From IMG/VR virus record IMGVR_UViG_3300044796_000322, positions 1 to 39,306 of that record: a stretch of 39,306 nucleotides of DNA, one strand, 5' to 3'. The DNA is from a virus. Shown here piece after piece: positions 1-39,306 of this stretch; positions within the stretch are counted from its first letter, which is position 1, and the number at the start of each line of letters is the position of its first letter. The position numbers and the translations under genes were made by a program. The notes under the pieces were generated by a model. That model did no database searches. It saw only the letters and a program-made list of their open reading frames with translations, and had not been told where the DNA came from.

Positions 1-1
1 T

Positions 2-448
2 ATGTTTCAGCTGGATAACACTGGCAACGCTTTTGAGCCCAATTCTTTTATATGGTCAATTCCATTACAAAGTTTTGTTCCATATGGCGCATATATAACA
101 AGTATAAATGTAAATGTATTATGCACAACGCAAATAGCTAACGGCATTGGTAATATTGGCCCGTTGAGAGCTAATGTTGTCAATGCACCTAATACAACAA
201 ACGGTTTAACTGGCAATAATATGCTTGTAAACTTCGGCTCATCATCAATGACTGGTCAAATAAATACAAATCCATATACGGCACTTCAGGTTATATCAAT
301 TCCGTATGTATTTGCTTACCCAACATGTCCGATGGTGCCGTCAAATGTAACAGGAAGATTTCCAAAATTATCAATAAGTTCAAATGCTATGGACGCAGGT
401 AATGGTCAAATATGGATATCTCCTGTAACGATAGTATATAGGTGGTAA
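2..448 (+). CDS. Hypothetical virion protein, possibly 5'-partial
   Basis: I do not recognise this protein. The first ATG lies at base 2, so the true start may be upstream of the window and the 148-aa product may be incomplete. The readable part is rich in Asn, Ile, Pro and Val with alternating polar and hydrophobic residues, as in a beta-rich structural protein, and has no obvious signal peptide or catalytic motif. It ends with TAA, and the next gene starts at the very next base. The AGGTGG near its own 3' end serves as the ribosome binding site for that gene, so the two are probably translationally coupled. Its position just ahead of neck and sheath genes suggests a head-completion, neck or decoration role, but this is inference from order only. 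Confidence 0.55.
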   Translation: MFQLDNTGNAFEPNSFIWSIPLQSFVPYGAYITSINVNVLCTTQIANGIGNIGPLRANVVNAPNTTNGLTGNNMLVNFGSSSMTGQINTNPYTALQVISIPYVFAYPTCPMVPSNVTGRFPKLSISSNAMDAGNGQIWISPVTIVYRW

Positions 449-1246
449 ATGGGAACACTTAATTTTACAAAAACAGATTTGTATAACCTGCATAATTATG
501 TGCAGCAAACTATGATTTCGTTCCCAAAAGAACTTTTTATAGAAACTTTGAGAGCGTTTTTTAATGATGATTCATATTACAGATATCAAGCGGATCAATA
601 TGGATTTCCAAAGGTGCCCGATCACACAAATATGCCGGCAGATGCTGGGTTAGAAAATAATTTAACAACAAGATTGTTTATAGGAGAACCATATAGACAG
701 GATATGATTTTTTATCCATCTCTTCTTGTAAGAAATGGTGGATCAAAATCTGTTCCTTTATCAATGAGCCGCGACCAAGATAGTCTTCAATGGGAAGATA
801 CTGTATTTATTGATGGATATGGTAATCAAAAGATATTTCAGACACCAGTTTATTTCGTTCAAGCTGGTGCGTGGGAAGGTTCAATTACTGTTGATGTTGA
901 AACAAAATCTCCAAGAGCAAGAGATGAATTGGTTGAATTAGTTTCAATACTTTTTGTTGATACAAGATTTAATGATATGAAAAACTCGGGTGTTGTAATT
1001 AAATCGGGAAGTCCGAGCGCAGGATCTCCCTCTGAAACAGACGATCGAAATGGAAAATTATTTAAGCAAACAATAACATTTGATATAAGAAGCGAATGGA
1101 GAAGACAAATACCTGTTGGAAATATAATTTCCGCAATAAATATTTGTATGGATTTAGGTAATTTAGCTGTCAATCCGCCGGCATTAGCACCTAATTTAGA
1201 AATAAGCACAACAATAGATTTAATCAGCGCTTTACAGAGCTTATAG
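449..1246 (+). CDS. Putative neck / tail-completion (tail terminator-like) protein
   Basis: A 265-aa protein encoded directly before the tail sheath gene. In contractile-tail phages this slot is usually filled by tail terminator or sheath-completion proteins (T4 gp3/gp15 type, 176 and 272 aa), which cap the tube and sheath and join the tail to the head. The sequence looks like a mixed alpha/beta protein: a helical N-terminus (about residues 7-40), a beta-rich middle, and a segment around residues 150-180 with an Arg-Asp-Glu-Leu helix followed by a hydrophobic strand, which resembles terminator folds. Start choice: ATG at 449 abuts the upstream TAA and has an AGGTGG ribosome site inside the preceding gene. 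It carries one Asp-Gly-Tyr-Gly-Asn turn (bases 812-826), a motif shared with the sheath. The functional call rests mainly on position and length. Confidence 0.5.
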   Translation: MGTLNFTKTDLYNLHNYVQQTMISFPKELFIETLRAFFNDDSYYRYQADQYGFPKVPDHTNMPADAGLENNLTTRLFIGEPYRQDMIFYPSLLVRNGGSKSVPLSMSRDQDSLQWEDTVFIDGYGNQKIFQTPVYFVQAGAWEGSITVDVETKSPRARDELVELVSILFVDTRFNDMKNSGVVIKSGSPSAGSPSETDDRNGKLFKQTITFDIRSEWRRQIPVGNIISAINICMDLGNLAVNPPALAPNLEISTTIDLISALQSL

Positions 1247-1283
1247 TAATATTCATACATATATGTAAATATTTTATTCGGTT

Positions 1284-1314
1284 TTAACAAGAACAGCAAA
1301 CAATAGGTAATAAT
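1284..1314 (+). promoter_or_regulatory. Possible sigma70-type promoter ahead of the sheath gene
   Basis: In the 107-base gap before the sheath gene, TTAACA (1284-1289) and AATAAT (1309-1314) each match the -35 and -10 consensus at five of six positions, with a 19-base spacer, which is longer than ideal. The gap is very A/T rich, so chance matches are likely. If real, it would drive the sheath-tube pair up to the terminator at 4511-4550. Confidence 0.28.
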
Positions 1315-1353
1315 ACAGTATTCGTATGAAGCATTTTTTTATAGGAAATAATT

Positions 1354-3795
1354 ATGGCAAATATTCAAGGAACCGTTAATCCATTACCTGGTGCGTATAC
1401 CAACGTTACTACGCAATCTAACGCCGTTAATGTTCCTGGCGGCATAAGAACTGCTGTCATTTTGGGAGAAGGGTATCGTACTGAAACTGTAGTTTCATCT
1501 GCTTTGGGCGCTGGTAAGGATGGTTTAGATCCTACCTATAGCACAACAAAAGGTTCAGATGGCCGACATTTTTCACTAACGTATTTCCCGGTAATATCCA
1601 ATAGAACTACCCTATTTAAGAATGGTATTCCGTTAGTTGGTTATGAAAATCCTATAACAACAACTTTTAGCTCATTGTTTGATTATGAATTAGACATCAC
1701 AACTGGACATATACAGCTACAATCTGCGTCTATTGTAGACCAGGGTGGAACGTTTTTTACAGCTGGACAGCTAAATGTTGGCAACGGAACAATAAATGGT
1801 TTAAGCCTTTTAGATCTAAACGCGCCAACAGAAACTTGGACCGTTAAATGTTCAACTGTTCTAAGAGATGGATATGGTAATCCAATTGACGGCTATGCAA
1901 GATTCATCGCACAAGGCTCTGTAAGCGGAATATTGCTTGATGGTTATGGCAATCAAATTATTTGGCAATCAAATGGTACAACTCTAAATAATACAATTTT
2001 AAGCTTCTCTATAACAGAAGGTTCTACCGCTTTTAGAGAAGGTGATAAGTTTACGGTAATGGTGCAAAGCGGAACTCTTGTAAAAGGAGATTCTTTAACT
2101 GCAACTTATATATCTGAAGCTGACATCAACGATCCAGAGTTTTTCACGGATATGGATCTTTTGGTAACAAAACACGGTGTTCCTAGCCTTGTAAATCGAT
2201 TAAGCCTCGGCGCACAATTATCATTTGCTAACGGAACTCCTGGCGTATGGGCTTGCGAAACTGCCCCAAGCATACCGCGAAGGGTCTCTTATGAGCTTGA
2301 AACGTCAGCTTCTGGAGGAGTGACATCTGACGATTTAGAGTTTCCGCTTCCATTAAACATCATTCCAGACGTTGATAGTGATGTGCACTTCTTTATTACT
2401 GATCCTTCAACCGGCGTTGAAACACAAATATTACCAAATAAAGTTGCATTTTACAATGCAGGATATACAACATCACCAAACACATTTATGTTTGGCTCGT
2501 TGAATTATTCATATACCGTTGTGTTAGAAGAGGCTGTAGATAAAAGATCTCAAGATGGTGTTATTACATCTATCGGCCCAACCAGCGCAACAATAAGTAG
2601 CCAGTTGGTAGGATTTACATCAACAGATGTTGGTAAAACATTAAAAGTATTACATCCAGATCTAAATGCTAATACATATACAATCGTATCTGCTACTAAT
2701 GGAGTAGCAACAATTAGTAATGGTATATCATCGTTTACGCATTCTACAATGGCTACATTTGAGGTTCTTGATAGCACGGCAACAAGCGCCACCATTCTTT
2801 TAACAAAAGATTTAGCGCTATCTGCCGGACAATCTTTAAGAGTCACAGTCATAGATGTTAAAGACGCGCCATTCTTCGATGTAGGCTGGGAGGCTGCATT
2901 AGCGGCTATTGAAACAATTGAATGTGATATAGTGGTTCCTCTTCCGTCACAAACAATAAGCGCTATCTTTGCAGCATCAGAAGTTCATTGTATAAATATG
3001 AGCAATACTCAAAATCGTAAAGAAAGAGTTTTGTTTATAGGGGCTATAAATGGACTTACACCTGACAACGTTACAGGAGTAACTCCTGCGGCTGTTGAAT
3101 CATTGGGGCCGCTTGAAGGTATTCACGGTAATACAGTTCAAGAAATACTTAGTGGCGATATAGAAGATTTGACAAATTATAGTGTACCTAATTCATATGG
3201 CAATACTTTTAGAGTTGTTTATTTCTATCCAGATCAAATCGTCGTACAAATAGGCGGAAGCCAAACGATAGTAGACGGATTCTTCCTTGCGCCAGCTGCG
3301 GCAGGGTTCTTATCTGGTACATTAAACGTTGCTATTCCTCTAACAAATAAGATACTTACCGGGTTCTCTATTCTTCGTAATAGACTTTTCCGACCTCTTG
3401 TTCTACAAAATCTTGCTGTCGCAGGTATAACAACATTGCAGCCGGCAATAGGCGGTGGCACTGTAGTTTGGGGATTGACGACATCTCAAAGCGGAGCGCC
3501 AGAAGAACAGGAAATAAGCATTGTCTTTATTAGAGACCGTATCGCGAAAAGCTTCAGAGCTGCATTTGCTAGCTATGCAGGTACAGCAGAATCAAGCACG
3601 CTGCAAGGAAGTTTGATGGCTAGAGCAAACGCTGTTTGTCAAAGCTTTATATCACAAGGACTAATAACGGCGTTCGCTAATTTGAAGGTTGTAAGAGATA
3701 GTATCGATCCGACTCAGTACGACGTGTCAGTAGCTGTACAACCTAACTTTCCTGTTAACTTTATTTCAATCTCAGTTAGTGTTGGCGTTATATAA
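1354..3795 (+). CDS. Contractile tail sheath protein
   Basis: This 813-aa protein forms the contractile outer cylinder of the tail. The N-terminus has the usual sheath opening (Gly-Ala-Tyr-Thr-Asn-Val near residue 14, then Val-Pro-Gly-Gly-Ile-Arg and an Ile-Leu-Gly-Glu-Gly strand). A central domain around residues 500-590 carries the pattern of a helix, a Val-Val-Pro-Leu strand and an Arg-Lys-Glu-Arg segment typical of sheath cores. The C-terminal 60 residues show the conserved helix-rich segment ending in a strand of the form Tyr-Asp-Val-Ser-Val-Ala-Val-Gln-Pro, where subunits interlock. It is longer than T4 gp18 (659 aa). The extra length lies in beta-rich insertions between about residues 110 and 500, probably exposed, with three Asp-Gly-Tyr turns at residues 172-200. 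AGGAAA before ATG 1354 fits as ribosome site. Confidence 0.93.
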   Translation: MANIQGTVNPLPGAYTNVTTQSNAVNVPGGIRTAVILGEGYRTETVVSSALGAGKDGLDPTYSTTKGSDGRHFSLTYFPVISNRTTLFKNGIPLVGYENPITTTFSSLFDYELDITTGHIQLQSASIVDQGGTFFTAGQLNVGNGTINGLSLLDLNAPTETWTVKCSTVLRDGYGNPIDGYARFIAQGSVSGILLDGYGNQIIWQSNGTTLNNTILSFSITEGSTAFREGDKFTVMVQSGTLVKGDSLTATYISEADINDPEFFTDMDLLVTKHGVPSLVNRLSLGAQLSFANGTPGVWACETAPSIPRRVSYELETSASGGVTSDDLEFPLPLNIIPDVDSDVHFFITDPSTGVETQILPNKVAFYNAGYTTSPNTFMFGSLNYSYTVVLEEAVDKRSQDGVITSIGPTSATISSQLVGFTSTDVGKTLKVLHPDLNANTYTIVSATNGVATISNGISSFTHSTMATFEVLDSTATSATILLTKDLALSAGQSLRVTVIDVKDAPFFDVGWEAALAAIETIECDIVVPLPSQTISAIFAASEVHCINMSNTQNRKERVLFIGAINGLTPDNVTGVTPAAVESLGPLEGIHGNTVQEILSGDIEDLTNYSVPNSYGNTFRVVYFYPDQIVVQIGGSQTIVDGFFLAPAAAGFLSGTLNVAIPLTNKILTGFSILRNRLFRPLVLQNLAVAGITTLQPAIGGGTVVWGLTTSQSGAPEEQEISIVFIRDRIAKSFRAAFASYAGTAESSTLQGSLMARANAVCQSFISQGLITAFANLKVVRDSIDPTQYDVSVAVQPNFPVNFISISVSVGVI

Positions 3796-3805
3796 CACAT
3801 TTGTC

Positions 3806-3817
3806 TCTCATATGAGA
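3806..3817. repeat. 12-bp perfect palindrome between sheath and tube genes
   Basis: TCTCATATGAGA is a perfect palindrome 10 bases after the sheath stop codon, inside the 66-base gap before the tube gene. It could be a weak mRNA hairpin, a processing point setting the sheath:tube ratio, or a protein-binding site. It has no T-tract, so it is not an obvious terminator. A site this short can occur by chance. Confidence 0.35.
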
Positions 3818-3861
3818 TGTAAAACAATAAATCTCTCGATAATTTTATTTTAGGATAAAAA

Positions 3862-4494
3862 ATGACTTCTACACGAAATACCACCACGCCGTTAACAGAT
3901 GGTAACGGTAATAACTCAACAAGAACGCATCTTTCGACAAATATTATCATAAAAGTTAGCGGTAATGTTGTTGGTGCTGTTAAATCTTTGGAAGTAACGG
4001 AAGCGCGTACTATAAAGATGGTTGATGAAGTTGGTACAGATGGCCATATTGATGGCGCACCTACCAAATCAACCGATATTACTGGCTCTTGTGTACGTAC
4101 GCGTTTTGATCGTATGAGAATCGCAGAAGCATTTAGCAGATCATTCGTGCACGTAGCTTCACAGCGTATTCCTTTTGATATTGAGATTCAAGATATTTTT
4201 ATGGATTCAGATCCTGGAAACGCAATTATTACAACAATATCAAATGTTTGGATTAAAGATATAAGATATACGTATTCATCAGATGATTATATTATCGTAG
4301 ATACAATGAGCTTTGAAGCTCAGCGCATTTACAGCGTGCTAAATAATCAGAATGTTGCTAAGTCTGTGTCAAATGGTAGAACTAATCCGATTATTTTGGA
4401 TCAATATGAGCAGCAGGCCGATTCAGGCTTATACACAGGTGCCATCGATTCGTCGGGTTTGCTTAACGCATTTATGCAAGATCCTAGAAATTAA
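3862..4494 (+). CDS. Tail tube protein
   Basis: A 210-aa protein that would form the inner tube surrounded by the sheath. Features typical of myovirus tube proteins are visible: a Val-Asp-Glu-Val-Gly-Thr-Asp-Gly motif (residues about 54-61), a Phe-Asp-Arg-Met-Arg helix leading to Ala-Phe-Ser-Arg-Ser-Phe (about 82-95), and Ser-Gln-Arg-Ile-Pro-Phe-Asp-Ile (about 100-107), then the strands of the beta barrel. Length is in the usual range for tube proteins. It lies directly after the sheath gene, as expected, with AGGA ahead of the ATG. A strong hairpin terminator follows at once, so the sheath and tube genes appear to form their own highly expressed unit. Confidence 0.88.
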   Translation: MTSTRNTTTPLTDGNGNNSTRTHLSTNIIIKVSGNVVGAVKSLEVTEARTIKMVDEVGTDGHIDGAPTKSTDITGSCVRTRFDRMRIAEAFSRSFVHVASQRIPFDIEIQDIFMDSDPGNAIITTISNVWIKDIRYTYSSDDYIIVDTMSFEAQRIYSVLNNQNVAKSVSNGRTNPIILDQYEQQADSGLYTGAIDSSGLLNAFMQDPRN

Positions 4495-4510
4495 AACAAA
4501 TTATCTACAT

Positions 4511-4550
4511 GCGAGAAAACCACCGCCATAAATGGCGGTGGTTTTCTTGC
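4511..4550. terminator. Strong rho-independent terminator, symmetric (probably bidirectional)
   Basis: Bases 4511-4529 and 4532-4550 form a 19-bp stem with a single G-T wobble and a two-base centre, so the effective loop is slightly larger. The core is a perfect ACCACCGCCAT/ATGGCGGTGGT stem, flanked by an A-rich arm on the left and a T-rich arm on the right. The A/T arms allow termination on either strand. It lies 16 bases after the tube stop codon and separates the sheath-tube unit from the chaperone and baseplate unit. Confidence 0.85.
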
Positions 4551-4645
4551 AAAGAGCAGATAAAAAAGCTTCGAAAAATAAGTTTGTTCTAAGAAATGTT
4601 CGGCCCTCTCAAATCTTCACCCGTATTCTGCTAAACAAAATATTC

Positions 4646-4674
4646 TTGACGGCTGTCTAAGAATTAGGCATATT
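4646..4674 (+). promoter_or_regulatory. Possible promoter for the chaperone-tape measure-baseplate unit
   Basis: TTGACG (4646-4651; five of six -35 matches) is followed after 17 bases by CATATT (4669-4674; four of six -10 matches). Spacing is ideal, and the site lies between a strong terminator and the next gene, where a promoter is expected. The weak -10 box suggests that an activator or a phage-modified polymerase might be needed. Confidence 0.4.
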
Positions 4675-4696
4675 AAGATATTATATTGCCCGCCAT

Positions 4697-4745
4697 GGAT
4701 CTTTTCGATCCAAAACAATCCGGATCATTTCGATCCAAAAACAAT
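4697..4745. repeat. Tandem pair of GATC-containing repeats, 25-bp period
   Basis: Two copies of a GGATC-NTTTC-GATCC-A(4-5)-CAAT unit begin at 4697 and 4722. Within each unit GGATC and GATCC form a small inverted repeat (4697-4711 and 4722-4736). Four GATC sites therefore fall within 38 bases, just after the predicted transcription start. The 25-bp period is not quite a whole number of helical turns. This could be a paired operator, a methylation-sensitive switch or two short hairpins in the mRNA leader. Confidence 0.55.
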
Positions 4746-4766
4746 AAAAATCAAATCATTCGCGAT

Positions 4767-4789
4767 ATATTATCCTGTACGGATAATAT
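4767..4789. repeat. Perfect 9-bp inverted repeat, 5-base loop
   Basis: ATATTATCC (4767-4775) and GGATAATAT (4781-4789) surround a TGTAC loop. A further direct copy of the half-site ATATTATC occurs at 4797-4804. The arrangement fits either an operator with an extra half-site or a leader hairpin upstream of the chaperone gene. Confidence 0.6.
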
Positions 4790-4804
4790 CTATGGTATAT
4801 TATC

Positions 4805-4828
4805 GCATCAATATGTATATATTGATGC
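4805..4828. repeat. Perfect 10-bp inverted repeat, 4-base loop
   Basis: GCATCAATAT (4805-4814) and ATATTGATGC (4819-4828) surround GTAT. A third partial copy, GCATCAATA, follows at 4830-4838, immediately before the ribosome binding site at 4843-4849. The hairpin ends 14 bases before that site and may influence translation initiation or mRNA stability. Confidence 0.6.
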
Positions 4829-4855
4829 CGCATCAATAATACAAAGGAATAAAAT

Positions 4856-5497
4856 ATGTCAGAAATTAAAAGCCCATTGGGCAATAAATCATTTGCAAGT
4901 CCCGGCCAACGCAGAGTTTTAACGGTATCCGATGATAGCTGGGAAGATATTCCGCAAAAACAAGCGCCGGCTTCGCAAGAACGATTGCCATATGCCCCGC
5001 AAGTTCCAGGGCAGCAGGTTGAATTGACGGTTGATCAGTTTAATGAAATGCAGGCAAAGCGACAAGAAATACGTGCTATGCAGAAAAAACCGTCATCTGA
5101 ATCAAAACTACGAGCCGAAATATTGACGGGCATCGGCAGGCTTACATCTGACATAACAATAGAGGGATATAAGTTTACAATTCGTTCTCTAAAAGCAAAA
5201 GAAATGAGTGATATAATCAAGCACGTTGCGCAAATTGCAATTTCTGCCGAAGCATTATATGAAATGCGCGCGCAAACATTAGCCAGATGCATATCAAAAA
5301 TTGATGACCAACCAATAGGTTTAGTTCTTGGAGGAGACGATCTTTCTACTCTAATAGAGTTCATAAATGATTCAGAAGAGCATATTGTCAACAGATTATA
5401 TACAGCATATACAGAAATGACAAAAGCAAATGAAGATAAGTTTTCAATAGCTGACGCGAAAGACGCGCAGGAGGTAGCTGCGGAAATAAAAAAATAG
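4856..5497 (+). CDS. Tail assembly chaperone (gpG-like), upstream frameshift partner
   Basis: A 213-aa protein in the position of phage lambda gpG, just before the tape measure gene. The lambda-type pair binds the tape measure protein and recruits tube subunits during tail assembly, and is absent from the finished virion. The N-terminal 80 residues look disordered and charged (Pro, Gln, Lys rich). Residues about 80-210 look helical and end in an Ala/Glu/Lys-rich tail. The last sense codons are two AAA lysines of the slippery heptamer, followed by TAG. I chose ATG 4856 because AAAGGAA sits seven bases upstream. No sequence family is recognised directly. The call rests on the frameshift architecture, which is a well-known conserved feature of tail chaperone genes, and on the neighbouring tape measure gene. 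Confidence 0.8.
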   Translation: MSEIKSPLGNKSFASPGQRRVLTVSDDSWEDIPQKQAPASQERLPYAPQVPGQQVELTVDQFNEMQAKRQEIRAMQKKPSSESKLRAEILTGIGRLTSDITIEGYKFTIRSLKAKEMSDIIKHVAQIAISAEALYEMRAQTLARCISKIDDQPIGLVLGGDDLSTLIEFINDSEEHIVNRLYTAYTEMTKANEDKFSIADAKDAQEVAAEIKK

Positions 5498-5531
5498 TTA
5501 AAGAACCAGAGCATAGATTCTTATGGTTCTT
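5469..5531 (+). promoter_or_regulatory. Programmed -1 ribosomal frameshift signal
   Basis: Three elements are visible. (1) The slippery heptamer A-AAA-AAA at 5488-5494 is in the correct phase, directly before the zero-frame TAG (5495-5497). (2) An 8-bp perfect stem, AAGAACCA (5501-5508) with TGGTTCTT (5524-5531), starts six bases after the heptamer. (3) An internal Shine-Dalgarno-like AGGAGGT (5469-5475) lies 12 bases upstream of it. The same trio (upstream SD, A/AAA/AAR slip site, downstream hairpin) stimulates -1 frameshifting in E. coli dnaX. The -1 frame is open from the slip site to the stop at 5836-5838, giving a 327-aa fusion product. Confidence 0.88.
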
Positions 5532-5838
5532 ATCTAAAACATATCAAAAACTACCGGATGATGATTGGTTCGAAAATCTAAATCCTGTCTTGAAGCTATG
5601 GATGTATGAAAGCTGGCTTTCTGATTTTGAGGAACAAAATGAATTTGCAAGAAGCTATGCAATTTTGCAAGGGTCTTTTGCAAATCCTGAGATGGCACAG
5701 AAAATGATTAAGTCCGAAAATCCTGTTTTCGAATCAAGCGAAGAAGATTTCGAAAGGACTACGCAAGAAATGCTCGAAAAGAATAGAAAAAGTATTAAAA
5801 AACGACATAGAAGGGTACTGCTAAATGGCGACAGCTGA
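5494..5838 (+). CDS. Tail assembly chaperone, -1 frameshift extension (gpT-like part of gpGT)
   Basis: This frame encodes 114 residues that would be fused to the 213-aa chaperone by -1 slippage at 5488-5494. By the lambda gpGT model, the G part binds the tape measure protein and the T part contacts tube protein. The segment is Trp- and acid-rich near its start (Leu-Trp-Phe-Leu, then an Asp-Asp-Asp-Trp-Phe segment) and becomes very basic at the C-terminus. It has no good start of its own: the nearest starts are TTG 5590 and ATG 5602, without a clear ribosome site, and codons upstream of them still look protein-like, which supports fusion over independent translation. Its stop overlaps the tape measure start by 14 bases, indicating translational coupling. 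A minority product is expected. Confidence 0.82.
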   Translation: MVKEPEHRFLWFLSKTYQKLPDDDWFENLNPVLKLWMYESWLSDFEEQNEFARSYAILQGSFANPEMAQKMIKSENPVFESSEEDFERTTQEMLEKNRKSIKKRHRRVLLNGDS

Positions 5839-7981
5839 TATTACACTTGACTCATTAAAAGCGTTCTTTGATAAGATGGATCCATCTGCTGCCGTTGCTT
5901 TTTTCCAAAAATTGTCTGGCAGTTCTGATAAACTTCGCGAAGCCTTTACAAGCTTGAATAAAATGGCCGAAAATACGAGCAAAGGAATGTCTGCGCTCGG
6001 GCATGAGATGAAAGATAATTTAGTCGTTGATGTTGAAGCGGCAGAAGGGGCAATGAAATCATTTACCGAATCTATCGGAGTAACAGGCGATAAGCTTGTC
6101 ACTATTGGATTGCAAGCGGCTGTTGTTGGAGTCGTATTAAAATCAGGATTACGCCCTGATGCTTTTGAGAAAATATCTAGCGCTACAAATATGGCATCAG
6201 CAAACTTTGACCATATGAAGACAACCTTAACAGGTGTTGGTAAATTATTATCAACATTGCCTGGCAGTGAATGGGTTGCTAAAAAATTAGCAAATCTTGG
6301 CCCGGCTATGGAACTTGCAAACGATGCAAAAAAGCTTGAATCTGGTATGCTGGCAATAGCAAGTGCTTCCGGCGATCTTGGAAATGTTTTTAATCAAATT
6401 GGCAGTGATATGTCAGGTCTTGATGCAAAAATGCAAGATTTTACAATCATAACAAGCGCTGCTGCTAATGCGACAGGAATGACAACGAAAGAAACCGGCC
6501 AATATGCAAGTGAGCTTATGCATATTCCTGGCGCGTTGGATATGATGGTCAAATCAACATCGGCTGGTGGTCAAGAGATGCGTCTTCTTGAAGCTTCGAT
6601 GAAGGTAGCAACCGGAACCGGCCAGGATTTTCACGCAGTATTCAACGAAATAAATACTGTTTATGAAAGATTTGGAACAACCGGACAAAAAGCGCTTGAA
6701 TACGTTTCACGTTTATCATCTGCTTCTCGTGCAATGCAAATGCCTTTACAAATTGTAAAAGAATATACGGAAAGTGCCGCTGATTCATTTAAGTTTCTTG
6801 GTGATAATTCACAGGGGGCTATTTCAATTTTGGGCAATTTTAATGAAGCGTTAAAGGGCAGCGGAATCGGGCCAAAAACAATTGCCGAATTAGCTCAGGT
6901 TGCTACAAAAAGTATTGCAAATATGGGCACCGCACAGCAAGCGTTTTTATCTTCAACGGCAGGTGGAGCCGGTGGGCTTCAAGGCTCTGCTCAAATCGAT
7001 CTTCTCAAAAAGCAAGGAAAAACCGAAGATATCCAAAAAATGGTAGAGGAAAGTCTCAGAAAACAAATGGGAGGAAGACTTGTTTCAACAGAAGAAGCCG
7101 CGAAAGATACAAGCGGTGCAGCAGCCGCGCAGCGTGAAAAACAACTTCTATTGTTGCAAAGCGGTCCAACAAAAATGGCAGACACAAGAGATCAAGCTAT
7201 TGCAATATCTGATGCTATGGCAAAAGGCAAGATAGCTTCATCAAAAATTGCGTCACCGGAAGCAGCATTAAAAGAATCTGTTGATAAAGGAACTGCTCTT
7301 CAAAAGAGACAAACAGATGGTACTGTTCTTCTTACAAATCTTGCGGAGAAACAAGTAATGTATGCGGCGATTACAGCATATGCGGCACAACGTAATCTAA
7401 CAGGATCAAAAGGGCCTGCCAGCGACTTCATTGATAAAACAATGAGACAAGCTACAAGCACTGGAGCAGCTCAACAAATGTTTGCAACAGATAAGCGTAA
7501 AATGCAACATACTGAAGGAACTCCGGAGCAAGAGATCGAGACACTAAAAGATAGCGTAGCTGACGTTCTTAGCAACATATTTGGTAGTAATGCTAAAAAA
7601 GCCGGAGAACAAAAAAGCGCTTTACATAAAGGGGCTACGCCAGCAGGAACATCTCATATGACGCCACATACAGCTGATGACGGCGTGCCATCACATTTTG
7701 GCGCTGCTGTCACGCCTCGTTCCCGTGTTGCCGGAGATATGAGAGCTGATACAGCCGGCGATGCATCAAGAACACCAAGAGGCGGCGCAGGAGGCATTCC
7801 AGGCGGTCGAGGAGAGTCTTCAACGATTCAAGTTCAAGCCGTATGTGCCGAATGCAATAAAAAAATTGCAAAAGCGGTTGCAATAGATATAGTGAATGGC
7901 AAGATTTCAAGAATGCAAAGAGATCAAATCAACGGTGCTCACGGTGTTCATACGGACGCTGTGAACGATGACAGCTACTAA
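5825..7981 (+). CDS. Tape measure protein
   Basis: A 718-aa protein placed right after the frameshifting chaperones, the conserved tape measure slot. It is largely helical and Ala-, Ser-, Lys- and Gly-rich, with a hydrophobic segment near residues 93-110, as in tape measure proteins that help DNA cross the inner membrane. By the usual rule of about 0.15 nm per residue, the tail would be near 110 nm (inference). A Gly/Arg-rich, probably flexible linker (about 636-668) precedes a C-terminal CX2C-X28-HX2H arrangement (Cys674, Cys677, His706, His709), which may bind metal. ATG 5825 overlaps the chaperone frame, and AAGGG nine bases upstream supports the start. The next gene begins 11 bases after its stop. 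Confidence 0.82.
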   Translation: MATADITLDSLKAFFDKMDPSAAVAFFQKLSGSSDKLREAFTSLNKMAENTSKGMSALGHEMKDNLVVDVEAAEGAMKSFTESIGVTGDKLVTIGLQAAVVGVVLKSGLRPDAFEKISSATNMASANFDHMKTTLTGVGKLLSTLPGSEWVAKKLANLGPAMELANDAKKLESGMLAIASASGDLGNVFNQIGSDMSGLDAKMQDFTIITSAAANATGMTTKETGQYASELMHIPGALDMMVKSTSAGGQEMRLLEASMKVATGTGQDFHAVFNEINTVYERFGTTGQKALEYVSRLSSASRAMQMPLQIVKEYTESAADSFKFLGDNSQGAISILGNFNEALKGSGIGPKTIAELAQVATKSIANMGTAQQAFLSSTAGGAGGLQGSAQIDLLKKQGKTEDIQKMVEESLRKQMGGRLVSTEEAAKDTSGAAAAQREKQLLLLQSGPTKMADTRDQAIAISDAMAKGKIASSKIASPEAALKESVDKGTALQKRQTDGTVLLTNLAEKQVMYAAITAYAAQRNLTGSKGPASDFIDKTMRQATSTGAAQQMFATDKRKMQHTEGTPEQEIETLKDSVADVLSNIFGSNAKKAGEQKSALHKGATPAGTSHMTPHTADDGVPSHFGAAVTPRSRVAGDMRADTAGDASRTPRGGAGGIPGGRGESSTIQVQAVCAECNKKIAKAVAIDIVNGKISRMQRDQINGAHGVHTDAVNDDSY

Positions 7982-7992
7982 ATGGATAAACT

Positions 7993-8856
7993 ATGGCTTT
8001 AACACCTTCACAACAAGCTGGCGCATTTCAATCTGGACCTTCTTCATTTACAGCTTCGTCGAATAATTTTGGAACAGAAAGCAAAGTTCACAATTTTAGG
8101 CCGGCAACTAATGTAAGAAATATTATGCATTGGCTTATCCCTCAGGGGCCAGTTGTGCAAATGTATATAAACCCGCAAAATATTTCATATAATTACAAAA
8201 AAGGTATAACTCCCACAAGAACAAAAGGCGGATATACAATACAATATTGGGGCGAAGAGCTTACGGTTCTTAATATCAGCGGAACTACAGGAACATCTGG
8301 AATAGAAGGTATAAATGTTTTAGAAGATTTATACAGAAACGAACAGGTGCAGTTTGATCCGTACGCTTTATATCTGCAATCACAGATAAATCAATCAAAT
8401 CAAAGTCCAAGCCTATCTACATTATTTGGTTCTCCGTCACCAAGCGCAAGTCCTGGTTCAAGTCCTGGTGCAAGTATAGCCGGCGCATTATTAGGTGCCG
8501 CTCAACAAATTGCAGCTCCATCTTCGCAGCAACCACCAACGTTAGCATCATTGGCAATGACTGTTGAAATGTATTGGTCAGGAGAAGTATATCGAGGATT
8601 TTTTACAAGCTTTACTGTAAGGGAAAGCGTTGATCATTTAGGAATGTTTTTTTATGATCTGTCATTCAGCGTAACACAAAAAAGAGGATTCCGTTCGAAC
8701 TTCTTGCCGTGGCATCGTAGCCCAAATAATGGTCCAAGCAATTCAGATCCGCAGTTTGGAACGCCTTATTCATTCGGAACCTTAACAAATGGAAATCAAA
8801 CATCTAATATTCCGCAGCAAAGTAGTTCAGCTATAGATCCGTTTGATATATTTTAA
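7993..8856 (+). CDS. Baseplate/tube-junction protein (hub-associated)
   Basis: A 287-aa protein between the tape measure and the large hub gene. Residues about 55-105 contain a strand pattern seen in phage baseplate proteins: a Met-Tyr-Ile-Asn-Pro-Gln-Asn-Ile-Ser-Tyr segment, an Arg-Thr-Lys-Gly-Gly turn, Gln-Tyr-Trp-Gly-Glu-Glu-Leu, and Ile-Ser-Gly-Thr-Thr-Gly. A Ser/Pro/Gln-rich linker (about 130-180) separates this from a second beta unit (about 185-225), which reads as tube-like strands. In other contractile phages small proteins here form the ring that starts tube assembly or sits on the hub. No LysM or lytic motif was seen. Its own ribosome site is weak (GGAT), so it may depend on coupling to the tape measure gene. 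Confidence 0.6.
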   Translation: MALTPSQQAGAFQSGPSSFTASSNNFGTESKVHNFRPATNVRNIMHWLIPQGPVVQMYINPQNISYNYKKGITPTRTKGGYTIQYWGEELTVLNISGTTGTSGIEGINVLEDLYRNEQVQFDPYALYLQSQINQSNQSPSLSTLFGSPSPSASPGSSPGASIAGALLGAAQQIAAPSSQQPPTLASLAMTVEMYWSGEVYRGFFTSFTVRESVDHLGMFFYDLSFSVTQKRGFRSNFLPWHRSPNNGPSNSDPQFGTPYSFGTLTNGNQTSNIPQQSSSAIDPFDIF

Positions 8857-8873
8857 TACATGAGGAAGATTCG

Positions 8874-11800
8874 ATGAACGCATTTGCAGCGCTTGGAACA
8901 GCAATATTAAACGGAATTAGCAGTCTTGATCCTGGGGCGTTACCAACACCGGATCCGTCTGCACGTCGTTCATATATTGAAGACGGAATGATACGCAATA
9001 TAAGACCACGACTTACAGAAGTCCTTCTTCAAGAACCAAACGTTACGCTTTTATGTAAAAAAAGACAATTTTCTTCATTAGCAGATAATTACAACTATAA
9101 TTTAATGGATGCTGATGAAAAATTATTTGTTAAGGCTACAAAAATATTATTTGATAATAAATGTAAAGCTATCGCTGCATATGAACAACTAACAAACATA
9201 CAAAACATTATAATAAATAGCGGTGGCGCTATAAATGATACATTACTTCCGGCTATCACAAGCTCATCAGATACATTAAGCGGATTACTTGGTCCGAACT
9301 TTTTTGATGGCGCAACGCAATCAGCTTTACAATTGATCAAACAAGTTAAACAATTTTCTGATCCGTCGCCTATAACAACTTGGCTTGCCGATCAAACGCC
9401 GTTTAATTCTGATACTGGCGTTGGTACCGGAGTATTTGAGCTTACAAACGTTCAAAGTTTAAGCTGTACAAATACGGTCCAATTTATGGGAGGAAGGGCC
9501 GATTTTACAATTGAAGATCCTTATAAGCTTATGCTTGTATCAAATGATGATATAGAGCAAGCTATATCTACGGCCTCAAACGCTTATATCCAAAGTTCTT
9601 TTTATCAGCTAACGGAACAAACATTAAATAATAGCATATCTAATTTTCAATCGCAGTTAAATGGCACAAGAACTGGACGAGGAGCGTCTACAATTAGTTT
9701 TGTTATCAATGATAGTTCTTTTTTATATAATAAAGTTCAAGCTATTGTTGATAACACTGCAACGCCAATTAGTTTTAGTTTTAACGGCGGATTATTAGGA
9801 ATAGGTTCTTCTGTCTCTATTGACGCATCTTCAATGCAAGGAGCTAACGGTTTACAAAATCAAGAAGTAGATTTATTTCAACAAATTATACAAAACGTTT
9901 ATTCTTTGCTTGGATTACAGGATAGCGCTAATTCAGGTATATTTCAATCAAATGTAAAAACAAATTATGTGCGTCAGCGTATGAAGCTTGAGTTCGCTAA
10001 TAAACCAATCATACAGCCAATGGATGTTATACATATTTTTATTAGCAGCAAAACAATTACAGATTCACAATTGACGCAAGGATTTAATACAAGTTTTTCT
10101 GGAGCGTTAACACAATTAAATGCAAATATCAGTAATATTCAAAGCTCATATGCCAGTTTAGCAACTGCTTTTGGCGGAAACTCTGGCGGAGGTGCTTATG
10201 CCGAAGAAGAAAAAAATGCCATAGCCGGGCCTAATTTTCCATTGTGGCTATGGCTGCTGATGAGAAATGATTTTACAAGACAAGCGGCAGGAACACACGT
10301 ATTTGCAGGTATCGTTGAAATTGCTAGTCACAGTTATAGCGACGGTAAATATACGCTTAAGGTCAGCGTAAAAGATAATGCTAATTATTTTGATTTTAAT
10401 GTTATAAATGAAAAACCTTCTGTTGATACGTTTGATAGTTCTTTATATGATCCGCTAACTCCTTTTAATCTCAATTTTGATGTGGCGACTGGATTTGCAA
10501 CCGGCGGAACTCCACAATTATTGGATGAAAACGTTTCATTATTCTTATCTAATTCTGCAAAAGCAAAATCTGGTAGATTTAGAGGATCAATTATCGATCA
10601 AGATTCGTGGGGAATTGTTGATGCGGAAAAAGTTGCTTCTAACGTATTTAGAAGAAAATTAAATGATCCTGATGGATTTGTATATAAATGGAAAAAAGGA
10701 ATAGGCTCGTTGACTTTATTTGGCGAACCGCACGCAGCCGGCAATTTTAAGAGTGAAGCAGCTCCTACTCTTACAAAAGATCCGTTCGCCGGACAAGATG
10801 TAATGAATGTTTTATCATTACTTATAACAAATCAACCATATAATTTTAATACTTTTATTAAAGCATCATTAGCGTCAGGTGCATTAAATAAAGATTCATT
10901 AGCTAATAATAATGGAGCACAATCATTCTTTAAGGGGCTTATAAATGATTTGATAAAAACTAATCAATCTTGGGGCAATTTTATCCCATTTAAGAAGTTG
11001 ATTGTAAATCAGAGTAGCTATCAGTTTTTATTGAGTGGTCAGTTTGATATAACAAATGCAAATAATCAAGTTACACAGCTGTTACAGCAAAGAGCTTCGG
11101 CATTTGATGAATTGACATCAATATTGCCACAATTAGCTAATAATCCGCAATTTTACAGAGCTGGTAGTCCCATAAATACTTCAAGCCTTGCCGGTATAAA
11201 CATAAACTCAATATCTACCCTTGGAACGAATATAATTAAGCTGGATGCACAAATACAAGCGCAAACACAATCGTTGGAGACGAGCTTAAATAATCCAAGC
11301 ACACGAAGCGCTGATGGTACTCTAAAGATTTTTGGCAATGACGTTTCCTTTGATTCCGCGCCAAGCAACGGAATATCAAGCACACAAACAGCACAAAATC
11401 AATCAGATTTAAGAAAACAAATAAATTATTTAACGCAAAGAAGACTGTGGAAAGTCAAAGCGAATGAGGATCAAAATCTTTTTATTGTTGATGATTCATA
11501 TGACAAGAACTATGATATTCAGGCGTTTGAAGCAGCCATAAGTGGCGCTCTTGAAACGTTCAAAAGCACGTATTCGAAGGTATCTGACGTTATTAGCCGA
11601 ACAAAAGATCTATTAGGATTAGAAGTGTTTGCTGATAGTCAAGGTCATATACAAGCACGTCCGCCGCAATATAATAGAATGCCGAGCAGCGTATTTAATA
11701 ATATGATTAACGGAAAAAGCACCAAAGGTATTCAGATTTTTCCTGCTTATCTTGAAAGCTTATTCGTTGGTCAGGTTGATGGTCTTGTTAAACAATTACA

Positions 11801-13745
11801 GATTGATGAAGATCAGATAAGAATTAGAGCCGCCGTTCTTGGCTATACTACTGATGATGACGCCAAAATGTTGTTAAGAGGAGCTTTGTCCGGCGGTGGA
11901 GCCAGCAACGTCAATTTTAGCTTTGTAACAGATCCAAATACTGGAACTATAGGCGGAAAAGATATTAGAATATTATTGGCACAATCTAATCCTGATAATA
12001 TGGAGGATAATACAAAACAGGCATTAGGCGCGTTGACAACAGCAATATCTGCACCAATAAACGCTACAGCTAATTTTGATATTGTGCAAAGAGTAAGTAT
12101 AGTTAACTCTCCAGGATTCGCAGGGCTTGGAAATAATCTTTCAAACGATGCTGTGACTGCAATAGGGTTGAGATTGCAACAAGAGACAAGTCAGTCTCCT
12201 CCGACAAGACAAACATTATTACCAAATAGCGGAGGAGCAGCGGTTCCATCACAGCTTGATGTGTTAAATCTTACTACACAAATTGCGCAGTTTGTGAGTG
12301 ATAGGCAAGGTATAATAAGATCATTAGCAGGAGCTATTAAAAATCTAGATCAAGGCTTAGCTCTTAATAAGACCGCAACGTCCAGCAGCGAAGGCGCTAA
12401 TATATTATTTCCAAATCTCGCATCATTAAGCCCCAAAACAATACCAAGTATTATTGAGCATATGATTGAAGATGAAACATATGATGATCTTGGAACTGAC
12501 TCTGGTAAAAGATTTGTTATTACCGATAGTAACATAATTAGTTTTAGTATTACAGAAACTCCTCCGCCATATACAATTATAGAAGTTGACGGCGAAATAG
12601 CAAGTGGATTGGTAAGCGGCCCATCTGGGCTGGAGGTTGGTCAAGGAGGGAATGGTATTTCTGCCGCATTTGCTGCTGATTATGATATGTGGAGAATGTA
12701 TGGATTTAGAGGAGCCCATAATATTCCAATCCATATGTTATCAAGTCCAGAAGGGCAATGCGCACCGTATGCCGTATTTATGCTTAACCAAGCAAGAAAA
12801 AATATATTCAAGGCGCAATTATCAAGCATTGGAAATGAATTCATTCAAGCCGGCGAGGTCTATTATGTTGAAGATTATGATTTATTATTTTATGCCGAAG
12901 CTGTAACACATAATTTTACATACGGACAAGGATACACAACATCAATGTCATTGACATATGGACATAATCCCGGAGAATATATTCCAACGATGCTTGATAT
13001 AATTGGTAAAGGTCTCTATACAAATAGAAGTCAATCTAATTCTGTTAGACACGTTAGAAATGACAACTCAAACAATGATACGGCTTTAACGGTTATTGTG
13101 AATGATCCTAATGTTCCAGTTACTAGTTTTAATCAATTATTTGCTGGCTCTTATGGAAAACAAAATATACAAAACCTTACCAATTTGGCAGCCAGTATCG
13201 TTGGTGTTCTTGCTAATACAACATATGGCGATCAGGCTACGGTAGAATTACGCACATATTTTAATTCTAAAATGGGATTTTCATCGGCTGATCCTGGTTT
13301 AACATCAATAGCCAATTATGTATTATCGTGGATTAAAACGCCATCACAAAGCAACAATGATGGCAGCACCATAATTCCTGCCAATAATATTCCAAAAGGC
13401 TTAGATGTTAGTAAAATAAGCGTTGTTGCTGTAGATATAGGCAGCACTACAGATGTACGCTCTTCTCCTTCATCACAAGCATGGTCGGTTGCGCGAAGTA
13501 TAGCTGCAACCGGAAGTTTACCGATTGCTGCGCCTGGTGTGCAAGCTTCGCTTGGAATAATGCAACAAATGGCTGCATTATTTACAAATGTTTTAGATAT
13601 TTGGGCGGTATTTGCTCCAGCAACAACCGGCACGGTTAGCGGAGGTAATAGTTCGGCGGCGCCTGGCAATCAAGCTGATTTAGACTCTCAAGAGCAATAT
13701 ATAAGTAATTTTAATAAAAGCCTTGGTATAAACGGAGGAACATAA
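8874..13745 (+). CDS. Giant baseplate hub protein (gp27/gpD-like C-terminal region)
   Basis: A 1623-aa protein, several times longer than usual hub proteins (about 350-400 aa in P2 gpD and T4 gp27). Two regions look like hub folds: residues about 364-396 (a strand with Lys-Leu-Glu-Phe and Pro-Met-Asp-Val-Ile) and about 1310-1380, where an Ile-Gln-Ala-Gly-Glu-Val-Tyr-Tyr-Val strand is followed by Ala-Val-Thr-His-Asn-Phe-Thr-Tyr-Gly and Leu-Thr-Tyr-Gly-His. That is a pattern of late-control-D/gp27 proteins, where the trimer supports the spike. The spike gene follows one base later, consistent with this role. The intervening 900 residues are Asn/Gln/Ser-rich with no motif I recognise. They may hold extra ring domains. 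A peptidoglycan hydrolase was looked for and not seen. AGGAAG precedes the ATG. Confidence 0.68.
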   Translation: MNAFAALGTAILNGISSLDPGALPTPDPSARRSYIEDGMIRNIRPRLTEVLLQEPNVTLLCKKRQFSSLADNYNYNLMDADEKLFVKATKILFDNKCKAIAAYEQLTNIQNIIINSGGAINDTLLPAITSSSDTLSGLLGPNFFDGATQSALQLIKQVKQFSDPSPITTWLADQTPFNSDTGVGTGVFELTNVQSLSCTNTVQFMGGRADFTIEDPYKLMLVSNDDIEQAISTASNAYIQSSFYQLTEQTLNNSISNFQSQLNGTRTGRGASTISFVINDSSFLYNKVQAIVDNTATPISFSFNGGLLGIGSSVSIDASSMQGANGLQNQEVDLFQQIIQNVYSLLGLQDSANSGIFQSNVKTNYVRQRMKLEFANKPIIQPMDVIHIFISSKTITDSQLTQGFNTSFSGALTQLNANISNIQSSYASLATAFGGNSGGGAYAEEEKNAIAGPNFPLWLWLLMRNDFTRQAAGTHVFAGIVEIASHSYSDGKYTLKVSVKDNANYFDFNVINEKPSVDTFDSSLYDPLTPFNLNFDVATGFATGGTPQLLDENVSLFLSNSAKAKSGRFRGSIIDQDSWGIVDAEKVASNVFRRKLNDPDGFVYKWKKGIGSLTLFGEPHAAGNFKSEAAPTLTKDPFAGQDVMNVLSLLITNQPYNFNTFIKASLASGALNKDSLANNNGAQSFFKGLINDLIKTNQSWGNFIPFKKLIVNQSSYQFLLSGQFDITNANNQVTQLLQQRASAFDELTSILPQLANNPQFYRAGSPINTSSLAGININSISTLGTNIIKLDAQIQAQTQSLETSLNNPSTRSADGTLKIFGNDVSFDSAPSNGISSTQTAQNQSDLRKQINYLTQRRLWKVKANEDQNLFIVDDSYDKNYDIQAFEAAISGALETFKSTYSKVSDVISRTKDLLGLEVFADSQGHIQARPPQYNRMPSSVFNNMINGKSTKGIQIFPAYLESLFVGQVDGLVKQLQIDEDQIRIRAAVLGYTTDDDAKMLLRGALSGGGASNVNFSFVTDPNTGTIGGKDIRILLAQSNPDNMEDNTKQALGALTTAISAPINATANFDIVQRVSIVNSPGFAGLGNNLSNDAVTAIGLRLQQETSQSPPTRQTLLPNSGGAAVPSQLDVLNLTTQIAQFVSDRQGIIRSLAGAIKNLDQGLALNKTATSSSEGANILFPNLASLSPKTIPSIIEHMIEDETYDDLGTDSGKRFVITDSNIISFSITETPPPYTIIEVDGEIASGLVSGPSGLEVGQGGNGISAAFAADYDMWRMYGFRGAHNIPIHMLSSPEGQCAPYAVFMLNQARKNIFKAQLSSIGNEFIQAGEVYYVEDYDLLFYAEAVTHNFTYGQGYTTSMSLTYGHNPGEYIPTMLDIIGKGLYTNRSQSNSVRHVRNDNSNNDTALTVIVNDPNVPVTSFNQLFAGSYGKQNIQNLTNLAASIVGVLANTTYGDQATVELRTYFNSKMGFSSADPGLTSIANYVLSWIKTPSQSNNDGSTIIPANNIPKGLDVSKISVVAVDIGSTTDVRSSPSSQAWSVARSIAATGSLPIAAPGVQASLGIMQQMAALFTNVLDIWAVFAPATTGTVSGGNSSAAPGNQADLDSQEQYISNFNKSLGINGGT

Positions 13746-13746
13746 A

Positions 13747-15789
13747 ATGGCTAATGATAGGTTAGGTAGTCAAATTGGTCTCTCCAGAAAAGCTACAATA
13801 TTAAAATATAATAACGACGGCACTGTTAGTATAGGATTAAACGAAGGCGGTTTAGCGCAGGTAAGAAATGAGTTTATCGTTCCAATTCCTATGGCATGGA
13901 CAGGACAAGAAGGAGAGTTTCTTGGCGGGTATCCAAGAGTAGGAAGTTCTGTCGTAGCGTCACAAGGACACGGAGGCCAATGGTTTATTATTTCGTATAT
14001 ACCATCAAACTCTGTATTTGATAATACATCAAGTTTTGCTTCGAGCAGCGTCGGACAAAATAGATTATCAGCGTTAAAACCTGGACGTATTTTAGCGCAA
14101 GTTAAAGATGGAACAAGATTGTTTATAGATCCGGCTGTCGGAATACAAGCTGGACAATCAGATAATTTTTTACATTTAGAGCCACATCTTAATGTAATAA
14201 GTCATAATTTTTTATCTGAATTATCATTTACAAACGCAACAAGAAATATTGACGCAACAATTAAGCGCGACTTATTTAATAACTCTAATAGAAATATTAT
14301 CAATTCTACATTAGATTCAGTCGCGTATGATAAAGGATTATATACAATAGGTTTAGATCCTACAATCACATCAAGTCCAATTACATCAGGTCTCAATATA
14401 AGAAACCCTGCCTTGGTAGAAAACAGACAGATTGTTTATGAGTTTTCACAATCTGATACATTTGATGCTGATCAAAGCGAAGTAAATAAATATTCTGGCC
14501 AAGCATCACCTATTTCAGTTTCGTCATTTGTCAGCAGAAGAGATATGAGAACTGATGCATTAAGCTTAAGCTTAGCGTATCCTAACCATTTGATTGAAAC
14601 TATTCAAGGCACAGCTGTTGATATTTTTGGCAATATCGTTGATATAAACAGAGCGCCGCTACCAATTGGTAAAATAAATGCCTTATCATTAAAACAAAAT
14701 ACAGACAAAAGTATCGTATTTGGTAATATTCGTGCAGAATTGAGAAAAAGTATTGCATATCATTTTGAGATAAATGCAAGAAAAGGTGATGGGTATTCAA
14801 CAGTTCTACCTCCGCCAGATGTCAATGTCAACTCTGATTATGGTAGGACAAGAAGCAGATATTTTCACGATATTGATAAAGAAGGTCAATTTAAGCTTAA
14901 TATTCCCGCTTCAAGTGAGATAGGAAATATTCCATTACTTACAAGGCAGGAAAACTTCTCTGTCTTATTGGCCGCAGCAGATAGTTCCAAAGATCCTAAT
15001 GCATTTCTTAAAGGCACAGATAATATAGACATATATCCGGAAAACTTTGCCGGTAAATCTTCTATAAAATTGAGCGCGACAGATAGTGTTCTTGACGGAT
15101 ATTCCGCGCCATCTGATAGAATTACCGGAAATCCTATTACATATGGAACGGCTTTTCACGATATTACAAATACAATCAGCGAGTTTCAAGTAAGCGCTAA
15201 TTATATTAAAGCGGGCAATAGTCTTGTTTCTTTTGATAAAGATAATAGATTAAATACAAATTGGACACCATTAAAACAGGTTGTCTCAAATACAATAATT
15301 GTAGCCGGAGCCAATGCAAATGCTGGCGGGCGTAGCGGTTTGATAAATCTTGATGGTTTTGTAAACGTGAATATTGGTGCTAATACCGTGGACCGTCAAA
15401 GCATATGGCTTGATATGGCTGGCGGAATGGTAAGTAATTTTGGTAGAGATTTGGGTAATATTAGTTGGGCAGGTTCATTTGATGGTGATATATATTGGCA
15501 GATAGGAGGTCCTGGTATCGGAAATCAATACGATTCACGATTCTCAAAACAAAATGATGCATATAGGTCCGGAACGTTAGATATAAGAGTTCTATGTAGC
15601 AATCAACAACATATTTTTCGCATCGGGCCTGAGGGTATTTCTTTGATTTCATCAGGAACACTTACGCTGAGCAGTCAGCAAGATATCATAATAAAAAGTA
15701 ATTCTAATTTATTATTAGAGGCAGAAAATATTGTAATGCACGCCGGAACAACAAAGCGAATTGTAAATAAAATTGGTGACAGTATATGA
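13747..15789 (+). CDS. Baseplate central spike protein (gp5/gpV-like, OB fold plus beta-helix)
   Basis: A 680-aa protein that starts one base after the hub stop, with GGAGG inside the hub gene as ribosome site. Residues about 8-90 match the gp5/VgrG-type OB domain: a variable strand, Ile-Pro-Met-Ala-Trp-Thr-Gly-Gln-Glu-Gly, then Pro-Arg-Val-Gly-Ser-Ser-Val and a Gly-Gly-Gln-Trp-Phe-Ile-Ile segment. The C-terminal 90 residues have the alternating pattern of a triple-stranded beta-helix spike (Gly-Pro-Glu-Gly-Ile-Ser-Leu, Gly-Thr-Leu-Thr-Leu, Gln-Asp-Ile-Ile-Ile, Leu-Leu-Leu-Glu-Ala). The protein would trimerise on the hub and pierce the outer envelope. The middle (about 100-550) is unassigned. 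No lysozyme domain like that of T4 gp5 is apparent. Two Asp-Gly-Tyr tripeptides are present. Confidence 0.82.
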   Translation: MANDRLGSQIGLSRKATILKYNNDGTVSIGLNEGGLAQVRNEFIVPIPMAWTGQEGEFLGGYPRVGSSVVASQGHGGQWFIISYIPSNSVFDNTSSFASSSVGQNRLSALKPGRILAQVKDGTRLFIDPAVGIQAGQSDNFLHLEPHLNVISHNFLSELSFTNATRNIDATIKRDLFNNSNRNIINSTLDSVAYDKGLYTIGLDPTITSSPITSGLNIRNPALVENRQIVYEFSQSDTFDADQSEVNKYSGQASPISVSSFVSRRDMRTDALSLSLAYPNHLIETIQGTAVDIFGNIVDINRAPLPIGKINALSLKQNTDKSIVFGNIRAELRKSIAYHFEINARKGDGYSTVLPPPDVNVNSDYGRTRSRYFHDIDKEGQFKLNIPASSEIGNIPLLTRQENFSVLLAAADSSKDPNAFLKGTDNIDIYPENFAGKSSIKLSATDSVLDGYSAPSDRITGNPITYGTAFHDITNTISEFQVSANYIKAGNSLVSFDKDNRLNTNWTPLKQVVSNTIIVAGANANAGGRSGLINLDGFVNVNIGANTVDRQSIWLDMAGGMVSNFGRDLGNISWAGSFDGDIYWQIGGPGIGNQYDSRFSKQNDAYRSGTLDIRVLCSNQQHIFRIGPEGISLISSGTLTLSSQQDIIIKSNSNLLLEAENIVMHAGTTKRIVNKIGDSI

Positions 15790-15827
15790 AAAATTACTGC
15801 AAAACAAATAAAAAAGTAGGAAGTTAA

Positions 15828-17909
15828 ATGCCTTGTACGCCTTCAAATCTTAATTTCAATGTTCCTAGTACGCCTGGTATTCCTATTCCAGGCTTCGGAC
15901 TACCTTTTTCACCTCCACAAATACCTCTTCCATCATTTGATCTTCCTAAAAATCTGCTTGAAGATTTTACATTATTGGTCAACACTATAACCGCATTGTT
16001 TCCAAGTGGCAAATTCGTAGCCAATCCTGGCTTTTTTATGAAGAACGTTCTTGATTTTATCGCGAACGTTATGACGCAATTAGCTCCTTTCCTTTCGTTC
16101 TATAAGTTCATAATGGCTCTTCTTAAAATGATTACTTGTATCATTGAAGTAATATGTGCTATACCAAACCCTTTTGCTCTTGCAATAAAGCTTGAAATCT
16201 TATTCACACAATGTATACCTGCATTTCTTGCTTTATTTCCGTTTCTTGCTTTGCTTTTAATGATTATCGCCTTGCTTCTTTTAATTCTTGCATTGATTGA
16301 ATATATTATAGCAACAATTATCGCTATAATTGAAGTGCTTCTTCAGAACTTAATTAAACTTGTTGAAAGTATTGAATTGCAGGATGCAATGAGCATTCTC
16401 GCAATAACGCAAAAAATTGCGTCTCTTATGTGTTTTATTCAGAATATTATGGCAATTTTAATTGCCATTGCTGCAATAATGGCTATTATTAAATCATTAG
16501 CCTTAATCGGCGGATTTACTCTTTGCGGTGGTGATTCTGATTGTTGTGAACCTAATATATGTCCAGCTTTCATTAAAACAACACCAAATGGTATTAAAAC
16601 GACTATTGGTAAGCTTATTTACAATAAACAAATATCATCTGATCTGCCATCATTACCTCCTGCTATTGCATTATTATTTCCACCGTTAAGAGCGGAACGA
16701 TGGCAGGTAACTGATACAAATCTTTTCCCACAATTTCCGATAAGCTTAATTATTACTCCAACGGCTTCTGATAATATTTTTTGGCCAGATCCGTTAGTAT
16801 TTGATGCAAAGACAACAACGAAAGCTGCTCCATATACCGTCAATTTGCGTCTTAAATTAGATCCTAATACGTTTGGTATAACAGACACAAAAGGTGAAAG
16901 ATATTTCCAAATAAATAATTGTATTGTTACATCAAAACCAACATTAAGTCCGTTAAAATATGACAATACCGCTGATGATTCATCAATAACAGGAGCGTTA
17001 AGTATTGTTGGAGGTCTTGTTTTTGAGGATGATGGTAAAACACCATTTAAGGTTAAAAATGTGCAAGCAACGTTAGAAACGTTCATTCATCAGGCTGCAA
17101 TTCCCGGCACTGTAATAACAACAAATGATTCAGTAATATTTGAGTTTATTGAGTTTACTTGGTTCCCGAACGCTCCCGTTCTGGCTGGACATAACCTGAC
17201 AACAATTGGATGTATACCGTCTGTTGCTATAGAAACTGCCGTGCAAAATGCCGCGCTTGTAGCAGAAGGTATTGATCCCGTTGCTGTCAAGCTTCCAGTT
17301 CTGCCTGATGTTCTTGGGGCGCAAGAATGCGTATCTAATGCTTTAGTAGCGTTTAGGCAAAATGTTTCAACGGCAGGTGCTGCAACGTTCCAGGCGGCAG
17401 CTATATCGTGTCTTACTAATTTACAGACACAAACCAACGAATCATTATGTAACGCTATTATAGCGGCAGCAAGCCCGTTTAAATCATCAATAGCGGTTGA
17501 TCATAACGTACAATTTACAACAAGACCTATTGTAGTAAATGTTGTTCTTAATGATCCTAGCGGAACATCTGTATCAAATAATATTCCAGCATCTTGTGTT
17601 CCAATAATTGAAAAAGGTTTGGTAGGCACTGCTACATTTGGTAAAATTACCAAGTTTACATATGACGGATCGGCATCATTTAACGCATCAATAACGAGCG
17701 TAGAAGCAGGATCAGGTACTGTTGGAGTATCATTTAACGGCAAGACATTTAATAATATGATACTTGGAACTACAACTCCAAGTCCAACTGGAACTATAAT
17801 AACAAACTCGTCAATAATTGAAAATCTTGTAGACTATCAATTCGTAAGCGCTGTAATCACAACACCAGTTCGTCGCGATGACAGTGATGTTGCTGACGCC
17901 AACGTATAA
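15828..17909 (+). CDS. Hydrophobic multi-helix baseplate-cluster protein
   Basis: This 693-aa protein is not recognised by family. It opens with a Pro/Gly/Phe-rich stretch (residues 3-42), followed by an extremely hydrophobic region (about 65-235) made of several long Leu/Ile/Ala helices; the central one or two (about 127-170) contain almost no polar residues. A Cys cluster CX5CCX4C follows at about 236-248. Residues 250-693 are beta-rich and look like an ordinary virion protein. Being encoded between the spike and wedge genes with a good ribosome site (AGGAAG), it is probably virion-associated or needed during baseplate assembly. A plausible role is a membrane-inserting component released during genome ejection; alternatives are a trimeric helical bundle inside the baseplate or an assembly-stage membrane protein. 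Confidence 0.7.
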   Translation: MPCTPSNLNFNVPSTPGIPIPGFGLPFSPPQIPLPSFDLPKNLLEDFTLLVNTITALFPSGKFVANPGFFMKNVLDFIANVMTQLAPFLSFYKFIMALLKMITCIIEVICAIPNPFALAIKLEILFTQCIPAFLALFPFLALLLMIIALLLLILALIEYIIATIIAIIEVLLQNLIKLVESIELQDAMSILAITQKIASLMCFIQNIMAILIAIAAIMAIIKSLALIGGFTLCGGDSDCCEPNICPAFIKTTPNGIKTTIGKLIYNKQISSDLPSLPPAIALLFPPLRAERWQVTDTNLFPQFPISLIITPTASDNIFWPDPLVFDAKTTTKAAPYTVNLRLKLDPNTFGITDTKGERYFQINNCIVTSKPTLSPLKYDNTADDSSITGALSIVGGLVFEDDGKTPFKVKNVQATLETFIHQAAIPGTVITTNDSVIFEFIEFTWFPNAPVLAGHNLTTIGCIPSVAIETAVQNAALVAEGIDPVAVKLPVLPDVLGAQECVSNALVAFRQNVSTAGAATFQAAAISCLTNLQTQTNESLCNAIIAAASPFKSSIAVDHNVQFTTRPIVVNVVLNDPSGTSVSNNIPASCVPIIEKGLVGTATFGKITKFTYDGSASFNASITSVEAGSGTVGVSFNGKTFNNMILGTTTPSPTGTIITNSSIIENLVDYQFVSAVITTPVRRDDSDVADANV

Positions 17910-17921
17910 AGGAAATAAATT

Positions 17922-19601
17922 ATGCCAATAGCTAATCAAGCTCCTGATGATAACAGCGATGATGTAAGTTCAATAGATTCCAATATAAGTAATCTGGTGA
18001 AACGTTTTATTGCCCCAATTGATAATATTCGCAGTATGTCAAAACCAGGAAGTCAAACAGTTAGTAAAACTACAAATAGTATAATCCCTATTGCAAAAAA
18101 TAATTTTGCTAATTTAACAATAAATAATTCTCAATCTATAGAGAGTCGAGCGCACGCTTTTTATAGAATGCTTGGGCTTCCTGTTGCTGTTGCTTCCGGC
18201 GGTTTCTACAACCCAGGATTTGATCCAAATGCAAAGGAGACGTTTACAAAACATAGCGGCATTGATTCTAAAATAGATCCTGCAATACAAAATATGTTAG
18301 ATTTAAGAGAAATAGTGCCGCAAGGTAAAAAACAAATATTCTCAAATCAAGATATCAATGCATCTATTTACGCATTATTATTGCGATATCCGTTGCCTTT
18401 TAATGTTTTGAAGCAAGGTCTTCAGCCTTTTGATATAGATCAACAAACTTTTACTGTTACAACTAGAGCGGATGCAGCAAATATATTAGCTTTGGTAAAC
18501 CCTGATTTATCTGATGCTATTACATCTGGAGCGTCAGGTTTTTTTGGGTCAGCTCATATATTAAAGCCATTTATTGTTGATCCTAGAATAGCATCTACCG
18601 TTATGCCTGACAGCAATTCTATTTGTGTCCCGTTTTTACCTGATAAAAACTCTACAAAAATTAGCGGAACTAATTATTTACAAAGACCAGGGCTTGAAGC
18701 TATAATTAGACAAAGACTTACTGATCAGGTAACAGATGTTACCTTCCTAAATGCAGTATCAAATGTTATATCAGGTCAAAACTCTCCAAGTATAAATACA
18801 TACAACCTAAATAGACAGACTTTAACTGATACTATTGATGCTCTTACGGCAAATAATAATGTTAGCGCAAGTGCCACTGATTCTTTTTCTAATTTTACAA
18901 ATACGCAAGCTACAATGGTTTCACAGCTTATACAAACGATTAAAACGGTCATAATACAGCTTGCGTCAGCTATGACTAAAATAGATACGGTAAAATTAAA
19001 AATAAATTGGTTTCCGGTTCCAAGCGTAGACGGCCCTGGTACCGGATCGGTAGGAGCTTCATTGAGTCGTACAGGTACAAGTTGTGCTTATTCTAAATTA
19101 GATAACGATATTGTTCAATTGCGCATAAACAAATTAAATACACAATATCAGCTAACATCACAACCGGATGTTGGACAATTCGCTTCACCGTTTTCTGGAA
19201 GCGCCGCTCCGGATCAAATTAAAGTATTTAATGACCAACTTGAACAAAGCGTTTCTCAAAGAGATAAGTTGGCACAAGATGCATTTGACGCGATGGGAAT
19301 AATAGAAAATATTACCGGAGAAATTAGCGGTCTTGGTCTTATAGATGTTTTAGCAATATATACGGCATTATGGGCCATAGATATAAACACTTTGGTCAAT
19401 TTCCTTGACCAGGATGCTTTCCAAAGATTATCAACATATAACCCTGATTTAGTTAACGGATTAAGCGATTCAACAATACCAATAACAAAAGTTTTATCTA
19501 CGTTTGAAACGACACTCTCGAATATACTATCTTTTGCAGATAAGCTTTTAGAAAATCAATTTTCGTCACCATTTGATATGGATGGCGGCAGTATAATGTA
19601 G
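17922..19601 (+). CDS. Unassigned baseplate-cluster virion protein
   Basis: A 559-aa protein of unknown family, 12 bases after the hydrophobic protein gene, with AGGAAA as ribosome site. The N-terminal 60 residues are Asp/Ser/Asn-rich and probably flexible. Residues about 85-260 look globular, and the C-terminal 230 residues contain long helices (a Gln-Leu-Ile-Gln-Thr-Ile-Lys segment near 335-350 and a Glu/Gln/Lys-rich helix near 435-465), which suggest a coiled-coil contact. No catalytic motif, signal peptide or membrane segment was seen. Position directly before the gp25-like wedge gene points to the hub-wedge interface, but that is inference from context alone. Confidence 0.6.
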   Translation: MPIANQAPDDNSDDVSSIDSNISNLVKRFIAPIDNIRSMSKPGSQTVSKTTNSIIPIAKNNFANLTINNSQSIESRAHAFYRMLGLPVAVASGGFYNPGFDPNAKETFTKHSGIDSKIDPAIQNMLDLREIVPQGKKQIFSNQDINASIYALLLRYPLPFNVLKQGLQPFDIDQQTFTVTTRADAANILALVNPDLSDAITSGASGFFGSAHILKPFIVDPRIASTVMPDSNSICVPFLPDKNSTKISGTNYLQRPGLEAIIRQRLTDQVTDVTFLNAVSNVISGQNSPSINTYNLNRQTLTDTIDALTANNNVSASATDSFSNFTNTQATMVSQLIQTIKTVIIQLASAMTKIDTVKLKINWFPVPSVDGPGTGSVGASLSRTGTSCAYSKLDNDIVQLRINKLNTQYQLTSQPDVGQFASPFSGSAAPDQIKVFNDQLEQSVSQRDKLAQDAFDAMGIIENITGEISGLGLIDVLAIYTALWAIDINTLVNFLDQDAFQRLSTYNPDLVNGLSDSTIPITKVLSTFETTLSNILSFADKLLENQFSSPFDMDGGSIM

Positions 19602-19613
19602 CCACGGAGATAT

Positions 19614-20048
19614 ATGTCATTCGATTTACAAATAAAAGACGGCGATCTTACAATAGGCCCAAATGGCGATTTACAGCAGGTAGTAAATACAAATAAATTA
19701 GTTCAAGATATTATTAAAATGGTAACTACGCAAATTGGAAGCAATATGTATCATCCTTGGTACGGCTCTCCAATAACCAAAGCTCTAATAGGGAATGTTT
19801 TAGATGAACAATTTGTATCATCTATTGCTACTAATCAGTTAAATAGTGCATTGCAAATATTGCAAAACTTACAGGCGCAGCAAGCTTTAATACAGAACAT
19901 AAGTCCATCTGAACAAATCGCGGCGGTTAAACAAATAAACGTTCAGAGAAACGCTTCGGATCCTCGATATTATACGGTGGAAATTACCATAGTTTCCAAA
20001 GATTTAACAACTACGTCAACGCAATTTGATATAATGCCGACAATTTAA
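19614..20048 (+). CDS. Baseplate wedge protein, gp25/gpW-like
   Basis: A 144-aa protein matching the gp25/gpW wedge family in length and layout: an N-terminal Asp-Gly-Asp-Leu-Thr-Ile...Gly-Asp-Leu strand pair (residues 9-20), a Val-Gln-Asp-Ile-Ile helix (about 30-38), then Thr-Thr-Gln-Ile-Gly leading to Pro-Trp-Tyr-Gly (about 39-53) and a C-terminal helix-strand unit. In T4, gp25 holds the wedge core to the sheath start. Most family members have Gly-Glu-Arg before the Tyr/Phe-Gly; here the equivalent is Gly-Ser-Asn, so that pair is missing. GGAGAT precedes the ATG. It is followed by the J-like wedge gene, the standard neighbour. Confidence 0.82.
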   Translation: MSFDLQIKDGDLTIGPNGDLQQVVNTNKLVQDIIKMVTTQIGSNMYHPWYGSPITKALIGNVLDEQFVSSIATNQLNSALQILQNLQAQQALIQNISPSEQIAAVKQINVQRNASDPRYYTVEITIVSKDLTTTSTQFDIMPTI

Positions 20049-20203
20049 CCTATGCATATAATTACATATTAGCAGCAATATTAGCATATTGTCCCGCCTT
20101 GCAAGAAATAATCCCAATCCAACTATTTTTCTCGTATATAATAGATATATCATAGATATATTACCTCAAGGCTATATGAATTATAAACGATACAGGATAC
20201 ACC
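20049..20203 (+). promoter_or_regulatory. 155-base gap with TATAAT box and short direct repeats, before the J-like gene
   Basis: A perfect TATAAT lies at 20137-20142, but no good -35 box is found 16-18 bases upstream. Two direct repeats flank it: ATATTAGCA at 20066-20074 and 20078-20086 (12-base period), and ATAGATATAT at 20141-20150 and 20152-20161 (11-base period). A weak 6-bp hairpin CAATAT/ATATTG lies at 20076-20091. The periods are near one helical turn, as for adjacent protein-binding sites. A promoter restarting transcription for the outer baseplate genes is plausible, not proven. Confidence 0.35.
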
Positions 20204-23200
20204 ATGGTTAGAATCCGCAGTCAAAACGAGATAATTCTAAGCCTAATAGATTACTTTAGAGTTACACAGCCTTTGCTTGACACAAAACCTGGAACGATCT
20301 CTAGAGACCTTATTATTGATGGGCCTTCATCTCAGCTGTCAAGACTTTATGATCAATTAAATCAGCTATCATCTTTGCAGTCATTAAGCTTAGCCATTGG
20401 TAGCGATTTAGATAATTTATCACAAAATTATGGTGCAGTGCGTCAGCTTGGATCAAAATCAACAGGGCCAGCGCTTTTAACATTTAGCGATCTTAGCACA
20501 GACATACCTATAAGCCAGGGAAGTATAATAACAGCGAAAAACGGCGCAACATTTATTATAATGAATAGTCTTGTTATAAGTGCCGTAGCCGTAACAACAT
20601 ATCAAGCGGTGGCCGCCCAATATCAATCAGATTTAAGTTTTGTTGGAATTACAGATCCATATGCCGTACAGGTGCTTGTACAGGCAACAGCCGCCGGCAT
20701 ACAAGGAAATATTAGTAAATATTCTCTTACAACAGCAGGAATAGCCGGTATAAATAACGTTACAAATGCTGTTCCATTTAGCGGCGGGTCTGCGGCAGAA
20801 ACCGACGCTACCTTCAAAGCTAGAGTTCTTTCTATATTTAGCGGAGCAAATACAGGTACATCTCTTGGCTATGAAAATGCTGTTAAACAAGATCCATCTG
20901 TAATTGATGCTATTGTTGTTGGTCCTGGCGATCCTTTAATGACACGAGATGGAACGCAGGTTGTTGTCAATCCAGATGGAACAAAAACTATTACCTCGTA
21001 TGGTACCGGCGGAAAAGTTGATGTTTATGTTTACGGTACAACGCTGCAACAAACCGTTGATAGTTTTATTTATCACGATTTAAGTAATACAAACAATCCG
21101 ACAAATCCTGCTAATAATTTTGTTTTGGGGCAAATTGCCGCAGATAGCGGTAAAACCGTTACACAAAAACGGTTAGATGATATTGCAAATGGAACATTAC
21201 CTACACAACCTGTAAATAATATAATCAGCGTATCTGGTTCATTAAGTGGCCCCAATTTCGCCTCACAAGTCACAGATAATCTTGGAAGAATAACTGGTAA
21301 TTTTAATTTGTTAAAAGACACCGGAGTATATGAAGGCAGCCCTTGGGGTTTTGATAGTTTACAATGGATTTCGGATCGTATTTCTAATTTTGGCGAAAGT
21401 GAAACTAAATCATCTTTTAATAGCCAAGATCCAATAAATTATTCTGATTTATTAGAGGTTGATTCAGTTCAACAAAACATCGTTGTTACAAATGAAAACA
21501 GTCAAGTAAATAAGGCTGATAGAACATCAATTCAATTAGCTCATTCGCCTATCACTGGTGTAACAAGAGTTTTCAACGTTACGACTGGTGAAAGATATAC
21601 AATTTCTAATCAAAATCCGGATGGAACAGGAAGCGTAAATACAACAGGCCGAATAGTAATTAGCGGTAAAAGCTTACCAGCTGTAAGTGATATTTTACAA
21701 GTTGATTATACTTGGGTTTTTAATTTTGATCCATATTTTGATTACGATAATAGACTTACAAATAATAATCCAAGAGCCGTGCAAGACAGTATAGATTGGG
21801 GCTTGTCAAACGCTGTAAGGCAAGAGCAAACTACGCTTATGTCTTCTGGTTCATATTTAATTACAACTGTAACTCATCCCATATCATCAGTAATAAGCGT
21901 AAATATATTTTCTACATTTACAAATAACGTAACGATATTATCAAATAGATTAGCCGTTACAGTAAATACGGCAGTATCTAACGTTGTAAGTATTATTAGA
22001 GAATCAGATGGTGCTGATTTATGGAATACAACAAAAACAGATGGCGCTTTTAATGGAATGACTATTTATTTGCCAACTGATTCTGCCGCTGTTTTCGGCG
22101 ATGCTGTAAGTATAACTTTTAATGCCGTTGATGTATTTAACGCATCAACTGTTGGAAGCTTTACTTCTAATACAATAACAATTGTTCCATCTGTAGCTGC
22201 TGTTGCTGGAACATTGGTTGAATGTAATTATATAGCAAATGTAAATACACTATTGCCTTCTACTTTATTATCTACATTACCGGCTATCAGAGCGGGTAAC
22301 GGGTTTAATACAAACGTTACAACTTCGCCAATAGGAACACAGCCAACAACGCATATTTTCAGCGGCAATAAAATAATTCAGAATCTAAGACAAGGGCCAA
22401 GTAATCTTAGTTTAACGATTGCCGGATCAATATCTCCAGGCGTAATAACTGTATCAGGAACAACAATACAGGGTGTTTTTAATGCAACCTATACTGTTTC
22501 TAGTAACAGCTTAACTCAAGATTTAACGACAGCAATTAAAAACTTTCTTAATCTTAACTCTATTACACCTGTACCGTCTAATATTCAAGTTGCCAGGCTG
22601 GTCAAAGCAAGCAGGGTTGTTACAGACTCTTCATTAAATATATTAAGCACAATAAATAATTATGATATTAAAGGATATCATTTGCTTAATAATAATTTTG
22701 TTAAAAATGAATCGATAGCTGATAGCGCTATATCCGCAACACAGATTGTTTTGCCATCGACTTCTAATAATTTAACCAACATTCCAAATATTGGTGATAG
22801 GATACAAATTAGTTTTTATATATCAACCACAGGTAATTCTGAAAACGTTTCTTTTAGTAAAGCTGGAACATTATATACAAATAATAGATATGCATTTGTT
22901 GACACAATAGCTATTTCAAGCGGATTTAATTCTATAGCTGGTAGCTCTGCTACGTTGGTTGTAAATAACTTAAATCAACCAACTACCGGATCTAGATATA
23001 AAGCTTTTTATGACTATTTGGCTCCTAAACCAAATGAAAGAATAACTATAAATTATTATTATGAACAAATCATTACAACGGGCACGTTATCTGTAGAATC
23101 GGCGCGGCCTATAGGCGCTGACGTGCTTGTAAAAAGTGCCCAGCCTATTTTAATTGATATTACAATGAATATCTCAGTAACAAGCGCTTATATGAATTCA

Positions 23201-23443
23201 CCTTCTATCGTAACGCAAAACGTTCAAGACGCTATAACTGCCGCATTAAATGCTTCTGCTCTTGGTACGACAATATCTCAATCAGATTTAATTAACGCCG
23301 CATATCAGGTAAGCGGATTAGCTCGTGCAAGAGTGTTATATTTTAATATAGATGGAGAAACTGGCTCTGTATTGACAATTCAAGCAGCAAATAATCAATT
23401 TTTAGCCGCAAATACCGTGACGATAAATCTGGAAACAATATAA
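20204..23443 (+). CDS. Baseplate wedge protein, J/gp47-like, enlarged
   Basis: A 1079-aa protein. The N-terminal 260 residues match the baseplate J family (P2 gpJ, Mu gp47, T4 gp6): a Pro-Gly-Thr-Ile-Ser-Arg-Asp segment (about 29-35), a helix ending in Gly-Ser-Asp-Leu-Asp-Asn-Leu, a domain with an Ile-Pro-Ile-Ser-Gln-Gly-Ser strand, and Gly-Gly-Ser-Ala-Ala-Glu-Thr-Asp-Ala-Thr-Phe-Lys-Ala-Arg (about 195-208), a hallmark of the family. The C-terminus (about 968-1079) again looks like J (Gly-Ala-Asp-Val-Leu-Val-Lys...Ile-Asp-Ile). Between them, about 700 residues of beta-rich sequence are inserted, including a module near 445-475 that recurs in the next protein. J proteins form the wedge ring around the hub and link to fibres. 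The insert may build an outer platform. Confidence 0.83.
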   Translation: MVRIRSQNEIILSLIDYFRVTQPLLDTKPGTISRDLIIDGPSSQLSRLYDQLNQLSSLQSLSLAIGSDLDNLSQNYGAVRQLGSKSTGPALLTFSDLSTDIPISQGSIITAKNGATFIIMNSLVISAVAVTTYQAVAAQYQSDLSFVGITDPYAVQVLVQATAAGIQGNISKYSLTTAGIAGINNVTNAVPFSGGSAAETDATFKARVLSIFSGANTGTSLGYENAVKQDPSVIDAIVVGPGDPLMTRDGTQVVVNPDGTKTITSYGTGGKVDVYVYGTTLQQTVDSFIYHDLSNTNNPTNPANNFVLGQIAADSGKTVTQKRLDDIANGTLPTQPVNNIISVSGSLSGPNFASQVTDNLGRITGNFNLLKDTGVYEGSPWGFDSLQWISDRISNFGESETKSSFNSQDPINYSDLLEVDSVQQNIVVTNENSQVNKADRTSIQLAHSPITGVTRVFNVTTGERYTISNQNPDGTGSVNTTGRIVISGKSLPAVSDILQVDYTWVFNFDPYFDYDNRLTNNNPRAVQDSIDWGLSNAVRQEQTTLMSSGSYLITTVTHPISSVISVNIFSTFTNNVTILSNRLAVTVNTAVSNVVSIIRESDGADLWNTTKTDGAFNGMTIYLPTDSAAVFGDAVSITFNAVDVFNASTVGSFTSNTITIVPSVAAVAGTLVECNYIANVNTLLPSTLLSTLPAIRAGNGFNTNVTTSPIGTQPTTHIFSGNKIIQNLRQGPSNLSLTIAGSISPGVITVSGTTIQGVFNATYTVSSNSLTQDLTTAIKNFLNLNSITPVPSNIQVARLVKASRVVTDSSLNILSTINNYDIKGYHLLNNNFVKNESIADSAISATQIVLPSTSNNLTNIPNIGDRIQISFYISTTGNSENVSFSKAGTLYTNNRYAFVDTIAISSGFNSIAGSSATLVVNNLNQPTTGSRYKAFYDYLAPKPNERITINYYYEQIITTGTLSVESARPIGADVLVKSAQPILIDITMNISVTSAYMNSPSIVTQNVQDAITAALNASALGTTISQSDLINAAYQVSGLARARVLYFNIDGETGSVLTIQAANNQFLAANTVTINLETI

Positions 23444-23446
23444 AAT

Positions 23447-26400
23447 ATGGCCAATTTAAGACTTTCTCAGATAAAAGTATCAGATAGTACAACTATTTTA
23501 GCAAGATTTACTGATACTCTTAACCCGCTAATAAATGATAGTAATATTCTTATTACATCAAATGTTGCAGGCGTTCCAAATCCGCAAGTATTAGCCGTAA
23601 GTGTTCTAAATGATGTATTACTTATCACTACATTACCTCTAACACCTGCTACGCAATATCTTATTACTTTTCAATCGTCGTCAATAAAGTTTTGTAATAA
23701 AACCAGCACTTCATTTTTATTACAAGACGGTAAAACCAATACTTCTTTAATTCTAGGAGCAGAAGATCCAGATGATCCTATTAGGGATTTTTTAACATTG
23801 CCGTTACAAAACTCTCCATATAACTTAAATGTAGGAGATATAACACGCGATATCATCAATTCATTAGCTTCTAATTTAAGCAGAGCCTTATACGATATAG
23901 GTCAGGCTAAAAATGATAATTATTTAAGCCGAACAATTTACAATGAGCTACAAACAAGAGGAGCCGGCCCATATGATCGATTGAACGAAGAAGGGGCGTA
24001 TGAAATTATTAAGGTCTCCATAAATGCAATTCAAGGAGAAACTCCAGCCACATTGAGTTTTGATTCATTTCCGTCCGAGCCTATCACACTGCAAAGCGTA
24101 ACAGTTACAAATGAAGTTTTAACACCAGGAATAGGATCTGGCACATTTGACGGATTAGTGCTGACTGTAACTAATCAGCCCGTTACTGCTCTAACCTCCG
24201 TTATCGTTTCATATAGCGATGGGTATAAGTTTGTTTACAACATTGATACTCTTGGTTATCAAATAAATAATACAACATATGATCAAGAGTTTGCAAGCAC
24301 ATTATATACATTAAATGATAATCAGTTTCAATTAAGTAATAATGTTTTAACAGATCCTGGTTTTGTTATGCCACAAGGCGGAGATACAATAACCGTAACA
24401 TATGAATATAAAAATCTTGGAAGAATTATCGACGAAACAACAATTGTTGTTTCGCAGGTTCTAAGCTCTGTAAGAGAATTAGCGCCGCCCTTATTAAACA
24501 AGTTTTCAACAATGTACGCTCCTATAGTAAATGTCGGCGGCGCTGTTGCAAAATTAGGAGGCATACAATTTTTAGATCCAAGTGCAAATCCGCCGTTCTC
24601 TGTGACGCCGCCAGCTTTTACAAAAGAATTACAATTTAATTTAGGCTCTTTGCCTGCGCGAGCTGGCGAATATGCAGTAGATTATTCAAGCGGTACAGTT
24701 TATGTATTTGGAGCCACTATAAACGATGGTACTGGTGATTTTCCACCAGTTATGAACTACCAATATATAAGTTCGTTTGTAAACGGTTTAGATTATACTT
24801 ATGATTCAGATTTATTAGAATTGGCCGCTTCTCCTTTAAGAAGTTTGATAGGACAAAACGCTGCAATCTCTTTTAATTATGAAGATACGCTAATTCCTGG
24901 CGTTGATTTTATACCACAAATACATCAAGAAATATTGGATGAAAGAGTTGACAATAGAATAAATAGCACCAATTCTTTATATATTTTGAACGCACCAATT
25001 ACTAACGTATTCAGAATATTTAATGAAACGACTGGTGAAGTATATAAGATTCAGAGATGGAACAATAATACAATATATTATACAGCGAACAATCCGCCGG
25101 CAGTTGGTTCCGTTTCAATGGAAAGAGCGGTTTTTGCAGATGTAATAAGCGAAACTTTAATAGTTGATCAAGAAATATATAATAATGGAAGTGTCAAAAT
25201 ATTTGTGCTTTCATTACAAAATGATAATATAATATCTTCATCGGAAGATGTAATAGGATCAAGCTTTAATACAAGCGCTTCATTTAGCAGAACAGATATA
25301 TTTGAGAAAGAGTTATATTTTGATGCACAGATTTTAACGGTTGCTGAAAATATAAATAAATTATCTATTGGACAATATCTTGTAGATTACAGAGGAGGAA
25401 TAGTATATGTTGCTGTTTCTTCAACGCAAGATTATGATATTGGAACAATAAACTATAAAAAACCAATTATTATTCCTCAGTTTCCTCATATCATTAGCGT
25501 TTCATCAATTTATAACAGCATAGACACGATCTCTGGAATAAATAAAAGAATAGGTTTATCTTCATTTTCTGACGGAGCTATAATACCGACATCATTTGAT
25601 GTATCAGATGAAAGATTTCTAAACGGCGATACAACTTTACCATATATTGTTCAAGGTAATACGATAACGGTTTCTGATGATATTAAAAATATTAGAGGCA
25701 TCTATGATGTTTTTAATCTAAATAATAATGTAAATCCAACAAACTTTGCTGAAGGTTGTTCGATAAATGCAAATGTAATTACACTTGTTCCAATATCTTT
25801 AATTGGAAATTATACAATTCAGAACGGACTAATAATAAATGTAGATTTTATTTCTCCAGGAGCCCAAATAGCACAGGTGCTTCACGTTATACGAAAATCT
25901 GATAACGTTGAATTATTTGACAGTAATAGTTCTTTTAATAATTTCACAATTACGCTTGCTGGAGATTTAGGATCTCCTGTCGCCGGACAAGATGTTGTAG
26001 TTATTTATACAGTACAATTAAATGGCAGCGCTACTCCTGTAATCGATTATGATCGAGGCGGATTTTTCGTTGATTACTCATATATTTCAGACGAAATATT
26101 AGTTAGCTATGAATACGGTGATAACTTATTAGATTTTAGACAAAATGTAACGATGCCAATAGGCACAAATTATTATGTTACCTATAAGGTCGGCGCTTTA
26201 AGAGACGCATTATTAAAAAACTTTGGAAGCTTGGTTGATTTGCCGATAATGAATAATTTTGATACAACATTACCGCGTGAAAATTATCGTGATGCGTTAG
26301 TAGCCGCTTTACAATCTTTTACAAAAGGCCCAACTATACCTGCAATTAAATTACTTGTATCAAGCATATCACATATAGAGCCAGAAATAATAGAAGCTGT

Positions 26401-29400
26401 TTTCCAAAATTGGTCATTAGGATTGAGTTATTTATATCCAAATGCTATTGGGTATCCAAACGATATTCAATTACATCCCGCAAAATTCGACAATGGCGTT
26501 CTAATAACAAACCCTGGCGATACAGTAACGTTTCCAATCTCTAATAATTTAAGACTTGAAGAAGGTTCACTTGAAACGTGGATTATACCAGAATGGGACG
26601 GCCTGGATAATGACGCAACGCTAACATTTAGTAATATATTAAAATCAGGAAGTGTTTTACCATCAAATTGCATATACATTGGAGCTGACAGTCATCATCC
26701 TATTTTTGACTCAAATAATGAGTTTACATTAAACAGAACAGATATAAGCAGTCCAGTTGGATTGCCATCAGCTATTTTTACAAACTCTGGCCTATTTATA
26801 TATTATGATATCGGCAATAAGCTTTGGAAAGTTTTGGCAAAAGATATTGTTTCTGATGGATATGTATATCAAGGCAGCATCATATCATCTGGAGACGTAT
26901 ATAATGTACAATTTATTCAAGGTCTTGGAGAAATCAATGACGTATTAAGAAGCGGATTATCAAAAATAGATTTTGTATTTAATATAAATGCGCTTGATGG
27001 ATATAATGAGAATTATGACGGATATTATGATGGTTATGACGGATATCAGCCTGGATATGCTTTTGATGGCATAGATTTTATGGCTGATGATGAGCATTTT
27101 ATTTTTGATTTCGGAGCCGGCGAATCAACAAATAGATTTTCTTTATTTAAGGATGGAAAAGGATACCTGAACTTCAGAGTATATGATAAAGGTAATAAAA
27201 TAACAAAAAGAAAAAACCAATATCAAGTCAGCTCAGATATTTCTGCATGGCAGGCCGGACAAGCTCATCATGTCGCTATTTCTTGGAGGTTAGCAAGCGC
27301 TGATAAACGTGATGAATTGCATTTATTTGTTGATGGCTTTGAGGTACCAAATATATTAAAATACGGCGGGGTACCGTGTGCTACGAGCAGCAATAGATTT
27401 AGAACAGTTCAACCGTTTTTAATTACAGAGCCTGTGCCTCTAAACGTTATAACTGGTAACGATTTATATACTACTATCGGATCTAATGTTGTATATTCTG
27501 CCAATATTGATTTTCAAGCGCAAGGAATAATTGCTGGTAATTCCATATCAATTATGGAAATTGGTTTTAGCACTTATTCTATAATAAATGTTTATGGTAA
27601 TACGTTGACGTTAAATGAGCCAATGCCAGCAACATTAGCTGATGCCAGATTTTCAGTCAATTCTTTTTCTGTAATAGTTCCAAATGAAATAGATTTATTT
27701 TCTAATATAGCCGTTTCTATAATAAACAATGGAGTTGAAGCAGAAATACCAGGACAACGCGCGGCTATACCTGGATACAGTCTTAGCATAAACGCACTTA
27801 ATCAAACAGTTCTAACAATACTTGGTGACGCTAACGCTGGCGATCAAATTGCTATAAGAACATTAGGAATAAATCATAGAAGATATCGTGATAGACAATT
27901 TATATGGGGCAATACAAGTAATGTGCTAAAAACACAATTACCTCCGCCAATCAATCTGAATGAAGTAAAAATTGTAGCAGTTATATTGCCTTCTGTTTCA
28001 ATTGGGCCTCTTAATGCTACATTGATATCTGGTATTTTTAATGCAACATTGTTACCTAATAGCCAGCCAACAAATAGTATTCAAGGTAGAACTTTAAGTA
28101 TAAAAATAACTGGTGAAAACGTCAATTTTAGCGTGCCAGTTACTGTCACAATAATAGGCGATAATATAAGCGGCCCGGTAACAGAGATATTATCATTTAC
28201 ATCGCCTGGTTCAGAAAATACGATCAATAAGTTTACACAAATAGTTTCTATAAACGTTTTGGCAAAACCTTTGATATCATCAAACAATACAATAGCGGTA
28301 GAGGTAAAAGAAGCATATGCTATAACATATTCTGAAGGTAATTCCATATATCCCGTTATTAGATTTAGCTATAAAACTCAAACCGGAAAAACTTTACAAG
28401 GAAATATTGGAAGTAATATAGTTTATGACGCTAAAGGATTTTTTCCAGAATCGTCAGTCAATCAATCATTTGTAATAAACAGTCCGCCGTCTGTTGCAGG
28501 TAGCTATACGATCACAAGTGTAATTGATGAGTATCATATTACATTAAATCTTCCTATTGCCGCATCATTTACAAGCGGCACATATGATATTTTTAATGTT
28601 TCGATTGGCAGAAGTGGTTTCCAAAATGGATTTTTTATTTTGGAACAAGCTGGTCAAACAAATACGCCATTTTTATTAAATCAAGGGTTTTTTGATTTTG
28701 ATTATTCTACATATTTAGAAATCGCTATGGATCCGGTTGGAAGTCAAATAGCACATATAGGATCCGATATTCATAACAGAAAACAAGCAAAAGCCGTGCT
28801 AGATGAGTTCATAATTGTTTCTAAACAACTGACTGATGTTAGAATAGGTGAAACGACTACGACAAACGAAGAAACTGTGACAACAGATTATATGCGTATC
28901 AAACCGTTAGTTGCTGATAGCAATACATTGATGTTATTGAATTTTAATTCTTTACCATTTACTAATGATGCTGGTTTTTGGATTACAGCAAATAAAGAAT
29001 ATTTGCAATCTGACAGCAGCGTAAACGCTTCCTTCGGTAAATGTTTGGTTATCAATGATAAACCGCTTGTCATTGATAATGCCGGATTATTATCGACAAC
29101 AAACGGCGGCTCTATAGAGTTTTGGGTAAATCCTCAATATGATACATATAACGATCCTAATTTACGCTATTATTTTGACGCATCTGGTTCAATTGTAGAA
29201 AATAATGTTTCTATAACACGCGGCTCCGTAAAAGTATCCAATATGGTTGATAGTATAATTAGCGTTAGATTACAAACTGATATATATAATACTGGTACTG
29301 ATTATTTTGCCGGTGGCAGTATAGCGGCAGATTTTCAAACAATAAACCTTGGAATACCGCTGCCATATCAACAAACTCCTATTAAAATAAACTATATCCC

Positions 29401-30112
29401 AGCAAATCTTTCAGGTGATAGAATTAGTATATATAAAGACACACAAGGATATATTACATTTAACGTGCAAGCAAGCGGGCAAGATTTTCAAGTACGCAGG
29501 CCAATTTTTTGGTCAAGCAATACCTGGCACAGGATTCTTGCAACATATCAATTTAATAGAGCTGATAATTTAGATCAAATTAGATTATTTGTTGATGGGG
29601 AAGAAATGGGCACAGTTTTATTTGGACAAAATATATTCTTTGGACAAGGTGTCAATTTCGGACAGGGATTTGCTGGTGTAAACAATTCAATTCTAATCAA
29701 TGATATCAATTTTAGAGATCCTGTTAATCAATTTTATATAGGCTCTGATTATTTATCAGCTAATTCTGCTTATGCAAGTATAGATAATTTACGTTTAAGT
29801 AATATGGCACGACAACCTTTGCTTATAGCAGGAGAAGCTATTGATGTAAATTATAACAGTAATCTATCAGCGGTATTTCCGGTAGTATCTGATGCAATAA
29901 CAACATATTTATTAGATTTTGATGCAATTAGTTCTGAAACGGCTAATTACAGCATATTGATAGATGAAGCGTACGGTATATTTAATTTTACAATAAATGT
30001 TATTGATTCATTTGGTATAGTCAGCAGCAACTCTAAGATCAAACAGATTTTGGAAACTTTAGTGGGCGCGCTTAAACCGGCACAAAGCATAGCTACAATA
30101 AATTATGTTTAG
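23447..30112 (+). CDS. Giant outer baseplate / receptor-binding candidate with two LamG-like domains
   Basis: A 2221-aa protein, the largest here, starting three bases after the J-like gene. Residues 1-95 look like a bacterial Ig/SbsA-type fold. Residues about 330-900 hold repeated beta modules with Val-Asp-Tyr-x-x-Gly-x-Val-Tyr-Val (about 410 and 646) and a Pro-Ile-Thr-Asn-Val-Phe-Arg-Ile-Phe-Asn unit (about 516) shared with the J-like protein. Two concanavalin A/LamG-like regions follow: about 1035-1300 (Gly-Ser-Leu-Glu-Thr-Trp to Leu-Phe-Val-Asp-Gly) and about 1885-2050 (Gly-Ser-Ile-Glu-Phe-Trp to Leu-Phe-Val-Asp-Gly). Such domains often bind glycans. A cluster of four Asp-Gly-Tyr units lies at about 1181-1200. 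The stop is TAG. Role inferred: a T4 gp7/gp10-like periphery or fibre platform that touches the host surface. Confidence 0.75.
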   Translation: MANLRLSQIKVSDSTTILARFTDTLNPLINDSNILITSNVAGVPNPQVLAVSVLNDVLLITTLPLTPATQYLITFQSSSIKFCNKTSTSFLLQDGKTNTSLILGAEDPDDPIRDFLTLPLQNSPYNLNVGDITRDIINSLASNLSRALYDIGQAKNDNYLSRTIYNELQTRGAGPYDRLNEEGAYEIIKVSINAIQGETPATLSFDSFPSEPITLQSVTVTNEVLTPGIGSGTFDGLVLTVTNQPVTALTSVIVSYSDGYKFVYNIDTLGYQINNTTYDQEFASTLYTLNDNQFQLSNNVLTDPGFVMPQGGDTITVTYEYKNLGRIIDETTIVVSQVLSSVRELAPPLLNKFSTMYAPIVNVGGAVAKLGGIQFLDPSANPPFSVTPPAFTKELQFNLGSLPARAGEYAVDYSSGTVYVFGATINDGTGDFPPVMNYQYISSFVNGLDYTYDSDLLELAASPLRSLIGQNAAISFNYEDTLIPGVDFIPQIHQEILDERVDNRINSTNSLYILNAPITNVFRIFNETTGEVYKIQRWNNNTIYYTANNPPAVGSVSMERAVFADVISETLIVDQEIYNNGSVKIFVLSLQNDNIISSSEDVIGSSFNTSASFSRTDIFEKELYFDAQILTVAENINKLSIGQYLVDYRGGIVYVAVSSTQDYDIGTINYKKPIIIPQFPHIISVSSIYNSIDTISGINKRIGLSSFSDGAIIPTSFDVSDERFLNGDTTLPYIVQGNTITVSDDIKNIRGIYDVFNLNNNVNPTNFAEGCSINANVITLVPISLIGNYTIQNGLIINVDFISPGAQIAQVLHVIRKSDNVELFDSNSSFNNFTITLAGDLGSPVAGQDVVVIYTVQLNGSATPVIDYDRGGFFVDYSYISDEILVSYEYGDNLLDFRQNVTMPIGTNYYVTYKVGALRDALLKNFGSLVDLPIMNNFDTTLPRENYRDALVAALQSFTKGPTIPAIKLLVSSISHIEPEIIEAVFQNWSLGLSYLYPNAIGYPNDIQLHPAKFDNGVLITNPGDTVTFPISNNLRLEEGSLETWIIPEWDGLDNDATLTFSNILKSGSVLPSNCIYIGADSHHPIFDSNNEFTLNRTDISSPVGLPSAIFTNSGLFIYYDIGNKLWKVLAKDIVSDGYVYQGSIISSGDVYNVQFIQGLGEINDVLRSGLSKIDFVFNINALDGYNENYDGYYDGYDGYQPGYAFDGIDFMADDEHFIFDFGAGESTNRFSLFKDGKGYLNFRVYDKGNKITKRKNQYQVSSDISAWQAGQAHHVAISWRLASADKRDELHLFVDGFEVPNILKYGGVPCATSSNRFRTVQPFLITEPVPLNVITGNDLYTTIGSNVVYSANIDFQAQGIIAGNSISIMEIGFSTYSIINVYGNTLTLNEPMPATLADARFSVNSFSVIVPNEIDLFSNIAVSIINNGVEAEIPGQRAAIPGYSLSINALNQTVLTILGDANAGDQIAIRTLGINHRRYRDRQFIWGNTSNVLKTQLPPPINLNEVKIVAVILPSVSIGPLNATLISGIFNATLLPNSQPTNSIQGRTLSIKITGENVNFSVPVTVTIIGDNISGPVTEILSFTSPGSENTINKFTQIVSINVLAKPLISSNNTIAVEVKEAYAITYSEGNSIYPVIRFSYKTQTGKTLQGNIGSNIVYDAKGFFPESSVNQSFVINSPPSVAGSYTITSVIDEYHITLNLPIAASFTSGTYDIFNVSIGRSGFQNGFFILEQAGQTNTPFLLNQGFFDFDYSTYLEIAMDPVGSQIAHIGSDIHNRKQAKAVLDEFIIVSKQLTDVRIGETTTTNEETVTTDYMRIKPLVADSNTLMLLNFNSLPFTNDAGFWITANKEYLQSDSSVNASFGKCLVINDKPLVIDNAGLLSTTNGGSIEFWVNPQYDTYNDPNLRYYFDASGSIVENNVSITRGSVKVSNMVDSIISVRLQTDIYNTGTDYFAGGSIAADFQTINLGIPLPYQQTPIKINYIPANLSGDRISIYKDTQGYITFNVQASGQDFQVRRPIFWSSNTWHRILATYQFNRADNLDQIRLFVDGEEMGTVLFGQNIFFGQGVNFGQGFAGVNNSILINDINFRDPVNQFYIGSDYLSANSAYASIDNLRLSNMARQPLLIAGEAIDVNYNSNLSAVFPVVSDAITTYLLDFDAISSETANYSILIDEAYGIFNFTINVIDSFGIVSSNSKIKQILETLVGALKPAQSIATINYV

Positions 30113-30121
30113 GGAAATAAA

Positions 30122-33049
30122 ATGACACAACGTATTCCAGTTTCTTCCGTTCAAAATATATGGTCTAATGCTCAAAGAGTGGACTCTAGTGATATGCTTC
30201 TTGAGCAAGAACATAATAATGAGGCTATATCAGGAATAATTCAAGATCATTTCGGATCTGGCGTTCTTTTATCAAATATACAACAAGCTGTTTTATTTGA
30301 TTCTAACGTATTAAATGCTGCTCAAGCTGCTCTTGTTGCCGTGAATAGTTTTGACGGTACAGGAATATCACCAACACTGCAACCAAGCGATATAAATAGC
30401 GGAAATCAATTAGAAATTGAATTAGTTGATTCAACTGTTTTTGGACGATTAAGCGTTAAGGTGGCTATCATTGGTGAAGCTTTTGATGGTACACTCCAAA
30501 TGGACAGATTATATTTTCATAGAAACGGAAAGCAAGTAACATCAAAGCATTATAAAACTATACTTGCATTATTTTTTAATGATTTTTTTGGCAACTTAAA
30601 CTGTTCAAGAGCGCAAGGCGGCAGAATTATTGTAAGAGAAACTGCGTCATTTGAACTATCACGTGATCCTATTATGGCGTCACAAGATGTTCAGCCGGAT
30701 ATTTTTTGGAGAGACTGGAAACTTCCCGGCATAAATGCCGATTTATCAAGTACAATACAGGCAGGCATTGGGCCGGAGTTTACAGTTGATACGTTACAAA
30801 TCAATACTACAGGTATTAGTAATAATGTTATTTTGGCGGGTGATGTCACGTCACAAGTTGGACAAAAGTTCTTGGCCACAACAAATAATATACAAAAAAT
30901 TACTCTTTTATTAGGAGTAAATCTAGAAACGTCTCACGCAATAACAGACATATATGATTGGAGCGGTGACCTTTTAATAAGTATTTATCCTTTGCAGTCA
31001 ACCGTATCTTGCCCGTCTGATATCGTTCCAACATTAGCTATAGATTTTGATCCATCAAGCCAACCATTAGCGCAATTAAGTTATAACCAAGCGTCACTAC
31101 AAGACATTGGATATGTTCTTAATGATGTTTTACAGCCTGTAGATTTTGTATTTAGCGCCGCGAAAATTAGCTCACCAACAGGCGGAATTGTACCTGGTAA
31201 CTATTATGCTATAACCGTGAAAAGAGTTGGTGTAACTACAGTTGGCGATATTTTAATAGGAACAGGTACAAATACATCTACAACCTCACGGGCAACACTA
31301 TTCAGTGGCGTTTGGGTAGATATTCCAGATCAAAGCTTATGGTTTCAGGTTTGGACGGATGCTGCCAAATTAGCTGACGGTCAAGGGTATGATGTTGGTA
31401 ATGGTATTTTAATTCCAAAAACTATAACGGATTCTTTAACAGGCGCTACTATTGATAATCAGGTTAGATATTTTTCATTAGCTGATACTGGCTCAAACGT
31501 TCTTAATACCGGCCTTATTCAAGCAGTAGCGACACAATCAGTTAGCGTACAAGATGAAAGAACTGGAAATAATATATTTTCTCAGCAACAATTTACTCCA
31601 TTATTTAGTTTTGTAACCACAACCAATCTTAATAACTTAAAAAATATTTCTGAACCGCTAACAATAGGAGCATTGCAAGATGGAAATCCAAAACAAAATC
31701 CTGTTTTAACAAAAACGCAACTATTACCAGGACTCGCGTCTAATGATATTTTTTGCGTAGTAAATCCTGACGCCGACTTACTATCATTAAATCTATTAGG
31801 AAGTAAATTATATCCAAATGTATTATCAAGCGATTCATTTAGAATATTTAGAACTACATTTTGTATTGACGGGTACGGAGATGTAAACGCTGATGGATAC
31901 ATTGATGCAAATGACGTTACATTAGCGTCTAGTCTTATCGGTGAGAGCCTTTATTTTGCTTCTACGCAAACTAAAATTATTGACGGATATTTTACTACAC
32001 TTGAGCTATTACGTGCTGACGTAAATGGTGATGGTTATGTTACCGTAGAAGATGCTGATTTAATTGCACAATATGCAGGAAAAGTAATTAGCTCATTTCC
32101 TGCTGGCTCATCATTTACACATATGAATCTTGAAGTTCAGCAAAGCACCGGACGTTATGATGGATATTTTGATTGTGACGGATATGTTAGACTTGACGGA
32201 TATTTAGGTCAAAACCTAATCAATTCAAACATATTATCGCCGTCATCTCTTATATATGACGGTTATCAGCTGATGCCAATGATACAAAAAGATCCTGTAT
32301 TTACAACTGTGCCGTTCCCAGGCGTAACATATCAGATTGTAGCACAACCATTTTGGCAACCCTATTGTTTATATGAAAGCAGCGCAATTAGACTAGTACC
32401 AACTACGTTCAGCGCTCCTAATGCTATCGTGCCGCATAAAACAGTAATGCCTTCGGCGTCATCTTGCGTAAATCACGATCGTATTATTCCAGCAAACGAT
32501 CCTGGTAGAAATGATTTTTTTGTTCCTGATAATTTGTTTATAGGGACTGGAGAGATATTACGGTCAGACGGCTCGAATTATAAAGTTGATATTGAAATAG
32601 GAACAATTATTCTTGAACTTCCGGCTGTACCTTTAGTTGAATCATCGATAAATATATTTCAGCAACTTGTATCTGACAGAGGTGACGGGTGGTCAGGATC
32701 TGGTGTAGGAACTCCTGCAATGAGGTATTCTGATAACAGCACTGTGCAACCTGCGGATTTGTTCTTGAATAAAGTTAGATTTAGTGTGTCTGTAATGAGC
32801 TACTATCCATCGTTGGACGGCTATAGCCCAATTGATGGTTACGGAATTATAGTCGATCCTATTATTGGTGTTCATATAGACGCTTTGACCGGCATACTTA
32901 CATTATCAATTAAAGATTTAGAAGTTGATAATGTGCTTTTAACATTAGTCACGAAATTGGAAATTATAGTTTATCTTAAAAAAGGCGGCTGGAATAACTC
33001 AATAATGATAATTCCTCCGAATCAAGTACAAGGTTTAATTAGCCACTAA
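30122..33049 (+). CDS. Outer baseplate protein with dockerin-like calcium-binding domain
   Basis: A 975-aa protein whose gene lies nine bases after the 2221-aa protein gene (AGGGAAA ribosome site). The N-terminal 150 residues look like a structural attachment domain. Two dockerin-type F-hand loops are readable: Asp587-Asn589-Asp591-Tyr593-Asp595-Asp598 and Asp633-Asn635-Asp637-Tyr639-Thr641-Asp644, each followed by a helix (Leu-Ala-Ser-Ser-Leu-Ile-Gly and Leu-Ile-Ala-Gln-Tyr-Ala-Gly). Their start-to-start spacing, 46 residues, is longer than in typical cellulosomal dockerins. Ten Asp-Gly-Tyr tripeptides occur, most between 580 and 720. No cohesin partner is recognised in the window. Probable role: a peripheral baseplate or fibre-attachment protein whose domain is stabilised by calcium. 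It is the last structural gene before the glycosyltransferase cassette. Confidence 0.72.
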   Translation: MTQRIPVSSVQNIWSNAQRVDSSDMLLEQEHNNEAISGIIQDHFGSGVLLSNIQQAVLFDSNVLNAAQAALVAVNSFDGTGISPTLQPSDINSGNQLEIELVDSTVFGRLSVKVAIIGEAFDGTLQMDRLYFHRNGKQVTSKHYKTILALFFNDFFGNLNCSRAQGGRIIVRETASFELSRDPIMASQDVQPDIFWRDWKLPGINADLSSTIQAGIGPEFTVDTLQINTTGISNNVILAGDVTSQVGQKFLATTNNIQKITLLLGVNLETSHAITDIYDWSGDLLISIYPLQSTVSCPSDIVPTLAIDFDPSSQPLAQLSYNQASLQDIGYVLNDVLQPVDFVFSAAKISSPTGGIVPGNYYAITVKRVGVTTVGDILIGTGTNTSTTSRATLFSGVWVDIPDQSLWFQVWTDAAKLADGQGYDVGNGILIPKTITDSLTGATIDNQVRYFSLADTGSNVLNTGLIQAVATQSVSVQDERTGNNIFSQQQFTPLFSFVTTTNLNNLKNISEPLTIGALQDGNPKQNPVLTKTQLLPGLASNDIFCVVNPDADLLSLNLLGSKLYPNVLSSDSFRIFRTTFCIDGYGDVNADGYIDANDVTLASSLIGESLYFASTQTKIIDGYFTTLELLRADVNGDGYVTVEDADLIAQYAGKVISSFPAGSSFTHMNLEVQQSTGRYDGYFDCDGYVRLDGYLGQNLINSNILSPSSLIYDGYQLMPMIQKDPVFTTVPFPGVTYQIVAQPFWQPYCLYESSAIRLVPTTFSAPNAIVPHKTVMPSASSCVNHDRIIPANDPGRNDFFVPDNLFIGTGEILRSDGSNYKVDIEIGTIILELPAVPLVESSINIFQQLVSDRGDGWSGSGVGTPAMRYSDNSTVQPADLFLNKVRFSVSVMSYYPSLDGYSPIDGYGIIVDPIIGVHIDALTGILTLSIKDLEVDNVLLTLVTKLEIIVYLKKGGWNNSIMIIPPNQVQGLISH

Positions 33050-33071
33050 TTCGTCGAGTTAAATCTCAAGC

Positions 33072-33080
33072 TGTTATATT
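33072..33080 (+). promoter_or_regulatory. Possible extended -10 promoter giving a nearly leaderless transcript
   Basis: TGT-TATATT matches an extended -10 element (TGn-TATAAT with one mismatch). The predicted start, about seven bases downstream, coincides with ATG 33088. That gene lacks any Shine-Dalgarno-like sequence in the 38-base gap, which would suit a leaderless message. No -35 box is evident, and the site could be chance in A/T-rich DNA. Confidence 0.28.
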
Positions 33081-33087
33081 TATAGAT

Positions 33088-34179
33088 ATGAAAGTTTGTT
33101 TTCAACAATTTTTGGATGGCAAGCATAGTTGGAGCATAGTAGGTCTAAATACTGCCCGAGCATTAAAAGCGCTTGGGCACGAGATACATTTATCATCAAC
33201 CAATGGTTATGATAATTTTCCAAATGATTTACGACCAAATATCATAAAAACATTTGATCAGTCTTATGACCTACAATTTAGCTATACGGCTATGCTTAAT
33301 TTTCCAAGATTTTTATCGCACGGAAAAACAAATAGGTTTGGAATGTGGTGTTACGAGCTTCCTCTCATACCAGCGAATATGGTCAAATACCACGCTGCCT
33401 GCGATAAACTATTGACACCAAGTAGTTTTGCGCGAGATATATTTGTTGCAAATAAGGTTCCGGCAGATAAGGTTATCGTTGTTCCGCACGGAATAAATGT
33501 TGAAGATTATCAAACGGATAAAAAATATATATTAAAAACCAAAAAACGCTATAAGATTCTTGTAAACATAGGACAACAACATTTAAGAAAAAATATAGCA
33601 GGAATGTTCGAGGCTTTCGGTCTTGCGTTTGATAAAAATGATGATGTTTGTCTTGTCGCAAAAATATATACAAAAAAACTTGAAAGTCATTTTGATGTTG
33701 ATACGCGCAAATTATATAACAACTTCGCTGCAAAATATAAAAATCACGCAGAGGTAGAGCTAATAACAGAGTTCATTCCAAATATGGCAGAGCTATATAA
33801 CGCGTGCGATATGGTATACACATTAAGTTTTTCTGAGTGTTATTACCTTCCTGGCATCGAAGGGTTTGCTTGTAATAAAATAAATATTGCTCCTAGGTAC
33901 GGCGGGCAGCTTGATTTTATGAACGATGAAAACAGTCTTCTTGTTGATGGAAGTATGATTCGAGCAGATCCAAAAATGCAATATTGGACGCCAAATATTC
34001 ATAATACGGTTTTTAATTCTGACGTTATTGACGCCGCAAATAAGCTACGATATGCTGTTTCTAATTATGATGAATTGCTTAATAGATTTTTGCCAAATAT
34101 GAAGCAGGCCGTAAAAAAATATACCTGGGAAAATAGCGCAAAAAAGATTTTGGAGCTTGTCAATGAAAATAATAAATAA
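33088..34179 (+). CDS. Glycosyltransferase, GT4-type (GT-B fold)
   Basis: A 363-aa protein transferring a sugar from a nucleotide-sugar donor, by family. It shows the GT-B layout: an N-terminal acceptor half (a Gly-Leu-Asn-Thr-Ala-Arg-Ala-Leu helix after the first strand, residues about 17-30), a mid-linker with Val-Pro-His-Gly-Ile-Asn, a second-domain strand Ile-Leu-Val-Asn-Ile-Gly followed by Arg-Lys-Asn, and the donor-binding EX7E motif (Glu250 and Glu258, with Glu258-Gly-Phe-Ala). No membrane segment is present, so it is cytoplasmic. It is the first gene of the cassette. No ribosome site is visible upstream of ATG 33088. It overlaps the next gene by 17 bases. The sugar and acceptor cannot be told from sequence. 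Confidence 0.85.
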   Translation: MKVCFQQFLDGKHSWSIVGLNTARALKALGHEIHLSSTNGYDNFPNDLRPNIIKTFDQSYDLQFSYTAMLNFPRFLSHGKTNRFGMWCYELPLIPANMVKYHAACDKLLTPSSFARDIFVANKVPADKVIVVPHGINVEDYQTDKKYILKTKKRYKILVNIGQQHLRKNIAGMFEAFGLAFDKNDDVCLVAKIYTKKLESHFDVDTRKLYNNFAAKYKNHAEVELITEFIPNMAELYNACDMVYTLSFSECYYLPGIEGFACNKINIAPRYGGQLDFMNDENSLLVDGSMIRADPKMQYWTPNIHNTVFNSDVIDAANKLRYAVSNYDELLNRFLPNMKQAVKKYTWENSAKKILELVNENNK

Positions 34180-34966
34180 TAAATGCGTGGAAGAAGAACA
34201 GAATAATGATATTATTCTTTCAATAATAATTCCTGTATACAATAATGTAAATTATACAAAAAGCATTCTTAATGATTTATTAAAATTACCATCAAATCAC
34301 GAAATTATTGTTGTTGACGGAGCGTCAGAAGATAACACTTGTGAAGTTGTAAATGAGCTAATAAGCACAAAATTAAAAGATTCGCCGTCTCTTGTTTATA
34401 TAGGATGTCCGTCAAATGGCGGATTTGCATCCAATTGCAATAAAGGAAATAAACACGCAAAAGGCAAAAATATTATGTTTCTAAACAATGATGTTCGTGT
34501 CCAATCGAATTGGAACGATTGGACGCAGCCTATTATCGATTATTGTAAAAATGGATTTTTATTTTGCCCAACAGGCGGATTGCTTGATGACGATTTCAAT
34601 TTTGTTAAAAATATTGATCATTTATTAGACACCCCATTTTTTTATTTAAGCGGCTGGTGCCTTACTGCAAGCAAAGAAACATTTAATAAATTGATTCCAA
34701 ATCATTATTGCAATGATAAAACAAATAAAATCGAGGAAGGAAAAGCATACGGCCCGTTTTCAGAACAATTTGGGAAGGCTTACTTTGAGGACGTAGATTT
34801 AAGTTGGAGAGCGCGGGAGCTTCAAATTGATTTTATGGTTAAACCGATTCCGCTTTATCATTTTGGACATATGACTGCTAAAAAAATGAATATGAATAAA
34901 TTATATCTATCGGCAAAAGAAATATTCACTAAACAATGGAAAAAAATAAATGAAAAAAACATTTGA
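34163..34966 (+). CDS. Glycosyltransferase, GT2-type (GT-A fold)
   Basis: A GT2-family enzyme of about 267 aa. It opens with Leu-Ser-Ile-Ile-Ile-Pro-Val-Tyr-Asn, then Val-Asp-Gly-Ala-Ser-Glu-Asp-Asn-Thr (nucleotide-binding), the metal-site equivalent Asn108-Asn109-Asp110 in a Phe-Leu-Asn-Asn-Asp-Val strand, and the acceptor-side motif Phe208-Glu-Asp-Val-Asp212 followed by Leu-Ser-Trp-Arg-Ala-Arg, as in rhamnosyl- and galactofuranosyltransferase-like members. I prefer ATG 34163 over the in-frame TTG six bases upstream. The start lies inside the preceding gene, so translation is probably coupled. The donor sugar cannot be assigned. Confidence 0.85.
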   Translation: MKIINNKCVEEEQNNDIILSIIIPVYNNVNYTKSILNDLLKLPSNHEIIVVDGASEDNTCEVVNELISTKLKDSPSLVYIGCPSNGGFASNCNKGNKHAKGKNIMFLNNDVRVQSNWNDWTQPIIDYCKNGFLFCPTGGLLDDDFNFVKNIDHLLDTPFFYLSGWCLTASKETFNKLIPNHYCNDKTNKIEEGKAYGPFSEQFGKAYFEDVDLSWRARELQIDFMVKPIPLYHFGHMTAKKMNMNKLYLSAKEIFTKQWKKINEKNI

Positions 34967-35144
34967 GGAAGTAAAGTCACTTATTGCAATTGGCGGACTT
35001 ACTGCTGTTGGGTATGTTGCTGGTGCCATTACGGCAAAATGTTATGGCGATACAAGTCTTATAATGGAATGGGCCGGAATGTTGATTGGCGCATCTATTG
35101 GCATCCTTTTAATTGCTCGTAGGCTATTTAAGGCTTTCAGTTGA
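34950..35144 (+). CDS. Small two-helix membrane protein
   Basis: A 64-aa protein with a basic/acidic N-terminus, two hydrophobic segments (about residues 10-29 and 39-57) joined by a short polar loop, and a basic C-terminal tail. It overlaps the preceding GT2 gene by 17 bases and the following one by 4, so it is a real member of the operon. Size and topology fit a class II holin, but an anchor for the neighbouring glycosyltransferases or a small superinfection-exclusion protein fit equally well. No endolysin gene is recognised nearby, which weakens the holin idea. Confidence 0.7.
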   Translation: MKKTFEEVKSLIAIGGLTAVGYVAGAITAKCYGDTSLIMEWAGMLIGASIGILLIARRLFKAFS

Positions 35145-35980
35145 TACACGTATTAACGCTTTCCTGGAACGGTTTTGATAAGCTTGAGACTCTTCATCCC
35201 GGTCTAATAAAAAATCTTAAAATAACAGGTCAAGATTATATATGGCACATTCGTTCTAACGGATGTAAGGACGGAACGATTGAAAAAATATCTAATTGGG
35301 ATAATAAAAACATTGTTTCGTATGCCATTGAACATAATCGTGATAATTTTGCACAAGGAATGAATTATTTAACAGAACAAGCAAAGTCAAACAAAGAAGA
35401 TATTCTTCTTTTTATGAATAATGATGTAAAGTTTATTGATGATAATTCATTATTTAATATGTTAGATCTGTTGAATAAAAATGCACAAATATCAATGGTT
35501 GGCGCTAGGTTATTATATAATAACACAAATAAATTACAACACGCTGGAGTTATTTTTGGCGCTAAATATAATCATATGCCGTATCACTTTAGACATACGG
35601 AAGAGTCTGACGTAAACGCAGAAAAAAATAGATACTTTCAGGCCGTAACAGCAGCCGTATGTATGGTCAAATCGAAAGATTTTCAAGAAGTTGGAGGATT
35701 TAATCCTGCTTATTTTTGGTCATTTGAGGATATTGACCTGTGTTTGCGTATAGGACGTTTAGATAAAAAAATAGCTTATTGCGGAAAAACATTTATCTGT
35801 CACGAAGAAAGCGCTAGTCTTAAAAAAAATCCAATCAATAAAATGTTTTTAACTCACAATGTATTGGAGTTTCAGCGTAACTTTTGGGAAAACGGACATA
35901 ATAAAAAACAAAAAGATGGCGGATATGAAGATGATCATTCGTCGTATCTAAACGTTCCGGATCATAATGTCATCATTTAG
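35141..35980 (+). CDS. Glycosyltransferase, GT2-type, TTG start
   Basis: A 279-aa GT2-family enzyme. It shows the first strand Val-Leu-Thr-Leu-Ser-Trp-Asn, an Asn-Asn-Asp (93-95) metal-site equivalent in a Phe-Met-Asn-Asn-Asp-Val strand, Gly-Gly-Phe-Asn-Pro-Ala-Tyr-Phe, and Phe195-Glu-Asp-Ile-Asp199 followed by Leu-Cys-Leu-Arg, the layout of the rhamnosyltransferase-like subgroup. The best start is TTG at 35141, forming a TTGA overlap with the stop of the membrane protein gene; no ATG closer than residue 86 would keep the first strand. Translation is thus probably re-initiation dependent. The C-terminus is Lys/Asp/His-rich. It overlaps the next gene by 14 bases. Confidence 0.83.
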   Translation: MIHVLTLSWNGFDKLETLHPGLIKNLKITGQDYIWHIRSNGCKDGTIEKISNWDNKNIVSYAIEHNRDNFAQGMNYLTEQAKSNKEDILLFMNNDVKFIDDNSLFNMLDLLNKNAQISMVGARLLYNNTNKLQHAGVIFGAKYNHMPYHFRHTEESDVNAEKNRYFQAVTAAVCMVKSKDFQEVGGFNPAYFWSFEDIDLCLRIGRLDKKIAYCGKTFICHEESASLKKNPINKMFLTHNVLEFQRNFWENGHNKKQKDGGYEDDHSSYLNVPDHNVII

Positions 35981-36938
35981 TATTAAATATTTCCCATTTA
36001 CTCCGGGTATACCTTGGAAATTATTCGATGGCAAATATATTAAGCCAGAGCTATCGTCTATATCGTGGCAAAATATTTCCAAGAATGCAACTGCAACGGC
36101 AATATGTTTTGGCGGACTAATTGAATCCTATTTATCACTAAGCGCCCTTGAGAGTATAAATTATATTTCGCCAAATATTAAACTAATATGGGCTGGAGAT
36201 GATAAATATAAAATATTATGTGATATAAACGGACTATCCAAATATACAGACGATTTACCAAAAGATATATCTTCGCGTTTTCCCACGCCAATTTTTTTTG
36301 ATAAAACCGGCAATATATATTTTAATTGTCTTCTAAATTATTTATATATTAAAACATATTACGGGGCAAAAGGATATAAAAATAGCCGCCCAATAGCAAA
36401 ACAAATAATAGATAATAATTTAATTCGTTGGGAGCAACAGTTTGTTCCAAAATTAAGGAAACAAACCGTATCAAAAGAGCTTGATCAACTAATTAAAATA
36501 AACAAATTAAATCAAAATATTCCGATCGTTATTATTTTGCCAGACAAAACGCAATTTACAATGCATAAAATAAAATGTTTAAGCTGGACTCCTATGCAAG
36601 TCAAATCTGTCGCAACGTTATTAAAGCATAAAAATACAAATGTTATTGTTTTTTCGGACCAACCAGAAAAATATAATAGCATCGATTTAATTGTATTGCC
36701 GATTAAGCTTGAATACATTTTACATTTTATACCAAAAGCTTTATCAATATTATCAACAGATATTGATTTTTTATTTTTAGCTAATATATTATCTTCTGCA
36801 AAAATATTTACAGAATATAATAAAAATCAATTTAATCTAAATAATAACAATAAGTTTTTTAACAAAACAAATAAAATATATAAAAAAAGAACACTAACGC
36901 CGCGTTATGTATTCGAAAATATAATAGGACCCGTATGA
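35967..36938 (+). CDS. Possible GT9-like (heptosyltransferase-type) glycosyltransferase, divergent
   Basis: A 323-aa protein, strongly Lys/Asn/Ile-rich and A/T-rich in DNA, lying inside the glycosyltransferase cassette (14-base overlap upstream, ATGA overlap downstream). The layout hints at the GT9 family: an early Ala-Ile-Cys-Phe-Gly-Gly strand with a helix and Pro-Asn-Ile-Lys-Leu-Ile-Trp (about 45-75), and a second half with an Ile-Val-Ile-Ile-Leu-Pro strand, a Trp-Thr-Pro helix start, a Val-Ile-Val-Phe-Ser-Asp strand and a Leu-Ser-Thr-Asp-Ile-Asp...Leu-Ala segment in place of the usual Asp-Ser-Gly. No catalytic residue is certain. It may be a degenerate or non-catalytic GT-B protein. If wrong, it is a hypothetical protein whose only clue is its operon. 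Confidence 0.5.
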   Translation: MSSFSIKYFPFTPGIPWKLFDGKYIKPELSSISWQNISKNATATAICFGGLIESYLSLSALESINYISPNIKLIWAGDDKYKILCDINGLSKYTDDLPKDISSRFPTPIFFDKTGNIYFNCLLNYLYIKTYYGAKGYKNSRPIAKQIIDNNLIRWEQQFVPKLRKQTVSKELDQLIKINKLNQNIPIVIILPDKTQFTMHKIKCLSWTPMQVKSVATLLKHKNTNVIVFSDQPEKYNSIDLIVLPIKLEYILHFIPKALSILSTDIDFLFLANILSSAKIFTEYNKNQFNLNNNNKFFNKTNKIYKKRTLTPRYVFENIIGPV

Positions 36939-37684
36939 GCAATATAGCATCCATTATGGTAGCGACATTTAATCGCCTATCGCTTACAAAACAAACGATA
37001 AATAATCTTATTGAAATGACAGATTATCCATTTGAGCTTATTGTTATTGATAATGCTTCTGTTGACGGAACTGTTGAATATCTTAAAAATGAACTAGAAA
37101 GCCTATTATCTAAAAATAGTTATTTTTGCAGTTTGATAATAAAAGAAAATGATATAAATAAAGGAATTGCATATGCTAGGAATCAAAGTTTGCTATTAGC
37201 GTCTGGAGAATGGCTGTGTACGCTTGATAATGACGTTCTTCTTCCAAAAGGCTGGTTGACAAAATGCATTTCTGTTCTTTCAAGGAATAAAAATTATGGG
37301 GCTATTGGGGTAAATATGGAGGCTGTTACTTATCCGTTGGTTTTAATAAACGGAGAAGAGTTTCAGAAAAAACAACAAGGAAATCTTGGAACGGCGTGTA
37401 TGGTATTCCCAAAAAGCTTTCATAAAATGCTTGGATTTTTTAATACTGAAATGGGTTTATACGGTCAAGACGATTCAGATATGGGCATGAGAGCCAGAGT
37501 AGCCGGATATGAGCTTGGATATATAAAAGAAAACGGCAAACACCTTGGAGAAGGAGAGAATGATACTGGCGAATATAGAACATTTAAGACAAATAGTCAC
37601 GCGAATAATATGACAAAGTTTAATGAAAATTGTAGATTATATGCTACAAGAAAAAAGCCGATATATATACCTTTTAAGCCTTAA
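36935..37684 (+). CDS. Glycosyltransferase, GT2-type
   Basis: A 249-aa GT2 enzyme with a full set of GT-A landmarks: Ile-Met-Val-Ala-Thr-Phe-Asn-Arg at the start, Val-Ile-Asp-Asn-Ala-Ser-Val-Asp-Gly-Thr (nucleotide site), a canonical DxD metal motif (Asp98-Asn99-Asp100) in Thr-Leu-Asp-Asn-Asp-Val, and Gly-Gln-Asp-Asp-Ser-Asp (177-182) followed by Met-Arg-Ala-Arg, the catalytic-base region. Its ATG overlaps the upstream TGA (ATGA), so it is translationally coupled. No transmembrane helix is seen. The next gene starts four bases after its stop. Donor and acceptor are unknown. Confidence 0.86.
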   Translation: MSNIASIMVATFNRLSLTKQTINNLIEMTDYPFELIVIDNASVDGTVEYLKNELESLLSKNSYFCSLIIKENDINKGIAYARNQSLLLASGEWLCTLDNDVLLPKGWLTKCISVLSRNKNYGAIGVNMEAVTYPLVLINGEEFQKKQQGNLGTACMVFPKSFHKMLGFFNTEMGLYGQDDSDMGMRARVAGYELGYIKENGKHLGEGENDTGEYRTFKTNSHANNMTKFNENCRLYATRKKPIYIPFKP

Positions 37685-37688
37685 AAAT

Positions 37689-39306
37689 ATGATCACAAAA
37701 GAAATATATCAAGAAGACCTTAAACGCGTTATATCTTTACACAAAGCTGCAAGGTATGACGGCGGATGGATATTAGAGCCAAGGTTCGGCAAAATTGTTT
37801 TTGATTTATCAGATTTTAACGATATAGATTCGTTAAAAATATTTGCAAAACGTTTATCAGGAAATGGTAAAATTACAATAAATATTGATGGAAATGATGT
37901 CAATATAACAGTATTATCTAAGATATCACAATCGTTTGACTTAAAAAAATGTTCAGGTCTAGAAATATCACGCTCAGCAGATAGTTTAGGCGAAGTTTGT
38001 ATATTTGGTGTTTCTATTAGTTGCAATAAAGAGGATACTGTTTTGAGTAATAATTGGAAAGTTTTGATAGCTAAATGCGGCAAATATGAACATTTGAGAA
38101 TGGCAGGTGATAGGCTGTTTGCAAGCGAAGGAGCATATATAGAAAATAGCTCTATTGTTAAAAACATCGAAACTATACCAGCCGATATGTCAATAAAAGA
38201 AGGAGATAAGCTCAAGTTCCTTGCAGCTTGTGAAATTATTAGCCTAACAATTGATGAACAAAATTATACACATACTGATAAGCAGCTTGTAATACGTCGT
38301 GATTTACCTGGTCCGGCGCTTGAATCGCAGGTTACTAGCTTAAAACCACAGTTATCAAATAATAAATTAAATGCACAACAAATCATTTATACACAACAAA
38401 ATATAATAACTACATACCAGTCAAAAATAGTTTACAACTCAAATAATTTTAACGGATTTCGTTCATATACGAATGCATCAAAAACAGGTAAGCTAATAAA
38501 CAGTAATAATAAAAATTATCTATTATTAAAAACTGGTGGTGTATTTTCGCTCCCAATATCAGATTTAGTTCCAAATAAAAAATATATTATCACATTAAGC
38601 TTAAAAAAACTAAACGGAAACGGTAAAATACATATAGGTATTGGCTGCGAAAACAAACAAATAAATTATTATCCGGCAATAGCGACAGGAATAACATCTA
38701 ATATAAACACGGAAATAACTACCGAAAATCAAGACCCTGGCAGCTTTATATTAAATATTGCAATGCTTGCAGACGGCTCCGGTGAAGTGCTAATTGATAA
38801 AATCATTATTATAGAGAATATAGTTACAAATAGTATTAAATCGAATATTGATTATTCATCGTCATATCTTGTTTCTGATAAAAGAAAGTTTGTAATTATC
38901 ATACCGAGCTATAATAATAGTAAATGGTGTGAAAAAAATATTACTTCTTGTCTTGAACAAGATTATGAAAATTATCGTATTATATTTACCGATGATTGCT
39001 CAAAAGATGATACCTTTGAAAGGGCGTCTAAAACAGCTTTAGATTCCAAAAAAGCTGATATATGCACATTAATAAAAAACTCCGAAAGAATTGGAGCCTT
39101 AGCTAATTTGTATAATATGATTCACAGCTGTAATGATGATGAAATCATTCTTACGCTAGACGGTGATGATTGGTTATATGACAATAACGTTCTAAAAAAA
39201 TTAGAAAATGTTTATTCTGATGAAAACACATGGATGACATACGGTCAATATAGAAACCATCCTAATGGTGGTACAGGTGTACCACAACAAATACCAGATC
39301 GTATCA
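37689..39306 (+). CDS. Beta-sandwich/GT2 fusion protein, 3'-partial (runs off the window)
   Basis: The frame opened by ATG 37689 has no stop to the right edge (539 complete codons), so the C-terminus is missing. Residues about 25-115 and 280-395 each look like beta-sandwich (jelly-roll) modules, with Gly-Asn-Gly-Lys-Ile strands and, in the second, the ending Gly-Glu-Val-Leu-Ile-Asp-Lys-Ile typical of carbohydrate-binding modules. From about 400 a GT2 domain begins (Phe-Val-Ile-Ile-Ile-Pro-Ser-Tyr-Asn; Thr-Asp-Asp-Cys-Ser-Lys-Asp-Asp-Thr; DxD motif Asp491-Gly-Asp493 followed by Asp494-Trp). A minus-strand open frame at 37709-38215 is a shadow of it. The layout suggests a glycosyltransferase that docks on its glycan or protein acceptor. 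More domains may follow beyond the window. Confidence 0.82.
   Translation, partial: MITKEIYQEDLKRVISLHKAARYDGGWILEPRFGKIVFDLSDFNDIDSLKIFAKRLSGNGKITINIDGNDVNITVLSKISQSFDLKKCSGLEISRSADSLGEVCIFGVSISCNKEDTVLSNNWKVLIAKCGKYEHLRMAGDRLFASEGAYIENSSIVKNIETIPADMSIKEGDKLKFLAACEIISLTIDEQNYTHTDKQLVIRRDLPGPALESQVTSLKPQLSNNKLNAQQIIYTQQNIITTYQSKIVYNSNNFNGFRSYTNASKTGKLINSNNKNYLLLKTGGVFSLPISDLVPNKKYIITLSLKKLNGNGKIHIGIGCENKQINYYPAIATGITSNINTEITTENQDPGSFILNIAMLADGSGEVLIDKIIIIENIVTNSIKSNIDYSSSYLVSDKRKFVIIIPSYNNSKWCEKNITSCLEQDYENYRIIFTDDCSKDDTFERASKTALDSKKADICTLIKNSERIGALANLYNMIHSCNDDEIILTLDGDDWLYDNNVLKKLENVYSDENTWMTYGQYRNHPNGGTGVPQQIPDRI

Follow-up and report, generated by a model that had tools for sequence, protein, structure and literature searches.

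A probable programmed −1 ribosomal frameshift with a selected upstream Shine-Dalgarno element in the tail assembly chaperone gene of an uncultured phage and its relatives

Frameshifting of the dnaX type is efficient, reaching about 50% in Escherichia coli, and the Shine-Dalgarno (SD) spacing in dnaX is about 10 nt. The E. coli dnaX cassette has three parts, an upstream SD-like element, an all-A heptamer encoding Lys and a downstream stem-loop (PMC3711429), and A_AAA_AAG is much more shift-prone in E. coli than the other A-rich heptamers tested (PMC5009743). SD elements are also thought to favor +1 shifts at short spacing, which is where the SD of prfB lies (both from Devaraj and Fredrick 2010, as cited in PMC3711429). 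Programmed frameshifting of the lambda gpG/gpGT type occurs in tail assembly chaperones (Xu, Hendrix and Duda 2004, as cited in PMC5009743), where −1, −2 and +1 shifts are all known from different phages (PMC5009743), and two members of another phage tail chaperone cluster were measured at 6–7% (PMC3711429). Both tail-chaperone frameshifting, in these three directions, and the three-part dnaX cassette are already known. The literature that we searched, which covered few subscription papers, describes no SD stimulator conserved in a tail chaperone lineage.

Here, we analyze a virus record of 39,306 nt (IMG/VR IMGVR_UViG_3300044796_000322, positions 1 to 39,306), referred to in its entirety as the window. 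Sequence comparisons indicate that it very probably encodes a tail assembly chaperone pair via programmed −1 ribosomal frameshifting. The relevant features are as follows.

1354–3795, plus strand: tail sheath (sheath PHROG and Pfam matches)
3862–4494, plus strand: tail-tube-like protein (phrog_9206, named major head protein; "tube" taken from gene order)
4856–5497, plus strand: zero-frame tail assembly chaperone ORF, 213 aa, G-like product (phrog_344, Foldseek)
5469–5475, plus strand: internal SD element AGGAGGT, 12 nt 5′ of the heptamer (read from the sequence)
5488–5494, plus strand: slippery heptamer A_AAA_AAA, in phase with the codons ATA AAA AAA TAG
5495–5497, plus strand: zero-frame stop TAG abutting the heptamer (read from the sequence)
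5501–5531, plus strand: downstream stem-loop, 8 bp and perfect, with a 15-nt loop, 6 nt after the heptamer; TTA separates TAG from the stem
5494–5838, plus strand: −1 frame extension, T-like domain, 114 aa, in a 327-aa fusion; some relatives match PHROG tail assembly chaperone families
5825–7981, plus strand: tape measure protein (match to Pfam TMP_3 with E 9e-7, short of the curated cut-off); its start lies within the last bases of the −1 frame

An earlier note, made from the letters of the window, had described AGGAGGT 12 bases upstream of A-AAA-AAA, the TAG and an 8-bp stem six bases downstream, and all of them are found where it had placed them; the stem arms are AAGAACCA (5501–5508) and TGGTTCTT (5524–5531). 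The heptamer does run straight into TAG, as the note had it, but the zero-frame product ends directly after the slip site and not within it. Translation confirms the predicted fused product of 327 aa, formed by the 213 aa of the zero frame (4856–5497) and the −1 continuation (5494–5838), with a junction that reads EIKK/IVKEPEH. Upstream of the stop, the −1 frame is open for just 40 nt, and it is free of ATG, GTG and TTG up to 5590. On the plus strand of the window, AGGAGG occurs 6 times and a run of A7 or longer 17 times, so that about 0.02 pairs at about the right spacing are estimated to occur by chance, an estimate that does not yet require the pair to sit where one ORF ends and a second is open in −1. 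The pairing energy of the internal SD is −11.2 kcal/mol, compared with −9.5 for the best of 20 gene-start SDs examined. Many more A7 tracts lie in 33088–39306 than in the rest of the window; this region, after the tail genes, holds a run of ORFs that by eye resemble glycosyltransferases. Rfam and tRNA scans of the window found nothing.

The zero-frame protein matches phrog_344, tail assembly chaperone, with E 6e-7. Its AlphaFold model has a mean pLDDT of 84, and Foldseek matches this model to gp182 (E 1.5e-6) and gp181 (E 2e-6) of phage G and to chaperones of Rhodococcus and Bacillus phages; profile and fold searches of the PDB with the chaperone gave no good match to solved structures. Other chaperone PHROGs are matched by some relatives of both halves, the zero frame and the second domain. 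By this structure match, gp181/gp182 of Bacillus phage G are a homologous chaperone pair, annotated as a joined tail assembly chaperone with the site A_AAA_AAC TAG, but, unlike the window, they have no strong SD at the site. The product of the ORF at 3862 matches the gp180 region of phage G (E 4e-12). As expected for a gene pair of the G/GT kind, the chaperone ORF lies between the major tail genes, sheath and tube, upstream and the tape measure gene downstream. The window thus resembles lambda gpG/gpGT in that two frames overlap immediately upstream of the tape measure gene, with a shift near the end of the first frame that would give short and extended products. It differs in that the slip site in its lineage is flanked by a conserved SD upstream and by structure downstream, in that the stop usually abuts that site, and in that the homologous lineage has both −1 and +1 forms.

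Two further observations concern the proteins of the window. The tripeptide DGY occurs 22 times, with varied codons, compared with 1.8 expected from composition, in ORFs starting at 449, 1354, 13747, 23447 and 30122; across the related loci described below it occurs 576 times, a count inflated by homologous sheath copies, compared with 76 expected, with permutations of the tripeptide near expectation and DGF also raised. The 975-aa structural protein encoded at 30122–33049 contains two stretches, GDVNADGYIDANDV and ADVNGDGYVTVEDAD, that by eye are dockerin-like.

A sequence search of an annotated phage collection matched neither half of the chaperone and gave only distant matches to the sheath, and a single-protein search of IMG/VR with the chaperone gave no match; relatives were therefore sought through the sheath and tube. 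A sheath search, followed by sheath and tube alignments, enlarged the set to 168 loci. Most are IMG/VR contigs, the longest of 473 kb; the set also includes phage G (L007) and one contig from the bin of a Chitinophagales genome (L168). With a profile built on the second domain, 96 distinct junctions were identified, among them that of the window (L001); a spurious second match in L007 was left out. The second domain is carried by 147 loci with a tube gene. Only two loci with a tube gene and room downstream, L121 and L058, are without it, and neither is informative: in L121 the tube gene is followed by coding on the opposite strand, and the sequence of L058 breaks off too early. Both also contain ORFs that by eye resemble a LAGLIDADG-type homing endonuclease or intein, with a repeated IRGYxDGDGCIS motif: 3798–5930 on the minus strand of L121, after the tube gene, and 5513–6319 of L058, where one such ORF sits between two tube-like ORFs.

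The second frame overlaps the first, has no start of its own and is conserved as a domain, as in other G/GT pairs. It lies in the −1 frame at 84 of the 96 junctions, and a +1 shift is needed at the other 12. The heptamer, its phase and a stop within one codon are kept even where identity between zero-frame proteins is as low as 22–39%. Among the 84 −1 junctions, the conserved slippery sequence is A_AAA_AAA in 75, ends in AAC in 6, in AAT in 1 and in AAG in 1, and is AAAAGCA in 1; the stop follows directly in 63 and one codon later in 21. This last form, A_AAA_GCA at about 9517–9523 of L086, is the only such replacement of the heptamer, and leaves both frames intact. The codon before the Lys pair, which encodes Ile, Leu, Val or Ala, ends in A in all 84 (35.9 expected from codon use), and 159 of 160 Lys codons at the slip site are AAA (107 expected), in tests that, like all our codon tests except that on 50%-identity clusters, treat related sequences as independent. 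Judged from these codon counts, the bias at the slip site is selection on nucleotides and not on the protein.

The upstream SD has a similar signature. Lys, Glu and Gln codons end in G in 52 of 63 cases at codon −8, where 18.4 are expected (z 9.6), and in 39 of 57 at codon −9, where 17.9 are expected (z 6.3). Most codons nearby are close to expectation, with weak departures such as that at codon −15 (z 2.6), and the anti-SD pairing energy peaks only at the SD position. After relatives were collapsed at 50% identity, GAG was still preferred in 17 of 22 clusters (background 0.33, p 2e-5). By this synonymous over-use of GAG and AAG, which is strong, the upstream SD is selected as RNA. A strong SD, defined as at most −8 kcal/mol, is found at 48 of the 73 junctions of the window's clade and at none of the 23 basal junctions outside it, so that about half of the relatives are without one. 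The idea that its presence follows the use of SDs at the gene starts of the same phage is not supported (Spearman −0.17, p 0.10). Across loci, a weaker SD goes with stronger folding downstream (Spearman −0.30, p 0.006, uncorrected for kinship).

Folding of the 47–51 nt after the heptamer is better than in null sequences, with a mean z of −1.43 against dinucleotide shuffles and −1.68 against synonymous variants, compared with −0.42 to 0, weak or none, in control stretches elsewhere. In the stem register of the window, 72% of cells pair, compared with 34–49% when the register is slid by 1–4 columns, but covariation there is barely above that of letter shuffles. This exact register is common among relatives without being universal, and several clades fold differently (AGCTCCC/GGGAGCT in L075 and L074; GGAGCC/GGCTCC in L059). 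Because folding exceeds the nulls while covariation is weak and the folds vary among clades, local structure after the heptamer is supported by the sequences, and the precise 8-bp stem is plausible. The three elements of the earlier note therefore hold up across relatives as a heptamer in fixed phase, an SD with synonymous-codon evidence and a local structure, although all three together are not universal.

The description of the cassette as dnaX-style stands for its architecture: an X_XXY_YYZ heptamer of A/Lys codons (A_AAA_AAA), an SD roughly 10–14 nt upstream that is selected as RNA and is a putative stimulator, and a stem-loop 5–8 nt downstream, whose exact register is without covariation support. 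It does not extend to the heptamer itself, which in the window is A_AAA_AAA and not A_AAA_AAG, the form present at 1 of 84 junctions, and is less shift-prone in E. coli (PMC5009743). Avoidance of A_AAA_AAG would fit a need for a low ratio. The window also differs from dnaX in its SD spacing of 12 nt, in the gene concerned and in that the shifted product is the longer one.

The 12 junctions that require +1 (L004, L027, L030–L034, L036, L038, L040, L066 and L103) form a side clade in which AAA_AGY replaces the heptamer (AGT in 11, AGC in 1; the Lys codon is AAA in all 12). The shift falls at exactly the same residue as in the −1 junctions, with colinear sequences (IRK/VVRTP in the +1 clade, IKK/IVKEP in the −1 group), and on AAAA a Lys-tRNA that moved one base forward, from AAA to AAA, would re-pair perfectly and leave the protein exactly colinear. 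A −2 shift in this clade was considered and rejected: the bases before AAA vary among A, C, G and T, which allows no general re-pairing, and it is +1 that keeps the residue count exactly. The SD is kept, and its codons are those used in the −1 group, with G as the last base in 11 of 11 and 11 of 12; its mean energy is −11.8, and it lies about 16 nt away from the codon that slips. The +1 clade shows no signal of structure downstream (z −0.3 to −0.4). In the tube tree, the +1 junctions are nested within the −1 group, with two changes by parsimony and one possible, so that the +1 form is probably derived from the −1 form. Scanning for the +1 pattern, we obtained 13 stretches, and every one belongs to the same chaperone gene. 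The clade resembles prfB in combining a +1 shift with an upstream SD, but differs from it in slipping at AAA_AGY and in its SD distance; since SDs are thought to favor +1 at short spacing, retention of the SD at about 16 nt is unexplained. Our confidence is evenly divided on the full reading, namely that within one lineage the sign of the shift changed from −1 (A_AAA_AAA, SD, stem) to +1 (AAA_AGY) at the same residue, with the SD kept and the stem lost, and that the SD at about 16 nt may stimulate or position the +1 shift.

Other explanations of the two frames have to be weighed against −1 frameshifting. That the SD-like sequence merely reflects a protein motif, A-K-E-V, with no stimulator, is very unlikely: K/E-E-V is indeed common at these codons, but their third bases are far from background. 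Slippage of RNA polymerase on A7 would produce mRNAs with a changed number of A, from which standard translation gives the fusion, and homopolymeric slip sites are present in the window and at 74 other junctions. The tract is, however, never longer than seven, whereas polymerase slippage has been described in bacteria on runs of nine (PMC5009743); its phase relative to codons is fixed, it ends in C or T in seven relatives, and the +1 clade has just four or five A. Conservation of the SD and stem also points to the ribosome, and we consider polymerase slippage highly unlikely. The strong SD just upstream of the second frame could instead start an independent gene by re-initiation, but not one of the 84 junctions has an ATG, GTG or TTG in the second frame 4–16 nt after the SD, and in 47 of the 84 a stop between SD and heptamer closes that frame, which makes re-initiation extremely unlikely. 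Like transcriptional slippage, it is poorly supported. A sequencing error or a decayed gene split in two has nothing in its favor beyond the two frames themselves, and is practically excluded by the fact that 84 distinct junctions all show the −1 split at one and the same residue.

Programmed −1 frameshifting is also consistent with the specificity of the pattern. When 2.9 million viral contigs were scanned for the exact AGGAGGT-N12-AAAAAAATAG (A7-TAG), 53 stretches were obtained, 34 of which encode the same chaperone gene family at the same site; in none of the other 19 is a long zero frame accompanied by a −1 frame of 40 codons or more. The reading of the earlier note, a −1 frameshift cassette, is supported by the conserved heptamer and phase, the codon evidence for the SD and the local structure. 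The heptamer is lost with both frames intact in the side clade, but as a +1 site replaces it there, frameshifting in the window is not refuted. What these comparisons show directly is the architecture, the homology and selection at the RNA level, which acts on the slip site, on the SD and on local structure downstream.

We propose that most ribosomes would read through to the TAG at 5495 and make the 213-aa protein. A minority would pause with the Lys codons AAA AAA in the decoding sites, held back by the stem-loop in front and, upstream, by base pairing between AGGAGGT and the 16S rRNA 3′ end, and one or both Lys-tRNAs would re-pair one base back, resulting in the 327-aa fusion. The slippage, its rate and the roles of the two products are here modeled on lambda and other tail chaperones (PMC5009743); by analogy with gpG/gpGT, the short form may coat the tape measure protein and the fusion may recruit tail tube subunits. 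This uncultured phage thus probably makes two versions of its tail chaperone from one gene through some ribosomes slipping back one base.

Two features appear to be new: a three-part cassette of dnaX-like form that is lineage-wide, with its SD under selection at the RNA level, and a switch from −1 to +1 with the SD retained. The lineage offers about 95 natural variants in which an internal SD and downstream structure are selected around the slip site of a phage tail chaperone, and a natural series that passes from −1 to +1 while the SD stays the same, in which the direction of SD-assisted frameshifting is directly testable. If true, an SD that aids a +1 shift at about 16 nt is not predicted by current spacing models. 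For uncultured large phages, the junction provides an annotation rule for a gene pair that would otherwise be called as two ORFs.
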